Of a stretch of DNA of 64,000 bases, positions 1 to 64,000 are shown piece after piece. Position 1 is the first letter of the stretch; every line of letters begins with the position of its first letter. The DNA comes from Chitinibacter tainanensis DSM 15459 (lineage in GTDB: Bacteria; Pseudomonadota; Gammaproteobacteria; Burkholderiales; Chitinibacteraceae): contig NZ_AUCN01000018.1 of assembly GCF_000429785.1 (NCBI RefSeq), positions 186,001 through 250,000 on the forward strand. The letters are read 5' to 3'. Under the pieces are notes generated by a model, which was not told the origin of the DNA, made no database searches, and saw only the letters and a program-made list of their open reading frames with translations. Both the position numbers and the translations under genes were made by a program.

Positions 1-72
1 ATTGTTACAACCCGCCTACGCCGCGTCAACCACGAGTCAGCCTTAGCCGTGGCGAATTTATGCCATGGTCAC

Positions 73-96
73 AAAACATACATCTTTGTATGTTTT
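73..96. repeat. 10-bp perfect inverted repeat upstream of the surE-like gene
   Basis: AAAACATACA and TGTATGTTTT flank a TCTT loop, 32 bp before the surE-like start. The right arm ends in TTTT, so it could be the terminator of a gene left of the window, or an operator or leader hairpin. The function is not determined by the sequence. Confidence 0.5.
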
Positions 97-127
97 CATG
101 GCGACACTTTTCCACGGAGACACTTGC

Positions 128-1117
128 ATGACTCGCTCTTCCTTGCTGCTAGGCAGCCTCACCATGGCGTTGGCCAGCCCCAGCTTTGCCCTCAATATTG
201 TCTTAACCAATGACGATGGCCTCACCAGCAATCTGAAAGCGCTGTATGAAGCGCTCAAAGCCAAAGGCCATGATGTCATCGTCTCGGTGCCATGTACCGG
301 CCAGAGCGGCATGGGGGCGGCGGCAAAATTCCTCACCCCGCTCACCCCGCTCTCGACCAGCAATGCCGATCCGAAAACCGGTGGTTGCCTCAATGGCGCA
401 GCCAGCGCCGGTGAGCCGGCCGTAGGTAAAATGAGCAAGGCGGGCTTTACCAATGGCGACTACCACTATGTGAATGGCACACCGATTATGGCCACCATGT
501 ATGGGCTGGATGTGCTGGCAATGAAACGCTGGAATAAAGCCCCGGATCTGGTGCTCTCCGGCCCGAATGAAGGCCAGAACGTAGGCAGTATCGTTAATAG
601 CTCGGGTACAGTTAGCAATGCCCAGTTTGCTGCGGCCCGTGGCCTTGCCGCGATTGCGCTAAGCGCCGATAGCAATACCACCGACAACACCAATCTGGCC
701 AACCCACTCTCGAGCACCGTCGCGCAACTGAGCCTCACCCTGCTCAACCAGCTGCAAGCCAAAGCCGGTAGCGGCCCGTTGTTGCCCGCGGGCCTGGCGC
801 TGAATGTGAATTTCCCTAAAGAGCTCAGCAAACCTAGCTGGCGTTTTGCCAAATTTGGCAGCTACAACCTGTATGCGCTCAAATTTGTGGAAGACCTCGG
901 CAATGATCCGGCGGCCAAAGCCTACGGTCTGGGCAACTATCATTTCCCTGGCGTTACCATCAGCCCGGTCAGCACGCCAGCCAGCGCCCAGCAGCAGGAA
1001 GACGAATCGGCCGTAGTACAAAACCAGATTGCCGTCACCGCCATGCAGGTGGGTTTTGAGCATCGCCCCCAAGCGCAAACCTGGTTGCGTTTGCGTCTGC
1101 GCGAGTTATTCCAATGA
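128..1117 (+). CDS. Exported SurE-like 5'/3'-nucleotidase (acid phosphatase)
   Basis: The 329-aa product starts with a cleavable signal peptide (MTRSSLLLGSLTMALASPSFA), followed by the SurE core. NDDG, near residue 29, holds the metal-binding Asp pair. A SGMGAA-type Ser/Gly stretch, YVNGTP, and LVLSGPNEGQNVG (the SGxNxG loop) follow. SurE proteins are metal-dependent nucleoside monophosphatases, usually about 250 aa and cytoplasmic. This one is longer and probably periplasmic. The ATG at 128 is chosen over an upstream ATG at 65 because the signal peptide begins there and a GGAG precedes it. Its stop overlaps the next start (ATGA). The family is secure; the substrate and the name surE for an exported form are not. 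Confidence 0.85.
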   Translation: MTRSSLLLGSLTMALASPSFALNIVLTNDDGLTSNLKALYEALKAKGHDVIVSVPCTGQSGMGAAAKFLTPLTPLSTSNADPKTGGCLNGAASAGEPAVGKMSKAGFTNGDYHYVNGTPIMATMYGLDVLAMKRWNKAPDLVLSGPNEGQNVGSIVNSSGTVSNAQFAAARGLAAIALSADSNTTDNTNLANPLSSTVAQLSLTLLNQLQAKAGSGPLLPAGLALNVNFPKELSKPSWRFAKFGSYNLYALKFVEDLGNDPAAKAYGLGNYHFPGVTISPVSTPASAQQQEDESAVVQNQIAVTAMQVGFEHRPQAQTWLRLRLRELFQ

Positions 1118-1800
1118 GCGGGGGCCAGCCAATGTGGAGATCGCAGCCCTACCGTACCCCGCTCCTGCTGGGGCTAACCGCACTCAGCTTATTCCTGAGC
1201 GCTTGTGGTGGCAGTAGCAGCACCCCGAGTGCCACTGCTAGCCCAGCCCCGCAACTCACCGTACCCAATCTGCCAGCCGGTCAATACCGGGTGAGCGTGG
1301 GTGAGGATGAACAGCTGCAAATGGGGCTGTATTTCAGCCTTAGCGATGGCAGCCGCGCGCTACTGTTGCAAGATGCCGCAGCCAATACCACAGCGCTGTA
1401 CCAGCAACAGGCGGGTCAATGGCAACGTATTCCGGCCGCCAGCGGTACGGCTGCGCTGCAGTTCAGCCTAGAGCAAGGGGCAAGCCTACCCGCCAGCGAT
1501 CTGGCTGCCGGGCGTTATATCGCTCAATACAAGGGGCAAAATCTGGCGTGGCAGCTAAATGCACAAGGTGAGATTAGTGCGGCCAGCGGCAGCAGCTGCG
1601 CCCTCAGCGGCAAAGTGGCAGCCCCCGCGGCCAATGGTTTGCGCGCCTTGCAGCTCAAACTGGCGCAATGTGCAGGTTTGCCAGCAGAGCTTACGGGTTG
1701 GGTTGTGAGCGATCCGGAAGATCAGCCGGCGCAGCAGCGCTGGGTGTTGCACGATGGCCGTACGCTGTATGAATGGCTAGCGATCAGCGACGATCGCTAA
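1114..1800 (+). CDS. Putative lipoprotein of unknown function
   Basis: A 228-aa protein with an N-terminal signal ending in the lipobox LSAC (Cys at about residue 31), then a Gly/Ser-rich linker. It is therefore likely lipid-anchored in the periplasm or outer membrane. The rest is rich in Gln/Ala/Leu and shows no domain I recognise. Two later Cys residues (in SSCALSG and LAQCAG) could form a disulfide. The start overlaps the surE-like stop by four bases (ATGA), which suggests translational coupling and a shared role. An alternative ATG at 1132 would give a more typical signal length. A hairpin follows the stop. Confidence 0.7.
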   Translation: MSGGQPMWRSQPYRTPLLLGLTALSLFLSACGGSSSTPSATASPAPQLTVPNLPAGQYRVSVGEDEQLQMGLYFSLSDGSRALLLQDAAANTTALYQQQAGQWQRIPAASGTAALQFSLEQGASLPASDLAAGRYIAQYKGQNLAWQLNAQGEISAASGSSCALSGKVAAPAANGLRALQLKLAQCAGLPAELTGWVVSDPEDQPAQQRWVLHDGRTLYEWLAISDDR

Positions 1801-1809
1801 GCCAAGCGA

Positions 1810-1856
1810 GGTATTGCTCTGCAGACCAATAAAATAAATAGCTACAGAGCAATACC
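1810..1856. terminator. Convergent terminator-like hairpin, GGTAT...ATACC type
   Basis: GGTATTGCTCTG and CAGAGCAATACC form a 12-bp perfect inverted repeat around a 23-nt AT-rich spacer. It sits between the convergent lipoprotein gene and kdpE, so it can serve both strands. It belongs to the GGTAT/ATACC intergenic hairpins seen elsewhere in the window. Confidence 0.7.
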
Positions 1857-1869
1857 CAAGCACCACCAC

Positions 1870-2562
1870 TCAAACCAGCAAGCGATAGCCGACACCGGTT
1901 TCGGTAAGCAGATAAGTTGGTAGGGCCGGATCATACTCCAGCTTTTGCCGCAAATGCCCCATATACACGCGCAAATACTGACTGGATTCGCTGTGATTGG
2001 GCCCCCACACCTCGCGCAGCAATTCGCGGTGGGTCAGCACTTTGCCGGCATGGCGAATCAAGGTACTGAGCAGCCGGTATTCAATCGGGGTGAGGTGGAT
2101 AGCCTGCCCGGCTTTGCTCACTTGCCGCTGCACCAGATCCACGCTGACATCGCCAAACTGAAAAGTCTGCGCCGCTTTGGCGCTTTGCCCGGCATGACGG
2201 CGCAGCAAAACCCGAATGCGGGCCAGACATTCATCCACGCCAAATGGCTTGGTCAGATAATCATCGGCCCCGGCATCCAGCGCGGCGACTTTTTCGCCCT
2301 CTTGCGCCCGCGCCGACAGCACCAGCAAGGGAATCGACGACCATTCACGCACGCGGCGAATCACTTCCAGCCCATCCAGATCGGGCAGACCCAAATCCAG
2401 AATCACCAGATCCGGCTGCCGGCTGGCGATGGTGATCAGCGCGCGCTGGCCGGTTTCGGCCACATGCACCTGCCAGCCCGCCAGCTCCAGCGTGGTTTGC
2501 AAAAAGCGCCGGATCGGCGGATCGTCTTCCACCAGCACAATGCTGGCACTTAATTCGGTCAT
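1870..2562 (-). CDS. kdpE: KdpE, OmpR-family response regulator of the Kdp operon
   Basis: This 230-aa protein has a receiver domain (acidic pair in VEDD, phospho-acceptor Asp56 in LVILDLGLPD, Lys in LTKPF) and a C-terminal winged-helix DNA-binding domain with an OmpR/PhoB signature (LTPIEYRLL, RVYMGHLRQKLE, GVGYRL). It is the last gene of the operon, 9 bp after kdpD. KdpD phosphorylates KdpE under K+ limitation or osmotic stress, and KdpE then activates the kdp promoter. A T-rich KdpE-type box is present at 10194-10213. Length and motifs are normal for the family. Confidence 0.95.
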   Translation of the reverse strand: MTELSASIVLVEDDPPIRRFLQTTLELAGWQVHVAETGQRALITIASRQPDLVILDLGLPDLDGLEVIRRVREWSSIPLLVLSARAQEGEKVAALDAGADDYLTKPFGVDECLARIRVLLRRHAGQSAKAAQTFQFGDVSVDLVQRQVSKAGQAIHLTPIEYRLLSTLIRHAGKVLTHRELLREVWGPNHSESSQYLRVYMGHLRQKLEYDPALPTYLLTETGVGYRLLV

Positions 2563-2571
2563 GCCTGGTTC

Positions 2572-5322
2572 TCAAGGTTGTAGCGGGAGCGGCGGCTCAA
2601 GGGTCAGCGCCGGTGACGGCCGCCGCGGCAGACGAAATTCAAATTCTGCCCCCTGCGGGCTGACATTGCGCGCGCTGATCTGCCCATGGTGGGCCTCAAT
2701 AATCGCCCGACAAATCGCCAGCCCCAGCCCCACGCCGGGCGTGGCCGATTCGGCATGGCCACGGGTAAATTTATCAAACAAGCGCTCGGCCGCGCCAGGC
2801 GGCAAGCCGGGGCCATTATCGCGCAAACGCACGCATAAAGTGTCCGCATCGGTGTGAGCGCTGAGCAGCAGCGTGCTGCCGGCCGGCGTGTATTTGGCGG
2901 CATTTTCCAGCCAATTGACCAGCACCCGCTCGATCAGCACCACATCGTACTCCACCAACGGTAAATCCGGCGGCAGCTGAATCTGCAGTTGATGCCCAGC
3001 CAGTTGGCTGGCACAGGCACGCACGGCGCTGCCGATCACTTCTTCGAGCACATGCCATTCCAGCTGCAGCACCACGCCCGATTGCAGCCGCGCCATTTCA
3101 AGCAGATTAAGCACCAGCTGATTCATGCGCTGTACTTCCTCGGCCAGCGTGGCCAAGGTCTGGCGCTGTTGCTCGGCGCTGAGGCGCAAGGCTGGCTCGG
3201 CAGCGGCAGAGTGAATGCCGCCCCCTGCTGGCGCGCCTTCCCCCGCCTGCAATAGACTCACCAAACCCGACAAGCGCGTAAGCGGCGTACGCAGATCATG
3301 CGACACGGCCGCCAGCACGCTATTGCGCAAGCGCTCGCCCTCCATCGCCACAATCGCATCCTGCGCTACTTCCACATAATGCACACGCTCGAGCGACACC
3401 GCGATCTGGCTAGCGCAGGTTTCCAGCAAGCGCTGCTGCTCGGGGCTGGCTAATAACTCGGCCTCACCCGGCTGCAGGGCCAACACGCCACGCAGGCGCA
3501 TCGGCGCTTTGAGCGGCAGATACAGCGCTTTGGCCGCCGGCAAGGTGCGGGTACTCCAGCCAGCCGGCTCGCCCTGGCGAAACACCCAATCGGCCAAGCC
3601 CGGATCAAACTCGCCCAGCTCGCCCGCCGCTTGCAGCTCATCGCTGGCATTGGGCAGCAGCAATAGGCTTTGCCCGCCGAATAATTCGGCCAATTTACGC
3701 TGGCCAATTTCCACCACGCTGGCACTGGTCAGCGCCGAAGCCAGCTCACGCCCCAGCTCATACAGCGCCCGCGTGCGGCGCTCGCGATAGGTGGCCACTT
3801 GCGCTTCAAAGCGCAGCCGCGCCGCCAGCTGGCTAATCACCAGCGCCACCACCAGCATCAATACAAAAGTAAACAGATACTGGGTATCGCTAACCGTGAA
3901 CGAGAGCTTGGGCGCCACAAAAAAGAAATCAAAGGTCAAAACACTCAAGATCGACGCAGCCATCCCCGGCCCGCGCCCCCAGCGGATGGCCACCAGCACC
4001 ACCGCCAGCAAAAAAACGATGACGACATTGGCCGGATCAAACACATGCAATAAGGGCAAGCTCAGCAATGTCGTCAGGCAACACGCGCCCAGCGCGCCAG
4101 CGTAGCCAGTCCAGCGTGAACGGGTGGGCACTGGGGCATAAAACGGCTGCGGCGCTTGCGGGCGCTCGCCCGGCCGCAGCGGATCTTCGGCCACCACATA
4201 CACATCGATGTCCGGCGTGGCTTCGGCCAAGCGCTCGGAGAGCGAGCGCCGCCACAGCGTACGCCAATGGCGCGCATGGGGCCGCCCCAGCACCAGCTTG
4301 GATACATTGCGGCTGCGCGCATACGCCAGCAGCGTGGTCACTAAGCTGGAGCCGGCCAGGACCGAGGTTTCGGCGCCTAATTCTTGCGCCAAGCGCAGGC
4401 TGGCCAGCACGCGTTCACGCTGGCCTTTGCTGTGCTGCAAGAGCGCCGGGGTTTCGACATACACGGCCAGCCAATCGGCATGCAGGCTGGCCGCGAGCCG
4501 GGCGGCGCTGCGCACCAGTTTTTCACCCGCCGCGCCCGGGCCCACGCAGACCAAGAGCCGTTCGCGCGCCTGCCACACCGGCTGAATCGCCTGATCGGCG
4601 CGATAAGCGCGCATTTGCGCATCCACCCGATCCGCCGTGCGGCGCAAGGCCAGCTCGCGCAGCGCCAGCAGATTGCCTTTGCGGAAGAAATGCTGCGCGG
4701 CACGCTCGGCCTGCGCACCTAGGTACACCTTGCCAGCCGCCAGCCGATCCAGCAGCTCTTCGGGCGGTAAATCCACCAGCGTGACTTCGTTGGCGGCGTC
4801 AAACACCTTATCGGGTACTGTTTCACGCACCACAATGCCGGTAATCTGCCCCACGATGTCATTGAGGCTTTCCAGATGCTGCACATTGAGCGTGGTGTAG
4901 ACATCAATCCCTGCCGCCAGCAGCTCTTCCACATCTTGCCAGCGCTTGGCATGGCGGCTGCCGGGCAGATTGGCGTGGGCGAATTCATCAATCAGCATCA
5001 GCTGTGGCGCGGCCTGCAAGGCCGCATCCAGATCAAACTCGCTCAGCTGCCGGCCCTGATACTCCACCACCCGCCGCGGCAGCAGTGGCAAATCCAGAAG
5101 CTGGGCTTCGGTTTCCTGCCGGCCATGGGTTTCTACCACACCGATCAGCACCGACACGCCGGCCTGCTGGCGGGCGCGTGCGGCATTGAGCATGGCAAAG
5201 GTTTTGCCCACGCCAGCGCAGGCCCCAAAGAAAATCTTCAGCCGGCCGCGCGCCGCGTGGGCTTCTTCACGCTGCAGCTGCGCCAGCAAGGCATCGGGAT
5301 CAGGGCGGGCCGGGCTACTCAT
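2572..5322 (-). CDS. kdpD: KdpD, K+-responsive sensor histidine kinase
   Basis: A 916-aa protein with the full KdpD architecture. The N-terminal KdpD domain carries a Walker A motif (GACAGVGKT, about residue 35) and Walker B (LMLIDEFAH). A universal-stress-protein-like domain (about 250-370) follows. Next is the DUF4118 membrane region with four helices (about 400-500), a GAF-like region, the H-box ([15 protein letters not shown]), the N-box ([11 protein letters not shown]) and the G-box (DNGPGLPPG). It is an inner-membrane kinase/phosphatase for KdpE. The start overlaps the kdpC stop by four bases. No key residue is missing. Confidence 0.96.
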
Positions 5323-5906
5323 TGCGGCAATTCATCCAAAGCTAAATTAAGGGCCAGCACATTTACCACCGGCTCGCCCAGAATGCCCCATTGTGCGCTG
5401 CGGGTATGCTGTTTGACCAGCCGCGCCACCGTCTCCACCGGCAGATGCCGCGCGGCCGCCACCCGCTCCAGCTGATAGGCCGCCGCCGCCGGGCTAATGT
5501 GCGGATCCAGGCCAGAGGCCGAAGTGGTCACCAAATCCAGCGGTACCGGCGCGCTTTGCCCCGGATGCGCGGCCCGCAGCGCGGCGACGCGCTCGCTCAC
5601 TTGTTGCTGCAAGGCCGGATTCGTCGGGCCCAGATTCGAGCCGCCCGAAGCCAGCCCGTTGTAGGCCAAGGTGGCCGTGGCCGAAGGGCGCGACCAGAAA
5701 TACCGTGGCCCGCTAAAAGCCTGCCCGATCAGCGCCGAGCCCGTTACCTGGCCATCGCGCTGCAGCAAGCTGCCATTGGCCTGCCATGGCCAAATGGCTT
5801 GCGCCAGACCGGTGGTCAGCGCCGGATACACCACGCCGGTAATGATCGTGAGGCCCAGCAACAGCACCAGCGCAGGGCGAAATTGTTGCGACAATGATTG
5901 CGACAT
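5319..5906 (-). CDS. kdpC: KdpC, K+-transporting ATPase subunit C
   Basis: A 195-aa subunit with one N-terminal membrane helix ([19 protein letters not shown]) and a periplasmic domain carrying the family motifs [10 protein letters not shown] and [11 protein letters not shown]. KdpC stabilises the KdpFABC complex and supports its assembly. The start at 5906 is chosen because TAAGGAG precedes it by eight bases. A longer in-frame reading to 5960 would overlap the end of kdpB and run across a GGGGTATATACCCC palindrome. It is translationally coupled to kdpD downstream. Confidence 0.94.
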
Positions 5907-5921
5907 CTGTGAACTCCTTAC

Positions 5922-5935
5922 GGGGTATATACCCC
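5922..5935. repeat. 14-bp palindrome GGGGTATATACCCC between kdpB and kdpC
   Basis: A perfect palindrome 16-29 bp upstream of the kdpC start. It is the most compact member of the GGTAT/ATACC intergenic family. It leaves the kdpC ribosome-binding site free. Its function is unknown. Confidence 0.6.
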
Positions 5936-5956
5936 ACCCCAGTATAACGCTATAAA

Positions 5957-8020
5957 TCAAACCAGACCAAGCACGGTGAGCAATACATCAATTAGCTTGA
6001 TCCCAACAAACGGCACCAGCAAACCGCCCAGACCATAAATCAGCAGATTGCTGCGCAAGAGCTGCGCCGCGCTTTGCGCCTGATAGCGCACGCCACGCAG
6101 CGCCAGCGGGATCAGCACCACGATAATCAGCGCATTGAAAATCACCGCCGACAAAATCGCCGAGGCCGGGCTGGTGAGCCCCATGACATTGAGCGCATTC
6201 AATTGCGGATAGGTGCTGGCAAAGGCGGCCGGAATAATCGCGAAATACTTGGCCACGTCGTTCGAGACCGAGAAAGTGGTCAGCGCGCCGCGGGTCATCA
6301 GCATCTGCTTGCCGATCTCCACAATCTCGATCAGCTTGGTCGGGTTGGAATCCAGATCCACCATATTCCCGGCCTCTTTGGCCGCCTGCGTACCGGTATT
6401 CATCGCCACCGCCACATCGGCCTGCGCCAAGGCGGGCGCATCATTGGTGCCATCGCCGGTCATCGCCACCAGTTTGCCTTCGGCCTGCGTCTGGCGAATC
6501 AGCGCCAGCTTGGCCTCCGGCGTGGCTTCGGCCAGAAAATCATCCACGCCGGCTTCAGCGGCAATGGCCGCGGCGGTGAGCGGGTTATCCCCGGTGATCA
6601 TCACCGTCTTGATCCCCATCGCCCGCAGCTCGGCAAAGCGCTCTTTGATGCCGCCTTTGACGATATCTTTGAGCTCAATCACGCCCAGCACGCGCTGGTT
6701 TTCTGCCACCAAGAGCGGCGTAGCGCCGCGGCGCGCCACTTCGTCGGCCTGTTTGGCCACGCTGGCCGGAAAATCTTGCCCGGCGGCCAGCACATACTGG
6801 CGAATCGCATCCACCGCACCCTTGCGGATTTCCCGCCCATCCACATCCACGCCACTCATGCGCGTTTGTGCGGTGAACGGGATAAAGCTGACCTGATGTT
6901 GCTCCAGCTGCCGCTCGCGCAGATTAAAGCGCTGTTTGGCCAAGACCACGATGCTGCGCCCTTCTGGCGTCTCATCGGCCAGTGAAGCAAATTGCGCCGC
7001 ATCGGCCAGCGCTTCTTCGCTCACCCCAGCCGCAGGGATAAACTGCACCGCCTGGCGATTACCCAGCGTGATGGTGCCGGTTTTATCCAGCAGCAACACA
7101 TCCACATCGCCCGCCGCTTCCACCGCGCGGCCCGAGGTGGCAATCACATTGGCCCCCAGCATCCGGCTCATCCCGGCCACCCCAATCGCCGAAAGCAAGC
7201 CGCCAATCGTGGTCGGGATCAGACACACCAACAGGGCCACCAGCACGGTCAGCGACACCGGCTGGCCACTACCCGCCGCCGCCACGCTAAATTGCGAAAA
7301 CGGTAGCAGCGTGATGGTTACCACCAGAAACACAATCGTCAGCGCCACCAGCAAGATAGTGAGGGCGATTTCATTCGGGGTTTTCTGGCGTTTGGCGCCT
7401 TCCACCATGGCGATCATCCGATCAAGAAAGGCCTCGCCGGGGTTGGCCGTGACGCGCGCCACCACCCAATCGGAGAGCACCCGCGTACCGCCAGTAATCG
7501 CCGAAAAATCGCCCCCCGCTTCGCGGATTACGGGGGCCGATTCACCGGTAATGGCCGACTCATCCACCGAGGCCACGCCGACCAGCACTTCGCCATCGGC
7601 CGGCACCACATCCCCAGCCAAAATCAGCAAAAGATCGCCTTTGCGCAGGCTGGCGCTATCGGTGATTTCGGGGCTGGCATCGGGATCAGGGGTTTTCAGC
7701 TTGCGCGCCAGCACGTTTTTCTTGGTGCTACGCAGGCTGGCGGCCTGCGCTTTACTGCGCCCTTCGGCCAGTGCTTCGGCAAAATTGGCAAACAGCACGG
7801 TAAACCACAGCCACAGGCTAATGGCGGCAATCAGCCCGGCCGGCGCATCGCCCTGGCCCAAGCAGGCTTGCACCCACAGCGCGCTGGTGAACCACGCGCC
7901 CACATACACCACCAGCATCACCGGATTGCGCCACTGTACTTGTGGCGCGAGTTTGGTCACGGCAGCCCACAGCGCAGGCTTGACCAGCGCGGGGTCCAGC
8001 AGTGATTGACTTTGTGACAT
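5957..8020 (-). CDS. kdpB: KdpB, K+-transporting P-type ATPase subunit B
   Basis: A 687-aa P1A-type ATPase, the catalytic subunit of KdpFABC. Visible motifs are TGES (actuator domain), DKTGT (phosphorylated Asp, in [12 protein letters not shown]), TGDNPLTA, and [12 protein letters not shown] in the hinge. Membrane helices lie before, between and after the cytoplasmic domains. ATP hydrolysis here drives K+ uptake through KdpA. The ATG at 8020 has an AGGA seven bases upstream. A TTG six bases earlier is in frame but less likely. Length and motifs are normal. Confidence 0.97.
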
Positions 8021-8048
8021 CGTCAAATCCTTTTTCTGATTCTTTCTT

Positions 8049-8098
8049 GGGGTATAGCCATCAAGCTCAATATTGATTAGGCTTCGATAGCCATACCC
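8049..8098. repeat. Imperfect hairpin between kdpA and kdpB, GGGTAT...ATACCC type
   Basis: GGGGTATAGCCATCAAGC (8049-8066) pairs imperfectly with GCTTCGATAGCCATACCC (8081-8098) around an AT-rich loop. In the transcript it could fold in the kdpA-kdpB gap (8021-8122), and might affect mRNA processing or the ratio of subunits. That role is inference. Confidence 0.55.
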
Positions 8099-8122
8099 AC
8101 CTAGGTATTCTTCACAAACAGC

Positions 8123-9913
8123 TTAGTGCGCCACCTGCCACAGCTGCAGATGCTCCACAATAGGCCCCAGCGCCAAAGCCGGGATGTAATTGAGCAAGCC
8201 CACCAGCAACACCGCCCCCACCAACAACCCCACAAACAGCGGGCCATGCGTGGGCAACGTGCCGGCATTCACCGGCAATCGCGGCTTAGCGGCCAGCGCG
8301 CCGGCCATGGCCAGCACCGGCACAATCACCGCAAAGCGCCCCAGCCACATCGCCGCCCCGAGCAGGAAGTTATAAAACGGGGTATTGGCCGAGAGGCCGG
8401 CAAAGGCCGAGCCATTGTTATTGGCCGCACTCGAGAGCGCATACAGCACTTCGCTAAAGCCATGCGCGCCGGGGTTGAAAATACCGGCCCGGCCACTGGC
8501 CAGCGACACCGCCAGCGCCGTGCCCAAGAGCACCAATAGCGGCGTCACCAGAATTACCAGCGCGGTCATTTTCATCTCGAAGCTTTCGATTTTTTTGCCC
8601 AGGTATTCCGGCGTGCGGCCCACCATCAGCCCGGCGATAAACACCGCCAGCAAGGCAAACACCAGCATGCCGTATAAACCCGCGCCCACGCCGCCAAACA
8701 CCACCTCGCCCAGCTGCATCAACAGCGTGGGGATCATGCCGCCCAGCGGCGTGAAGGAGGCGTGCATGGCATTCACCGCGCCGCAAGAGGCGGCAGTCGT
8801 GATAGTGGCAAACAAGCTGCTGGCCACAATGCCAAAGCGCGCTTCCTTGCCTTCCAGATTCACCAGCTGATCAAGGCCCAGTGTGGCCCAGCGCGGATTA
8901 CCGGCCTGCTCCGCCGCCACCAGCACGCCGTAGGCCAGCACAAACAGCAGCGTCATCGCGGCCAAGATCGTCCAGCCCTGCCGGCGATCACCCACCTGCT
9001 GGCCAAAACTGAGCACCAGCGCCGCCGGAATCAGGAAAATCGCCAGCATTTGCAGGAAATTACTCAGCGGCGTTGGGTTTTCGTAGGGGTGGGCCGAGTT
9101 GGCATTGAAAAAACCACCGCCATTGGTGCCCAATAGCTTGATCGCTTCTTGCGAGGCCACCGGGCCCATCGGCAGGGTTTGGGTCTGGGTCGACACGCTT
9201 TCCAGCACCGCGTGGCCTTGCGCGTCTTTCATGGCTTGGCCAGCGGCATCGAGCTTAGGCTGGCTATAGCTTTGCGCCTCGAGCAGGCGGGCGCTTTGGT
9301 AAGGCTTGAAGTTCTGGATTACGCCCTGGCTCACCAGCGCCAGCGCCAACAGCAGCGACAGCGGCAGCAAGATATACAAAGTCCCGCGGGTCAGATCGAC
9401 CCAGAAATTGCCGATCGTGCGCACCGATTTACGCGCAAAACCCCGAATCAGCGCCACCGCCACCGCCAGCCCAGTGGCGGCCGACACGAAATTCTGCACC
9501 GCCAGGCCCAGCATCTGGGTGAGATAACTCATGGTGCTTTCGCCGCCATAGCCTTGCCAGTTGGTATTGGTGACAAAGGAAATCGCGGTATTGAGGGCCG
9601 AATCGCTACTCACCGCGCCAAAGGCCTCTGGGTTGAGCGGCAGCACGCCCTGCGCACGCTGCAAGGCATACAGAGCCAGAAAACCCAGTACATTGAATAG
9701 CAGCAGCCCCAGCGCATAGGCCAGCCAGTGTTGCTCTTGTTTAGGCTCTACCCCAGCCAGCCGATACAGCCCGTGCTCCAGCCATTGCACCGGCCGCAAC
9801 ACGCGGGGAATATCGCCGGCCATCACCCGCGTCAGCCAGCGGCTGAGCGGCATCGCCAGTAAAATCAAGACGCCCAGATACAGCGCCAGCTGAAAAAAAG
9901 CATTGGCGGTCAT
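8123..9913 (-). CDS. kdpA: KdpA, K+-binding channel-like subunit A
   Basis: A 596-aa polytopic inner-membrane protein of the KdpA/SKT superfamily, with about ten helices. The four pore-loop regions are visible: [44 protein letters not shown] and [15 protein letters not shown]. These form the selectivity filter that binds K+ before KdpB-driven translocation. The ATG follows the kdpF stop directly, as in other kdp operons. Length is normal (about 560-600 aa). Confidence 0.96.
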
Positions 9914-10003
9914 TTAAAAACGCTCCGGGTTAAATAGCACATACAACAACAGCACCAGCAAGGCCAGCGCGAGGCCTGCGGCCACCCACAACATGCTCAA
10001 CAT
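9914..10003 (-). CDS. kdpF: KdpF, small stabilising subunit of the Kdp ATPase
   Basis: A 29-aa single-helix membrane peptide: hydrophobic core AAGLALALLVLLLYVLF, followed by the short polar end NPERF. It abuts kdpA, as kdpF does in other operons. GGGAGG lies six bases before the ATG. KdpF is known to stabilise the KdpABC complex. Identification rests on size, hydropathy, the C-terminal pattern and position. Confidence 0.88.
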   Translation of the reverse strand: MLSMLWVAAGLALALLVLLLYVLFNPERF

Positions 10004-10095
10004 GCGGCACCTCCCGTGCGTCGGCACAACTGCAGCAGCCCGTAAATCGCCAGATTCAAAGCAAAGGCCAGCAACAGACAATCAAGATCAGACAT
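9997..10095 (-). CDS. Small membrane ORF at the head of the kdp operon
   Basis: A 32-aa reading frame (begins MSDLDCLLLAFALNLAIYG) with one predicted membrane helix and a basic, Cys-containing tail. AAGGTG lies six bases before the ATG. It overlaps the kdpF start by seven bases in another frame, so the two would be coupled. From memory, short hydrophobic ORFs of this kind occur before kdpF in some other Proteobacteria, but I know no function. It could be an extra KdpF-like regulator or a leader peptide. Confidence 0.5.
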   Translation of the reverse strand: MSDLDCLLLAFALNLAIYGLLQLCRRTGGAAC

Positions 10096-10193
10096 CAGAA
10101 TCACCTTGCAAAACGCAGCACCCCCACGGCACTGCGGACGCTGTCACTGTAAAAATCGGCGGGTAAAATCGGTGCAAAAAGGCAGTGGCGCAA

Positions 10194-10213
10194 TATAAAA
10201 AAAGTATAAAAAT
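10194..10213 (-). promoter_or_regulatory. Putative KdpE-binding box
   Basis: Read on the minus strand the site is ATTTTTATACTTTTTTTATA, followed by TTGCGCC. This closely resembles the Escherichia coli KdpE site as I remember it (ATTTTTATACTTTTTTTACA, then CCCCGCC). It lies about 100 bp upstream of the first kdp ORF, on the same strand. The basis is a sequence match recalled from known work plus position. Confidence 0.7.
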
Positions 10214-10258
10214 CGCCCGCCATGCCGCGGATTGGCGGCAGCGGCTGGCGATTTTTAT
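10206..10258. repeat. 12-bp perfect inverted repeat in the kdp / amidotransferase divergent region
   Basis: ATAAAAATCGCC (10206-10217) is repeated inverted as GGCGATTTTTAT (10247-10258), 29 bp apart. The left arm overlaps the KdpE-type box, so the right arm is a half-box facing the amidotransferase gene. It could be a second KdpE half-site or a hairpin. Confidence 0.6.
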
Positions 10259-10347
10259 GCGCTCTTAATGGGGTAAGACGGTTTTTTTGCACCGCTTTTG
10301 CAGGGCGCAGCCTAGGCTGGCGAGGTGTTCAACCACGGAGCAAACCG

Positions 10348-11166
10348 ATGCGACCCATCGCCATCTGCCAACACGAGCGCAACCAAGGCCCAGGTTTTTT
10401 ACAGCAATACCTCGACCGGTATGCGCTGCCATACCGCATATTTGCTATCGATGAGGGCGATACCCCGCCTAGCAAAGCGGCCGAATTTAGCGGCATTGTG
10501 CTCTTGGGCAGCAATGCCAGCGCCAATGACGGCTACAGCTGGCTACGCCGCGAAGATCAATTACTGCAAGATGCGCTGGCGCGGCAGTGCCCGATTCTGG
10601 GGCATTGTTTTGGCGGCCAGATGCTGGCCCGGGCGCTGGGCGCCAGCGTGCGGCGCAATAGCGTGCCGCAGATTGGCTGGGGCAAGGTATTGCTCACCCG
10701 TTTTAGCGAGGCGCACCACTGGTTGGGCCCACAGCGGGAAATCGAGATTTTCCACTGGCATTTCGAGACTTTTGCCATTCCGCGTGGCGCTAAACGCGTG
10801 CTGTTTGGCACGCATTGCATGAATAAAGGCTTTGCCTACGGCCCGCATCTGGCTTTGCAATCGCATCTGGAAGTCACCGCCGAGAGTATCGCTGCCTGGT
10901 GCGAGGAAGGCGCCGAGCAAATTCGCACCTATCAGCATCTGCCCTCGGTGCAAAGCTGGACTGAAATGCAGTTTAAGCTCGATGAAAAAGTCGCCCGCCT
11001 GCATCGGGTGGCCGAACATTGCTATCGCAGCTGGCTCACGCAAGTGGCCGGCTGCCCGCCCGAATCACAATTAAGCCACGCCACACTAACGGCCCGGCCG
11101 CGCGGTGGCGAGAGCTTTGGCAGTTGGCTCGCGCGCGAAGCAGCACCACTGCGCGCCACGCAATAG
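10348..11166 (+). CDS. Class I glutamine amidotransferase, GMP-synthase-like
   Basis: A 272-aa cytoplasmic protein with a class I GATase fold. The nucleophile Cys lies in PILGHCFGGQMLARALG and the catalytic His in FHWHFETFAIP. Such stand-alone GATases hydrolyse glutamine for an unknown acceptor or act as gamma-glutamyl hydrolases, so the substrate cannot be told. The start at 10348 has GGAG seven bases upstream. The frame is open back to 10222, but that stretch reads as non-family sequence through the kdp promoter region. It is divergent from kdp and shares its upstream inverted repeat. Confidence 0.8.
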   Translation: MRPIAICQHERNQGPGFLQQYLDRYALPYRIFAIDEGDTPPSKAAEFSGIVLLGSNASANDGYSWLRREDQLLQDALARQCPILGHCFGGQMLARALGASVRRNSVPQIGWGKVLLTRFSEAHHWLGPQREIEIFHWHFETFAIPRGAKRVLFGTHCMNKGFAYGPHLALQSHLEVTAESIAAWCEEGAEQIRTYQHLPSVQSWTEMQFKLDEKVARLHRVAEHCYRSWLTQVAGCPPESQLSHATLTARPRGGESFGSWLAREAAPLRATQ

Positions 11167-11353
11167 AAAAATACCAGCGACACCACGGGCACTTTTGCCG
11201 CGGTGCGTAGTCCAGCGAAATGGATTGCGCCCATCAAGACGGCAGGCTGCTGCAAGTCAGTTGTCATCCCGCCTTGCGAGAATAGCTATCGATTCCATTA
11301 TGAAATGCAATTAGATCAATCGATTGCCGAGGACTACAGTAAAGCCATCCTGA

Positions 11354-13585
<2,232 letters not shown>

Positions 13586-13615
13586 GCGTTTGAGCAGTAG
13601 TTAGATAGAAAACTA

Positions 13616-13643
13616 CCCCGGCCCAGCGCCGGGGTTTGTTTTT
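13616..13643 (+). terminator. Rho-independent terminator of katG
   Basis: CCCCGGC-CCAGC-GCCGGGG followed by TTTGTTTTT, about 30 bp after the katG stop. Confidence 0.93.
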
Positions 13644-13832
13644 GTGTGCTGCGCCTAGCCCTTTAGGTGATGGTCCGCAATCATCTAACCAGACCAAAAG
13701 TGAGACAAAGCATGCAAGCGATGTGGCTGTTTGATGACTACGATTTGGTTGATCATCTGGTCGGATTAGCTGACCTCCAGGGCAACGCCCCAATATCGGC
13801 CAGTAGTATCAACTCAGCTAGCCGCTCCACTA

Positions 13833-14471
13833 TTAACGATTTGGCTGCGGGGTCAGGCGCAGATAGGGGCGGATGGCGCGATAGCCTTGTGGGAAACGAC
13901 GGGCTATTTCTTCTGGATCTTGCAAAGACGGCACGATCACCACCTCATCACCATCTTGCCAGTCGGCCGGAGTAGCCACCTTATGGCTATCCGTCAGCTG
14001 CAAGGAATCAATTACCCGCAAGATTTCAGTGAAATTGCGCCCGGTGCTCGCCGGATAGGTCAGCGTGAGGCGAATTTTCTTTTCAGGGTCGATGATAAAC
14101 ACACTTCTGACGGTGGCATTGACCAATGAATTGGGATGAATCATGTCGTACAGCTCAGCCACTTTGCGGTCAGCGTCGGCCAGAATCGGAAAATTCACCG
14201 TGGTGGATTGCGTGTCGTTAATGTCTTGAATCCACTGCTGGTGTGATTCCAGCGGATCGACACTCACCGCGAGTGGTTTTACATTGCGCCGGGCAAATTC
14301 GCCCGCCAGTTTGGCCGTTTTGCCAAGCTCGGTGGTGCAGACCGGGGTGAAGTCGGCCGGGTGTGAAAACAGCACGACCCAGTGCGGGCCAGCCCATTCG
14401 TGGAAGCGAATTTCACCAATGGTTGATTGCTGCGTAAAGTCGGGGGCGATGTCGCCAAGTCTGAGGGTCAT
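13833..14471 (-). CDS. lsfA: 1-Cys peroxiredoxin, LsfA/Prx6 type
   Basis: A 212-aa thiol peroxidase with the peroxidatic Cys45 in ADFTPVCTTELG. There is no other Cys in the protein, which defines the 1-Cys class. The C-terminal extension (KVATPADWQDGDEVVIVPS) is typical of Prx6 proteins. In Pseudomonas LsfA is induced by sulfate starvation and lies near ssu/ats genes. Here it follows two TauD-type dioxygenase genes on the same strand, so the same role is likely. A sigma-54-like GG-N10-GC element lies 28 bp upstream. It converges with katG. Confidence 0.85.
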   Translation of the reverse strand: MTLRLGDIAPDFTQQSTIGEIRFHEWAGPHWVVLFSHPADFTPVCTTELGKTAKLAGEFARRNVKPLAVSVDPLESHQQWIQDINDTQSTTVNFPILADADRKVAELYDMIHPNSLVNATVRSVFIIDPEKKIRLTLTYPASTGRNFTEILRVIDSLQLTDSHKVATPADWQDGDEVVIVPSLQDPEEIARRFPQGYRAIRPYLRLTPQPNR

Positions 14472-14498
14472 GTTGGGTCTCCGGTGGTGGACGCAATG

Positions 14499-14514
14499 AG
14501 CTTATCAAAGGCCA
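14499..14514 (-). promoter_or_regulatory. Possible sigma-54 promoter of lsfA
   Basis: TGGCCTT-TGAT-AAGCT on the minus strand keeps the invariant GG and GC with ten bases between them, but deviates from TTGCW at -12. It lies 28 bp before the lsfA start. I found no TGYTG-N6-CARCA palindrome near it. Weaker than the other sigma-54 sites in the window. Confidence 0.4.
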
Positions 14515-14567
14515 AAACAAACCATAAATAATATTAAATGTATTGTTTATATTTATTTGATATAAAA

Positions 14568-15428
14568 CTAATGGGCGGGTTTGAAGGCCCGCAAAGCCTC
14601 AAAACCACTGGCTTTCGGCTTAAGCGTTTGGGGTTGATAGTGCCCGCAAGGCAGCCAGCGCAGGTGGCGAATCGCCCCGCCGTAGTCCGCCTCGGTGCGG
14701 TGCATGGTCGCGCGATTATCACAAATCACTAAATCACCATTACGCCACTGCCAGCGCACTTGATACTCGGGCAATAAGACACTGGCCTGCAACTCATCGA
14801 GCAGACTGGCGGCAGTGGTACTCTCCAGCCCATGCAGGCTGGTGAGGAATTCACCCAGCAATAAATGATAAGCCCCCGTTTCGGGGTGCTGGTGCACCAG
14901 CGGGTGCAGCGCGCTATGTATGCGGCCTGCCTGGGCAAACTCGCGGCGGTGAATCCCAGCAAGTTGCTGCACCAGATACTGCCATTTGAGTGGCAAGCTT
15001 AAATACCCCCCCTCCGTATTAACCCAAACACCATCGCCACCAAGATCTGGAACAGATACCCCCTGCACAATCGATACGGCAGGCAGAGTTGCAGCAAAAG
15101 GTACATCAGGATGCCAATCCGGAGATTGATGCAGGCCCTGCCGGCTGTCTAACTCGTAGCCAACACCCTCGCGGCTGTTCTGACTGAATAAGGGGTGGCG
15201 ATAGGGTGCACCAGCCAGGCCCAACCCGAGCTGCTGCAAACTATTGGAGCTAAGTGCTTGGGCGCGGAAAAACAAAACCTGATAACGCAACAAAGTCCCA
15301 CGCAGCCAGGTCATTTGGTACTGATCGAGCCGACTCAGGTCTAGGCCGCTGATCTGGGCGCCGATCTGCGGACTCAAAAGTTGCAATTGCACACCTGCGG
15401 GCGGTTCAAGCGGATAGGTTTGGTACAT
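14568..15428 (-). CDS. TauD/TfdA-family 2-oxoglutarate dioxygenase (paralog 2)
   Basis: A 286-aa Fe(II)/2-oxoglutarate dioxygenase. Iron ligands are seen as the HxD pair in DWHPDVPF and the distal His in RATMHRTEADYG; Arg for 2-oxoglutarate follows (IRHLRWLPCG). TauD/AtsK enzymes hydroxylate sulfonates or alkyl sulfates next to the sulfur group and release sulfite or sulfate. The substrate here is unknown. The ATG at 15428 fits the family N-terminus. It has no normal ribosome-binding site: a terminator-like hairpin with TTTTT ends exactly at the ATG. A longer frame from 15512 would overlap the upstream gene. Next to paralog 1. Confidence 0.8.
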   Translation of the reverse strand: MYQTYPLEPPAGVQLQLLSPQIGAQISGLDLSRLDQYQMTWLRGTLLRYQVLFFRAQALSSNSLQQLGLGLAGAPYRHPLFSQNSREGVGYELDSRQGLHQSPDWHPDVPFAATLPAVSIVQGVSVPDLGGDGVWVNTEGGYLSLPLKWQYLVQQLAGIHRREFAQAGRIHSALHPLVHQHPETGAYHLLLGEFLTSLHGLESTTAASLLDELQASVLLPEYQVRWQWRNGDLVICDNRATMHRTEADYGGAIRHLRWLPCGHYQPQTLKPKASGFEALRAFKPAH

Positions 15429-15457
15429 AAAAATACCCCACACTCTGCAGTGTGGGG
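15429..15457 (-). terminator. Terminator-like hairpin abutting the dioxygenase start
   Basis: On the minus strand CCCCACAC-TGCAGA-GTGTGGGG is followed by TATTTTT and then directly by the ATG of the next dioxygenase gene. It is an 8-bp perfect stem with a U tract, so it can terminate transcripts coming from paralog 1 and also hides the GGGG that might act as ribosome-binding site. Confidence 0.7.
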
Positions 15458-15477
15458 CCCTGTTACCCCGCGCGCGA

Positions 15478-16428
15478 TTACGCCGCAGTTTGGTTAGCGG
15501 CAGACTCGTCATTCACCGCCTGGCCTTTGCTGACCTTCGAGCGGGTATGGCTGCGGCGGCCATCAACGGCAAATGGCGCTTCACCAGCGACCGTCACCCG
15601 GCGCACCACGCGATGGGCATCGCCATAATCATCAATCGCGTAATGCTGCGTAGCGCGATTATCCCAAATGGCCACATCACCTTCCTGCCAACGCCAGCGT
15701 ACGGTGTTTTCCAGTCGGATCACATGGTTTTGCAGCACTTCAAAAATCCGGCGGCCTTCGCCGGCAGGGATGCCGACAAAATTCTTGAAGAAATGCCCCA
15801 GGAGCAGATGCTTTTCGCCGGTTTCGGGGTGAACATGCACCACGGGATGTTCGGTTTCATACACGGTAGAAGTGAACACTTCTTGATATTGCTTGAGCGC
15901 CTCGGCGGTGGCTTTGGGTTTGTAGGCGGCATAGTCGTATTCATTGGTATGCACTGCCCATAGGTTTTCAGCCAGCTGTTGCAGCTCAGGGCTTAAATCC
16001 TGATAGGCTGTATGCGTATTTGCCCAAACGGTATCACCCCCCGCGGCCGGAATGGTTACCCCACGCAGGATCGACGCTTTCGGGTAGGCATCCACAAAAG
16101 TAACGTCGGTATGCCAAGAATTGGCCCGGCCGCCACGCTTGGAATCAAGCTCCAAAATTAGTTTGGTGCCGGCCTTGGTATGTGCCGTCGGGTGCTGCAC
16201 CCCAGCCTGACCAAATAGGCTCACCAGGCCTTCTTGCTGCTCATCATCCAGATGCTGTTGGCCACGGAAGAAAATCACCTTGTATTTCAGCCAGGCGGCA
16301 CGGATGAATTTTTGTACTTCTGCCGGCAGGTCTGCGCCGAGTTGAATACCTCGGATTTCTGCGCCGATGCGGCCTGCAATCGGATGCACGCTGAGGCCCT
16401 GAGGAGGATTAGCCAGAATATCGCTCAT
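15478..16428 (-). CDS. TauD/TfdA-family 2-oxoglutarate dioxygenase (paralog 1)
   Basis: A 316-aa dioxygenase with the iron motif SWHTDVTFVDAYP, the distal His in ATQHYAIDDYGD and Arg in HRVVRRVTVAG. It resembles taurine or alkylsulfate dioxygenases (TauD/AtsK), which use Fe(II), O2 and 2-oxoglutarate to cleave organosulfur substrates. The start at 16428 has GGAG seven bases upstream. A consensus sigma-54 promoter (16480-16495) and a TGTTG-N6-CAACA palindrome (16558-16573) lie upstream, so it begins its own transcription unit with paralog 2 and perhaps lsfA. Confidence 0.85.
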   Translation of the reverse strand: MSDILANPPQGLSVHPIAGRIGAEIRGIQLGADLPAEVQKFIRAAWLKYKVIFFRGQQHLDDEQQEGLVSLFGQAGVQHPTAHTKAGTKLILELDSKRGGRANSWHTDVTFVDAYPKASILRGVTIPAAGGDTVWANTHTAYQDLSPELQQLAENLWAVHTNEYDYAAYKPKATAEALKQYQEVFTSTVYETEHPVVHVHPETGEKHLLLGHFFKNFVGIPAGEGRRIFEVLQNHVIRLENTVRWRWQEGDVAIWDNRATQHYAIDDYGDAHRVVRRVTVAGEAPFAVDGRRSHTRSKVSKGQAVNDESAANQTAA

Positions 16429-16479
16429 GTTGGATCTCCAGATTGAATAAGGCTGCGAAATTGCAGTCACCCACTCTGT

Positions 16480-16495
16480 AGCAAACTGCGCGCCA
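16480..16495 (-). promoter_or_regulatory. Sigma-54 (-24/-12) promoter of the dioxygenase pair
   Basis: TGGCGCG-CAGT-TTGCT on the minus strand fits the known consensus TGGCACG-N4-TTGCW, with GG and GC ten bases apart. It is 52 bp before the ATG at 16428. A palindromic activator-type site lies 62 bp further upstream. Confidence 0.85.
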
Positions 16496-16557
16496 ATATT
16501 TCCACCAGAAATATCAATGGATTTATTAGAACAAATAAAGCTTTAGCGCCGCCACCC

Positions 16558-16573
16558 TGTTGCTTTCCCAACA
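16558..16573. promoter_or_regulatory. Putative SfnR-type upstream activating site 1
   Basis: TGTTGCTTTCCCAACA, of the form TGYTG-N6-CARCA. An overlapping 9-bp inverted repeat (CCCTGTTGC at 16555-16563, GCAACAGGG at 16579-16587) adds a third half-site. It lies upstream of the sigma-54 promoter at 16480-16495. The link to SfnR is inference. Confidence 0.6.
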
Positions 16574-16604
16574 GTCACGCAACAGGGTGTGGTAATTGCA
16601 GGCA

Positions 16605-18431
16605 TTAATCATGCGCCAAGGCCAGCTCACCAGTTGGGGCTTGCTCGGGCGAAAGGCCACCAGACTGATGCGCCCAGAGCTGAGCATAGACCCCACCTTG
16701 GGCCAGCAGCTCAGCATGGGCACCATCTTCAACAATCTCACCCTGCGCAAAGACCAAAATACGATCAAGATGGGCAATGGTAGAAAGCCGATGCGCCACC
16801 ACCAGCACAGTTTTATTCGCCATCAGATTATCCAGGCTGTGCTGAATCCAACGCTCGGTTTGTGAATCCAGCGCCGAGGTCGCTTCATCCAAAATCAGCA
16901 CGGGTGCGTTTTGCAGCATGGCGCGGGCAATCGCAAGGCGCTGGCGCTGCCCCCCCGAAAGAGATACGCCACGCTCGCCCACCATCGTGTCATAGCCCTG
17001 TGGCAAGCGAGCAATAAACTCATGCGCATGCGCCTGACGGGCGGCCTCGATAACTTCCGCGTCGCTCGCCTCGGGGCGCGCATAGCGGATGTTTTCCTTC
17101 AGAGAGCGGTGAAAAAGACTGGGCTCTTGCGGAATCATGCTGATTTGCTGGTGCAGCGTGGCCAATTGCATCTGGGTAATGGGTACGCCATCCAGCAAAA
17201 TATCGCCCTGCTGCACGTCATACCAGCGCAACAGCAAGCTAATCAAGGTGGATTTACCTGAGCCAGAATAGCCAACTACCCCCACCCGCTGCCCCGGCGG
17301 AATCGTCAGGTTCAGCCCTTGGAATACCGGCCGACCAGGCTGGTAGGCAAATTCCACTTGGCGAAATTCAATTTGCCCATCGCGGATCGGATGCGGTCGC
17401 GCATCGTGCTGATCACTAATTTCATGCGGCCGCACGATGGTATGCACCCCATGCTCGATATTGCCTAAATACTCAAATACCTCGAGAAAGCGTCGCGATA
17501 GATTGCGTGCCTCACCGATAATCAGCAAAGACATACTGGTACTCATCACAAAAGCCGCCACCCCAATCTGCCCTTGCGCCCACAGATACAGGGCAAATGC
17601 CAGCATGCCGATTTTTAGCAACATCGCCGAGCCAAATTGATACCAGCGTACCCGTTCGGTGTACCAATTGCTGCGGTTCGCATGGATGAGTTCTTCATCC
17701 AGATGCCGCTGTAAATAATCGCGCTCAAAGGCTTCCTGCGCAAACAGGCGCACATTGGCTAGATTACTCACCGAATCAACAATCTTACCCGCCGTATAAC
17801 TACGAGCAGCCGCAAAACGCTGTGCCAGTGGCTGGGCTTTGCGCGCCAACACATAGCTCATTGTCACATACAGAATAATCCAGCTCAGTAGTACGCCCGC
17901 CAGGACTGGCGAAGCGCCCCATAGTAAAAAACTCGCCACACAGAAAGTCACCAAAATGGGCCAGAATTCGGTGTGCACGGCCCAGATGGTCTGATTCACA
18001 CTCATGGCAGTTTCAGTCACCCGATGCGCCAGCGCGCCAGAAAATTGCTGGGCAAAATAGCGATGGGAATGATATTGCAGCCAAGCAAATAGGCGCGCAG
18101 TGATCCGATGGCGCTGGCGTGGGCCGACATGCATTTGCACCGCTCCTGCCGCCCGGCTTAGCACCAGCTCGGCTACATTCAAAGCGGCAAAGACCAGCAC
18201 CAGCTGCACTAAGCCGTGCCAATGAGGGTCAGCGGCCTGCGCGCCGGTCACTTGCGCAACCGTTTTACCCAGAATATAAGGCAGCAACATCGTGCAGGTG
18301 GCCGCCCCAGCTTCTAGCACCAACATTAAGGCATACCAGGCCAGAAATGGTTTAATCATGGCCAAGACAAAAGCCCGCGGCCGGTTGGGCAGTGGGCTTG
18401 GGAAAATATCAGTCAGCATGGGAAAGGTCAT
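16605..18431 (-). CDS. ABC exporter, fused membrane and ATPase domains
   Basis: A 608-aa half-transporter of the MsbA/ABCB type. Six membrane helices occupy about residues 20-330. A nucleotide-binding domain follows with Walker A (GYSGSGKST), the Q-loop (ISMIPQEPSLF), the signature LSGGQRQRLAIARAM, Walker B ([12 protein letters not shown]) and the H-loop (VVAHRLSTIAHLD). It would act as a homodimer at the inner membrane to export an unknown lipid, peptide or sulfur compound. It lies between the LLM monooxygenase and the dioxygenases. A terminator hairpin ends four bases before its start, and no good ribosome-binding site is seen. Confidence 0.85.
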   Translation of the reverse strand: MTFPMLTDIFPSPLPNRPRAFVLAMIKPFLAWYALMLVLEAGAATCTMLLPYILGKTVAQVTGAQAADPHWHGLVQLVLVFAALNVAELVLSRAAGAVQMHVGPRQRHRITARLFAWLQYHSHRYFAQQFSGALAHRVTETAMSVNQTIWAVHTEFWPILVTFCVASFLLWGASPVLAGVLLSWIILYVTMSYVLARKAQPLAQRFAAARSYTAGKIVDSVSNLANVRLFAQEAFERDYLQRHLDEELIHANRSNWYTERVRWYQFGSAMLLKIGMLAFALYLWAQGQIGVAAFVMSTSMSLLIIGEARNLSRRFLEVFEYLGNIEHGVHTIVRPHEISDQHDARPHPIRDGQIEFRQVEFAYQPGRPVFQGLNLTIPPGQRVGVVGYSGSGKSTLISLLLRWYDVQQGDILLDGVPITQMQLATLHQQISMIPQEPSLFHRSLKENIRYARPEASDAEVIEAARQAHAHEFIARLPQGYDTMVGERGVSLSGGQRQRLAIARAMLQNAPVLILDEATSALDSQTERWIQHSLDNLMANKTVLVVAHRLSTIAHLDRILVFAQGEIVEDGAHAELLAQGGVYAQLWAHQSGGLSPEQAPTGELALAHD

Positions 18432-18434
18432 CCA

Positions 18435-18469
18435 GAAATAACAATAGCCACGGCTTACCGTGGCTATTG
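18435..18469 (-). terminator. Terminator after the LLM monooxygenase, against the ABC exporter start
   Basis: On the minus strand CAATAGCCACGG-TAAG-CCGTGGCTATTG is a 12-bp perfect stem followed by TTATTTCT, then the exporter ATG at 18431. The strong stem suggests termination of most transcripts; the exporter would be made from read-through. Confidence 0.8.
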
Positions 18470-18481
18470 GGTAGGTGCTTT

Positions 18482-19828
18482 TTACACCGCGATCGTTTGC
18501 GCGACTGTTGCTGCGGCCGGATGCGCTGGGCGCGCCAGACCGAGGTTTTCTCGCAAAGTGTGGCCACTATATTGCGTGCGGAACAGCCCTCTAGCCTGCA
18601 ATACCGGGATCACCAATTCGACAAAATCATCTAGCCCAGTAGGTAGAACCGGCGGCATGATGTTAAAGCCATCCGCCGCGCCGGCCTCAAACCACTCAGC
18701 CAACTGATCGGCAATCGATTCAGGTGTACCCACAATCGTACGATGACCGCGCGCACCGGCAATCCGCTGATACAGCTGCCGAATCGTTAAGCCTTCACGC
18801 TGCGCAATCGAATACATCAGTGCCTGCCGGCTCTTCATGCCATTGGTTTCTGGTAAATCAGGCAGCGGCCCATCAATCTCGTAGGCACTCAAATCAGCGC
18901 CAATCAAGGCGGACAAAAGCCCTACCCCCACCGTGGGGTGAATGAGATCTTGCAAGGCCTGATATTTGGCCTGCGCTTCTTCCTCGGTACGCCCCACCAC
19001 CGGGAAAACGCCCGGCATGATCAAAATCTCTTCCGGCTTGCGGCCATAGCGCGCGGCTCTGGTCTTGATATCGCGGTAGAAGGCCTGTGCATCTGCCAGC
19101 TCTTGCCATGCGGTAAAGATCACCTCGGCTGATTCCGCCGCTAGCTCGCGCCCATCTTCTGATGCACCGGCTTGCACCAATACAGGCTGCCCCTGCACTG
19201 GCCGGGCAACATTCAATGGCCCCCGCACCTGGAAAAACTCACCCACGTGATTGGGAACGTGGCGTTTATTGCCCTGCAGATAGACACCGCTGGCTTTATC
19301 CCGCACAAAGGTATCGTCTTCCCAGCTATTCCAGAGCTTTTTGACCACCTGCACATACTCGCGTGCACGCTGATAGCGCAAGGCATGCGGCAATTGCTCG
19401 CGCAGATTAAAATTGCGCGCCTCTTCTTCCGTGGCCGAAGTCACCAAGTTCCAGCCAGCCCGCCCACCCGACAAATGATCCAGTGAGGCAAACTTGCGAG
19501 CCAGATGATAAGGCTCGTTGTAGGTTGTCGAAACGGTGGCGATCAGGCCAATATGCTCGGTGACGGCCGACAAGGCAGATAGTAAGGTGAGCGGCTCGAA
19601 ATGATCTGAATAGGCCGAACGCTCGCCCGCCTCACCCTCACCGCGGGCCGCGAGCCCATCGGCCAGAAACACAGCATCAAACAAGCCGCGCTCGGCCGTT
19701 TGCGCTAGGCGTTTATAGTGTTGAAAATCTTGGCCAGCATTAGCTGGCGTTGCGGGGTGGCGCCATGCCGCCACATGATTGCCATAGGCCGGTATAAACG
19801 CACCTAAGCGTAATTGGCGTTGACTCAT
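18482..19828 (-). CDS. LLM-class flavin-dependent monooxygenase, NtaA/SnaA/DszA type (paralog 1)
   Basis: A 448-aa luciferase-like TIM-barrel enzyme of the NtaA/SnaA/DszA/DmoA group, which uses FMNH2 and O2 to cleave C-N or C-S bonds. Typical stretches are LGAFIPAYGNHVAAWRHP, STTYNEPYHLARKFASLDH, SGGRAGWNLVTS and RGHRTIVGTPESIADQL. In this setting an organosulfur substrate is likely; the exact one cannot be read from the sequence. Reduced FMN could come from the SsuE-type reductase at 36425. Its start overlaps the OsmC stop by four bases. A paralog lies at 41839. Confidence 0.85.
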   Translation of the reverse strand: MSQRQLRLGAFIPAYGNHVAAWRHPATPANAGQDFQHYKRLAQTAERGLFDAVFLADGLAARGEGEAGERSAYSDHFEPLTLLSALSAVTEHIGLIATVSTTYNEPYHLARKFASLDHLSGGRAGWNLVTSATEEEARNFNLREQLPHALRYQRAREYVQVVKKLWNSWEDDTFVRDKASGVYLQGNKRHVPNHVGEFFQVRGPLNVARPVQGQPVLVQAGASEDGRELAAESAEVIFTAWQELADAQAFYRDIKTRAARYGRKPEEILIMPGVFPVVGRTEEEAQAKYQALQDLIHPTVGVGLLSALIGADLSAYEIDGPLPDLPETNGMKSRQALMYSIAQREGLTIRQLYQRIAGARGHRTIVGTPESIADQLAEWFEAGAADGFNIMPPVLPTGLDDFVELVIPVLQARGLFRTQYSGHTLRENLGLARPAHPAAATVAQTIAV

Positions 19829-20277
19829 GCGGCCAGCTCCTCTTGATGGGCTACGATTGGCGCAGCGTGGTGTTCAAACGCTAACTCGATCTCGGGCGGA
19901 TGCTGCAGGGTGTGATGAATTTTGCACAGCCGGGCCGCTTTTTCCAGTCGCACCCGATCATGTGCCGCCAGCGGGCCATGCAATGTCACCCTCACCACAA
20001 TCGCCCCAATCCGACTGGGAGCCGAACTTTCATAGCCGGTCACATCAACAGTGACATCCTGCAACTGGCTAATGCCATGGGTTTGTGCAAAATGTCGAAT
20101 CGTACCGGCAGTGCATGCCCCCAATGCCCCCAAAATCAATTCACCCGCACGAAAGGCGTCGGGCGCATTCTCGCCATTACCCGCTCTGCCAACGGCCACA
20201 TGGGCGGCGCGTGTTTCGATATGCAGATACGCATCGCTATCTTGGCGCACACGCACTTGAATCACATCATTACTCAT
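19825..20277 (-). CDS. OsmC/Ohr-family protein
   Basis: A 150-aa protein of the OsmC superfamily. One redox Cys is in LGALGACTAGTIRHFA and the second in LEKAARLCKIHHTL, matching the two-Cys active site of thiol-dependent peroxidases. GGAG precedes the ATG at 20277. It lies between a dioxygenase and a monooxygenase gene and is coupled to the latter (ATGA overlap). It may detoxify peroxides or reactive sulfur species made during desulfuration; that role is inference. Confidence 0.82.
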   Translation of the reverse strand: MSNDVIQVRVRQDSDAYLHIETRAAHVAVGRAGNGENAPDAFRAGELILGALGACTAGTIRHFAQTHGISQLQDVTVDVTGYESSAPSRIGAIVVRVTLHGPLAAHDRVRLEKAARLCKIHHTLQHPPEIELAFEHHAAPIVAHQEELAA

Positions 20278-20330
20278 ACTGTTACTCCTCGTTGGGGTAG
20301 CCTGCTTAGCCAGCTCCCCCGGCGCCAGGA

Positions 20331-21305
20331 TTAGAATGGACGACTACCCGCCAGGCTGACCCGCTTTAATACGCGGCGCTCAGTTTCGGGAAACGCCGTC
20401 CGCGAGTGCAATGTCGCCTGGTTATCCCAGTACACGATGTCACCCAAAGCCCAGCGATGCTCATAGCGGTATTTATCTTGCTGAATATGGGCCCGTAAAC
20501 GCGCAATCAGCGCCTCAGCTTCAGCCTGATCGATGCCAAGAATTTCTGACTCGGTATGGGTCGACAAAAACAGTACTTTCTTGCCACTGTCGGGATGAGT
20601 GCGCACCAGCGGATGCGGGAAACCTGGGCCAAGGATTGGCCGGGCTGGGCTGCGATATTTCGGATATTCCGCCTCAAGCCCTTCCGCTTTACGCTGGGCA
20701 TTAAGCACATGGCGCAAGAATGGGTTGTAGGTAATGTGCTGCAAGCCTTCCAACTGAGCTTTGGTGGCTTCGTCCAGATCCAGATAGGCTTGATGAATGT
20801 TGTACCACGAGGTATCACCCCCGACTGATGACAGCTCAACGGCATACAGCAATGAACCTGCCGATGGGATCGGGGTCCATTGATGATCGGCATGCGGAGT
20901 TAACTCGCCATTACCGGTATAACCGCCATCGACATTCGCCACGCGTACTACATCCGGCGCTTTACCCGCGGTATTGGAGGCCAATACGGGCACATCTTCT
21001 GGGGGCACAAAGACAGAGCCAAAATACGTGGCAAAGCGCAGCAAGGCCGAATCATCAAGCTCTTGGCGCTTAAAGATCAGAATAAAGTGCTCATGCAGCG
21101 CCTTTTTCAAGCGCAAGATAGTGCTTGGATGTTGCGGCTGGTTGGCATCGATCCCCGTCACCGTTGCGCCCAAGGCGCCGTCAACCGGCGTAATTACGAT
21201 ATCGGCCGGGTTTTGCCATTGCACGGTCGCGGTAACCGGCCCCTGTGGCAGTAGCGCACGAGAAACATCATTGGTCAGGTTTTTTACATCAGCCAGATTG
21301 GTCAT
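20331..21305 (-). CDS. TauD/TfdA-family 2-oxoglutarate dioxygenase (paralog 3)
   Basis: A 324-aa dioxygenase. Iron ligands lie in TPHADHQWTP (HxD) and NQATLHSRTAF; the Arg region is ERRVLKRVSLAG. It is clearly a different subgroup from the two paralogs near 15 kb, with a longer central loop. The ATG at 21305 is preceded by AAGGAG. A consensus sigma-54 promoter (21341-21356) starts 36 bp upstream. It heads a minus-strand unit with OsmC and the LLM monooxygenase, divergent from the porin operon. Confidence 0.85.
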   Translation of the reverse strand: MTNLADVKNLTNDVSRALLPQGPVTATVQWQNPADIVITPVDGALGATVTGIDANQPQHPSTILRLKKALHEHFILIFKRQELDDSALLRFATYFGSVFVPPEDVPVLASNTAGKAPDVVRVANVDGGYTGNGELTPHADHQWTPIPSAGSLLYAVELSSVGGDTSWYNIHQAYLDLDEATKAQLEGLQHITYNPFLRHVLNAQRKAEGLEAEYPKYRSPARPILGPGFPHPLVRTHPDSGKKVLFLSTHTESEILGIDQAEAEALIARLRAHIQQDKYRYEHRWALGDIVYWDNQATLHSRTAFPETERRVLKRVSLAGSRPF

Positions 21306-21340
21306 ACGAAATTCTCCTTGGTGAGTGACTAGTCGCATTC

Positions 21341-21356
21341 AGCAGAATCCATGCCA
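21341..21356 (-). promoter_or_regulatory. Sigma-54 promoter of dioxygenase 3 / OsmC / LLM unit
   Basis: TGGCATG-GATT-CTGCT on the minus strand; GG and GC are ten bases apart. One mismatch to TTGCW. Predicted leader of about 25 nt before the ATG at 21305. Confidence 0.8.
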
Positions 21357-21507
21357 GAGTGCTCAAGCCTGTTATTCCAGAGGTTTTCGTTGTTATTCAC
21401 CGCGTAACTGCTGTGTTTTGCGCTGCGCTACGCAGCAAACTGCTGCGATATCACCACCCACCCAAAACCGGCACCAACCCGCCTTATTTCATCCCATCTG
21501 ACCGCAC

Positions 21508-21523
21508 TGTTGATTTTTCAACA
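21508..21523. promoter_or_regulatory. Putative SfnR-type upstream activating site 2
   Basis: TGTTGATTTTTCAACA, a perfect palindrome around four T, extended by C and G to an 18-bp repeat. It is 72 bp upstream of the plus-strand sigma-54 promoter and about 150 bp upstream of the minus-strand one. Confidence 0.65.
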
Positions 21524-21595
21524 GATTGCTGACAGCGCGCAGCGGCCGCTGTTGCGTTCTGTTCAGTTATAACTGTTTTTTCTATAAAAACACGT

Positions 21596-21611
21596 TGGCA
21601 CACCTTTTGCT
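21596..21611 (+). promoter_or_regulatory. Sigma-54 promoter of the porin/ABC/arylsulfatase operon
   Basis: TGGCACA-CCTT-TTGCT: a near-perfect -24/-12 element, 86 bp before the porin ATG. No other strong promoter is seen before the nine co-directional genes to 31053. Confidence 0.88.
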
Positions 21612-21697
21612 CATATCGAATCGCCAGCGCATCGTGCAGGGAGTGCGATGCCCCGAAATTGGCTGACCTCATTCGGAAATGAAACGGAGAACAAAAG

Positions 21698-23089
21698 ATG
21701 ATCAAAAGACTGACCCCCATCGCGGCCAGCCTACTGCTGCTAAGCACCGTGGCCCATGCGGCCGATGCTGATGCCCTACAAAAGCAGATCAATGAATTGC
21801 AAAAAAGCCTCGAAGCCCTGCAGGCCCAGGTGAAAGAGCAAGCGACGGCCAAAGCCAGTGGCGAAGCCGCCGCCGAATACGCCACCAAGGATGAGCTGCA
21901 AGGTCTGACGGCCGACTTGGAAAACTACAAATACCAGGTTCAGCGTGATCAAGACACCAAAACCGCCAAATCTACGCGTGCGCTGGTCGTGGGCGGCACC
22001 GTACAAGCTCGGGCCGGCTATAACAGCCTGGCTACTAATAATGCGGTGACTGACAACCGCAAAACCAGCTTTGATATCCCCACCGCAGTACTGACCTTTA
22101 CCGGTAATGCGTATAAAGATTACGACGAAGGTCGCAATCTGACTTATGCCCTGCGCTTTGGTTACTCACCCCAAAGTACCGCCACCCAGCTGCTGGATAC
22201 CAGTAACTTCAACTTGCTGGATGCCAACCTGACCTATCAAATCTTGCCGACCATCTCGCCTGATACTGGCCGTCTGGCCGTTACCTTTGGCCAGCAGCTG
22301 GTGCCATTCGGCCTAGAGGCGGCCGCCACCGAAGATTTGAAACCGGTGATCAATAACGCGCAGTTTGTCGGGCGTTTGGGCTTTGGCCAGCGACAGATCG
22401 GGATTGGCTTAAGTGGCGACCTGTGGCCCGAAGTGGATTACGGCTACAACTACCGCGCCCCGGTATTCCAATACATCGTGGGTCTAGTTAACGGTAATGG
22501 CCCAAATAAATCCGACAATAACGACCACAAAGACTTTATTGGCCGGGTGGCCTTCACCGCGCCAGCAGAATACAACTCATGGCTGCGCCAGCTGACCATC
22601 GGCGCCTCGGTGTACCTGGGCAAACAGAATCTGGCCATTGGTGCAGACCGTGTAGGCCAAGGTGCGAAAGATCGCTATGGGATTGATGTTAGCTACAACC
22701 ATCACCCATTTGGCTTCACTTATGAGTTTGTGAAAGGGACTGATGGCACGGTCAGCGGCACCAAAGCCAAACCTGTCTTTGGCGAGCTGAAAAGCCAGGC
22801 CCACACCGCCACCTTCTTCTACAACTTTGGCGAGCAATTCGTTAAAGGCTATCGCGCACAGGGTCGCTACGACGATTGGTGGCCCGTGTCATACCAGCCC
22901 TTTGCTCGCTACGACAGCTTTGACCCCAATACCAGCAAGCAAAACGACAAGGTCAATATCACCACAGCGGGTCTGAATATTTTCTTCGCCGAAACGACCA
23001 AGTTCCAGCTCAACTACAACCGCCGCGACGATCAGGCCACCAAGGTGAAATCGAACGAGTGGCTCGCCCAATTCCAATACGGCTTCTAA
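21698..23089 (+). CDS. Outer-membrane porin with N-terminal coiled coil (OprO/OprP-like)
   Basis: A 463-aa protein with a signal peptide ending in VAHA, then a heptad-rich coiled coil (DALQKQINELQKSLEALQAQ, about residues 25-85) and a beta-barrel with alternating hydrophobic strands. It ends in the outer-membrane signature F (QFQYGF). The shape recalls phosphate/anion-selective porins of the OprO/OprP group. As first gene of the organosulfur uptake operon it likely admits sulfate esters or sulfonates; this is inference from position. GGAG lies upstream of the ATG. Confidence 0.82.
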   Translation: MIKRLTPIAASLLLLSTVAHAADADALQKQINELQKSLEALQAQVKEQATAKASGEAAAEYATKDELQGLTADLENYKYQVQRDQDTKTAKSTRALVVGGTVQARAGYNSLATNNAVTDNRKTSFDIPTAVLTFTGNAYKDYDEGRNLTYALRFGYSPQSTATQLLDTSNFNLLDANLTYQILPTISPDTGRLAVTFGQQLVPFGLEAAATEDLKPVINNAQFVGRLGFGQRQIGIGLSGDLWPEVDYGYNYRAPVFQYIVGLVNGNGPNKSDNNDHKDFIGRVAFTAPAEYNSWLRQLTIGASVYLGKQNLAIGADRVGQGAKDRYGIDVSYNHHPFGFTYEFVKGTDGTVSGTKAKPVFGELKSQAHTATFFYNFGEQFVKGYRAQGRYDDWWPVSYQPFARYDSFDPNTSKQNDKVNITTAGLNIFFAETTKFQLNYNRRDDQATKVKSNEWLAQFQYGF

Positions 23090-23123
23090 GCCTTGCACGC
23101 CCCCGAACACTGAGAGATACACG

Positions 23124-24194
23124 ATGAAAAATAAAATTTTTGCACTAAGCACCCTGACCCTCGCCCTGATCGCAGCCAGCCCGGCTTGGGCTGACCCAGC
23201 CAAAGTCATCCGTATTGGGGTGGCCACCGTCGGCACTGGTGGCAAACCGGTCTTTGGTGGCTCTTCCGCAGCCACGGCCGCGACACGCGGCCTGATTGAA
23301 GAAGAATTCAAAAAAGACGGCATCAAGGTGGAATGGAATTACTTCAAAGGCGCCGGCCCAGCAGTAAATGAAGCACTGGCCAACAAGCTGCTGGATTTTG
23401 CGTGGCAAGGTGACTTACCCGCGATTGTGGCCAAAGCCAGTGGCTTGAAAACCAAAATCTTGCTCGCGAACGGCACGCTGGGCACCACCTATCTCGCGGT
23501 CCCCGCAGATTCACCAGCGAAAAAGCTGGAAGACCTGAAAGGCAAAAAAGTAGCCCTCTTTAAAGGCACCAATGGCCAGCTAGTAGTAAATAAGGTGCTC
23601 GATCAATACGGCCTAACCGAAAAAGACTTCAAGCTGATCAATATGGATACGGCGACGACCGATGCCGCCATCGCGACAAAAGACGTCGATGGTGCATGGT
23701 ATGGCTCGAACATTTTCCAGCTCGTTGATCGCGGCGTAGCACGCATCATTTGGTCTAATAAAGAAGGCCCAATTTCTCTAACCCGCCAAACGCATTTCTT
23801 GGTGACCGAAGACTTTGAAAAGGCCAATCCGGAAATCACCCAGCGGGTAGTGAATGTGCTGGTCCGCACGGCCGCGGATATTTCCAAACCGGAAAATGCA
23901 GACAAAGTGCTGCAAGAATGGGCGAAATCAGGCACGCCATATTCATCTTGGAAAAAAGACTACAACGGCGGTGCTGACCTCAAACGTCGCTCTAGCCCGC
24001 TGCTGGATGAGTTTTTCTACAACCACTACAGAGATGCCGTACAGGCCTCATTGAAATTCAAGCTGATTCGCAAGGATTTCGACGTCAATCAGTGGTTTGA
24101 GCCCAAATACCTGAATCAGGCCCTGAAAGAGCAAAAACTGGAGAACTTCTGGACTGCTTACGACGCCAAGGGCAACCCCAAAGGCGGTAAGTAA
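23124..24194 (+). CDS. Periplasmic binding protein for sulfate esters/sulfonates (AtsR/SsuA-like)
   Basis: A 356-aa binding protein of the SsuA/TauA/NrtT family with a signal peptide ending in PAWA. Family stretches are EEFKKDGIKVEWNYFKGAGP, NEALANKLLDFAWQGDLPA and LKGKKVALFKGTNGQL. It would deliver the organosulfur ligand to the permease pair encoded downstream. Gene order with permease, ATPase and arylsulfatase resembles the ats genes of Pseudomonas (atsR-atsB-atsC with atsA). A paralog is at 43670. The stop overlaps the next start by one base (TAATG). Confidence 0.85.
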   Translation: MKNKIFALSTLTLALIAASPAWADPAKVIRIGVATVGTGGKPVFGGSSAATAATRGLIEEEFKKDGIKVEWNYFKGAGPAVNEALANKLLDFAWQGDLPAIVAKASGLKTKILLANGTLGTTYLAVPADSPAKKLEDLKGKKVALFKGTNGQLVVNKVLDQYGLTEKDFKLINMDTATTDAAIATKDVDGAWYGSNIFQLVDRGVARIIWSNKEGPISLTRQTHFLVTEDFEKANPEITQRVVNVLVRTAADISKPENADKVLQEWAKSGTPYSSWKKDYNGGADLKRRSSPLLDEFFYNHYRDAVQASLKFKLIRKDFDVNQWFEPKYLNQALKEQKLENFWTAYDAKGNPKGGK

Positions 24195-25441
24195 TGACAG
24201 CTGGCACCGAGCAGACCGCCGCGGTGCCAGCGGTTTCGGCCCGCTGGTTTCTGCTGAATTTCGTGGCGCTGTCTTTACTGGCTGGGGTCGGGGTGGGGAT
24301 TGCCAAGGTGAGCACTGCGCTCTATGCCTTGCATCTGCACGCCAGCAATGCCGAGATCGGCCTGATCAGCGCGGCGCAGATGGTGGGCATGCTGTTTATG
24401 AGTATCCCGGTCGGTTTGCTGCTGGATCAGGTGGGTGCCATGAAGATGTATTTCAGCGGCACCTTGATTGCGGCCCTGCTGTATTGCCTGACGCCCAGTA
24501 TTGGCGAAGCGTGGTTTTTGCTGCTGTGCACGGCGCTGGTGAGCTTTTGCATGCCCTGCCGTTTTATTGCCCTGAATGCCGTGTTTATGCAGCAACTGAA
24601 TCAGGTCGGTGAAACCAAAGCCGGCTGGTTTCGTGGCTGCCACATGATCGGCATGTTTTTACTGGGGCCCGCTATTGCCACCGCCTTGATTGCTGCTTTG
24701 CCCTTTGGCTGGGTGTATCAGCTGATTGGCATCAGCTTTGTCCTCACTTTGCTGATCGCGCCACGGGTGCTGCGTATTTATCAACCCAAAGCCGTCAGCC
24801 ACCCAGGTGGTGCCATCTGGCCAAGGGTGCGCAGCCAATTTGGCCTGCTGCGCCGGCATCGCGCCTTGCAGCAATGTGGCGCGATTGAGGTGTTGGTGAA
24901 CAGCAGCATGATGTTTTACACCGCCTTCATCGTCGCGATTGCGGTCCGTGATTTTGGCCTATCGGCCAGTGCCGCCGCCAGCCTGATCACCAGTCAGGGC
25001 TTGAGTTTTATCTTGGCGCTGATGCTGCTGGGTGGCGTAGCGCAAAAGCTGGGACGGCGGGCCGTGTATCGGCTGGGCTTTACCGGCGGCGCGCTGAGTT
25101 TATGTCTGCTGGGCCTCGCCCCCTGGGGCGCTGCGCTGTGGGTGGGCGGCTTGCTGCTTGGGCTGGCTCTGGGCTGGTTGCAGGCAGCGAATATGACCCG
25201 GGTAGCCCAGCTGGGTGAGGATCTGGGGCAAGGCCAGGTGGCCGGATTAATGGCCCTGATCGGCCCATTGGGTGGTTTTAGCGGCACGGTGATTGGCGGG
25301 CTATTTGGCCAGCTGATTCATCTGCAATGGTTGTTTTTGTTTTTTGCCGGCTGTTTTGTGCTGGCGGCGGGGTTTAGTTTGCGCCCTGCAGCCAGCACAG
25401 AGACGGAGCACGAACTTAATTATCAAGGAGTATCGCAATGA
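24194..25441 (+). CDS. MFS transporter inside the organosulfur ABC operon
   Basis: A 415-aa major-facilitator protein with about twelve helices. The motif-A-like loop PVGLLLDQVGAMKMYF follows helix 2. It starts within the stop of the binding-protein gene and its own stop overlaps the permease start (ATGA), so it is fully embedded in the operon. MFS genes between a binding protein and its permease are unusual; it might export a desulfurated product or import a second substrate. The direction and substrate cannot be told. Confidence 0.78.
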   Translation: MTAGTEQTAAVPAVSARWFLLNFVALSLLAGVGVGIAKVSTALYALHLHASNAEIGLISAAQMVGMLFMSIPVGLLLDQVGAMKMYFSGTLIAALLYCLTPSIGEAWFLLLCTALVSFCMPCRFIALNAVFMQQLNQVGETKAGWFRGCHMIGMFLLGPAIATALIAALPFGWVYQLIGISFVLTLLIAPRVLRIYQPKAVSHPGGAIWPRVRSQFGLLRRHRALQQCGAIEVLVNSSMMFYTAFIVAIAVRDFGLSASAAASLITSQGLSFILALMLLGGVAQKLGRRAVYRLGFTGGALSLCLLGLAPWGAALWVGGLLLGLALGWLQAANMTRVAQLGEDLGQGQVAGLMALIGPLGGFSGTVIGGLFGQLIHLQWLFLFFAGCFVLAAGFSLRPAASTETEHELNYQGVSQ

Positions 25442-26283
25442 GCACAGCGATTACATTAAATCAGAGCGATATACCCGCCGAGGTATCCGCCAAACGCCCG
25501 AGCCAGTGGCGACAAAAAACGGGGCAAAAACTGCAGCAAATTTTGTGGGCATTGGTCTTGCCGCTGCTCGTTCTGGGCTTATGGCAAATCACCAGCGCTC
25601 ACGAATGGGTCTCCCCGCAAATCCTGCCACCGCCCTCTTTGGTGTGGCAAACCCTGACCGAGCTGTGGCAAAGCGGCGATCTGACCAGCAATTTGCAAAT
25701 CAGTGTCGAGCGCGTGGCCTATGGCTTTGGGGTGGGTACAGTGGTGGGCTTGCTGCTAGGCGCCTTGATGGGGCTATCGAAAACGGTGGAAGCGTATTTA
25801 TTTCCCACCTTTAAAGCCCTGAGCCAGATTCCGGCGCTGGGCTGGATTCCGCTACTGATTATGGTGGTGGGCATTGGTGAATCGATGAAGATTTTGGTGA
25901 TTGCCAAAGCGGCCTTGGTGCCGGTCACGGTCAATACCTTGCAAGGTATCCGCAATATCCCGCCCCAATTTGCCGAGGTGGCCAAGGTCTATCGCTTTAA
26001 CACCCGCCAATTACTGGCCAAGGTGGTAATCCCGGCTGCCTTGCCCTCGCTGTTTACCGGTATTCGCTATGGCCTCACCCATGCCTGGCTGGCCCTGGTG
26101 ACTGTTGAGCTCCTGGCCTCAAGTGAAGGCATTGGCTTTTTGATGGTCTGGGGCCGGCAGTTGTTCCAGCTGGATCTGGTGCTGGCCACGGTGGTGATCA
26201 TTGGCGCAGTGGGTTTGTTAATCGACCAGTCGCTGCAATGGCTGGAAACCCATTTCCTGAAATGGCGTCGCGTTGCGTTTTAA
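25438..26283 (+). CDS. ABC permease, SsuC/TauC type (first of two)
   Basis: A 281-aa inner-membrane permease of the binding-protein-dependent family, with about six helices. The ATPase-contact EAA loop is FAEVAKVYRFNTRQLLAKVVIPAALPSLFTG, with the conserved Gly and Ile-Pro positions. It probably pairs with the second permease to form a heterodimer, driven by the ATPase at 27160. In Pseudomonas the equivalent AtsB is a single large protein with two permease halves; here the halves are separate genes. Confidence 0.85.
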   Translation: MSTAITLNQSDIPAEVSAKRPSQWRQKTGQKLQQILWALVLPLLVLGLWQITSAHEWVSPQILPPPSLVWQTLTELWQSGDLTSNLQISVERVAYGFGVGTVVGLLLGALMGLSKTVEAYLFPTFKALSQIPALGWIPLLIMVVGIGESMKILVIAKAALVPVTVNTLQGIRNIPPQFAEVAKVYRFNTRQLLAKVVIPAALPSLFTGIRYGLTHAWLALVTVELLASSEGIGFLMVWGRQLFQLDLVLATVVIIGAVGLLIDQSLQWLETHFLKWRRVAF

Positions 26284-26301
26284 GTTTGAGTGAGGTGTGT
26301 G

Positions 26302-27090
26302 ATGTCTGCATTTAAAACCCGTTTACAGGCGCTGGGCCAGCGTGATTTTCGCGGGCTCGTCCTGCCGTTGGGGCTGATCCTGGCTTGGTATTTGATCAGT
26401 AAATTTAACTTGGCCAACAGCGCGATTCTGGCTTCACCGTATGAAGTCTGGAAAGAAGGCTATGGCCAGATCAGCAGCGGGGCATTTGCCCTTGATCTGG
26501 TCCATAGCGTATCCCGCAATCTGGGTGGCTTTGTGGTGGGGGGCACTGCCGGGCTGATTTTGGGTAGTTTGCTGGGTGTATCTCGCTGGGCCGATCGCCT
26601 GATCAGCCCGAGCTTTAACACCATCAAGTCGATTGCCATTTTTGCCTGGATTCCCCTGATTTCGGTGTGGTTTGGCATGGGCGAGCCGGCCAAGATCATT
26701 TTCATCGCGATTGCGGCCTTTTACCCCACCACGATCAATACCTACGAAGGTATCCGCAGCGTGCATCGCGATCATGTTGAGGTGGCGCGGGTGTTTGAAT
26801 TCAGCCGCTGGCAGCTGTTTCGCAAAGTGATTTTGCCGTCAGCTTCGCCGCAGATCATTACCGGCATCCAACTGGCGCTGATTTATAGCTGGCTGGCCAC
26901 GATTGGCGCCGAGTATTTCCTCAAATCCGGCCACGGCATTGCCAACTCGATGATTGATGGTCGCGAGCATTTCAATATGGGCTCGGTGCTGTTTGGTGTG
27001 GTGGTGGTCGGCGTAGTGGGCGCCATCGTCAATCAACTGGCCTTCAAATTAGAAAAACACCTGCTGGGCTGGCGTAACCGTACCGCCTGA
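26302..27090 (+). CDS. ABC permease, SsuC/TauC type (second of two)
   Basis: A 262-aa permease with the EAA loop HVEVARVFEFSRWQLFRKVILPSASPQIITG and about six helices. It is related to but clearly distinct from its neighbour, which supports a heterodimeric channel. The ATG at 26302 follows a GAGGTG site; an in-frame GTG at 26290 is the alternative. Eighteen bases separate it from the first permease. Confidence 0.85.
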   Translation: MSAFKTRLQALGQRDFRGLVLPLGLILAWYLISKFNLANSAILASPYEVWKEGYGQISSGAFALDLVHSVSRNLGGFVVGGTAGLILGSLLGVSRWADRLISPSFNTIKSIAIFAWIPLISVWFGMGEPAKIIFIAIAAFYPTTINTYEGIRSVHRDHVEVARVFEFSRWQLFRKVILPSASPQIITGIQLALIYSWLATIGAEYFLKSGHGIANSMIDGREHFNMGSVLFGVVVVGVVGAIVNQLAFKLEKHLLGWRNRTA

Positions 27091-27159
27091 TTGGCGCCGT
27101 ACGCCCCTTGCTGAATCCGCATTGGCTTTGAAACTTTGCATTGAATAAGGAATAACCTC

Positions 27160-27978
27160 ATGAGCGCCTTGGGCACCCTCGATTTTAAAAACGTCAAAAA
27201 ACAATATCACGTGAAAGGCGAAACGCTGGACGTGCTGGATGGTATTAATCTGCACATCAAACCCGGTGAATTTGTCAGCATTGTGGGTAGCTCCGGTTGC
27301 GGCAAATCGACCCTGCTGCGTCTGGCGATCGGTCTAGATGATGATTATCAGGGCGATATTTTGCTCGATGGCGCCCGCATCAAGGGCACCAGCCTCAAGC
27401 GCGGAATTGTATTTCAAGAGCACCGGCTCTTTCCTTGGCTCACGGTCGAGCAAAACGTCGGCCTGGCTTTGGAAAACTCAACGCTCAGCAGCAATGAACG
27501 GGCGAAAACCATTGCCGAACATCTGGAATTGGTGGGCCTGAAAGGCTTTGAGAAAGCCTACCCGTATCAACTTTCGGGCGGAATGAGCCAACGGGTGGCC
27601 ATCGCCCGCGGGCTGGTGAATCGCCCGGAAATCCTGCTCTTGGATGAGCCATTTGGCGCGCTGGATGCCTTGACCCGCGCCAATCTGCAAAACGAATTGC
27701 AACGCATTTGGCAAACCGAAGGCATCACCATGATTTTGGTGACGCATGACGTCGAAGAAGCAGTCCTGCTCGGCGATCGGGTGGTGATCATGGAGCCGCG
27801 TCCGGGCCGGATTAAACGCACGGTCGAGGTGGATGTCCCGCATCCGCGCCAGCGCGCCGATTTGCGGCTGGCCGCCATTAAAGACGATGTACTCAGCGAA
27901 TTTGGCCATGAGCATGACACCGCCCTGCAGCCCGCAGCGGAAGGCTTCGGCTTTAAAGACTATCTGTTTGCGTGGTGA
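27160..27978 (+). CDS. ABC ATPase, SsuB/AtsC type
   Basis: A 272-aa cytoplasmic nucleotide-binding protein: Walker A GSSGCGKST, Q-loop IVFQEHRLFPWLT, signature LSGGMSQRVAIARGL, Walker B LLLDEPFGALDALTR and H-loop VTHDVEEAVLLGDR. It is of the nitrate/sulfonate/taurine ATPase group and would power the two permeases just upstream. AAGGAATAA precedes the ATG. The arylsulfatase gene begins six bases after its stop. Confidence 0.9.
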   Translation: MSALGTLDFKNVKKQYHVKGETLDVLDGINLHIKPGEFVSIVGSSGCGKSTLLRLAIGLDDDYQGDILLDGARIKGTSLKRGIVFQEHRLFPWLTVEQNVGLALENSTLSSNERAKTIAEHLELVGLKGFEKAYPYQLSGGMSQRVAIARGLVNRPEILLLDEPFGALDALTRANLQNELQRIWQTEGITMILVTHDVEEAVLLGDRVVIMEPRPGRIKRTVEVDVPHPRQRADLRLAAIKDDVLSEFGHEHDTALQPAAEGFGFKDYLFAW

Positions 27979-29598
<1,620 letters not shown>

Positions 29599-29609
29599 GA
29601 GGCCACGGA

Positions 29610-30419
29610 ATGTCTAACCTACAGCTTGATACCCAGCAGCTGGCTGAGCAGTATGATCAGATCAGTGATCTGCAATATGAGCATGGCCAGCATTTGCTGG
29701 CGGCCTTGCAACTGAAACCCGATGCCCGCCTACTCGATATTGGCACCGGCACCGGGCGCCTCGCCGCCCTCGCGGCGCAGCGCTATATCCACCGCCATGG
29801 CCAGGTCGTGGGGATCGACCCGCTGCCTTTACGCATCGACATTGCCCGCCAGCGGGCCAGTAGCCTGCAGCTCGCGCATTTAGATTTCAGCGTGGGTCGG
29901 GCAGAAAATCTGCGCCAGTTTGCCGATGCCCAATTTGATGCCGTGCTCCTCAATAGCGTCTATCACTGGCTGCCAGATAAAGATCAAGCCCTGGCCGAAG
30001 CCTTTCGCGTACTCAAACCCGGGGGCCGGATTGCCATCAGCACGGCTTCGCGCGAAAGGCCGCACGATATCCAGCAATTGGTTCAGCGCAGTGTGGCCAA
30101 GCTCAATTTGCGCCGCAATGCCGAAGTGGGGAGTACGCCTTTCCGGGTTAGCCATGCTCAGCTCGCCAGTCAGCTGGAAGGGGCCGGCTTCATCATCGAA
30201 GAAATTCTGCTGCGCCGTTTTGCGGATCTATTCCCCAATGCCGAGGCAGTGATTGATTTCAGTAATGCCAGCTCGTTTGGCAATTTCCTCAGTGAGTTCC
30301 TGCCGGATATCCGCAGCGAAATCCTGCGTGAATTACGCACCGAGCTCAGCACACGCCAGCAGCTTAGCGGCGTACGCCTGCACCGTTATCTGCATTTTGC
30401 CGTAGCCATCAAACCCTAA
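29610..30419 (+). CDS. Class I SAM-dependent methyltransferase
   Basis: A 269-aa protein with a Rossmann methyltransferase fold: motif I LLDIGTGTGRLAALA, acidic post-I VVGIDPLPLR, motif II-like FDAVLLNSVYHWLPDKD, motif III LKPGGRIAIST. The acceptor is unknown. The ATG at 29610 follows GAGAGG by seven bases. It sits between the arylsulfatase and a GST in the sigma-54-driven operon, so it may methylate a thiol or phenol released by desulfuration; this is inference only. Confidence 0.8.
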   Translation: MSNLQLDTQQLAEQYDQISDLQYEHGQHLLAALQLKPDARLLDIGTGTGRLAALAAQRYIHRHGQVVGIDPLPLRIDIARQRASSLQLAHLDFSVGRAENLRQFADAQFDAVLLNSVYHWLPDKDQALAEAFRVLKPGGRIAISTASRERPHDIQQLVQRSVAKLNLRRNAEVGSTPFRVSHAQLASQLEGAGFIIEEILLRRFADLFPNAEAVIDFSNASSFGNFLSEFLPDIRSEILRELRTELSTRQQLSGVRLHRYLHFAVAIKP

Positions 30420-30435
30420 ACCAAGGAAGACTGAC

Positions 30436-31053
30436 ATGCCTAAATTATTCATTGCCGCTGGCGCTTGCTCATTTGGCACTCATGTGGTGGCACGAGAACT
30501 GCAACTACCGATCGAGATCGTCAAAGTGCCGTTGCGCACACCGGATTCACCAATTCACCACATCAATCCGCTCGGTCGCGTACCCGCCTTGCAGCTGGAT
30601 AATGGTGAAGTGATTACCGAAAACAGCGCCATCCTGCCCTTTCTGGCCGATCAAACCAGTGACCATCAGCTCTTCGCCCCGGTTGGCAGTAGCGAAAGAG
30701 CCAAGATTCAATCGTGGATCGGTTATCTCAGTAGCGAGTTGCATGTGGGGGCGTTCCGCCCCTTCAACCGCCCCGAGCGCTATTTAGCGGATAGCGAACA
30801 GCATCCAGCCATCAAGGCGCAGGCGCGCACCCAGATCGAAAACGCCTTGCAGCATCTGGAAAAACAGCTGCAAGATGGCCCGTATCTGGTCGGCCAGCGC
30901 TTCACGATTGCCGATGCCTATCTGGGGGTGTTCTTAGGCTGGATCAGTCGCTTTAACGATTTGCTCAGCCAATATCCGGGGCTGCAGCGCGCCTACACGC
31001 AGTTTACCCAGCGCCCGAGCGTGCAGCAGAGCTTGGCCTTTGAACAGGCCTAA
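30436..31053 (+). CDS. Glutathione S-transferase family protein
   Basis: A 205-aa cytoplasmic GST. The N-terminal thioredoxin-like half contains NPLGRVPALQLDNGEVITENSAIL, including the cis-Pro and the glutathione-binding Glu-Asn/Ser. The C-terminal helical half has the capping motif FTIADAYLGVFLGW. Beta-class GSTs usually have a Cys near residue 10; here GACSFGTHV supplies it. It is the last gene of the operon and may conjugate or cleave sulfur compounds with glutathione. AAGGAAG precedes the ATG. Confidence 0.85.
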   Translation: MPKLFIAAGACSFGTHVVARELQLPIEIVKVPLRTPDSPIHHINPLGRVPALQLDNGEVITENSAILPFLADQTSDHQLFAPVGSSERAKIQSWIGYLSSELHVGAFRPFNRPERYLADSEQHPAIKAQARTQIENALQHLEKQLQDGPYLVGQRFTIADAYLGVFLGWISRFNDLLSQYPGLQRAYTQFTQRPSVQQSLAFEQA

Positions 31054-31083
31054 AGCGGCGGTAAGTCAATCCTCGCCCATGCA

Positions 31084-31112
31084 CTAACAGCCCGCCCGGT
31101 TCGGGCTGTTAG
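31084..31112 (+). terminator. Hairpin ending the arylsulfatase operon
   Basis: CTAACAGCCCG-CCCGGTT-CGGGCTGTTAG, an 11-bp perfect stem 30 bp after the GST stop. No T run follows, so termination may be weak or factor-dependent. Confidence 0.6.
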
Positions 31113-31144
31113 TACTGGTAAGGAGGTTTGGGAAGGGTGATTTG

Positions 31145-31201
31145 ATGATCTGGACCATCAGCAAAGTGCGCTGCCAGAAATGCAACCAGAAGTGCTACTG
31201 A
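31145..31201 (+). CDS. Possible 18-aa Cys-rich small ORF
   Basis: ATG to TGA encodes MIWTISKVRCQKCNQKCY, with a CxxCxxxC pattern that could bind a metal. A weak AAGGGTG lies about six bases upstream and AAGGAGG further back. It lies between the GST gene and a convergent gene. It may be chance; only conservation could show otherwise. Confidence 0.22.
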   Translation: MIWTISKVRCQKCNQKCY

Positions 31202-31218
31202 TCTAACCGCCTTGGCGG

Positions 31219-31638
31219 CTAGATCACATAGTCATCCACATCGGGGCCCAGAATCTGATAGCCATGCTCATGCAGCAGTCGATAGGCCTGATCCAGTTGC
31301 CGGCTAACACGGCGCAATCGTGGTTTTTCGAGCGGAATATGGTTCACCGGTAATTGGTGCCGCTGCAGCCATGCGCGCACCAAGGCAATGCCTTTATCAC
31401 CCAAACCCGGCACGGCCAATAATTTGCGATAACTAAGTTTGGCGATTTGATGAGGCAAGAGCACATCTTGCTGGGTAAACGACAGCAGCGCATTGACTTG
31501 CCGGCGGGTTAGCGGCGCATAATCATCCAGCGCCGGCACGCTGTGGCTGAGCGTTGCCGCGGGGTCACCGTCTGCGGCCGGGCGTTGAGGGCCAGTTTTG
31601 TCAGCCCCCAAGCCCATGAAAGACTCTGTCAGCGACAT
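31219..31638 (-). CDS. Hypothetical protein with helix-hairpin-helix-like region
   Basis: A 139-aa protein I cannot assign. The middle (LSYRKLLAVPGLGDKGIALVRAWLQRH) looks like a helix-hairpin-helix DNA-binding unit, similar to the RNA polymerase alpha C-terminal domain. A basic patch (EKPRLRRVSRQL) follows. The start at 31638 has AAGGA eight bases upstream; nine extra residues in frame to 31665 lack one. It is divergent from the TauE/SafE gene and might be a small regulator of it, which is inference. Confidence 0.55.
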   Translation of the reverse strand: MSLTESFMGLGADKTGPQRPAADGDPAATLSHSVPALDDYAPLTRRQVNALLSFTQQDVLLPHQIAKLSYRKLLAVPGLGDKGIALVRAWLQRHQLPVNHIPLEKPRLRRVSRQLDQAYRLLHEHGYQILGPDVDDYVI

Positions 31639-31754
31639 TGAGCCATTCCTTTGCGCTAAGCGCATGTATTTCGTCAGTTGCCGGCATTATCGCCGAGCCC
31701 AAATAAAAACATTAAGAATATATATTCATTTCAATATAACCATAAGAAATAAAA

Positions 31755-32531
31755 ATGAGCTTAAGTTTGACACTGGCCAGCCAGCTGATCCCGCTCTCTT
31801 TTCTGGCCGGCTTAATAGATGCGGCCATTGGGGGTGGCGGCCTGATTTTATTGCCAGCCTTGTTCACCGCCCTACCCAAAGAGCTACCACTGCATCTCTT
31901 AGGCACCAATAAAATGACCGCGATTTGGGGCACTTTGCTCGCTACCCGGCAATACCTGCGGCAAGTAAAGGTGCCACTGCAGCGCACCCTGCTGCTGGCC
32001 AGCACGGCGGCGTTGGGAAGTTTGCTGGGGGCACATTCGATCGGCTTATTCCCTGCGGCACTATTGCGCCCCGTCGTGGCGGTGCTGCTGCTGGCGATTT
32101 TGCTCTATACCTTGCGCAAACCCGAGCTGGGCCAGCGTGACCAAACCCTAGCCACCCCAAGGCCGATGGCTGCGGGGCTGCTTTTTGGCATTGGAATTGG
32201 CTTTTACGATGGTTTCTTTGGGCCGGGCACCGGGGCCTTCTTGCTGTTCTGGCTGGTGCGTTATGAAGGGCAGCAATTTTTGCGGGCGGCGGCGATAGCC
32301 AAAGTGGTGAATCTAAGCACCAATGCGGCGGCCTTACTGATTTTCGTACCGCAGCAAGCGGTCTTGTGGGGCTTAGCCCTCCCGCTGGCCGTGGCCAATT
32401 TGCTCGGCAGCTGGGTGGGCACCCGGCTGGTACTGCGCTTTGGCAATCGCTTAATCCGCTATTTATTTATCGCTTTGGCGAGCGGACTGCTCATCCGGTT
32501 AGCGTGGCAAATTTTCGCCGACTGGCGCTAG
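31755..32531 (+). CDS. TauE/SafE-family anion transporter
   Basis: A 258-aa integral membrane protein of the TauE/SafE (former DUF81) family, with about eight helices. The two family repeats are visible: LAGLIDAAIGGGGLILLPAL near the start and FGIGIGFYDGFFGPGTGAFL in the middle. Members export sulfite or sulfoacetate, or import other organic anions. Beside genes that release sulfite from sulfonates, sulfite export is a reasonable guess. The upstream region is AT-rich, and I see no sigma-54 site there. Confidence 0.82.
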   Translation: MSLSLTLASQLIPLSFLAGLIDAAIGGGGLILLPALFTALPKELPLHLLGTNKMTAIWGTLLATRQYLRQVKVPLQRTLLLASTAALGSLLGAHSIGLFPAALLRPVVAVLLLAILLYTLRKPELGQRDQTLATPRPMAAGLLFGIGIGFYDGFFGPGTGAFLLFWLVRYEGQQFLRAAAIAKVVNLSTNAAALLIFVPQQAVLWGLALPLAVANLLGSWVGTRLVLRFGNRLIRYLFIALASGLLIRLAWQIFADWR

Positions 32532-32552
32532 CCCTCTTCAGTCCAGTCCAGT

Positions 32553-33686
32553 TCAGGCCAGCGCCTGCGCCAAATCCGCCAGCAAATCGCGCGTATCCTC
32601 AATCCCTACCGATAAGCGCACCAAGTGATCGCCGACCCCCAGCGTTTGTCGCTCTGCCGGGCTCAGATTGGCGTGCGTTTGGAGCGCTGGTACGGTAATC
32701 AGGCTCTCCACCCCGCCCAGACTCTCGGCAAAACTGATCCACTGCAAACGTTCTATCAAGCGGCGAACAGCCGCTTCATCGGGCAAACTAAAACTGATCA
32801 GCGAACCAAACCCGCTGGCGAACTGGGTAATGGCCCGATGGGCCGGGTCACCGGCCAAGCCTGGGTAGCGCAGCTGGCTCACCTGGGGCTGCTGGGCTAA
32901 CCATTGCGCCAGAGCGAGCGCATTGCTCTCCTGCTGCGCCAGGCGCAAAGCCAGGGTTTTAAGGCCACGGACGACTAGCCAGGCATCTTGTGGCCCCAGC
33001 GTTGCACCGATGGCATTTTGCAAATAGCCCAACTCAGCCGCCAAGGCGGCATCGCGCACGGCCACCACCCCGGCAATGGTGTCGTTATGCCCACTCAGGC
33101 TTTTGGATGCCGAGTGCAACACAATATCAGCCCCATAGCATAAGGGCTGAAACCAGAGCGGGCTCAGCAGCGTGTTATCCACGATCAACCGCAATTGCTG
33201 CTGTTGGGCCAGCGCGCTGATGGTGGCAAAATCGGGCGCATCCAGACAGGGATTCGATAAAGACTCCAGCAAAATCGCCTTGGTATTGGGCTGGATGGCC
33301 GCAGCGAATGCCGCCGCGTCATGCAGGGGTACATAGCTAATCTGTAAGCCAAAACGGGCAAACACCTGATCGAGCAAGCGATAGGTGCCGCCATAACAGC
33401 CCGCACTCACCACCAGATGATCGCCGGCCGAAAACAGCGCCAGCACGGTCGACAAGGCGGCCAAACCGCTGGCAAAAGCAAAGCCATGGCTACCCCCTTC
33501 CAGCTCAGCGATGGTGTGCTCCAGTGCCTGCCGGGTTGGATTGCCCGAGCGGCTGTAATCAAACCCTGTACTCTGGCCTAGAGCCGGATGCGCAAAGGTC
33601 GCGGTTTGATAGATGGGTGTGCTGATAGCACCACTATGGGTATCGGTCTGCAAGCCAGCTCTGGCAAGCTGTGTAGCAATATACAT
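32553..33686 (-). CDS. PLP-dependent transsulfuration enzyme (cystathionine gamma-synthase/lyase-like)
   Basis: A 377-aa Cys/Met-metabolism PLP enzyme. The fold-type I features are ASGLAALSTVL for phosphate binding, LRLIVDNTLLSPL with the Asp, and the Schiff-base Lys in VLHSASKSLSGHND. Active-site Tyr and Arg lie in FDYSRSGNPTR. Members include MetB, cystathionine gamma- and beta-lyases, and O-acyl homoserine sulfhydrylases; sequence reading does not choose between them. It follows a polar amino-acid ABC gene set on the same strand (11-bp gap), suggesting use of imported cystine, cystathionine or a related thioether. Confidence 0.85.
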   Translation of the reverse strand: MYIATQLARAGLQTDTHSGAISTPIYQTATFAHPALGQSTGFDYSRSGNPTRQALEHTIAELEGGSHGFAFASGLAALSTVLALFSAGDHLVVSAGCYGGTYRLLDQVFARFGLQISYVPLHDAAAFAAAIQPNTKAILLESLSNPCLDAPDFATISALAQQQQLRLIVDNTLLSPLWFQPLCYGADIVLHSASKSLSGHNDTIAGVVAVRDAALAAELGYLQNAIGATLGPQDAWLVVRGLKTLALRLAQQESNALALAQWLAQQPQVSQLRYPGLAGDPAHRAITQFASGFGSLISFSLPDEAAVRRLIERLQWISFAESLGGVESLITVPALQTHANLSPAERQTLGVGDHLVRLSVGIEDTRDLLADLAQALA

Positions 33687-33697
33687 AGGTTTATTCC

Positions 33698-34372
33698 TTA
33701 ATCACGTGCAGCAATCCGCCCGTAGCGTTCGCCGCACCATTGCAAGCTGGCGCACAAAGCCCAATACACCAGACCAATAAATAGAAAAATCTCTAAAGCG
33801 TACACCTGCTCACGGCTATTGACCTGATTGGCCACAAAGGTAAAGTCAGCCACGCCGACGATATACGCCAGCGAGGTATCTTTAACTAAGGTGACCCATT
33901 GATTAAGCCACGAGGGGCGAATAATGCGCAGCGCCTGCGGCAGCACAATCCAGCGCAAGATTTGCCCGCGGCGCATCCCGCTCGCCTGCGCGGCTTCCCA
34001 CTGCCCGCGCGGCACGGCATGCAAGCCCGCTTGGACGGCATAGGCCAGATAGGCGCCCGAGACCAAGCCCAGCGCCACGATCACGGTCCAGGTGCCGGGC
34101 ACATCCAGGCCAAACACAATCGGCAACAAAAAATAGCACCAGAACATCAGCAGCAACACCGGGATGGCGCGCAAAAATTCACAGCCCCAGCGCAACAGCG
34201 CCCCACCCCAGCCGGCCCACAGTGCCAAACCACCGGCCAGCCCCAGAACGGTGGCCAGCGCCCCGCCCCCCAAGGCCAGCAAAGAGGTTTGCACCAGCCC
34301 TCCCAAAGGGCCTTGCGGCCAGGCGCCAATCAGAAAAAACAGCCAATTATCGGTAATCACCGGCCAATTCAT
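33698..34372 (-). CDS. Polar amino-acid ABC permease (GltK/HisM type)
   Basis: A 224-aa permease with about five helices. The EAA loop is QWEAAQASGMRRGQILRWIVLPQALRIIRP. The ATG at 34372 overlaps the stop of the partner permease (ATGA), as in gltJK. The frame runs far upstream to 34744, but that stretch lies inside the partner gene. With its partner and the binding protein it would import an amino acid; the adjacent transsulfuration gene suggests a sulfur-containing one. Confidence 0.83.
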   Translation of the reverse strand: MNWPVITDNWLFFLIGAWPQGPLGGLVQTSLLALGGGALATVLGLAGGLALWAGWGGALLRWGCEFLRAIPVLLLMFWCYFLLPIVFGLDVPGTWTVIVALGLVSGAYLAYAVQAGLHAVPRGQWEAAQASGMRRGQILRWIVLPQALRIIRPSWLNQWVTLVKDTSLAYIVGVADFTFVANQVNSREQVYALEIFLFIGLVYWALCASLQWCGERYGRIAARD

Positions 34373-35085
34373 TGCTTCGCCTCCAGTCGGGGCTGGGCCC
34401 AGCGCTGTGTCAGTAGATTCAACAGCACATACAGCAGCGTGGCCACCGCAAAGGCCTGAAACGTGAGCAAAGTCTGGGCATCCACCTGACGCGATCGATA
34501 GGATAATTCCATCACCCCAATCGCCATGGTCAGTGAGGTATTTTTGATGGTGTTCAGGCCCTGCCCAAGAAGCGGGATACGGGCAATCTGCCAGGCTTGC
34601 GGCAAAATGATCCAGCGTAAGACCTGCCAAGGTCGCAGGCCATGGGCTTGTGCCGCCTCCCATTGACCACGGGGCACGGCATTGAGCCCCGAGCGCACAT
34701 CTTCGGCCATATAGGCCATGGCATATAAGCTTAATGACCACCACGCGGCCAAAAACTCAAATGAGGGCCAACCCAGACTTAAGTCCTGCCATTGCCAGAG
34801 CACATGGGGGGTATTGAGCCAAATTTTCGCGGCCTCCGGCAGCATCCCGCCCACCGCGAAATACCAAAACAGCACTTGTACCAAAAGCGGCGTATTGCGC
34901 AGCGCATTATGCGGCAGCGCCAGCCAGGGCCAATGCCCTTGCTGCCGCGCTATACCCAGCAGTACCCCCAAGATTAATCCAGTCAGAATGACCGCCGCAG
35001 ACAGCGTGATGGTCAGCACCAGCCCCTGCAAGAGCCAGCCTAGCTGCTCACTGCCCAATAATCCTTGTCCAAGCCATGCTGGCAT
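34369..35085 (-). CDS. Polar amino-acid ABC permease (GltJ/HisQ type)
   Basis: A 238-aa permease with helices from about residue 20 on. The EAA loop is QWEAAQAHGLRPWQVLRWIILPQAWQIARI. The start at 35085 has GGGGAGAAA upstream; the frame is open further to 35199 but through a terminator hairpin. Pairs with the following permease. No ATPase gene accompanies the pair in this window. Confidence 0.83.
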   Translation of the reverse strand: MPAWLGQGLLGSEQLGWLLQGLVLTITLSAAVILTGLILGVLLGIARQQGHWPWLALPHNALRNTPLLVQVLFWYFAVGGMLPEAAKIWLNTPHVLWQWQDLSLGWPSFEFLAAWWSLSLYAMAYMAEDVRSGLNAVPRGQWEAAQAHGLRPWQVLRWIILPQAWQIARIPLLGQGLNTIKNTSLTMAIGVMELSYRSRQVDAQTLLTFQAFAVATLLYVLLNLLTQRWAQPRLEAKQ

Positions 35086-35120
35086 CACTTTCTCCCCAAT
35101 ACAGGCGAATCGCCCGTGGT

Positions 35121-35157
35121 GAAAATAAACCGGCCAGACTGATCGAGTCTGGCCGGT
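35121..35157 (-). terminator. Terminator-like hairpin between binding-protein and permease genes
   Basis: On the minus strand ACCGGCCAGACT-CGATC-AGTCTGGCCGGT, a 12-bp perfect stem, is followed by TTATTTTC. It lies 36 bp before the permease start. Partial termination here would give more binding protein than permease, a common design. Confidence 0.85.
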
Positions 35158-35292
35158 CGGCAGATCGCGGGGGCTGCAGGCATCCGCTCCCCGCTTCACC
35201 CGCCCTGCTACGCCTTGTGCGCTGCACTTGGCACAGGGGCGGATGACAGGGTGCGGGCCTTGATTAGCCGCCCCAGCGCTGAGCTTGCAGGC

Positions 35293-36096
35293 TTAGGTTG
35301 GGTCGCCGATTTTGAAGTCGCGTGGCAATGGTGCTTTGGTTTTGGGGCCAAACCAGCGGTCATAAATCTGTTTGGCCTGACCGGTTTTTTCCAGCTCTTG
35401 CAAAGTGGCGTTCACAAATTTCGCCAAACGCTCTTCGCCGCGCGGCAGGCCAATTCCCTGATATTCACGCGTGAGGGCAAAAGGGGAAATTTCGTATTTG
35501 GCTTTATCGGGGGCATTGGCCAGCAGCGCCAGCAGCTTGGCGTCATCCTGCGTAATCGCCTGCACATTGCCGTTGCGCAAGGCGGTAAACGCCAGCGGGG
35601 TGTCATCGTAGGCCACCACCGGTGTTTGCGGGTATTTCTCGCGCAGCAGCGCTTCCTGCGTCGTGCCCTTATCCACGCCGACACGCAAGGCTTTGATGTC
35701 GTCGGGCTTTTTCAGCACCCCTTTTTTGGCAATAAACTTTTGGCCGGTGGCAAAGTACGGCACGCTAAATTCCACCTGTTTGCGCCGCTCTTCGGTGATG
35801 GTGAAATTTGCGGCCACCAGATCGACTTTATTGGCGGTCAACAGTGGAATTCGATTGGCCGGGTTAGTGGCTTGCAGTTCGAGCTTCACACCGAGCTTTT
35901 TCGCCAAGGCTTGCGCCACATCGACATCCAAACCAGCCGGCTGGCGAGTTTGCGGGTCAACAAAACCAAACGGTGGGTTGCTATCAAATGCGGCCACACG
36001 CAAGACACCGGCTTTTTTAATCTCATCGAGCTTGTCGGCCCAGACTGCGCCAGAGAACAAGGCGAGGGATACAGCTAAAGCAATCGTTTTTTTCAT
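35293..36096 (-). CDS. Polar amino-acid ABC binding protein
   Basis: A 267-aa periplasmic protein of the family-3 solute-binding group, with a signal peptide ending in AVWA. Typical stretches are GVLRVAAFDSNPPFGFVD, GLDVDVAQALAKKLGVKLEL, NKVDLVAANFTITEERRKQV and LRVGVDKGTTQEALL. The Arg in TEERRK would bind the ligand carboxylate. First gene of a unit with two permeases and a transsulfuration enzyme. Glutamate, cystine or a similar amino acid are candidates. Confidence 0.87.
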   Translation of the reverse strand: MKKTIALAVSLALFSGAVWADKLDEIKKAGVLRVAAFDSNPPFGFVDPQTRQPAGLDVDVAQALAKKLGVKLELQATNPANRIPLLTANKVDLVAANFTITEERRKQVEFSVPYFATGQKFIAKKGVLKKPDDIKALRVGVDKGTTQEALLREKYPQTPVVAYDDTPLAFTALRNGNVQAITQDDAKLLALLANAPDKAKYEISPFALTREYQGIGLPRGEERLAKFVNATLQELEKTGQAKQIYDRWFGPKTKAPLPRDFKIGDPT

Positions 36097-36291
36097 CGTA
36101 GGGTCTCTCCCGAAGGTGTTCAGTCACGGCCTGAGATGTTTGCCCACTGCCGCGGCAGACGTGAATCGCTGCTGACTGCATCTTCCCCTAGTTTTGATAT
36201 TCCAATAAATAATATTTTGTGATTTTTATATAACCAAAGACAAATATCCAATGCTCACGATGCTGCGAAGCACGCAGACTCTGGTGCAATC

Positions 36292-36307
36292 TGCTGCGCA
36301 GGCAACA
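36292..36307. promoter_or_regulatory. Putative SfnR-type upstream activating site 3
   Basis: TGCTGCGCAGGCAACA, of the form TGYTG-N6-CARCA, 65 bp upstream of the sigma-54-like element of ssuE. If SfnR binds it, the regulator would control its own operon. Confidence 0.5.
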
Positions 36308-36372
36308 GCGCGCATGCATATTCCAATTTGATCTATGAGAATATTTATTAATTATTTTTAGAAATATACAGC

Positions 36373-36388
36373 CGGCCGTATAGTCGCT
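36373..36388 (+). promoter_or_regulatory. Possible sigma-54 promoter of ssuE-ssuF-sfnR
   Basis: CGGCCGT-ATAG-TCGCT keeps GG and GC ten bases apart, but other positions deviate from TGGCACG-N4-TTGCW. It is 36 bp before the ssuE ATG. Confidence 0.4.
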
Positions 36389-36424
36389 CTCAAGCCATAC
36401 AGAACAACAACGCTTGGAGAGTAT

Positions 36425-37021
36425 ATGTCCACTGTAGTCTTGCTGGCAGGCAGCCCGAGCCAGCCCTCGAAATCCACCGCCTTATTGCAGCGCGCCGCCA
36501 AACTGCTGCGCAGTCAAGGGGTAAAGGTTATTCAGTACGGCGTGCATGACTTTCCAGCCGAAGATCTGATTAACGCCCGCTGGAATAGTCCGGCCATTAG
36601 CGAATTTAAAGCCGTCATTGCCGACAGCGATGGCTTGATTATCAGCACGCCCGTGTACAAAGCGGCGTACAGCGGCGTGATCAAAGCCATTCTTGATCTG
36701 CTGCCTGAGCGGGCACTCGAAGGCAAAGCGGCGCTGGCTTTGGCCACCGGGGGCAGCCCCGGGCATCTGTTGGCGGTGGAATACGCCTTGCAGCCGGTGC
36801 TATCGGCACTGAAAGCCCGCCATATTGTCGGCGGGGTTTACGCCACCGACAAGGATTTTACGAGCCAAGAGCCGACTGGCTACCAAATCGCCCCAGAAAT
36901 CGACGAGCGCCTCGCCTTGGCTATCGGCCATTTCCTGGCGCACTTGAGTAATCCTGGTCGGGTCCAGCTCGACCCGGCCCAGCTGGCCGCTCGCATCCAG
37001 CAGGCCAGCATCAGTATCTGA
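36425..37021 (+). CDS. ssuE: SsuE, NAD(P)H-dependent FMN reductase
   Basis: A 198-aa flavodoxin-like reductase. The phosphate-binding loop is LLAGSPSQPSKSTALL and the substrate loop IISTPVYKAAYSGVIKAILDLLP. SsuE supplies reduced FMN to two-component flavin monooxygenases; here the LLM enzymes at 18482 and 41839 are the likely clients. No canonical SsuD gene was recognised in the window. CTTGGAG precedes the ATG. It is followed 51 bp later by the molybdopterin-binding-like SsuF gene, as in Pseudomonas putida where both are needed for sulfonate use. Confidence 0.9.
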   Translation: MSTVVLLAGSPSQPSKSTALLQRAAKLLRSQGVKVIQYGVHDFPAEDLINARWNSPAISEFKAVIADSDGLIISTPVYKAAYSGVIKAILDLLPERALEGKAALALATGGSPGHLLAVEYALQPVLSALKARHIVGGVYATDKDFTSQEPTGYQIAPEIDERLALAIGHFLAHLSNPGRVQLDPAQLAARIQQASISI

Positions 37022-37072
37022 TTCATTAATGTTTCGTAGCCACTTTCTTTACCTTTCCTGAGGAGCAATACC

Positions 37073-37288
37073 ATGAGCATCAAATCAATCAACGTACGTA
37101 ACCAATTTCGCGGCACCATCAAAGAGATCATCGAAGGGCCAGTGTTATCAGAAGTGGATGTACTCACCCCATCAGGTGTGGTCACTTCGGTCATCACCAC
37201 CCGCTCACTCAAAGAGCTGGATCTGAAACCGGGCCGTGAAGTGATTGCTTTTGTGAAATCAACCGAAGTGTCGATTGCCACATTGTAA
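37073..37288 (+). CDS. ssuF: SsuF/Mop-like TOBE-domain protein
   Basis: A 71-aa single TOBE/Mop domain (INVRNQFRGTIKEIIEGPV, VVTSVITTRSLKELDLKPG, AFVKSTEVSIAT). Such small proteins bind molybdate or similar oxyanions as oligomers. In Pseudomonas putida SsuF is needed for sulfonate and sulfate-ester use, though its exact action is unclear to me. TGAGGAGC precedes the ATG. A hairpin follows the stop. Confidence 0.85.
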   Translation: MSIKSINVRNQFRGTIKEIIEGPVLSEVDVLTPSGVVTSVITTRSLKELDLKPGREVIAFVKSTEVSIATL

Positions 37289-37295
37289 GCACTTG

Positions 37296-37317
37296 CGCTG
37301 GGCATACCTGCCCAGCG
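37296..37317 (+). terminator. Hairpin after ssuF
   Basis: CGCTGGGCA-TACC-TGCCCAGCG, a 9-bp perfect stem 8 bp after the stop, followed by the AT-rich arm of a second inverted repeat instead of a T run. It may lower read-through into sfnR. Confidence 0.55.
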
Positions 37318-37360
37318 TATATTCATCAAGCCATTATTCTGCAGTGTCTTGATGAATATA
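37318..37360. repeat. 13-bp perfect inverted repeat upstream of sfnR
   Basis: TATATTCATCAAG and CTTGATGAATATA flank a 17-nt spacer, 28 bp before the sfnR start. The outer bases continue as ATACCC on the right, linking it to the GGTAT/ATACC family. It could be an operator for sfnR or an mRNA hairpin. Confidence 0.65.
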
Positions 37361-37387
37361 CCCATAAGCCACCACCAGGAGAACGCC

Positions 37388-38497
37388 ATGCCCGATAACT
37401 CGACGACCGTGCTGACCTTTCCCGATCAGGAACAAAGTCCGCTCAGCATTCGGGCCAAAGCCTTGGTATTTGCCGACCCGGAATCCCAGCAATTACTGCA
37501 TGAAGTAGAGCGGGTTGCGCCATCTGAAGCGCCGATTCTCATCCACGGTGAAACCGGTACGGGTAAAGAACTGGTCGCCCGCCATGTGCACCGGATCAGT
37601 GGCAGGAGAGGCCCATTTGTCGCGGTGAATTGCGGCGCAATTAGCGAAACCTTGGCCGAAGCCGAGCTATTCGGGCATGAAGCGGGTGCCTATACCGGCG
37701 CGGTAGGCAGCAAAACCGGCTGGTTCGAGGCGGCCAATGGGGGCACCCTGTTTCTGGATGAAATTGGCGATTTGCCGCTGGCTTTGCAGGTGAAGCTATT
37801 GCGCGTGATTCAGGAGCGCGAGGTGGTACGGGTTGGCGCCCGCAAGCCCACCCCCATTAATGTACGACTGGTTGCGGCCACCAATGTGGACTTGGCGCAG
37901 GCAGTGAATGCCGGGCATTTCCGCCAGGATTTACTCTATCGGCTTAATGTGGTGAGTATCAATATTCCAGCCTTGCGCCAGCGCCGGGCCGATATTCAGC
38001 CGCTGGCCGAGCACTTTTTGGGCATTTATGCCCACAAGCTGGGTTATGGCGCACCCGCCCTCACCCCCGGCAGCGTGCAGGCGTTACAAAGCTACAGCTG
38101 GCCAGGCAATATTCGCGAGCTGGAAAATGTGATGCATTACGCGCTGCTGGTCTCCAGCGGCCGTGAAATCCGCCCCGAACACCTCAAGCTCAACGCCATC
38201 ACCAGCCATGGGCAGGAAACCGCAGGCAGTGGCGACCCGCTGCAAATTATTCGCCAGCAACTGCATAAATTATTTCAGGCTGAGCAGCCTGAGCTCTTTG
38301 AGCAAGTCGAAGATCTACTGGTTCGTTCTGCGTACGAATACACCCGCTACAACCAGGTGCGTACCGCCGAACTTCTAGGGCTCACCCGTAATGTGTTGCG
38401 CACCTTGCTCAAAAGGCATGGTTTGCTGAACGACCCGCACCATCCCACCACCACCACGACGACTGGACGAGAAATAGCATGGAATATCGTAAATTAG
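37388..38497 (+). CDS. sfnR: SfnR-like sigma-54-dependent transcriptional activator
   Basis: A 369-aa bacterial enhancer-binding protein without receiver or GAF sensor domain. The AAA+ core has Walker A GETGTGKE, the sigma-54 contact loop as GAYTGA (usual form GAFTGA), Walker [13 protein letters not shown], the sensor I region LVAATN and the Arg-finger region [13 protein letters not shown]-terminal FIS-type helix-turn-helix ends the protein ([21 protein letters not shown]). This layout and size match SfnR, which controls dimethylsulfone and related sulfur use in Pseudomonas. AGGAGAA precedes the ATG at 37388. It is the only such activator in the window. Confidence 0.88.
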
Positions 38498-39528
38498 GCC
38501 GTACCACACTGGATGTCAGCGTGATTGGCCTGGGCACCATGACCTGGGGCGAACAAAATACCGAAGCTCAGGCCCATGAACAGATTGATTTTGCACTGGC
38601 TGAAGGCGTTAATCTGCTCGATGCAGCCGAAATGTATCCGGTGCCGCCCAAGCCGGAAACCCAGGGCCGCACCGAAAGCTATATCGGTAGCTGGTTTAAA
38701 AAAACCGGCCGCCGCCATGAAGTAGTGCTGGCCACCAAGGCCGCCGGGCCAGTTCGCCAGGCGCATCAGCCCAATCACCTGCGCAATGGCCAAACCCATT
38801 TCACCCGCGAAAGCCTGACTGCGGCACTGGATGCCAGCCTGGCCCGGCTGCAAACCGATTACATCGATCTATACCAGCTGCATTGGCCCGACCGCAGCAC
38901 CAATACTTTTGGCCGTTTGGCCTACCCATGGATCGACGATGAATACACGGTGAGCATTGAAGAAACGCTGTCGGTGCTAGCTGATTTTGTTAAAGCCGGT
39001 AAAGTGCGGCATATCGGGGTGTCGAATGAAACGCCGTGGGGCGTGTCGCGCTTTCTAGCGGCTCATGACCAACTGGGCTTGCCACGCATCGCCAGCATCC
39101 AGAACCCCTACAGCTTACTCAACCGCACCTTTGAAATCGGCCTAGCGGAATTTAGCCACCGTGAACAAGTCGGCCTGCTGGCATATTCGCCACTCGGTTT
39201 TGGCGTGTTAAGTGGCAAATACCTGCATGGCGCGCGGCCGGCAGGTTCCCGCCTGGCCCTGTATGAGCGTTTTAGCCGCTACAACAATCCACAAGCGCAA
39301 GCTGCTACCGAGCAATACGTGGCCTTGGCACAAGCGCATGGCCTGAGCCCAGCTCAACTGGCACTGGCCTTCGTCAATAGCAGGCCTTTTGTTAGCAGTA
39401 ATTTGATCGGGGCCACCAATCTTGAACAGCTAGCCGAAAACATCGGTAGTATTCGCGTGACCCTCAGCCCTGAGGTGATCGCTGCGATTGATGCTATTCA
39501 GGCGCAAATCAGCAACCCTGCGCCGTAA
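38479..39528 (+). CDS. Aldo/keto reductase, Tas-like
   Basis: A 349-aa NADP(H)-dependent reductase of the Tas subgroup. Catalytic residues fit the AKR tetrad: Asp and Tyr in [12 protein letters not shown], Lys in VLATKAAGP, His in [16 protein letters not shown]. It overlaps the sfnR end by 19 bases in another frame, so it is co-transcribed. It may reduce aldehydes formed when dioxygenases split sulfonates into aldehyde and sulfite; this is inference. Confidence 0.87.
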
Positions 39529-39571
39529 TCCCTCCCCCCTGGGCCACCAGGGGGGCTCACCGATACCTGCC

Positions 39572-40810
39572 ATGCCCACTGAACTGCCCTCACTGCGCCA
39601 CCATCGTCCGTTTCAAGCATTTTGGCTCTCCCGCACCTTAACTGCGGCGGCCTTTCAGATTCTGGCTGTGGCCACAGCCTGGCAGATGTATAGCCTGACC
39701 GGCAGCGCCCTCGATTTGGGGCTGGTCGGCTTACTTGAATTTGCCCCGCGGATTCTATTCCTGCTACAAATTGGCCAAGTGGCCGACCGTTATGATCGGC
39801 GGCTAATTGCGGCCACGACGAAAGCCGCACAAGCGCTGGCGGCCTTGCTGCTGTGTGCGCTGACGCTCCATGGCGGTTTAAGCCGCGAGCTTTTGTTCGG
39901 GCTGGCCTTCTGGCTGGGCACGGCAAGGGCTTTTGAAATGCCAGCCATGCAGGCCTTACTGCCGAATGTGGTACCGCCATCCCTGTTGCCTGCCGCGATC
40001 GCGGCTTCAGCATCGGCCATGCAAGCCGCCACCATTGTCGCGCCGGCGGCAGGGGGCTTACTTTTCGCCGCCGATCCGGCCGCGACCTATGCGCTGAGTG
40101 GCCTCTGCATGGCTTTGGGCTGTGCCCTGATCTTTGTGATCAAGAAACCGCCACGCAGCGAGCGGCAAAGCGTCAAAGGCTGGGAAAATCTGCTCGCGGG
40201 GCTGCATTACATTCGCGCCCGCCGCGATTTACTCGGGGCAATCTCGCTCGATTTGTTTGCGGTGCTACTGGGTGGCGCTACCGCTTTATTACCGGTGTTT
40301 GCCAGCGATATCTTGCGCACCGGCCCCTGGGGCCTGGGCTTGCTGCGCTCGGCACCGGCAGTGGGGGCCATCGGTATGTCGATTGTGCTGGCGTATTACC
40401 CCTTACGTCGCCGCGTGGGCCAGCTGATGTTTGCCGCCGTGATCCTGTTTGGTCTGGCCACGATCGTGTTTGGGCTCTCCTCCTCGCTGTGGCTTTCCTT
40501 GTTGGCGCTGGTGATCTTGGGGGCCGCAGATATGATCAGCATGGTGGTTCGCGGCGCGCTAGTGCAGCTAGAAACGCCGGATGACATGCGCGGGCGGGTC
40601 AGTGCCATTAATGGGCTCTTTATCGGTGCATCCAATCAGCTGGGCGAATTCGAATCCGGCCTCACCGCCCATTGGTTTGGCCCGCAAGCAGCGGTCGTAT
40701 TGGGCGGTCTGGGTACTTTGGTCGTGGCTGGACTGTGGATCCGCTGGTTTCCCGGCCTCTATCAGCGCCAAACCCTCAGCACAGCGCCTGAACCACAAGG
40801 AAAAACATGA
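39572..40810 (+). CDS. MFS exporter, EntS/DUF894-like
   Basis: A 412-aa major-facilitator protein with about twelve helices (motif A form QVADRYDRRLIA). It belongs to the EntS-like group, which exports small molecules such as siderophores. The ATG at 39572 begins the conserved region (PFQAFWLSRTL); the ribosome-binding site is weak (GGGGGG is too far). It lies between the aldo/keto reductase and an SDR, whose start overlaps its stop (ATGA). Confidence 0.78.
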   Translation: MPTELPSLRHHRPFQAFWLSRTLTAAAFQILAVATAWQMYSLTGSALDLGLVGLLEFAPRILFLLQIGQVADRYDRRLIAATTKAAQALAALLLCALTLHGGLSRELLFGLAFWLGTARAFEMPAMQALLPNVVPPSLLPAAIAASASAMQAATIVAPAAGGLLFAADPAATYALSGLCMALGCALIFVIKKPPRSERQSVKGWENLLAGLHYIRARRDLLGAISLDLFAVLLGGATALLPVFASDILRTGPWGLGLLRSAPAVGAIGMSIVLAYYPLRRRVGQLMFAAVILFGLATIVFGLSSSLWLSLLALVILGAADMISMVVRGALVQLETPDDMRGRVSAINGLFIGASNQLGEFESGLTAHWFGPQAAVVLGGLGTLVVAGLWIRWFPGLYQRQTLSTAPEPQGKT

Positions 40811-41547
40811 AAAAAACCATCGTGATTGTCGGTGGCGCCGGCGGTATCGGCAGCGCCACAGTGCAGCTATTTGTGCGCCAGCATTATCAAGTGGTCATCG
40901 TTGATCGCGACCCTGAACAGGGCCGCTTGCTGCAGCAGCGCTACGCAGGGGCGGTCGAGTTTATCGCTTGCGACATTCAGAATCAGGCCAGCATTGCCAG
41001 TCTGGTGCTGGATTTAACGCGGCGTTACGGTGCAATCAGCCATCTGATCACTCTGGCGGGGCGGGCCCTGCCCGAGGAATTTCTGCCGCTTGCCGAGATT
41101 CCGGCCGATAAGCTACTCGATTCGCTGGATCTGAATCTGGGCAGCCAGCTGTTATTGGTACAGCAGCTACTACCCCTACTGCGGGCTTCGACGCACCCAA
41201 ATCGCGCGATCACCTTTGTGTCGTCAATTAACGGGCTAAAAGCCTATGGCAGGGTGGCCTATAGCGCGGCCAAAGCGGGCTTAAGTGGCCTCACCCAGAG
41301 CCTGGCGCTTGAGCTCGGCCCGGAGGACATCCGCGTGAACTCGGTAGCCCCGGGCACGGTGCTCACGCCGCTGGCGCTGAGCGAGCCCAAAGATTTTAGC
41401 GCGTTAAAAGCGGGAAGCTTGCTGAACCGCCTGGCCACCGCGGATGAAATTGCCCAGGTATTGTTTGCGCTAAGCGAGAGCCTAACTTGCCTCACCGCGC
41501 AGACGCTGATTGCCGACTGCGGGCAAAGCGCCAAGGGCTATCGCTAA
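40807..41547 (+). CDS. Short-chain dehydrogenase/reductase
   Basis: A 246-aa classical SDR with the NAD(P)-binding loop VGGAGGIGSATV, catalytic Ser in FVSSINGLKAYG, YxxxK in YSAAKAGLSG, and the Asp after strand 2 (IVDRD) that suggests NAD preference. Substrate unknown. It is the last gene of the ssuE-sfnR unit; with the aldo/keto reductase it may process carbonyl products of desulfuration. Confidence 0.85.
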   Translation: MKKTIVIVGGAGGIGSATVQLFVRQHYQVVIVDRDPEQGRLLQQRYAGAVEFIACDIQNQASIASLVLDLTRRYGAISHLITLAGRALPEEFLPLAEIPADKLLDSLDLNLGSQLLLVQQLLPLLRASTHPNRAITFVSSINGLKAYGRVAYSAAKAGLSGLTQSLALELGPEDIRVNSVAPGTVLTPLALSEPKDFSALKAGSLLNRLATADEIAQVLFALSESLTCLTAQTLIADCGQSAKGYR

Positions 41548-41595
41548 AATACCCCCTTGCCGTATATCCTTCAAAATCATAATTATCAATAACCA

Positions 41596-41623
41596 CAGGG
41601 CAATACCTTTCGGGATTGCCCTG
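41596..41623 (+). repeat. Hairpin with 9-bp stem after the SDR gene
   Basis: CAGGGCAAT and ATTGCCCTG around ACCTTTCGGG. It nearly repeats the sequence of the stronger hairpin at 41789, about 190 bp away. Confidence 0.5.
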
Positions 41624-41788
41624 CCAGGCTGCTGAAAAGTAGCTGACCAATAGGCTGCAAGTCTCGGCCAAGCCGAGCCTAGGAAATAAGGATTTCAATC
41701 TGCCGCCTTAATGTTCTATTCCCACCCCTCCCATCCCCTCCTTGAGGGGAGCCGCGCTTCGCGCGTGGGGTTTCTCATCAATCTGACG

Positions 41789-41817
41789 GGGCAATACCTT
41801 CGGTATTGCCCTGTTTA
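41789..41817 (+). terminator. Terminator between SDR and LLM monooxygenase 2
   Basis: GGGCAATACC-TTC-GGTATTGCCC, a 10-bp perfect stem followed by TGTTTATTT. It sits between convergent genes and belongs to the GGTAT/ATACC family. The 291-bp gap before it also holds CCCCTCCTTGAGGGG-type repeats but no gene. Confidence 0.78.
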
Positions 41818-41838
41818 TTTGAATAAAATCTAATCTAA

Positions 41839-43203
41839 TTAAGCCGCCTGCTCACCCTCGTCCGCTTGGTATCGGCTGCTAGGGATCGGTAGGCCTAGAT
41901 TGCCACGCAGCGTCGATGCTTCATATTCAGTGCGGAACAGGCCACGTTTTTGCAGAATCGGGATCACCAAATCAGCAAAATCGACCAGGCCACCTGGATA
42001 AGTCGGCGCCAACAAGTTGAAACCGTCGGCTGCGCCGCCCACGAACCACTCTTCCAGCTGATCGGCAATACGCTCTGGCGTGCCATGAATCACGCGGTGC
42101 CCACGGGCCCCGGCTACCCATTCATACAAGCCGCGGATGGTGAGATTTTCGCGTGCGGCCAAGTCCAGCAATAGCCGCTGGCGGCTCTTGTTGTTGTTGG
42201 TTTCCGGTAGATCTTGCGGTACGGGCCCATCCAGATCGTAATCGCGCAGCCCCTCCAGGCCGCCTAGGCTCGCCAGCAGACTCAGACCAATCTTAGGATC
42301 AATCAATTCACGCAATTGTTCTTTCTTGGCGAGGGCTTCGGCCTCGGTGCGGCCAATCACGGGGTATACGCCTGGCAAAATCTTGATGTGATCTGGGTTG
42401 CGGCCGTATTTATTGGCTGCGCGAGCTTTCACATCCCGATAGAAAGATTGCGCGTCTTCCAGCGTTTGCCAGGCAGCAAAGATGGCCTCCGCGGTTTGCG
42501 CCGCCAGCTCGCGGCCGGGTTCGGATGCCCCTGCCTGCACCAACACCGGGTGTCCTTGCGGCGAGCGCGGCACATTCAGCGGCCCCTTCACCTTAAAGTA
42601 TTCGCCCTGATGATTCAGTAGATGCAGTTTGCTCGGGTCGTAATATACCCCTGAGGCTTTGTCGTAGAGATGCGAGCCTTCATCCCAGCTATCCCACAGC
42701 CCTTTCACTACATCGACAAACTCAGCGGCGCGGCGATAGCGTTCAGCGTGGTCCGGATGCGCCTCCAGGCCAAAGTTAAATGCCGCTTCGGCATTGCCCG
42801 ACGTCACCACATTCCACGCGGCTCGCCCACCACTAATGAGATCCAAAGACGCGTATTTACGGGCGATATGCCATGGCTCGTTGTAAGTGGTCGAAGCTGT
42901 GGCCACAAAGCCAATATTCTTGGTGACGGCAGCTAGTGCGGAATAGAGGGTGATGGGCTCAAAACCTGTGCTCAGCTCACGACGGCTGCGCAAATCCTGA
43001 TCGCCACCGCCGCCCCAGATGCCATCGCTATCGGCGGTAAAGATGGTATCGAATTTTGCAGCTTCGGCGATCTTGGCTAGTTTTTTGAAGTGTTCAAAAT
43101 CCGTTGAGCCGGCCGGATTGGTATCCGGATGACGCCAGGCCGCCGCATGGTGGCCAGAAGGTGAGAGAAATACGCCCAGTTTCAATTGTCGTTTGTTGCT
43201 CAT
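41839..43203 (-). CDS. LLM-class flavin-dependent monooxygenase, NtaA/DmoA type (paralog 2)
   Basis: A 454-aa luciferase-like monooxygenase, clearly a paralog of the one at 18482. Shared stretches are LGVFLSPSGHHAAAWRHP, STTYNEPWHIARKYASLD, SGGRAAWNVVTS and RGHRVIHGTPERIADQL. It would use FMNH2 from the SsuE-type reductase. A consensus sigma-54 promoter (43259-43274) with a palindromic site 87 bp behind it lies upstream, and it is divergent from a second binding protein gene, whose ligand it may oxidise. Confidence 0.85.
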   Translation of the reverse strand: MSNKRQLKLGVFLSPSGHHAAAWRHPDTNPAGSTDFEHFKKLAKIAEAAKFDTIFTADSDGIWGGGGDQDLRSRRELSTGFEPITLYSALAAVTKNIGFVATASTTYNEPWHIARKYASLDLISGGRAAWNVVTSGNAEAAFNFGLEAHPDHAERYRRAAEFVDVVKGLWDSWDEGSHLYDKASGVYYDPSKLHLLNHQGEYFKVKGPLNVPRSPQGHPVLVQAGASEPGRELAAQTAEAIFAAWQTLEDAQSFYRDVKARAANKYGRNPDHIKILPGVYPVIGRTEAEALAKKEQLRELIDPKIGLSLLASLGGLEGLRDYDLDGPVPQDLPETNNNKSRQRLLLDLAARENLTIRGLYEWVAGARGHRVIHGTPERIADQLEEWFVGGAADGFNLLAPTYPGGLVDFADLVIPILQKRGLFRTEYEASTLRGNLGLPIPSSRYQADEGEQAA

Positions 43204-43258
43204 GCTCTGCTCCCTATGGGTTGGATATGGGCTGCGCAGGCAGCCATAGCCCTACTAG

Positions 43259-43274
43259 AGCAATGGGTATGCCA
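43259..43274 (-). promoter_or_regulatory. Sigma-54 promoter of LLM monooxygenase 2
   Basis: TGGCATA-CCCA-TTGCT on the minus strand, GG and GC ten bases apart, 56 bp before the ATG at 43203. Confidence 0.87.
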
Positions 43275-43360
43275 ACCACAAAACAAAGACACCAAGCAAT
43301 TGATTTATTTGAATATTTAATTCAAATTGTACCCTTCCCTCAGACAAGGGGCGCTTACCG

Positions 43361-43376
43361 TGTTGCGCCATCAACA
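43361..43376. promoter_or_regulatory. Putative SfnR-type upstream activating site 4
   Basis: TGTTGCGCCATCAACA, of the form TGYTG-N6-CARCA, 87 bp upstream of the minus-strand sigma-54 promoter. Confidence 0.62.
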
Positions 43377-43445
43377 GGCAACAGCGCAGCCTGCTGAAAA
43401 GTGCACAGCGCACCCTGAACTCCATTTGCTGACTTTTAAACAATG

Positions 43446-43461
43446 TGCTGATTACTCAGCA
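43446..43461. promoter_or_regulatory. Putative SfnR-type upstream activating site 5
   Basis: TGCTGATTACTCAGCA, extended by TG and CA to a 20-bp palindrome (43444-43463). It is 106 bp upstream of the plus-strand sigma-54 promoter. Confidence 0.65.
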
Positions 43462-43566
43462 CAAAAATCACCACGCATGCCTTAAGCAAGTGACACACCA
43501 GGTGATCACGTCACACTGTCTCAGATAAAACAAAGACTTACTACGCAAGACTTTTCTGCGTCGACT

Positions 43567-43582
43567 TGGCATGCCAATTGCA
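43567..43582 (+). promoter_or_regulatory. Sigma-54 promoter of binding protein 2
   Basis: TGGCATG-CCAA-TTGCA, a full match to TGGCAYG-N4-TTGCW, 88 bp before the ATG at 43670. Confidence 0.9.
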
Positions 43583-43669
43583 TTAAGGGTGATTCAGTCA
43601 GGGATGCGACTGAACTGCAATGCTCACAAGGCGCCGCAGTATTCTCATCAGCATAAGGAACAATTCATA

Positions 43670-44755
43670 ATGACAATTCATCAACCTCAACGAACATGGC
43701 GCACGCTACTTACCACCGCGCTGTTACTGCTCAGTACGGCAGCATTGGCTGATCCCGCCAAAATTATCCGGATTGGCGCCGCTGGAACGGGCACCGGTGG
43801 TCGCCCGGTGCAAGGCGGGGGCTCCATTGGCTCGGTCAATATTCAAGGTCTGCTGGAAGAAGAGTTCAAAAAAGATGGCATTAAAGTTGAATGGAGCTTT
43901 TTCAAAGGTGCAGGCCCAGCCGTCAACGAAGCCTTAGCCAATAAATTAATCGACTTTGCCTGGGTAGGCGATCTGCCTACCCTCATCGGGAAAGCCAGTG
44001 GGCTGAAAACCAAGATTATTCTGGCCAACGGCGTACTGAGCCATACCTATTTGCTAGTGCCGGCTGACTCGACCGCGACCTCGATTGATGACTTGAAAGG
44101 CAAAAAAATCGCCGTCTTCAAAGGCACCAAAATGCAGCTGGCCGCGAACAAAATCCTGGAACAGCGCGGGCTATCCGAACGGGATTTTAAGACCATCAAT
44201 ATGGATGTAGCGACGGCCCAGGCCGCGCTGGCGACCAAAGACATTGATGGCGCCTGGCTGACACAAGGCGGCTTTCAACTGATTGATCGAGGTATCGCCA
44301 AAATCATCTACTCCACCAAAGGCCAGCCATTAAGCCAGACCAGCCAGGCCAATCTGCTGGTGACCGAAGAATTCGAGCGCGATAACCCGCAACTGGTCCA
44401 ACGTTTGGTGAAGGTAGCGGTAAAGTCGGCCCACGAAATCTCATTGGATGCCAATCGAGATAAAACACTGCAAGAATGGTCGAAAGACGGCGTGCCATTC
44501 TCGTCTTGGAAAAAAGAGTATGACGGCACCTCTCTCAAGCAACGCTCAAGCCCATTGCTGGATGAATTTTTTGTCGCGTTTTATAAAGATGCACTGCAAT
44601 CAGCGCAGAAGTACCGAATGATTCGCGGCAATATCAATTTTGATCAATGGATAGAGCCAAAGTACGTGAATCAGGCCGTGAAAGAGCTGAAACTGGAAAA
44701 TTTCTGGGTGGAGCTGGATGCCAAGGGCAACCCGAAGGCAAAACGGGGTGGCTAA
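43670..44755 (+). CDS. Periplasmic sulfonate/sulfate-ester binding protein (SsuA/AtsR-like, paralog 2)
   Basis: A 361-aa paralog of the protein at 23124, with a signal peptide ending in AALA and shared stretches (EEFKKDGIKVEWSFFKGAGP, LKGKKIAVFKGTKMQL). AAGGAAC precedes the ATG at 43670; an open frame further upstream overlaps the promoter and is rejected. It stands alone with its own sigma-54 promoter and no permease, so it probably shares the transporter encoded at 25438-27978 and widens its ligand range. Confidence 0.85.
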   Translation: MTIHQPQRTWRTLLTTALLLLSTAALADPAKIIRIGAAGTGTGGRPVQGGGSIGSVNIQGLLEEEFKKDGIKVEWSFFKGAGPAVNEALANKLIDFAWVGDLPTLIGKASGLKTKIILANGVLSHTYLLVPADSTATSIDDLKGKKIAVFKGTKMQLAANKILEQRGLSERDFKTINMDVATAQAALATKDIDGAWLTQGGFQLIDRGIAKIIYSTKGQPLSQTSQANLLVTEEFERDNPQLVQRLVKVAVKSAHEISLDANRDKTLQEWSKDGVPFSSWKKEYDGTSLKQRSSPLLDEFFVAFYKDALQSAQKYRMIRGNINFDQWIEPKYVNQAVKELKLENFWVELDAKGNPKAKRGG

Positions 44756-45101
44756 CAGCCGCTCAAGCTGACTCACGCACGGGAGTGCCTTAGCCAAAAC
44801 TAAAGGCACCCTCTTAGTTGGGTATTTGAGGGGATGGGCTGGCTCATGCCCTCATCCGCCCGCTTGATCACAGACGCTGCTGCTGGCACAGCAAAACGCC
44901 GACTTTCATTCTGTACCACAGCCCCGCCACACCCGAGGCAAATCTCCCCCCTGAAAGTGACCGTGCCATTCCGATGGCTTAGGCGTAAAATAGCGGCCAT
45001 CGCACACTAGTCCAATACGCACGCTTTCTTCTTTCAAAATCGCGCTGCGAGTAGGACAAGTCTTAAAAATAGACTGTGCAAACATAAACCAGACCGTAGA
45101 C
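44756..45101. other. 346-bp intergenic region before dusA
   Basis: A hairpin at 44781-44815 follows the binding-protein gene. The rest shows no gene or RNA I can support; it presumably holds the dusA promoter. Confidence 0.4.
44781..44815 (+). terminator. Terminator-like hairpin after binding protein 2
   Basis: GTGCCTTAG (44785-44793) and CTAAAGGCAC (44800-44809) pair with one bulge around CCAAAA, followed by CCTCTTAGTT. The stem is good, the T tract poor. Confidence 0.55.
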
Positions 45102-46151
45102 ATGCCGCAGACACATACACCAGCAGATCAAGCGAAGCACCCATTCAATTCAGGGCTTACCCCCCCTCGCCGCTTTGCGATTGCCCCGATGCTCGACTGG
45201 ACCGATCGCTTTTATCGGCGCTTTGCCCGCGAGCTATCGCAACAATGCTGGCTGTATACCGAAATGGTGAATACCGGGGCGATTTTGCATGGCGACCAGA
45301 GTCGGCATTTGCGCTTTGATCCCTGCGAGCAGCCCATTGCGCTGCAGCTGGGGGGGAGCGAGCCGGCCGACCTGGCCCGCTGCGCCAAGATTGCGCAAGA
45401 CTGGGGCTATGATGAGGTGAATTTGAATGTCGGCTGCCCAAGCGAGCGGGTGCAATCCGGCTCCTTTGGCGCCTGCCTGATGCTGGAGCCCCAGCTGGTG
45501 GCCGATGGCGTGAAGGCGATGCGCGATGCCTGCAGCATTGATGTCACGATCAAGCACCGCATCGGCATTGATCAGATTGAAGACTACGCCTTTGTGCGGG
45601 ATTTTATTGGTGAGATAGCGGCGGCTGGCTGCAGCACTTTTATCGTGCATGCGCGCAATGCCATTTTAAAGGGCCTCAGCCCCAAGGAAAACCGTGAAAT
45701 CCCGCCGCTGAAATACGATTATGTCTATCAGCTCAAACGGGATTTCCCGACGCTGGAAATCCTGATTAATGGCGGCATTACCACCATGGCGGAGTGTCAG
45801 ACGCATCTACAGCATGTGGATGGCGTGATGGTGGGGCGCGAGGCGTATCACAATCCGTGGCTGCTGACCGAGGTGGATGCCCAATTGTACGGCGCGCCGG
45901 CCCGACAGCGTAGTCGTGCCGAAGCCATGCAAGCGCTGCGCCCATTTGTGGAGGCGGAGCTGGCCAGTGGCACCCCGCTACGCTTTATCGCCCGGCATAT
46001 TTTAGGGCTGTATCAGGGACAGTATGGAGCGCGGCAGTGGCGTCGCATGCTGTCTGATGCCACACTACTGAAAAATGCTGACTGGTCGCTGATTGAGCGT
46101 GCAATCCAGGAGATTGAGGCGAGCCAGGCCCGGCGCGAAACCACTGAATAA
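45102..46151 (+). CDS. dusA: tRNA-dihydrouridine synthase A
   Basis: A 349-aa FMN enzyme that reduces uridines in the tRNA D-loop. The family start is FAIAPMLDWTDRFYRRFAR. The catalytic Cys lies in NLNVGCPSERVQSGSFGACLM and the FMN-phosphate region in INGGITTMAECQ and VMVGREAYHNPW. The region LSPKENREIPPLKYDYVYQL is typical of DusA rather than DusB or DusC. The first 20 residues (to about 45161) are outside the family and an internal start is possible. Confidence 0.93.
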   Translation: MPQTHTPADQAKHPFNSGLTPPRRFAIAPMLDWTDRFYRRFARELSQQCWLYTEMVNTGAILHGDQSRHLRFDPCEQPIALQLGGSEPADLARCAKIAQDWGYDEVNLNVGCPSERVQSGSFGACLMLEPQLVADGVKAMRDACSIDVTIKHRIGIDQIEDYAFVRDFIGEIAAAGCSTFIVHARNAILKGLSPKENREIPPLKYDYVYQLKRDFPTLEILINGGITTMAECQTHLQHVDGVMVGREAYHNPWLLTEVDAQLYGAPARQRSRAEAMQALRPFVEAELASGTPLRFIARHILGLYQGQYGARQWRRMLSDATLLKNADWSLIERAIQEIEASQARRETTE

Positions 46152-46164
46152 GGAAAAACCACCC

Positions 46165-46809
46165 ATGCTACGTCGTTGTGCTGCTCTTTTGTGTTGCGCC
46201 CTGGCCCTACCGGCGGTTGCGGATGACATTATGCTGATCGGCACCATGGGTAATAAAGGCGTGTTTCAAATCAATGGCCAGCGCAAAACCTTAAGTAGCG
46301 GGCAGGAAAGCGGGGCTTTTAAAGTGATCCGCATTGAAGGCGAATCTGCGGTCGTGGCCAGCAATGGCCAGCAACGCACTTTGCAGCTGGGCCAGGGCTA
46401 TGTGGCCAGCAGCGGCAATCCCACCGACAATCAGGGCGGCACCTTGGTGCTGCAACCTGATCAGCTCGGGCATTACAGTACCGAGCTCACCATCAATCGT
46501 GTGACCTTGCCCGGGGTGATTGATACCGGCGCCACGCATTTATCGCTGAGCCGCAATCAGGCTGCGCAAATGAAAATCAGCACCCAAGGCGCCCAAACTG
46601 GTCGCTCGCAAACCGCCAATGGCATTGTCGGGGCCTGGATGGTGCGGGTACCCCAGTTGCAAATGGGTAAAATCACCGTTTATGACGTGCAACTGGTGGT
46701 GCGTGATGTAGACGATAATGGCCCGATCCTGATTGGCACCAGCCTGCTCAATCGCTTTCAGATGAAGCGTGAACAAGATCTGATGATACTGAGCAAAAAA
46801 GCCTACTAA
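46165..46809 (+). CDS. Periplasmic retropepsin-like aspartic protease
   Basis: A 214-aa protein with a signal peptide (ending near PAVADD). The C-terminal half has the aspartic protease signature VIDTGATHLSLS and a matching GPILIGTSLLNRF element, one lobe only, so it should act as a dimer like retropepsins. The N-terminal half has short beta repeats (KGVFQINGQRKTL). This corresponds to a bacterial clan AA family whose substrates I do not know. AAGGA lies nine bases before the ATG at 46165. Confidence 0.8.
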   Translation: MLRRCAALLCCALALPAVADDIMLIGTMGNKGVFQINGQRKTLSSGQESGAFKVIRIEGESAVVASNGQQRTLQLGQGYVASSGNPTDNQGGTLVLQPDQLGHYSTELTINRVTLPGVIDTGATHLSLSRNQAAQMKISTQGAQTGRSQTANGIVGAWMVRVPQLQMGKITVYDVQLVVRDVDDNGPILIGTSLLNRFQMKREQDLMILSKKAY

Positions 46810-46814
46810 CCCCA

Positions 46815-46863
46815 GGTATATACTCCTAGCCCTTTACAGATTTAGCTTTGCAAGCCATACCCC
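46815..46863. repeat. GGTAT...ATACCCC element ending at the rdgB start
   Basis: GGTATATAC opens and CCATACCCC closes the interval, without a good internal stem. The element ends directly at the rdgB ATG, so no Shine-Dalgarno sequence remains. Confidence 0.45.
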
Positions 46864-47457
46864 ATGAAGAAAATTGTGCTCGCCAGCAATAACGCCGGCA
46901 AACTGAAAGAATTTGGCCACTTGCTTGCGCCACTTGCGCTGGAAATCGTGCCCCAAGGGGCGCTCAATGTTCCGGAGTGTGCCGAGCCTTTTGGCACATT
47001 TGTTGAGAACGCCCTCGCCAAAGCTCGCCATGCCGCGGCGCTGACTGGCTTGCCCGCGCTGGCGGATGACTCGGGCCTCTGTGTCGCCGCATTGGGCGGC
47101 GTGCCGGGCGTACTTTCCGCCCGTTACGCCGGCGAGCCCAAATCAGACAGCCGCAATAATGAAAAACTCCTGACCGCGATGGCCGGCCAAACCGATCGCC
47201 GCGCTTGGTACTACGCCGCACTGGTGCTGGTGCGCAGCGCTGATGACCCGCAACCGCTGATTGCCGATGGCGTGTGCCTGGGCGAAATTGGCCATGCGCT
47301 GGCTGGGGAGGGTGGCTTTGGGTATGATCCGCTGTTTGTCCTGCCGCAATGGGGCAAAACCGTGGCGCAAATCAGCGCCGAAGAAAAAAGCCGGATCTCG
47401 CATCGCGCCAAAGCGTTGCAAATATTACTGGCCAAACTGCAGGAAACCGGATTATGA
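46864..47457 (+). CDS. rdgB: RdgB/HAM1 dITP/XTP pyrophosphatase
   Basis: A 197-aa enzyme that removes dITP, ITP and XTP from the nucleotide pool. Motifs: VLASNNAGKLKEF at the start, LPALADDSGLCVAALGG with the catalytic acids, GEGGFGYDPLF and AEEKSRISHRAKAL at the end. Length is normal. No ribosome-binding site is visible before the ATG, which abuts an ATACCCC element. Its stop overlaps the next gene (ATGA). Confidence 0.95.
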   Translation: MKKIVLASNNAGKLKEFGHLLAPLALEIVPQGALNVPECAEPFGTFVENALAKARHAAALTGLPALADDSGLCVAALGGVPGVLSARYAGEPKSDSRNNEKLLTAMAGQTDRRAWYYAALVLVRSADDPQPLIADGVCLGEIGHALAGEGGFGYDPLFVLPQWGKTVAQISAEEKSRISHRAKALQILLAKLQETGL

Positions 47458-47684
47458 GCCGCCCCGCCGAGGATGAAAGCCGCTGGGCTCGCTGGTGTCG
47501 CGATGACGGCTCAGTGGTCTCATGCACCGAAAAAGTCAAAGTAATGAATGAAAACCTCGACGAGCTGGCGCAAATGGCGCAAGACCTGTTCGAGGATGGC
47601 CTACTGATGGAAGTCTCGGCCGAACAGATGAAAACCGTGCTGCACCAGCTGGTGGAAGCGCTGCACAACCCCTACCAATCCTGA
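47454..47684 (+). CDS. Small acidic hypothetical protein coupled to rdgB
   Basis: A 76-aa protein of unknown function. It is Trp-containing at the start (RWARWCRDDGSVVSCTEK) and helical and acidic afterwards (LDELAQMAQDLFEDGLLM). Its ATG overlaps the rdgB stop, so it is translated with rdgB. The first residues of the longer open frame lie inside rdgB and are not used. No known domain recognised. Confidence 0.7.
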   Translation: MSRPAEDESRWARWCRDDGSVVSCTEKVKVMNENLDELAQMAQDLFEDGLLMEVSAEQMKTVLHQLVEALHNPYQS

Positions 47685-47704
47685 GCTATCTCGCAAGGAA
47701 CACC

Positions 47705-48262
47705 ATGTTAAAACCCACCCTGCTCGCCCTGACCCTCATCTTGCCAACGCTCAACCCAGTGTTGGCGAAAGCATCGAAAGCGAGTTCAGTCAAAGCCTCT
47801 GCCGTGGCAGACAGCGGGAACCCATTCACCAAGGAGCGCAATCAAGCGGCCGGCAATCTGAGCACCAGCATTGTGATCATGCAGCGGATGGGCAATGATT
47901 GCCGCGGCAAGGGTGGTTTAACTGAAGACAAAATCAAAGCTACGCAACAAAAATGGATCAAAGATAACCGCGACTTCCTGATGATGCATGCTGATTACAT
48001 CAACGGCTACCTCACCAGCATCAAACAAATCCAAGGTGAAGAGGCCGCTCGCCAGGCAATGGCGGACATGAAAAAAACCTTCATTGAGCAAGGCAATGAA
48101 GCCGTTAAAGCAACCATCGACAAAAATGGCACTGACACCGCCTGCAGCAAATTCTTTGAGGCGATGGATGCAGGCAAAATGGACATCAAATCCAGCCACC
48201 CCGACTACAAAGTGCTGAAAGGCATGCTCGATTACTCGCAGAAAAACGCGCCAAAAAAATAA
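47705..48262 (+). CDS. Secreted hypothetical protein
   Basis: A 185-aa protein with a clear signal peptide (MLKPTLLALTLILPTLNPVLA) and a mostly helical, Lys-rich mature part. Two Cys residues (NDCRGKG and TACSKFF) could form a disulfide. It ends in KNAPKK. AAGGAAC precedes the ATG. It sits between rdgB and hemW and starts its own reading frame 20 bp after the small protein. I do not recognise the family. Confidence 0.7.
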   Translation: MLKPTLLALTLILPTLNPVLAKASKASSVKASAVADSGNPFTKERNQAAGNLSTSIVIMQRMGNDCRGKGGLTEDKIKATQQKWIKDNRDFLMMHADYINGYLTSIKQIQGEEAARQAMADMKKTFIEQGNEAVKATIDKNGTDTACSKFFEAMDAGKMDIKSSHPDYKVLKGMLDYSQKNAPKK

Positions 48263-48265
48263 GCC

Positions 48266-49477
48266 ATGCAGTCGATTTCCCTCAGCCAGCTGCGTAGCTC
48301 CGGCCTAACCGCACTGCCGCCACTGGCCTTGTATATCCACTTTCCCTGGTGCATTAAAAAATGCCCGTATTGCGATTTCAACTCGCATGCGGTCAAAACC
48401 GGCCACAGTGAAAGCGGCCTGCCTGAAGCGCAGTATATCGCCGCGCTCTTGGCCGATCTGGAAAGCAATCTGCCGCAAATCTGGGGCCGCCCGGTCAGTA
48501 GTATTTTCATGGGCGGCGGCACGCCAAGCTTGTTCTCCGCCGCCAGCATGGCCCAGCTCTTGGATGGCATTCGCGCGCGGGTCAAGCTGCACCCCGATGC
48601 CGAAATCACGCTCGAAGCCAATCCGGGCACCTTCGAGGCCGAGAAATTTGCCGGCTACGCGGCGGCCGGCATCAATCGCCTCTCGATCGGCATTCAGAGC
48701 TTTAATGATCAGCATCTGCAAGCGCTCGGTCGGGTACATAGCGCAGGTGAAGCACTGCGCGCCATCGACATCGCCCAGCGGCACTTTAGCAATTTCAACT
48801 TGGATATCATGTACGCGCTGCCGCAGCAGACGCTAGCGCAAGCGCAAGCCGATATCCGCCAGGCGATTGCCTGTGGCTCCACGCATTTGTCAGCCTATCA
48901 CCTCACGCTGGAGCCCAACACGCTGTTTCATCGCTATCCACCCGCCCTGCCCGATGACGATCTAGCTGCCGATATGCAGGAAATGATCGAAGCCGAGCTG
49001 GCTGGCGCGGGCTTTGGCCACTACGAAACCAGTGCGTTTTTCAAACAATCGCCCCAGCATGACTATCGCAGCCGGCATAATCTCAATTACTGGCAATTTG
49101 GCGATTATCTGGGCATTGGCGCCGGCGCCCACGGCAAGATCAGTTTTCACGATAAAATCATTCGGCAAACCCGCTTTAAGCAGCCCAGCGAATACCTCAC
49201 GGCCATGGCCAGTGGGAGCGCAATCCAAAGCGAAACCGAAGTCGATCCGGCCGAATTGCCGTTTGAATTCATGCTGAATCTGCTGCGCCTCACCGAGGGC
49301 TTTCCGCTGGCGCTCTTTACCGAGCGCACCGGGCTGCCGCAGCAGCGGATTATTTATCAAATCGAGCAAGCCTGTGCCGAAGGCCTGCTCAGCCGCGATC
49401 TGCACTGGGTGAAGCCCACCGCGCAGGGGCAGCGGTTTTTGAATGTATTGATTGAACGTTTTTTACCCGAAGCATAA
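48266..49477 (+). CDS. hemW: HemW, radical-SAM haem chaperone
   Basis: A 403-aa HemN-related protein. The cluster-binding CxxxCxxC is in WCIKKCPYCDFNSHA, and the next stretches are FMGGGTPSLFS, EANPGTF and GINRLSIGIQSFN. It is about 400 aa, as expected for HemW and shorter than oxygen-independent coproporphyrinogen oxidase HemN. HemW transfers haem to respiratory proteins. The rdgB-hemW neighbourhood is common in Proteobacteria. Confidence 0.93.
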   Translation: MQSISLSQLRSSGLTALPPLALYIHFPWCIKKCPYCDFNSHAVKTGHSESGLPEAQYIAALLADLESNLPQIWGRPVSSIFMGGGTPSLFSAASMAQLLDGIRARVKLHPDAEITLEANPGTFEAEKFAGYAAAGINRLSIGIQSFNDQHLQALGRVHSAGEALRAIDIAQRHFSNFNLDIMYALPQQTLAQAQADIRQAIACGSTHLSAYHLTLEPNTLFHRYPPALPDDDLAADMQEMIEAELAGAGFGHYETSAFFKQSPQHDYRSRHNLNYWQFGDYLGIGAGAHGKISFHDKIIRQTRFKQPSEYLTAMASGSAIQSETEVDPAELPFEFMLNLLRLTEGFPLALFTERTGLPQQRIIYQIEQACAEGLLSRDLHWVKPTAQGQRFLNVLIERFLPEA

Positions 49478-49480
49478 ATA

Positions 49481-49528
49481 GGTATATCGCCACAAGCCAA
49501 CTATCAAAAGGCCTGTGGCCATATACCC
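49481..49528. repeat. Imperfect hairpin, GGTATAT...ATATACCC type
   Basis: GGTATATCGCCACAAG pairs with CTGTGGCCATATACC around about 16 nt, 3 bp after the hemW stop. It may end the hemW transcript. An AGGA for the next gene follows. Confidence 0.6.
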
Positions 49529-49541
49529 ATCAGGATAAAGT

Positions 49542-50117
49542 ATGGAATGGCCTGTTGCGGCGCTCAGCGCTGCAGAAAAATACACCTTGCTCACCGATTG
49601 TGTGGTGCCCCGCCCGATTGCCTGGGTCACCACGCGCGCCAGCGCGGGCGAGATCAATATCGCCCCGTTTTCGTATTTCAATATCGTGAGCACCGAGCCG
49701 ATGATTGTCTCGCTCAGTGTCAATCGCCGCCTCGGCCCCGATGGCCGCAGCGAGCAAAAAGACACCGCGCTGCATCTGAGTCAAGGTGGCGATTGCGTGA
49801 TTCATATTCCGTCGCACGATCACGCCCCAGCGGTGCACGCCACGGGCTCGAGCACACCGCCGTCGCAAGAGCAAATCGACAGTCTCGGCCTGCAATTTGC
49901 CCCCGCCCAAACCGTGAAAGCACCGCGCATCGATAATTGCGCCGTGGCGCTGGAAGGTCGGCTATTGCAAGCTATTGCCGTGGCTGACCGGCAGCAAACG
50001 GTGGTCAGCGATCTGCTGCTGATCGAAATCAGCCACATCTACGCCGCCGATGATGTGCTGCACAATGGCCGCGTCCATCCCGAGCCCTACGCCATTAACG
50101 CCAACAAACGCCCGTAA
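49542..50117 (+). CDS. Flavin reductase-like FMN-binding protein
   Basis: A 191-aa split-barrel flavoprotein of the DIM6/NTAB/flavin-reductase group (VVPRPIAWVTTRASAGEINIAPFSYFNIVS). The proteins bind FMN and many reduce it for monooxygenases; others act alone. It is in the housekeeping block beside a RidA gene, not in the sulfur region, but could still feed the LLM enzymes. AGGATAA precedes the ATG. Confidence 0.82.
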   Translation: MEWPVAALSAAEKYTLLTDCVVPRPIAWVTTRASAGEINIAPFSYFNIVSTEPMIVSLSVNRRLGPDGRSEQKDTALHLSQGGDCVIHIPSHDHAPAVHATGSSTPPSQEQIDSLGLQFAPAQTVKAPRIDNCAVALEGRLLQAIAVADRQQTVVSDLLLIEISHIYAADDVLHNGRVHPEPYAINANKRP

Positions 50118-50138
50118 CTTCATTACTAAGGAAGCACC

Positions 50139-50519
50139 ATGAGCAAAGAAATTATCCATTCAGATCACGCCCCCAAAGCCGTAGGCACTTATTCGCAAGC
50201 GGTTAAAGTCGGCAACACCGTTTACCTGTCTGGCCAGATTGGCCTTGATCCAGTCTCGGGCGAGCTGGCCGATGGCTTTGAAGCGCAAGCGCATCGCGTG
50301 TTCCAAAATCTGCGCGCGGTGTGCCAAGCGGCTGGTGGCGACTTGTCAGATATCGTGAAACTGGGCGTATTTGTGGTTGATCTGGCCAACTTTGCCAAGC
50401 TCAATGAAATTATGGGCGAATACTTCAGCCAGCCTTTCCCGGCTCGCGCCGCCGTGCAAGCGGCCGCCCTGCCCAAAGGCGCGCTGGTCGAAGCCGATGC
50501 GGTACTGGTGCTGGCTTAA
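50139..50519 (+). CDS. ridA: RidA, enamine/imine deaminase
   Basis: A 126-aa RidA (YjgF/YER057c/UK114) protein. Family stretches are [28 protein letters not shown] and [23 protein letters not shown]; the Arg in FPARAAV binds the carboxylate of the enamine. RidA removes reactive 2-aminoacrylate made by PLP enzymes. AAGGAAG precedes the ATG, 21 bp after the flavoprotein gene. Confidence 0.93.
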
Positions 50520-50520
50520 C

Positions 50521-50580
50521 ATACCCGCCACCGTATCTATCGCTAGCGCATATCTAATATGCGCTAACAGCCTATACCCC
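50521..50580. repeat. Intergenic hairpin with ATACCC ends
   Basis: GCTAGCGCATAT (50542-50553) pairs with ATATGCGCTAAC (50557-50568), 11 of 12 bases. ATACCC flanks it on both sides (50521 and 50574). It separates ridA from the CoA-binding gene. Confidence 0.55.
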
Positions 50581-50597
50581 TAGCTGCGGAGACGCTC

Positions 50598-51026
50598 ATG
50601 GCTTTTCAAAACCCCAGTGATGATGAAATTCGCCGTATTTTGCAAAACACTCGCCGCATTGCCGTGGTGGGTTTATCCGATAAGCCCACTCGCGCCAGCC
50701 ATGGCGTAGCCCGCCTGATGCAGCAATGGGGTTTTCAGATTATTCCGGTCACGCCCAAGCCGGCCGCCGAAATCCTCGGCGAACCGGTGTATGCCGATCT
50801 GGCCAGCGTGCCGGGCGAGATTGATCTGGTGGATGTGTTTCGCCGCAGCGAAGAAGCCGGTGCGGTGGTCGATCAGGCGATTGCGCGCGGCGCAAAAGCC
50901 ATCTGGTTGCAACTCGATATCATCGATGAAGCCGCCGCGGCGCGCGCGCAAGCGGCTGGCATTCCCATCGTGATGGATCGCTGCTTGATGGTGGAATACG
51001 GCCGGCTGTTTGGCGAAAACAACTGA
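50598..51026 (+). CDS. CoA-binding domain protein (YccU-like)
   Basis: A 142-aa single-domain Rossmann protein of the CoA-binding family (RIAVVGLSDKPTRASHGVARLMQQWGFQIIPVTP, VDVFRRSEEAG). Such proteins bind CoA; the physiological role is unclear. Conserved Cys near the end (MDRCLMVEYGR) is typical. CGGAGA precedes the ATG. Confidence 0.87.
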   Translation: MAFQNPSDDEIRRILQNTRRIAVVGLSDKPTRASHGVARLMQQWGFQIIPVTPKPAAEILGEPVYADLASVPGEIDLVDVFRRSEEAGAVVDQAIARGAKAIWLQLDIIDEAAAARAQAAGIPIVMDRCLMVEYGRLFGENN

Positions 51027-51215
51027 TTGACCCCTTGCTAGCCCGCCAGCATGGCCCAAATTGTCGCGACCAGCACGCATCGCCCAAGCGAAACTTGCCG
51101 CGCCTTAGCCAGCGCATTAGCCTAGTGCGATGACCTTGGCTTGCCGGGCTTTCGAGCTAGCCGCCAACAGTATTTCTGGGGCGGGCGAAAAATAATTCGT
51201 TTTACCCCGCCCGCC

Positions 51216-51245
51216 AGCCCTGCTGCAATAAGGGCTATTTTTATA
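51216..51245 (+). terminator. Terminator-like hairpin 14 bp before dapF
   Basis: AGCCCT-GCTGCAATA-AGGGCT followed by ATTTTTATA. It leaves no room for a promoter between itself and the dapF start, so dapF mRNA must read through it. A GC-rich repeat (GGGGCGGGC / CCCCGCCCG) lies just upstream. Confidence 0.65.
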
Positions 51246-51259
51246 TTCGGATGACATCA

Positions 51260-52090
51260 ATGCAGCTGCACTTCAGCAAAATGCACGGCCTGGGCAATGA
51301 CTTTATGGTGATTGATGGCGTGCGCCAAAACGTTCAACTGAGCAGCGCGCAAATCGGTCAGCTGGGTCATCGCAATTTCGGGATTGGTTTTGACCAGCTC
51401 TTGCTGGTGGAGCGCAGCGCCACCCCTGGCATCGATTTTCGCTATCGGATTTTCAATTGTGATGGCTCGGAAGTGGAGCAATGCGGCAATGGCTCGCGCT
51501 GTTTTGCCCGTTTTGTCTACGACCAAGGCCTCACCGACAAAACCGAAATCGCCGTTGAAACCGCCAAGGGCGTGATTTACCCTCAATTGGCCGCTGATGG
51601 CCAGGTGACCGTGAATATGGGCGTGCCCCGCTTTGCCCCGGCCGAGATTCCATTTCAAGCCCCCAATGAAGCCATTATCGATCCGCTGATCGTGGCCGAT
51701 GTGGTGCGCGATATTTCAGTGGTGTCGATGGGCAACCCGCATGCGGTGCAGGTGGTGGACGATGTCGACACCGCGCCGGTGGCCGAGCATGGCCCGCTGA
51801 TCGAAAACCATCCGCGTTTTCCGCAAAAAGTGAATGCCGGCTTTATGCAGGTTGTCAGCCGCGACGAAATTCGCTTGCGGGTGTTTGAGCGCGCGGCCGG
51901 TGAAACCCTGGCCTGTGGCACTGGCGCTTGCGCCGCTGTGGTAGCGGGCATACGCCGCGGCCTTTTGAATGACACTGTGCTGGTGCATACCCGGGGTGGC
52001 GATTTAAGCATCCGCTGGGCTGGCGCTGGCGAACCGGTCTGGATGACCGGCCCCGCTGTGACGGTATTTACCGGCACGATCGAGATTTAA
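51260..52090 (+). CDS. dapF: Diaminopimelate epimerase
   Basis: A 276-aa PLP-independent racemase that makes meso-diaminopimelate for lysine and peptidoglycan. The two catalytic Cys are in [17 protein letters not shown] and [16 protein letters not shown]. The start is [15 protein letters not shown] at 51260; an ATG three codons earlier is in frame. Followed by DUF484 and xerC genes, the same order as in Escherichia coli. A terminator-like hairpin just upstream suggests attenuation. Confidence 0.96.
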
Positions 52091-52111
52091 CCCCGCAGAC
52101 AGGATACCGCA

Positions 52112-52777
52112 ATGCAAGCTGCCGATATTGTTCAATGGTTAAAGCAGAATCCCGAATTTTTCGATGAATTCGCCGATGATCTGGCGCAAATTTATGTGCC
52201 CCACAATCACGGCGGGCATGCGGTATCGCTGGCCGAGCGCCAATTACTGACCCTGCGCGACCGCAATCGCCAGCTGGAAGGCCGTTTGAGCGAGCTCTTG
52301 CAATTTGGCGTGGAAAACGACCAGATTTCCGATAAATTGCACCAGCTCACCGTTGATTTGATGAAGGCCGCCGATCTGCGCGGCATTCTCGGCACGTTGG
52401 AATACCACTTAAAAGAGCGCTTCAACGTGCCTTGCATGGCGCTACGCCTGTGGCTGCCGGCCGATGGCCATCAGTTGATGGAGTTTTCACCGGTGGGCGA
52501 AGCGATCCACACACTGGCCAGCAATCTGGTTTCGCCCTATTGCGGCCCCTATGTCACCGATGAAGTGCTGGATTGGTTTGAGATCGGCGCAGGTGAATTA
52601 AAATCGTTTGCGCAGTTTGCACTGAAAACCGGCGAGCGCCCATTTGGTATTTTGGTTTTGGCCAGCCAAGACAGCGAGCGTTTCTACCCCGATATGGGCA
52701 CGCTGTATTTGCAGCGCCTGTCTGAATTGGTGTCGGCGGCCATTCGCCGCGTAATTCCGGATCATGCGAGCGCCTGA
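52112..52777 (+). CDS. DUF484 family protein
   Basis: A 221-aa protein with a short N-terminal helical part (IVQWLKQNPEFFDEFADDL), a coiled-coil stretch (ERQLLTLRDRNRQLEGRL) and a GAF-like C-terminal domain (FGILVLASQDSERFYPDMGTLYLQRLSELV). It is the usual neighbour between dapF and xerC; function unknown. The end overlaps the xerC start by 14 bases. Confidence 0.9.
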   Translation: MQAADIVQWLKQNPEFFDEFADDLAQIYVPHNHGGHAVSLAERQLLTLRDRNRQLEGRLSELLQFGVENDQISDKLHQLTVDLMKAADLRGILGTLEYHLKERFNVPCMALRLWLPADGHQLMEFSPVGEAIHTLASNLVSPYCGPYVTDEVLDWFEIGAGELKSFAQFALKTGERPFGILVLASQDSERFYPDMGTLYLQRLSELVSAAIRRVIPDHASA

Positions 52778-53747
52778 GTTCATCCCCGACCCGCAGCTGG
52801 CCGACACCTTACCGGCCAGCAGTCGGGCGAGTTTTGAGCATTTCATCCGCTATCTGGTGGGTGAAAAAATGGCCAGCCCGCACACGCTGAGCGCCTATCA
52901 GCGCGATCTGAACACACTGGCACGGCTGGCGGGCGAGCGTGAACTCACAAGCCTGAATGCCCTCACCCTGCGCGGTTTTGTGCGCACCTTAAGCCAGCAA
53001 GGCCTATCTGGGCGCAGCATCGCCCGCACGCTATCGGCCTGGCGGACGTTTTTTCAGCTGATGGTGCGGGATTTTCACTGGCCAACTAATCCACTCAGCG
53101 GGATCAAAGCTCCCAAAAGCGGCAAGAAACTGCCCGAAGTTTTGAATGTAGACGATGTGGTGGGGCTGCTCGATCACCTCCCCGACGACAATGCGCTGGA
53201 TTCGCGTGATAAAGCGATGTTTGAGCTCGCCTATTCGGCTGGCCTGCGGGTAAGCGAAATTGTGGGCCTGCAACTGCCCTTGCTGGATTTGGCTCACGGC
53301 ATAGCCACGATTCACGGTAAAGGCAATAAAACCCGGCTAGTCCCAATTGGGCAAGAGGCGCAGCAAGCCCTGCGGCAATGGTTATTGCGCCGGCCTGAGC
53401 TGGTGCGCGGCAGCACGCAGGCCGTGTTTGTCAGCCATAATGGCGCTGCGCTCACCACCCGCGCCGTACAGCTGCGGCTGCGCCACTGGCAGCAAACCCT
53501 TGGCATTGCCGAGCTCCTGTATCCGCATAAACTGCGCCACAGCTGTGCCACGCATTTGCTGCAATCATCAGGCGATTTGCGGGCGGTGCAAGAGCTGCTG
53601 GGTCACGCCAGCATCGCCACCACCCAGGTGTACACCCATCTCGACTTTCAGCATCTGGCGCAGGTGTATGACGCTGCGCACCCACGGGCGCACAAACGCG
53701 AGTCGGACGACGACCATTCGGAATCCAAACAAACAAGGCATACATAG
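52764..53747 (+). CDS. xerC: XerC, tyrosine recombinase for chromosome dimer resolution
   Basis: A 327-aa integrase-family recombinase. Catalytic residues are Arg in AYSAGLRVSEIVGL, Lys in IHGKGNKTRLVP, His-x-x-Arg in HKLRHSCATHLL, His in LLGHASIATTQVYTHLD, and the nucleophile Tyr in the same stretch. The N-terminal SAM-like domain is complete. XerC acts with XerD at dif. Context (dapF-DUF484-xerC) marks it as the housekeeping copy, not a mobile-element integrase. Confidence 0.95.
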   Translation: MRAPEFIPDPQLADTLPASSRASFEHFIRYLVGEKMASPHTLSAYQRDLNTLARLAGERELTSLNALTLRGFVRTLSQQGLSGRSIARTLSAWRTFFQLMVRDFHWPTNPLSGIKAPKSGKKLPEVLNVDDVVGLLDHLPDDNALDSRDKAMFELAYSAGLRVSEIVGLQLPLLDLAHGIATIHGKGNKTRLVPIGQEAQQALRQWLLRRPELVRGSTQAVFVSHNGAALTTRAVQLRLRHWQQTLGIAELLYPHKLRHSCATHLLQSSGDLRAVQELLGHASIATTQVYTHLDFQHLAQVYDAAHPRAHKRESDDDHSESKQTRHT

Positions 53748-53803
53748 GTGGGTATAAGCCCACAATGCTCAGCATATATTGCCTGCAGCGCAATACCCCA
53801 CCC
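53748..53803. repeat. GGTGGGTAT...ATACCCCACCC element between convergent genes
   Basis: GGTGGGTAT (53748-53756) and ATACCCCACCC (53793-53803) are inverted copies, with CTGCAG in the spacer. It lies right after the xerC stop and can serve as a terminator for either strand. Confidence 0.6.
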
Positions 53804-53817
53804 ACGGCCTCACCAAG

Positions 53818-55380
53818 CTACGCGCTCTGCCCCAGCTCACCAGTGAATTCGAATAGATCGTAGCCGTTTTGCTGCTCCACCAGTTTGGCTGAGCGCACAT
53901 GCTGCTCACCGGCCGGCAAGGCCACCGTGTAATCGCGCAGCGGGATATATTCCCCTTTCGGCGTGGCAATACGCGGGCCTTGTTTTAAGGCCGGAATCGC
54001 CGGCAGCAACAAGGCGGGGAAAAACGCCTGCGCAGCGGCGGTGCTCTGCCGCATCAGCAGCGGCTGGGCCTTGGCGCTCATCACTTGCAGCCCCATTTCC
54101 ATCGCGCCGGTGGGGTGTTGCTGCAGCCAGCGCACCGAGGCAATCATCCAGTTGCGCTCATCGCTGACCGACAGCGCCACCAGATCGCCGGGCAACACAT
54201 GCTCGCGCGGCAAATCATTGGCCAGAATGCCATAGCCGCCCGGGCTTTCATTCACCACCTGCCACTCGGTGAGTAATAAATCCTCATGCCCGAGCGCTGC
54301 GGTGCGCCCCGGTGGCGTCAGTTGCTGCCCGCCATTGAGGCGAATCACTGCCCGCTGCAAGCCAAACGCCACCCGCACCTTGGCCGCGGTGGGGATGCGC
54401 TGATACAAGCGGTGCGGCACGATGCTCCATTGCCGGATCACCCGGCGCAAGATTTCCAGCCACATCAGCACCTTGCTGCGATCTTTGGCCATCGGTGCTT
54501 TGGCTTCCACCGAATGCTCGGCCTTATGCAAGCGCTTGGCGAGCTCGATGGTATCAAACAAGACCGCCTGACCCAGATACGGCTCCAGCGAGCGATTACC
54601 GACGTAATACGGCGCTTTATCGCTATTGAGCTCGATTAAAAAATAGCCTGCGCTGGAGCTGAGCTTACCCAGCGGCTGAAAGTGCGCATACGGCGCATAG
54701 CTTTCGATAATCTCGATGACCTTATCAAACTCAGGGCCGGCAAAGCGGTGCGGATCAGCGAGCGCCAGCAGCACCAGCTGCTTATAGAGCGTCGCCAGCG
54801 GGCGGCTGGTTTTGTCTTTGGGATTGTCGTTTTTGGGCTCGTCGAGGATTTTATGCTCGACCCCATAGCGAAACAGCTGATGCGCTTCCTGCCACAAGCC
54901 TGGTGGCAAAGGCTGATACAGCCGGGCCGACACCTGCGCCACTCGCCAAAAACTATACAAGGTGGCCTGAATCAGCGTGGGCGGGATTTTATTGTGGCTG
55001 GTAAACAGACCCAGGATTTTCTCATCAAGCTTATCCTGCATGGCGATTTTCCAGCCCGTGGCCATCGCCAGCCAGACATTGCGCGCCAGCTGCGCCGCGG
55101 TGCGGGCGCTTTCGTGCATTGGCAGCGCGGGCGAGGCATAGGCCAGCTCAAAGCCCCCGGTGAGCATTTCCAGCGAATTTTGATATTGATTTAAGAGCTG
55201 AATGCGCGCTTCAGGCTCCAGCTTTACCTGATTGAGCACGGTGAGCGCATCCAGCAGCATGCGGCCGGCTTCGATCACATTGCCGGTGGGCAAAGCGATT
55301 AGCCACTCCTTCACTTGCTTCGGGTCGGTCTGCACTGTAGCAGCCAGGCTCGGATCAATGGCAGGCACCGCAAATTTCAA
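53818..55380 (-). CDS. Large hypothetical protein, possible PilZ-like C-terminus
   Basis: A 520-aa cytoplasmic-looking protein with no signal or membrane segment. The N-terminal two thirds are helical (TGNVIEAGRMLLDALTVLNQ, LEPEARIQLLNQYQNSLEML). The C-terminal third is beta-rich, with YQRIPTAAKVRVAFGLQRA and WQVVNESPGGYGILAND; the latter resembles the D/NxSxxG part of PilZ domains, so c-di-GMP binding is possible. I do not recognise the family with confidence. It begins 11 bp after the bioA stop on the same strand. Confidence 0.65.
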   Translation of the reverse strand: MKFAVPAIDPSLAATVQTDPKQVKEWLIALPTGNVIEAGRMLLDALTVLNQVKLEPEARIQLLNQYQNSLEMLTGGFELAYASPALPMHESARTAAQLARNVWLAMATGWKIAMQDKLDEKILGLFTSHNKIPPTLIQATLYSFWRVAQVSARLYQPLPPGLWQEAHQLFRYGVEHKILDEPKNDNPKDKTSRPLATLYKQLVLLALADPHRFAGPEFDKVIEIIESYAPYAHFQPLGKLSSSAGYFLIELNSDKAPYYVGNRSLEPYLGQAVLFDTIELAKRLHKAEHSVEAKAPMAKDRSKVLMWLEILRRVIRQWSIVPHRLYQRIPTAAKVRVAFGLQRAVIRLNGGQQLTPPGRTAALGHEDLLLTEWQVVNESPGGYGILANDLPREHVLPGDLVALSVSDERNWMIASVRWLQQHPTGAMEMGLQVMSAKAQPLLMRQSTAAAQAFFPALLLPAIPALKQGPRIATPKGEYIPLRDYTVALPAGEQHVRSAKLVEQQNGYDLFEFTGELGQSA

Positions 55381-55391
55381 GATCGCATCCT

Positions 55392-56717
55392 CTAGCTGGC
55401 CAAACTCTCATCCAGGGCCCGCAAAGTAGCGCCCAACAATAAGCGCGCGTCTTCCGGTTGGATAATGTAGGGTGGCATAAAATAAACGGTATTTCCAACC
55501 GGCCGCAGCAACACGCCGTGGGCCAGCGCACACTGGAAGAAGCGGCTGGCAAAGCCGGCTGGCGCATCCAGCACATCAAAGGCCCAAATCATGCCGCGCT
55601 GACGCCAATGCCGCACACGCGGATGCGCCGCCAGTGGCGCAAAGATTTGATTCAGCTCTTGGCTTAGCGCCCGGTTGCGCGCAATCACCTGATCGGTGCG
55701 GAAGATCTCCAGCGTAGCCAGTGCTGCGGCGCAGGCCAGCGCATTGCCGGTGTAGGAATGCGAATGCAAAAAGCCGCGCGCGGCCTCATCGCTATAAAAA
55801 GCCTGATAAATCGCATCCTGGCACAGCACCACCGCCAGCGGCAGATAGCCACCGGTAATGCCTTTGGATAAACACATCAAATCAGGCTGGATACCGGCCT
55901 GCTCGCAGGCAAACATGCTGCCCGTACGGCCAAAGCCCACCGCAATTTCGTCGGCAATCAGCAAGACCTGATATTGATCGCAGAGTATACGCGCCTGAGC
56001 CAGATAATCCGGGGCATACATGGCCATACCCACCGCCCCTTGCACCAGCGGCTCGATAATCAGTGCGGCAATCTCATGGCTATGCTCCGCCAGCACGCGG
56101 GCCAGATCGGCCAGTGCGCGCTGGGTGTAATCCGCAGCGCTTTCGCCAGGCGCGGCCAGCCGCGGATCCGGGCTTTGCACGCAGAAATTCTCCCGCACCA
56201 AGGGGGCATAGGCAGTGCGGAAAATTGGCACATCGGTTACCGACAAAGCCCCCAGCGTTTCGCCGTGATAGCTGTCCGCCAGATACACAAAGCGGCTTTT
56301 TTGCGGCTGGCCTAAATTGCGCCAGTAATGCGCGGCCATTTTCAGCGCGATTTCGGTAGCCGAGGCACCATCCGAGCCATAAAACGCATGCCCTAAGCCG
56401 GTGAGCGCGCCCAGCTGCTCGGATAACTCCACCACAGGCGCATGGGTAAAGCCGGCCAGCATGACATGCTCGAGCTGCTCCATTTGGGCGCTGATTGCGG
56501 CTTTAATGCGCGGCTCGTTATGGCCAAATAGATTCACCCACCAGCTCGACACGCCATCCAGCAGGCGATGGCCATCGTAATCGGTCAGCCACAAGCCATC
56601 GGCGCGGGCGATCGGCACCAGCGGCAAGCTTTCATGCCGTTTCATCTGGGTACACGGATGCCACACGGCGGCGAGGCTACGGGCTAATAAAGATTGGTTG
56701 TTGTGCATTTTTTCCAT
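55392..56717 (-). CDS. bioA: Adenosylmethionine-8-amino-7-oxononanoate aminotransferase
   Basis: A 441-aa PLP transaminase of biotin synthesis. The start region WHPCTQMKRHESLPLVPI is characteristic of BioA; LLDGVSSWWVNLFGHN binds substrate; the PLP Lys is in LMCLSKGITGGYLPLAV. It converts 7-keto-8-aminopelargonate to 7,8-diaminopelargonate using S-adenosylmethionine. No other bio gene is near. An ATG at 56708, preceded by GGAAAAA, is an alternative start. Divergent from ltaE. Confidence 0.94.
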   Translation of the reverse strand: MEKMHNNQSLLARSLAAVWHPCTQMKRHESLPLVPIARADGLWLTDYDGHRLLDGVSSWWVNLFGHNEPRIKAAISAQMEQLEHVMLAGFTHAPVVELSEQLGALTGLGHAFYGSDGASATEIALKMAAHYWRNLGQPQKSRFVYLADSYHGETLGALSVTDVPIFRTAYAPLVRENFCVQSPDPRLAAPGESAADYTQRALADLARVLAEHSHEIAALIIEPLVQGAVGMAMYAPDYLAQARILCDQYQVLLIADEIAVGFGRTGSMFACEQAGIQPDLMCLSKGITGGYLPLAVVLCQDAIYQAFYSDEAARGFLHSHSYTGNALACAAALATLEIFRTDQVIARNRALSQELNQIFAPLAAHPRVRHWRQRGMIWAFDVLDAPAGFASRFFQCALAHGVLLRPVGNTVYFMPPYIIQPEDARLLLGATLRALDESLAS

Positions 56718-56830
56718 ATCAGCATTTTCGCATAAAGCGCTGTCAATCGGGCATTCTACGGGCTATCAGCTATAGTCACTGCCAACAGAAATACCGACAA
56801 TTCGTCTTCAATTCTCATTATCGAGCCACC

Positions 56831-57859
56831 ATGCCTGATTTTCGCAGCGATACCGTCACCGAACCGACGCCAGCCATGCGGCTGGCCATGAGCCAGGCGG
56901 CGGTGGGCGACGATGTGTATGGCGACGATGCCACGGTGCAAACCCTGGAACAAGCCGCCGCCGTCAAGCTGGGCAAGGCCGCGGCGCTGTTCGTGCCCAC
57001 GGGTACATTTGGCAATCAGCTGGCCATCGCCACGCATTGCCAACGGGGCGACGAGCTGATCGCCGACGAAGGCAGCCATATTGTCTGGCACGAAGCCGGC
57101 GCCAGCGCCTATATCGCCGGTGTGCAGCTGCGGGCAATTGCAAGCCGCGATGGCGCCCCCAGTGCTGAAGACATCGCACGGCGCATCCGCCATGGGCAAG
57201 ATATTCATGAGCCCAAAACCGGGCTGATCTGCCTCGAAAATGCGCATTCCAATGGCCGGGTAATCCCGCTGGCACAGATGCAAGAGATCTGGGCGTTGGT
57301 GCAGGCTGAGGGCATTCCGCTGCACATTGATGGCGCGCGCATCTTTAATGCCGCTACCCATCTGGGCGTGCCGGTAACCGCGCTAACCCAGTATTGCGAC
57401 ACGGTGATGTGTTGCCTCAGTAAAGGCCTCGCGGCCCCCATCGGCTCGATCTTGGCCGGCCCAAGCGAATTCATCGCCCGCGCGCGGCGCCTGCGCAAAT
57501 TGCTGGGCGGCGGCTGGCGCCAAGCCGGCGTGCTGGCGGCACCGGGGCTGATTGCCTTAAATGAGATGAGCACCCGGCTGGAGGAAGACCACCGCCGTGC
57601 CCAAGCGCTGGCCGTGGCACTGCAAGGCATTGACGGCATCGAGATTGATCCGGCGCAGGTAGACATCAATCTGGTGTGGTTTCGCATCACCCGCCCACTC
57701 GATGTCGCCGCACTGATGCAAGCTCTGGCCGCGCAAGGCATTAAGGCCAATCCGCCCGAGCATGGCTTAATGCGGCTGGCTACCCACTGGCAAATCAGTG
57801 ATGCCGACATCGCTGCCGTAGTGGCCGTGCTACGCGCGCAGCTGGCGGCGGCAAACTAA
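56831..57859 (+). CDS. ltaE: Low-specificity L-threonine aldolase
   Basis: A 342-aa PLP enzyme that splits L-threonine or L-allo-threonine into glycine and acetaldehyde. Motifs: FRSDTVTEPTPAMRLAM, VGDDVYGDDATVQTLE, LICLENAHSNGRVIPL, LHIDGARIFNAA, and the Schiff-base Lys in VMCCLSKGLAAPIGS. Length is normal. It is followed by metNIQ on the same strand, though separated by 65 bp. Confidence 0.94.
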   Translation: MPDFRSDTVTEPTPAMRLAMSQAAVGDDVYGDDATVQTLEQAAAVKLGKAAALFVPTGTFGNQLAIATHCQRGDELIADEGSHIVWHEAGASAYIAGVQLRAIASRDGAPSAEDIARRIRHGQDIHEPKTGLICLENAHSNGRVIPLAQMQEIWALVQAEGIPLHIDGARIFNAATHLGVPVTALTQYCDTVMCCLSKGLAAPIGSILAGPSEFIARARRLRKLLGGGWRQAGVLAAPGLIALNEMSTRLEEDHRRAQALAVALQGIDGIEIDPAQVDINLVWFRITRPLDVAALMQALAAQGIKANPPEHGLMRLATHWQISDADIAAVVAVLRAQLAAAN

Positions 57860-57924
57860 TACCCTTGTAAGCAGCACTATGCCTGCTGAATAATCGAGAC
57901 ACTGGCAGCTAAAAAGGCAACCTT

Positions 57925-58932
57925 GTGATTGTTTTAGAAAATCTGAGTAAAGCGTACCGCGTTAATGGCCGTGAGATTCCGGCCTTAAAGCGCATCGACC
58001 TCACCATCGCCGCGGGCGAAATCTTTGGCATTATTGGTCATTCTGGCGCGGGTAAATCCACCCTGATCCGCCTGATCAATCAGCTAGAGCGCCCTAGCGG
58101 TGGCCGCGTGCTGATTGATGAAGTGGACATGACCGAGCTTTCCAGCGATGGGCTGCGCAAAGCCCGGCAGAAAATCGGCATGATTTTCCAACATTTCAAT
58201 CTGCTGATGAGCAAAACGGTCGCGCAGAATATCGCCTTCCCGCTCGAAGTGGCCGGCGCCGAACCTGCCAGCATCGCGCCGCGGGTAAATGAGCTCTTGG
58301 CCCTGGTGGGGCTCACCGAGCACGCCAACAAGTACCCATCGCAACTCTCTGGCGGGCAAAAGCAACGTGTGGGCATTGCCCGTGCGCTGGCCAACAACCC
58401 CAAGCTGCTGCTGTGCGATGAGGCCACCAGCGCGCTCGACCCGCAAACCACCGCCTCGGTGCTGCAGCTTTTGCTGGAGATCAATCAAAAGCTGCAGCTC
58501 ACTATCGTCCTGATCACCCACGAAATGAACGTGATCCGCACTATCTGCGATCGGGTGGCGGTGATTGATGGTGGCGAGATTGTCGAAATGGGCCCGGTGA
58601 GCCGCGTGTTTTTACACCCGCAGCACCCCACCACCCGCCGCTTTGTCTACGAGAGCGAGCACATCGACGAAAACCACGAAGCCGATGATTTTGCCCATGT
58701 GCCCGGCAAAATCGTGCGCCTCACCTATCTGGGCGAAGCCACTTACCAGTCGCACCTTAGTAGTCTGGCGCGTGAATACGAGGTGGATTTCTCGATTCTG
58801 GCCGGCCGTATCGAGCGGATCAAGCACACGCCCTGCGGGCAGCTCACCCTGGCCCTGCAAGGCCCCAAAGTGGCCCTGATGCTGCAACAGCTGGCTCACG
58901 AAGGGATTGAAATCGAGGAATTACGCGCATGA
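57925..58932 (+). CDS. metN: Methionine ABC transporter ATPase
   Basis: A 335-aa ATPase: Walker [10 protein letters not shown], signature [15 protein letters not shown], Walker [17 protein letters not shown]-loop [11 protein letters not shown]-terminal NIL domain (about residues 260-335, the methionine-sensing ACT-like fold) ends the protein. It starts with GTG, preceded by AAAAGG nine bases upstream. The stop overlaps metI (ATGA). Confidence 0.95.
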
Positions 58933-59597
58933 TCAACGAACTCTTTGCCAATATCGACTGGGCCGACATCGGCACCGCCACGCTCGATACGCTCAGCATG
59001 CTGGGCGGCTCGCTGCTGTTTACCTTGGTGCTGGGCCTACCACTGGGCATTTTGCTGTTTCTCACCGGTAAACGGCAGCTGCTGGAGCAGCCGCTGGTGT
59101 ACAACCTGCTGTCGTTTCTGGTGAATGTACTGCGCTCGGTGCCTTTTGTGATTTTGCTGATCATCATGATCCCGTTCACGGTACTGATTACCGGCACGTC
59201 GCTCGGGGTAGCAGGGGCGATTCCACCGCTAGTGGTGGGCGCCACGCCCTTTTTTGCCCGTCTGGTAGAAACCGCGCTGCGCGAAGTGGATCGCGGCATT
59301 ATCGAGGCCACTCAGGCCATGGGCGCCACTACCGGGCAGATCGTCATGAAAGCACTGCTGCCCGAAGCCATGCCTGGCATTCTGGCCGCGATCACCGTTA
59401 CCGCGATTACCTTGGTGTCGTATGCCGCGATGTCGGGCGTGATTGGTGGCGGCGGCTTGGGCGATCTGGCGATTCGCTTTGGCTATCAGCGCTTCCAGAC
59501 CGATGTCATGGTCGTGACCGTGGTGCTGTTGCTAATTCTGGTGCAGATTTTGCAAATGGTGGGCGATAAACTGGTCCAGCATTTCAGCCGCCGCTAA
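58929..59597 (+). CDS. metI: Methionine ABC transporter permease
   Basis: A 222-aa permease with about five helices. The EAA-type loop is [52 protein letters not shown] is typical of MetI. It works with MetN and MetQ to import D- and L-methionine. Confidence 0.94.
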
Positions 59598-59692
59598 GGC
59601 GCGGGCGCTGAGTACAAAAGCATATATTTATAACCAAACAGTATTTTCGGCCACACCAGCGGACTGATAAGCTAAACGCCATGTACCCATCT

Positions 59693-59742
59693 GGGTATCT
59701 GCTGCAAAGCTATCACTCCAAAAGAGTTGAACCCTATACCCC
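59693..59742. repeat. GGGTAT...ATACCCC element between metI and metQ
   Basis: GGGTAT at 59693 and ATACCCC at 59736 bound an interval without a strong stem; a short GTACCC-ATCT-GGGTAT hairpin lies at its left end. It occurs 18 bp before the metQ start. Confidence 0.45.
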
Positions 59743-59759
59743 TCCCAAAAGGAATCGAC

Positions 59760-60542
59760 ATGAAAAAGCTGCTCACCCTGATTACCGTTGCCGCCGCCTT
59801 TGCTGGCACCACTGCCTTGGCAGGTGAAAAACTGAGCATCGGCGCCACGGCCGTACCGCACGCCGAGTTGCTGGAATTCGTAAAACCTACCTTGGCCAAA
59901 CAAGGCGTGGATCTGGATATCAAGGTCTTCACCGACTACGTCCAACCGAACGTACAAGTGGCAGAGAAAAAACTGGATGCCAATTTCTTCCAGCATCAGC
60001 CTTACCTGACCGAATTTAACAAAGGCAAAGGCACGAGCCTCGTGAGCGTAGCCGGCGTGCATGTCGAGCCATTTGGCGCGTATTCAAGCAAAGTGAAAAA
60101 ACTGGCCGATCTGAAAGAAGGCGCCACCGTGGCGATTCCAAACGACGCCACCAACGGCGGCCGCGCCCTCTTGCTGCTGGATAAAGCCGGCGTGATCAAA
60201 CTGAAAGACAACAAAAACATCCTGGCTACCAGCAAAGACATCGTGGGCAACCCGAAAAAACTGAAATTCAAAGAGCTGGAAGCCGCCACACTGCCACGCA
60301 TTTTGAATCAAGTTGATCTGGCGCTGATCAATACCAACTATGCGCTGGAAGCCAAGCTGAACCCAAGCAAAGACGCACTAGTGATCGAAGGTAAAGAATC
60401 GCCATACGTGAATATCTTGGTGACTCGCACTGATAACAAAGACGCCGCTGCCGTGAAAAAACTGGCCACCGCTTTGAAATCACCAGAAGTGAAGAAGTTC
60501 ATCGAAGAAAAGTATAAAGGCGCGGTAGTATCTGCGTTCTAA
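59760..60542 (+). CDS. metQ: Methionine-binding protein MetQ
   Basis: A 260-aa binding protein of the NlpA/MetQ family (LSIGATAVPHAELLEFVKP, DANFFQHQPYLTEFNKGKG, IAIPNDATNGGRALLLLDKAG). The ATG at 59760 follows AAAAGGA. The signal peptide ends in TALA and has no lipobox Cys; the whole protein has no Cys. So it is a soluble periplasmic protein, unlike the lipoprotein MetQ of Escherichia coli. A strong terminator follows. Confidence 0.93.
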   Translation: MKKLLTLITVAAAFAGTTALAGEKLSIGATAVPHAELLEFVKPTLAKQGVDLDIKVFTDYVQPNVQVAEKKLDANFFQHQPYLTEFNKGKGTSLVSVAGVHVEPFGAYSSKVKKLADLKEGATVAIPNDATNGGRALLLLDKAGVIKLKDNKNILATSKDIVGNPKKLKFKELEAATLPRILNQVDLALINTNYALEAKLNPSKDALVIEGKESPYVNILVTRTDNKDAAAVKKLATALKSPEVKKFIEEKYKGAVVSAF

Positions 60543-60889
60543 CACTCTGTGTTAACCGCCTCGCCTCGCGCGAGGTGGCGCCTAAATTCACTGGACATGA
60601 GTACAGGCAAACCATATGAAAACCCCGCTGTAATGGCGGGGTTTTCTTTTTGCTGATTTGAATACTCCGGATTATGCTGACGATAGCGAGCGCCCCCCAG
60701 CATGAAACCACTCGCAGGTACAAGCTGAGCGAATTAGCCACCAGGCAACACGGTTAATGCTCGCCTGCAACAACTAGATTAAACTAGATGAAGGGCTGGT
60801 TTCGGCCAGAAGCGAACTACAGGCTTAGAAATTTAAATCTAAAATATCAAGCCAACACTCGATCGAATTTTAGAATCCATGAGGTTTAA
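60543..60889. other. 347-bp region between metQ and the AT-rich orphan
   Basis: It contains the metQ terminator at 60619. Base composition turns AT-rich from about 60760 on. I see no gene or RNA in it. Confidence 0.4.
60619..60650 (+). terminator. Rho-independent terminator of metNIQ
   Basis: AAAACCCCGC-TGTAATG-GCGGGGTTTT followed by CTTTT, about 75 bp after the metQ stop. Confidence 0.93.
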
Positions 60890-61804
60890 ATGCTAAGTAG
60901 AATTAAAGAATGGCTATTCCCAACCAACAAAGAAGTTTTGCACAAAAAAACAGAAAGCACACCCAACACTGAAACAGCAAAGACCTTTGAAGATTTTGAC
61001 CAATATCTACTCGACCAATATAACCGGCTTGAGACAAGCTTCCCTTTAGAGGATGTAGAATTTGTTCAGCGCCGTTTTACTGATTATATCTTACGCCCTA
61101 CAGCGACATGGATATTAATTGAACTAGGATCGGAAAAGGCACTATCGACAAAAGACTCACGCCATCTGTATCAAATGCTAACTAAACTCACCCAAATAAC
61201 ACATGCAAGCTGCAAACATCTAAACGAAGGTAAGTTAGGCAATGACGGATACGATTTCTGCGGAATAACTCCAGTAATTATTTATACTGCATTACTCGGA
61301 AATGAGTATATAAAACAATACTTTCATGCATCAAGGCCGCCCTCAAAAACTGGCTACAGCGCTTACAAACATACTGCAAACCTTCTAACTACCATAGAAA
61401 ACCCTTCGTGGCCGCATTGCGAACAAGCCAAAGAGAAATCGAAAGCATTTATCCACTCTAAAAGCCATTCAAAATTTGACAAAGCATTCGTTGCTTTTTT
61501 CTATGGCTTACTCCTGCAAGACAAAGAACTCGTAATGCAGTCACTCACAAGAATTGACTCTGGCTACTTAAGCACCGACTGGGGGAGGCACAAGCCTTAT
61601 TCCAAACCAATATTAATTCAATCACTAATTGCATACAGCGAGATACACGGAGAATGCATGTTAAGTAATGAATTTAAATCATCAATCACCGACGTGGAAT
61701 GGATCGAACTATGGAAGCAACTTGGCACAACAACCAAAGAAAAAGATGTCCAGTGGTATAACTTTAAGGATAAACTCGAATTTTTAAATGATTTATCATT
61801 TTAA
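60890..61804 (+). CDS. AT-rich orphan protein of unknown function
   Basis: A 304-aa, mainly helical and charged protein without signal peptide or membrane segment. Base and codon use are markedly AT-richer than in all other genes of the window (runs such as AATTTAAATCATC), which points to recent transfer. There is a weak TGAGG before the ATG. It shows Trp/Tyr/His-rich stretches (SGYLSTDWGRHKPYSKP) and several Cys. Lone genes like this are often immunity proteins to polymorphic toxins (Imm49-like families look similar in size and helicity), but I cannot assign it. No toxin gene is next to it. Confidence 0.65.
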   Translation: MLSRIKEWLFPTNKEVLHKKTESTPNTETAKTFEDFDQYLLDQYNRLETSFPLEDVEFVQRRFTDYILRPTATWILIELGSEKALSTKDSRHLYQMLTKLTQITHASCKHLNEGKLGNDGYDFCGITPVIIYTALLGNEYIKQYFHASRPPSKTGYSAYKHTANLLTTIENPSWPHCEQAKEKSKAFIHSKSHSKFDKAFVAFFYGLLLQDKELVMQSLTRIDSGYLSTDWGRHKPYSKPILIQSLIAYSEIHGECMLSNEFKSSITDVEWIELWKQLGTTTKEKDVQWYNFKDKLEFLNDLSF

Positions 61805-61946
61805 GGTCAAATTGGACGCGAATTCAGTCACTGAGACTTTGCAATTAGCAGTCACAGAACGCGCTAACATCAGCCGGTCTACCCAAACCACAAAATGGCT
61901 CGGTTCCCGGCCCAGCAGCAAGCCGGGGTGGCATACCCGCCGGGGC

Positions 61947-62426
61947 CTAATGCGACGGATGCGCGGGTAATTTGAACTGGCGGCGTAGCCAGCGGATGGG
62001 GGCGCCCACTACGGGCAATTTTTGCAGTAGCTCTTCGGCCGCATCCCAGTAATCGCGATGCAGGCGCAATAAGCCATCAGCGCCAAAAACCAGATGCGAG
62101 CTGCCGGTGACCGCATACATCTGCCCTTTCAGGCTAAATTCGAATACCCACGTCACAAAGGCCTGGCGGCCATCCACCAATTGCTCGCCGATGATAAAGC
62201 GCGGCCCTTCGGTAGTGGCAAACATATGCTGGAAAATCGCCTCAATGCCCGCATGCCCCACCACTTCGTTAAATGGATCTTTAAACCGCGCCTGCGGCTG
62301 ATAAAACTCGGCCACACGCGCGAGCGTTGCAGGGGTCAGGCTAGCATACCACGCCAGCACCGCGGCTAGCTGGGCGCGGGTTTGCTCGGTGATGCTGGCG
62401 GGGGCTAGCTCGGTCTGGATTAGCAT
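61947..62426 (-). CDS. NTF2/SnoaL-like domain protein
   Basis: A 159-aa protein with a SnoaL/NTF2-like fold (LARVAEFYQPQARFKDPFNEVVGHAGIEAIF, HLVFGADGLLRLHRDYWDAAEELLQKLP). The fold makes a small pocket used by isomerases, cyclases and binding proteins. It is encoded 3 bp from an SDR. The same pair occurs with DUF3833, cyclopropane-fatty-acid-synthase-like and photolyase genes in light- or stress-induced clusters of Proteobacteria, as I recall; only part of such a cluster is in view. Confidence 0.82.
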   Translation of the reverse strand: MLIQTELAPASITEQTRAQLAAVLAWYASLTPATLARVAEFYQPQARFKDPFNEVVGHAGIEAIFQHMFATTEGPRFIIGEQLVDGRQAFVTWVFEFSLKGQMYAVTGSSHLVFGADGLLRLHRDYWDAAEELLQKLPVVGAPIRWLRRQFKLPAHPSH

Positions 62427-62429
62427 CGC

Positions 62430-63287
62430 TTAGCGTGCTCCTTCATCGTGGCGCAAAACAGATTGACTGGGGGCCTGGCGCGGGGGCTGATAAGGCATAC
62501 CCGGCAGGGTATTGCCCACAAAGCGTTGCAAAATATAAAACCGCAGCCGATACGGCAAGATGCGTGCGAGTTTTAGCCACCAGGTAAAGCGCTGCGGAAA
62601 ATGAATTTCAAACGCCCCGCGCGCCACCCCGCGCCAGATGGCGCTGGCTGCTTGCGCCGGGGTTTGCAGCGCGGGCATCACAAACTGATTTTTGGCGGTC
62701 AGCCCGGTTTGCACAAAGCCGGGGTTGATTAAATACACATTCAGCCCGTGCGGCGCCAAATCACAGTACAGGATTTCCGCCAGATTGATCAAGGCGGCTT
62801 TGCTGGGGCCATACACACTGGCGTTCGGCAGCCCGATCAGGCCCGCCACGCTGGCAATTAGCCCAATACCGCCCTGCCGGCGCGCCAGCATATCGGGCAA
62901 CACCGTTTGCAGCGCGTGATAGACGCTAGCCAGATTTAGCTGCAAGGTAGCCTCAGCGCGCGCCGCATCCACTTCCCACACCCGCTCGGGGCGATAATCT
63001 GCGGCGCAAAACAGCACCAAATCGGGCGGGCCAAACTGCGCTAACAGTTGCGCATAGGCCGGCGTCCAAGCTGCCGCATCCGTCACATCCAGCGGCAACA
63101 CCAGTGCGGCCGGGTGCTGGGCGGCCACTTGCTGCAGCGCACTTTCGCGCCGGGCGCTCAGTGCCACCCGCGCCCCAGCGGCTAGCGCTTGCTCGGCCAG
63201 CGCCGCGCCAATGCCGCTTGACGCCCCGATCAGCCAGATGACTTGCCCAGCCAGGCTTGGCAGCGGTCGGTTTAATGGTCGCCACAT
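62430..63287 (-). CDS. Short-chain dehydrogenase/reductase
   Basis: A 285-aa classical SDR. Cofactor loop WLIGASSGIGAALAEQAL, Arg residues after strand 2 (ALSARRES) suggesting NADP(H), and the active site SVAGLIGLPNASVYGPSKAAL with YxxxK. The C-terminal extension (WWLKLARILPYRLRFYILQRF) is basic and hydrophobic and may touch the membrane. Between the NTF2-like and DUF3833 genes, three bases from each. Confidence 0.87.
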   Translation of the reverse strand: MWRPLNRPLPSLAGQVIWLIGASSGIGAALAEQALAAGARVALSARRESALQQVAAQHPAALVLPLDVTDAAAWTPAYAQLLAQFGPPDLVLFCAADYRPERVWEVDAARAEATLQLNLASVYHALQTVLPDMLARRQGGIGLIASVAGLIGLPNASVYGPSKAALINLAEILYCDLAPHGLNVYLINPGFVQTGLTAKNQFVMPALQTPAQAASAIWRGVARGAFEIHFPQRFTWWLKLARILPYRLRFYILQRFVGNTLPGMPYQPPRQAPSQSVLRHDEGAR

Positions 63288-63290
63288 GGT

Positions 63291-63827
63291 TTACTCCTTC
63301 TTGCGAAAGAACAGCGTGACCTCACCAAGCTCGATGCCAAACTTGGACATGCTGGCCCGGTTGATCATGGTTTTCTCGTCAATCAGAAACATCCAGTCAT
63401 CAAACTGCATGTGATAGGTTTTGCCATCGACCGGCAGGCGCAGCGTATAGCGCCAATTGAGGGCATTGCCGGCCACCTCGCCCAGCGCTTCGCCTTCCAC
63501 ATCGGCGGCTGTGCCGCGCCAACGGCCATCGCTGCCTTGCCGCAAAGTCCACACCCGCTGCTGCGTGCTGCCATCGTCGTACACAAAGCGCTCATCCAGC
63601 ACCAGCGCGCCTTGCTGATAGGTGCCGGTAATGTCGACTTTAAAGCGCTTCACCACTTTGCCGCCGCGTTGCTGAAACATGCCCCAGGCCTCAGTCTGGC
63701 CACTGAAATAGCGCACCAGATCCAGCTCGGGCTTAGCCGCCTGATATTCGTGCACCTTGGGTGCCGCGCAGGCAGTCAGCAGGCCGCAAACACCCGCTAG
63801 TAGCGTGGCGGTAATCGATTTACGCAT
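63291..63827 (-). CDS. DUF3833 family lipoprotein
   Basis: A 178-aa protein with a lipoprotein signal (LLTACAAPK, lipobox Cys about residue 20). The DUF3833 core is DLVRYFSGQTEAWGMFQQRGGKVVKRFKVDI and FDDWMFLIDEKTMINRASMSKFG. Function unknown; probably binds or shapes a lipid or carotenoid-type ligand in the envelope, which is a guess from the usual neighbours. Its start overlaps the stop of the partial upstream gene. Confidence 0.88.
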   Translation of the reverse strand: MRKSITATLLAGVCGLLTACAAPKVHEYQAAKPELDLVRYFSGQTEAWGMFQQRGGKVVKRFKVDITGTYQQGALVLDERFVYDDGSTQQRVWTLRQGSDGRWRGTAADVEGEALGEVAGNALNWRYTLRLPVDGKTYHMQFDDWMFLIDEKTMINRASMSKFGIELGEVTLFFRKKE

Positions 63828-64000
63828 GATGAGACTCCAGACGTTCAGGCGCAGGATAGCGCCGCAATAAGCACAGGGCTGCTAGCTTGAATAGGCATGG
63901 CAAACCGGCGTAAACCCAAGCCAGCGCCGGCCCCGCTGGCTGGCCGGGCTGATAATCCAAGAGCGCTAGCAGCGGCAGCGCCAAACCTGAAACCGCCAGC
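63820..64000 (-). CDS. C-terminal end of a membrane transporter (partial, cut by window edge)
   Basis: The minus-strand frame is open from the window edge to a TAA at 63820, giving about 59 residues. It reads as two hydrophobic helices and a basic tail (begins LAVSGLALPLLALLDYQ, ends ERLESHHA). The pattern resembles the last helices of an MFS or GPH-type transporter often found next to DUF3833. It overlaps the DUF3833 start by eight bases. Confidence 0.6.
   Translation of the reverse strand, partial: LAVSGLALPLLALLDYQPGQPAGPALAWVYAGLPCLFKLAALCLLRRYPAPERLESHHA

Follow-up and report, generated by a model that had tools for sequence, protein, structure and literature searches.

How a monooxygenase gene and the gene of a substrate-binding protein, transcribed away from each other, might be controlled from the 466-bp gap between them (43204-43669) is the question raised by this locus, which lies in a 64,000-nucleotide stretch of Chitinibacter tainanensis DSM 15459 DNA (the window). 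The first-pass annotation had described the gap as a divergent pair of sigma-54 promoters, each with a palindrome of its own on its upstream side, and had proposed the palindrome as the activator site on the strength of this symmetry. It is considered quite probable here that the gap acts in both directions as an enhancer-promoter unit within a sulfur-scavenging regulon driven by an SfnR-like activator; the palindromes are very probably binding sites for such an activator, encoded nearby and switching on both genes.

Along the gap, the minus promoter is followed by palindrome A, palindrome B, and the plus promoter (Table 1), and the divergent pair with its palindromes was found as described (43259-43274 on the minus strand, 43567-43582 on the plus strand, 43360-43377 and 43445-43462). 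The layout given for the distances also held, whereas the figures of 87 and 106 bp did not, the clear gaps being 85 and 104 bp, each 2 bp less. Both promoters match TGGCAY-N5-YTGCW exactly, with their GG and GC doublets 10 bp apart. The PWMs for sigma-54 sites and palindromes were trained solely on other genomes, and the top four sigma-54 scores of the window fall at 21341(-), 21596(+), 43259(-), and 43567(+). The genome has one TIGR02395 (rpoN) match, at 440 bits and above the cut-off. An IHF-like site lies between A and the minus promoter and another between B and the plus promoter, WATCAANNNNTTR being what we take to be the IHF consensus; 11 matches occur here at two mismatches or fewer, counted without a shuffle control, and weaker matches are frequent.

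The monooxygenase belongs to the NtaA/DmoA family; for SfnG it scores 79 bits, below the cut-off of 383. The start of the binding protein was set at 43670, the mechanical open reading frame starting at 43571. The coupling of a monooxygenase with a lone binding protein, as first annotated, is borne out in that transporter genes are not directly adjacent. The binding protein shares 63% identity with a counterpart that adjoins an ABC transporter (locus 23124-27978), and the two therefore probably share that transporter (25438-27978). A large organosulfur region at 14568-36096 of the window carries three TauD-like dioxygenases, a second NtaA-type monooxygenase, a sulfatase-like protein, a TauE-type exporter, a cystathionine-lyase-like enzyme, and an amino-acid-type transporter.

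Table 1. Genes, sigma-54 sites, palindromes, and IHF-like sites in the window, by position (bp distances are to the promoter or site named).
Feature	Position	Strand	Details
Sigma-54-like site before another TauD-like gene	16480-16495	-	PWM 12.2
Palindrome	16557-16574	.	CTGTTGCTTTCCCAACAG; 61 bp from the 16480 site; PWM 20.8
Sigma-54 promoter, second divergent pair, toward TauD-like dioxygenase	21341-21356	-	PWM 23.2, best in window
Palindrome with one mismatch	21440-21457	.	83 bp from the 21341 promoter; PWM 13.0
Palindrome	21507-21524	.	CTGTTGATTTTTCAACAG; 71 bp from the 21596 promoter; PWM 20.9
Sigma-54 promoter, second pair, toward 463-aa ORF and transport genes	21596-21611	+	PWM 21.2, second best
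Palindrome before SsuE-like reductase	36291-36308	.	CTGCTGCGCAGGCAACAG; PWM 20.4
SsuE-like reductase	36425-37021		
Sigma-54 activator (EBP), SfnR-like, proposed binder of A and B	37349-38497	+	GAYTGA loop
NtaA/DmoA-family FMN-dependent monooxygenase (LLM class)	41839-43203	-	TIGR03860 573 bits (cut-off 279.7); PF00296
Sigma-54 promoter of monooxygenase	43259-43274	-	TGGCATACCCATTGCT; 55 bp 5' of ATG; PWM 17.4, third best in window
IHF-like site between A and minus promoter	43293-43305	-	Exact match to WATCAANNNNTTR
Palindrome A, predicted activator site	43360-43377	.	GTGTTGCGCCATCAACAG; 85 bp from minus promoter; PWM 14.3
Weak, doubtful palindrome	43391-43408	.	31 bp past A, 116 bp from minus promoter; PWM 7.5
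Weaker palindrome adjoining B	43426-43443	.	TTGCTGACTTTTAAACAA; 123 bp from plus promoter; PWM 13.4
Palindrome B, predicted activator site	43445-43462	.	GTGCTGATTACTCAGCAC; 104 bp from plus promoter; PWM 16.8
IHF-like site between B and plus promoter	43528-43540	+	One mismatch
Sigma-54 promoter of binding protein	43567-43582	+	TGGCATGCCAATTGCA; PWM 17.2, fourth best in window
SsuA-like substrate-binding protein	43670-44755	+	TIGR01728 141.5 bits, below cut-off 163.5; PF09084

Whether each promoter owns its palindrome is a narrower matter. A near site does stand at each promoter, close to a helical ladder of about 10.5-bp steps (+2.0 and 0.0 bp off), and that part of the original claim survives; private use does not follow, as A and B both lie upstream of both promoters. 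Two weaker palindromes are also present in the gap, so that "one palindrome each" is a simplification. That each palindrome serves just its nearer promoter is plausible. The leading alternative, to which we would give a little under an even chance, is one shared enhancer, in which the activator, occupying A, B, and the weaker palindromes, would form a single complex driving both promoters. It draws on the weaker palindromes between the promoters and on two sister genomes (loci L095 and L096), where two divergent promoters have a single exact palindrome between them, at distances of 42 and 71 bp, an arrangement that likewise tells against ownership. It also draws on the cross distances from each palindrome to the far promoter, which at 170 and 189 bp are just 3.0 and 1.0 bp off the ladder and hence not clearly out of phase; an argument for privacy from these distances was dropped on account of the second. 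Set against a shared enhancer are the near sites, each close to the ladder at its own promoter, and the sister species G006, in which the monooxygenase promoter has its own single palindrome and no binding-protein relative was found.

The case for the palindrome as a predicted activator site holds up by its recurrence at the sigma-54 promoters of relatives, its helical spacing, its recurrence at msu/sfn loci, and the co-occurrence of the genes with the activator, and this comparative evidence is stronger than the local symmetry first relied upon. The core TGYTG-N6-CARCA was found 19 times, exactly, in 18 divergent sigma-54 regions (two in the window, 15 in family genomes, and one on an Erwinia contig, three being hand-added) against 0.06 expected; at least one exact core was present in 13 of the 18 and none in the other five (L084, L091, L099, L100, and L101), and since many of the compared promoters are related, these counts are not independent. 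Measured from each promoter to its nearest site, the gaps follow the ladder (R 0.77 over 31 promoters, with none of 50,000 random sets as high), the sites lying 40-124 bp from their sigma-54 promoters. Sites outside the training list keep the ladder (mean cosine 0.44, n = 18, p 0.003), also after the removal of near-copies (0.43, n = 16, p 0.007). By subset, the window gave p 0.006 (five sites), the msu/sfn plasmid loci gave p 0.055 (three sites), and ten other monooxygenase promoters taken alone were not significant (p 0.17), with gaps of 98, 107, and 119 bp off the ladder. Two exact sites were spaced 31-32 bp apart, or about three turns, at four of the eight promoters with more than one exact site.

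A longer-spaced form, TGYTG-N9-CARCA, was matched 25 times with one mismatch against 1.1 expected (three exact), and was set aside as a presumed register effect of the 3-bp repeat within CTGYTG; a dyad spacer of 3 was slightly enriched (5 against 1.2 expected). In whole genomes, with both strands summed and with genome size and composition uncorrected, STGTTG-N6-CARCAS averaged 11.5 copies (range 2-26) in the 20 activator-bearing family genomes and 7.0 (range 3-14) in the 23 without it; the ranges overlap, and the motif is thus informative mainly beside sigma-54 sites.

The monooxygenase promoter itself can be followed among orthologues. That of G006 (92% identity), whose alignment to the query is confined to the gene (86 bp), carries a sigma-54 site 58 bp ahead of its start, and its palindrome lies at 95 bp rather than 85, about one turn further. 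A sigma-54-like site is found 55-83 bp before the gene in all seven orthologues (83-92%); palindromes scoring above 12 accompany four of them, at 95, 98, 107, and 119 bp, and in the remaining three the palindrome is weak or absent.

The likely binder of A and B is the SfnR-like activator encoded 4.7 kb from the gap, in the same region as the SsuE-like reductase and the two monooxygenases. It comprises the sigma-54 ATPase core (PF00158) at residues 41-204, a lid, and a Fis-type helix-turn-helix (PF02954) at 318-355 that is a weak match (22.2 bits, cut-off 22), and no N-terminal sensory domain was found by domain search. Orthologues (E 1e-110 or better) are present in 20 of 43 family genomes. 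Eighteen of these have binding-protein relatives (E below 1e-50), against none of the 23 genomes without the activator (Fisher p 3e-10, kinship ignored), and monooxygenase relatives (E 1e-150 or better) are found in 18 of the 43, all 18 of which have the activator. A quick tree of 55 rows places the activator within a clade of 30 (SH-aLRT 99) that also holds both activators of a Pseudomonas aeruginosa msu locus, those adjoining msuE-sfnG in Burkholderia pyrrocinia and B. glumae, and that near SfnG of G178; the clade's five other named rows stood outside the check for sfn genes nearby, and the activator near SfnG of G086 lies outside the clade on a long branch. The loop that contacts sigma-54 reads GAYTGA in the window activator and in G006, G007, G012, G013, G015, and G016 (the window and L055-L061), GAYTGS in G019, and GAFTGA in G014 and in the activators of the msu/sfn loci. 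In genus g11, the activator carries the recognition helix SRHALRTLMKRHG, differing from the usual 13-residue helix, and the promoters of its loci (L098-L101) share a variant dyad, such as CTGTGCGATTTGCCACAG or CTGTTTGATTTGCCACAG, in place of the usual palindrome; this joint change, in four related genomes, suggests that the activator reads the palindrome.

Two other assignments of the palindromes may be weighed at this point. They could bind a LysR-type regulator resembling CysB, with the sigma-54 promoters using other activator sites: T-N11-A, the rule for LysR-type boxes, is present twice in the palindrome core, and sulfur genes are often under LysR-type control. This is judged unlikely, as the palindromes keep to a helical ladder 40-124 bp from sigma-54 promoters, exact pairs recur at the three-turn interval at half of the promoters with multiple sites, and helix and dyad differ together in g11. 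They could also be sites of another of the four clear sigma-54 activators of the genome, three of which would be available besides the SfnR-like one; yet these three are encoded on other contigs, stand outside the SfnR-like clade, and have similar proteins in family genomes without the sulfur genes, which makes this very improbable.

That the elements are chance resemblances, with ordinary promoters elsewhere in the gap, is hardly credible. Loose sigma-54 matches (two mismatches) do stand at background in the window (64 against 63.4 expected from shuffled DNA) and so carry no weight by themselves. Exact promoters that have an exact palindrome core 20-135 bp upstream, on the other hand, number three in the window and none in 150 shuffles, a sigma-70-type scan of 43000-43800 returned one site (0.6 expected), located at the start of the binding protein, and the elements are kept in G006, where the upstream DNA fails to align.

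Exact TGGCAY-N5-YTGCW promoters alone number five in the window, against a mean of 0.9 and a maximum of 4 in 150 dinucleotide shuffles. Five of the 16 places with STGYTG-N6-CARCAS in the 3.43-Mb genome fall within the 64-kb window (binomial p 8e-6). A sigma-54 site with at most one mismatch stands within 250 bp at four of the 15 readable places, all four in the window; none was found within that distance at the fifth window palindrome (36291), where the best PWM score nearby was 2.1 and no site was recognisable, nor at ten places elsewhere in the genome. The second divergent pair, at 21341-21611, is of a kind that recurs in many of the family loci examined, and an NCBIfam search of the 463-aa open reading frame beside its plus promoter gave no match. 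On its other side, the sigma-54 site almost abuts the mechanical start (21338) of the minus-strand gene at 20331-21338; translation more likely begins at the ATG at 21305, which follows AAGGAG.

A sequence of events may be proposed for the gap. Sigma-54 RNA polymerase would be held closed at both promoters, on the monooxygenase side and on the binding-protein side, while dimers of the activator would bind the TGYTG-N6-CARCA palindromes A and B and then assemble into an ATPase ring. Looping of the DNA, perhaps aided by the intervening IHF-like sites, would bring this ring to the promoters, where its GAYTGA loop would contact sigma-54 and the promoters would open. Lacking a sensory domain, the activator is probably controlled through its abundance; the level of SfnR is reportedly governed by CysB under sulfate limitation, and an inducing condition of this kind may be supposed here. 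The binding protein would then capture an organosulfur compound and probably pass it to the ABC transporter, and the monooxygenase would oxidise or cleave that compound, freeing its sulfur.

Judged by its sequence, the unit belongs to a known SfnR/sigma-54 kind, to which the motif and its spacing are useful additions. The SfnR/sfnFG and SfnR1-SfnR2/msuEDC systems of Pseudomonas likewise combine a sigma-54 activator free of a sensory domain, from the same clade, with genes for an FMN-dependent monooxygenase and an FMN reductase. They differ in that the predicted targets here are neither SfnG nor MsuD but a monooxygenase of the NtaA/DmoA type, TauD-like dioxygenases, and SsuA-like binding proteins, that the monooxygenase falls under the SfnG cut-off, and that the activator loop is GAYTGA instead of GAFTGA. 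Enhancers of the NtrC type, whose paired sites are spaced about three turns, similarly present dyads upstream of -24/-12 promoters with pairs about three turns apart, but the dyad and the activator are different here and the latter has no receiver domain. The grouping of TauD-like dioxygenases, SsuA-like binding proteins, an ABC transporter, and an SsuE reductase in one region recalls ssu and tau operons; in those the regulator is Cbl or another LysR-type protein, whereas here it is predicted to be a sigma-54 activator. The general picture of sigma-54 systems is left unchanged by this gap.

Beyond the family, a class-wide search with the binding protein at E 1e-80 yielded the own genome alone among 369, and wider sampling therefore went by the activator and by named loci. 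A P. aeruginosa plasmid record, with the order activator, hypothetical, msuE, alkanesulfonate monooxygenase, acyl-CoA-dehydrogenase-like, activator, has the same palindrome (CTGTTGCCCGGGCAACAG) 82 bp before the msuE promoter, as read from the locus sequence rather than from published SfnR sites, with a two-mismatch copy at 51 bp; exact cores stand at 169 and 166 bp at msuE-sfnG of B. pyrrocinia and B. glumae, the msuE promoters of all three carrying one mismatch each. Exact cores were also found on three of six named contigs with close activators, in Pseudomonas (L104, 83 bp), Rhodocyclaceae (L105, 96 bp), and Erwinia (L108, 94 bp), and the other three (L103, L106, and L107) had no exact core, just cores with a mismatch. 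No promoter-palindrome pair was found in the 20 kb examined in G178, G086, and G227, three class genomes with true SfnG (genes over the SfnG cut-off), and these three genomes count against a universal motif. No SfnR binding motif was identified in the literature searched, which did not extend to the original SfnR papers, so that the motif may already be published; a word search of PMC8041468, PMC7532196, and PMC13086498 (main text) gave no mention of SfnR.

A broader reading, that TGYTG-N6-CARCA is a general SfnR-type enhancer across Pseudomonadota, shifting mostly by whole helical turns from the -24 element (about 41, 51, 62, 72, 84, 95, and 104 bp) and often in three-turn pairs, is offered tentatively, and we lean slightly against it, given the absence of an exact core from L106 and the mixed outcome of the wider tests. 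Were it true, SfnR-type regulons could be read from sequence alone, and the monooxygenase with its lone binding protein would be an add-on substrate module that shares a transporter and an activator. The symmetry first noticed in the gap leads in any case to a testable predicted binding motif for a family of sulfur-scavenging activators. The spacing, moreover, provides evidence from many natural promoters for the face-of-the-helix rule in sigma-54 activation, for which the usual support is a handful of engineered promoters.

On a plasmid of Burkholderia stagnalis, an SfnR-like activator (8938-10026 of L233) that branches inside the clade of the window's family adjoins an integrase gene, none of the 11 features shown there being a sulfur gene; it has possibly moved between lineages.
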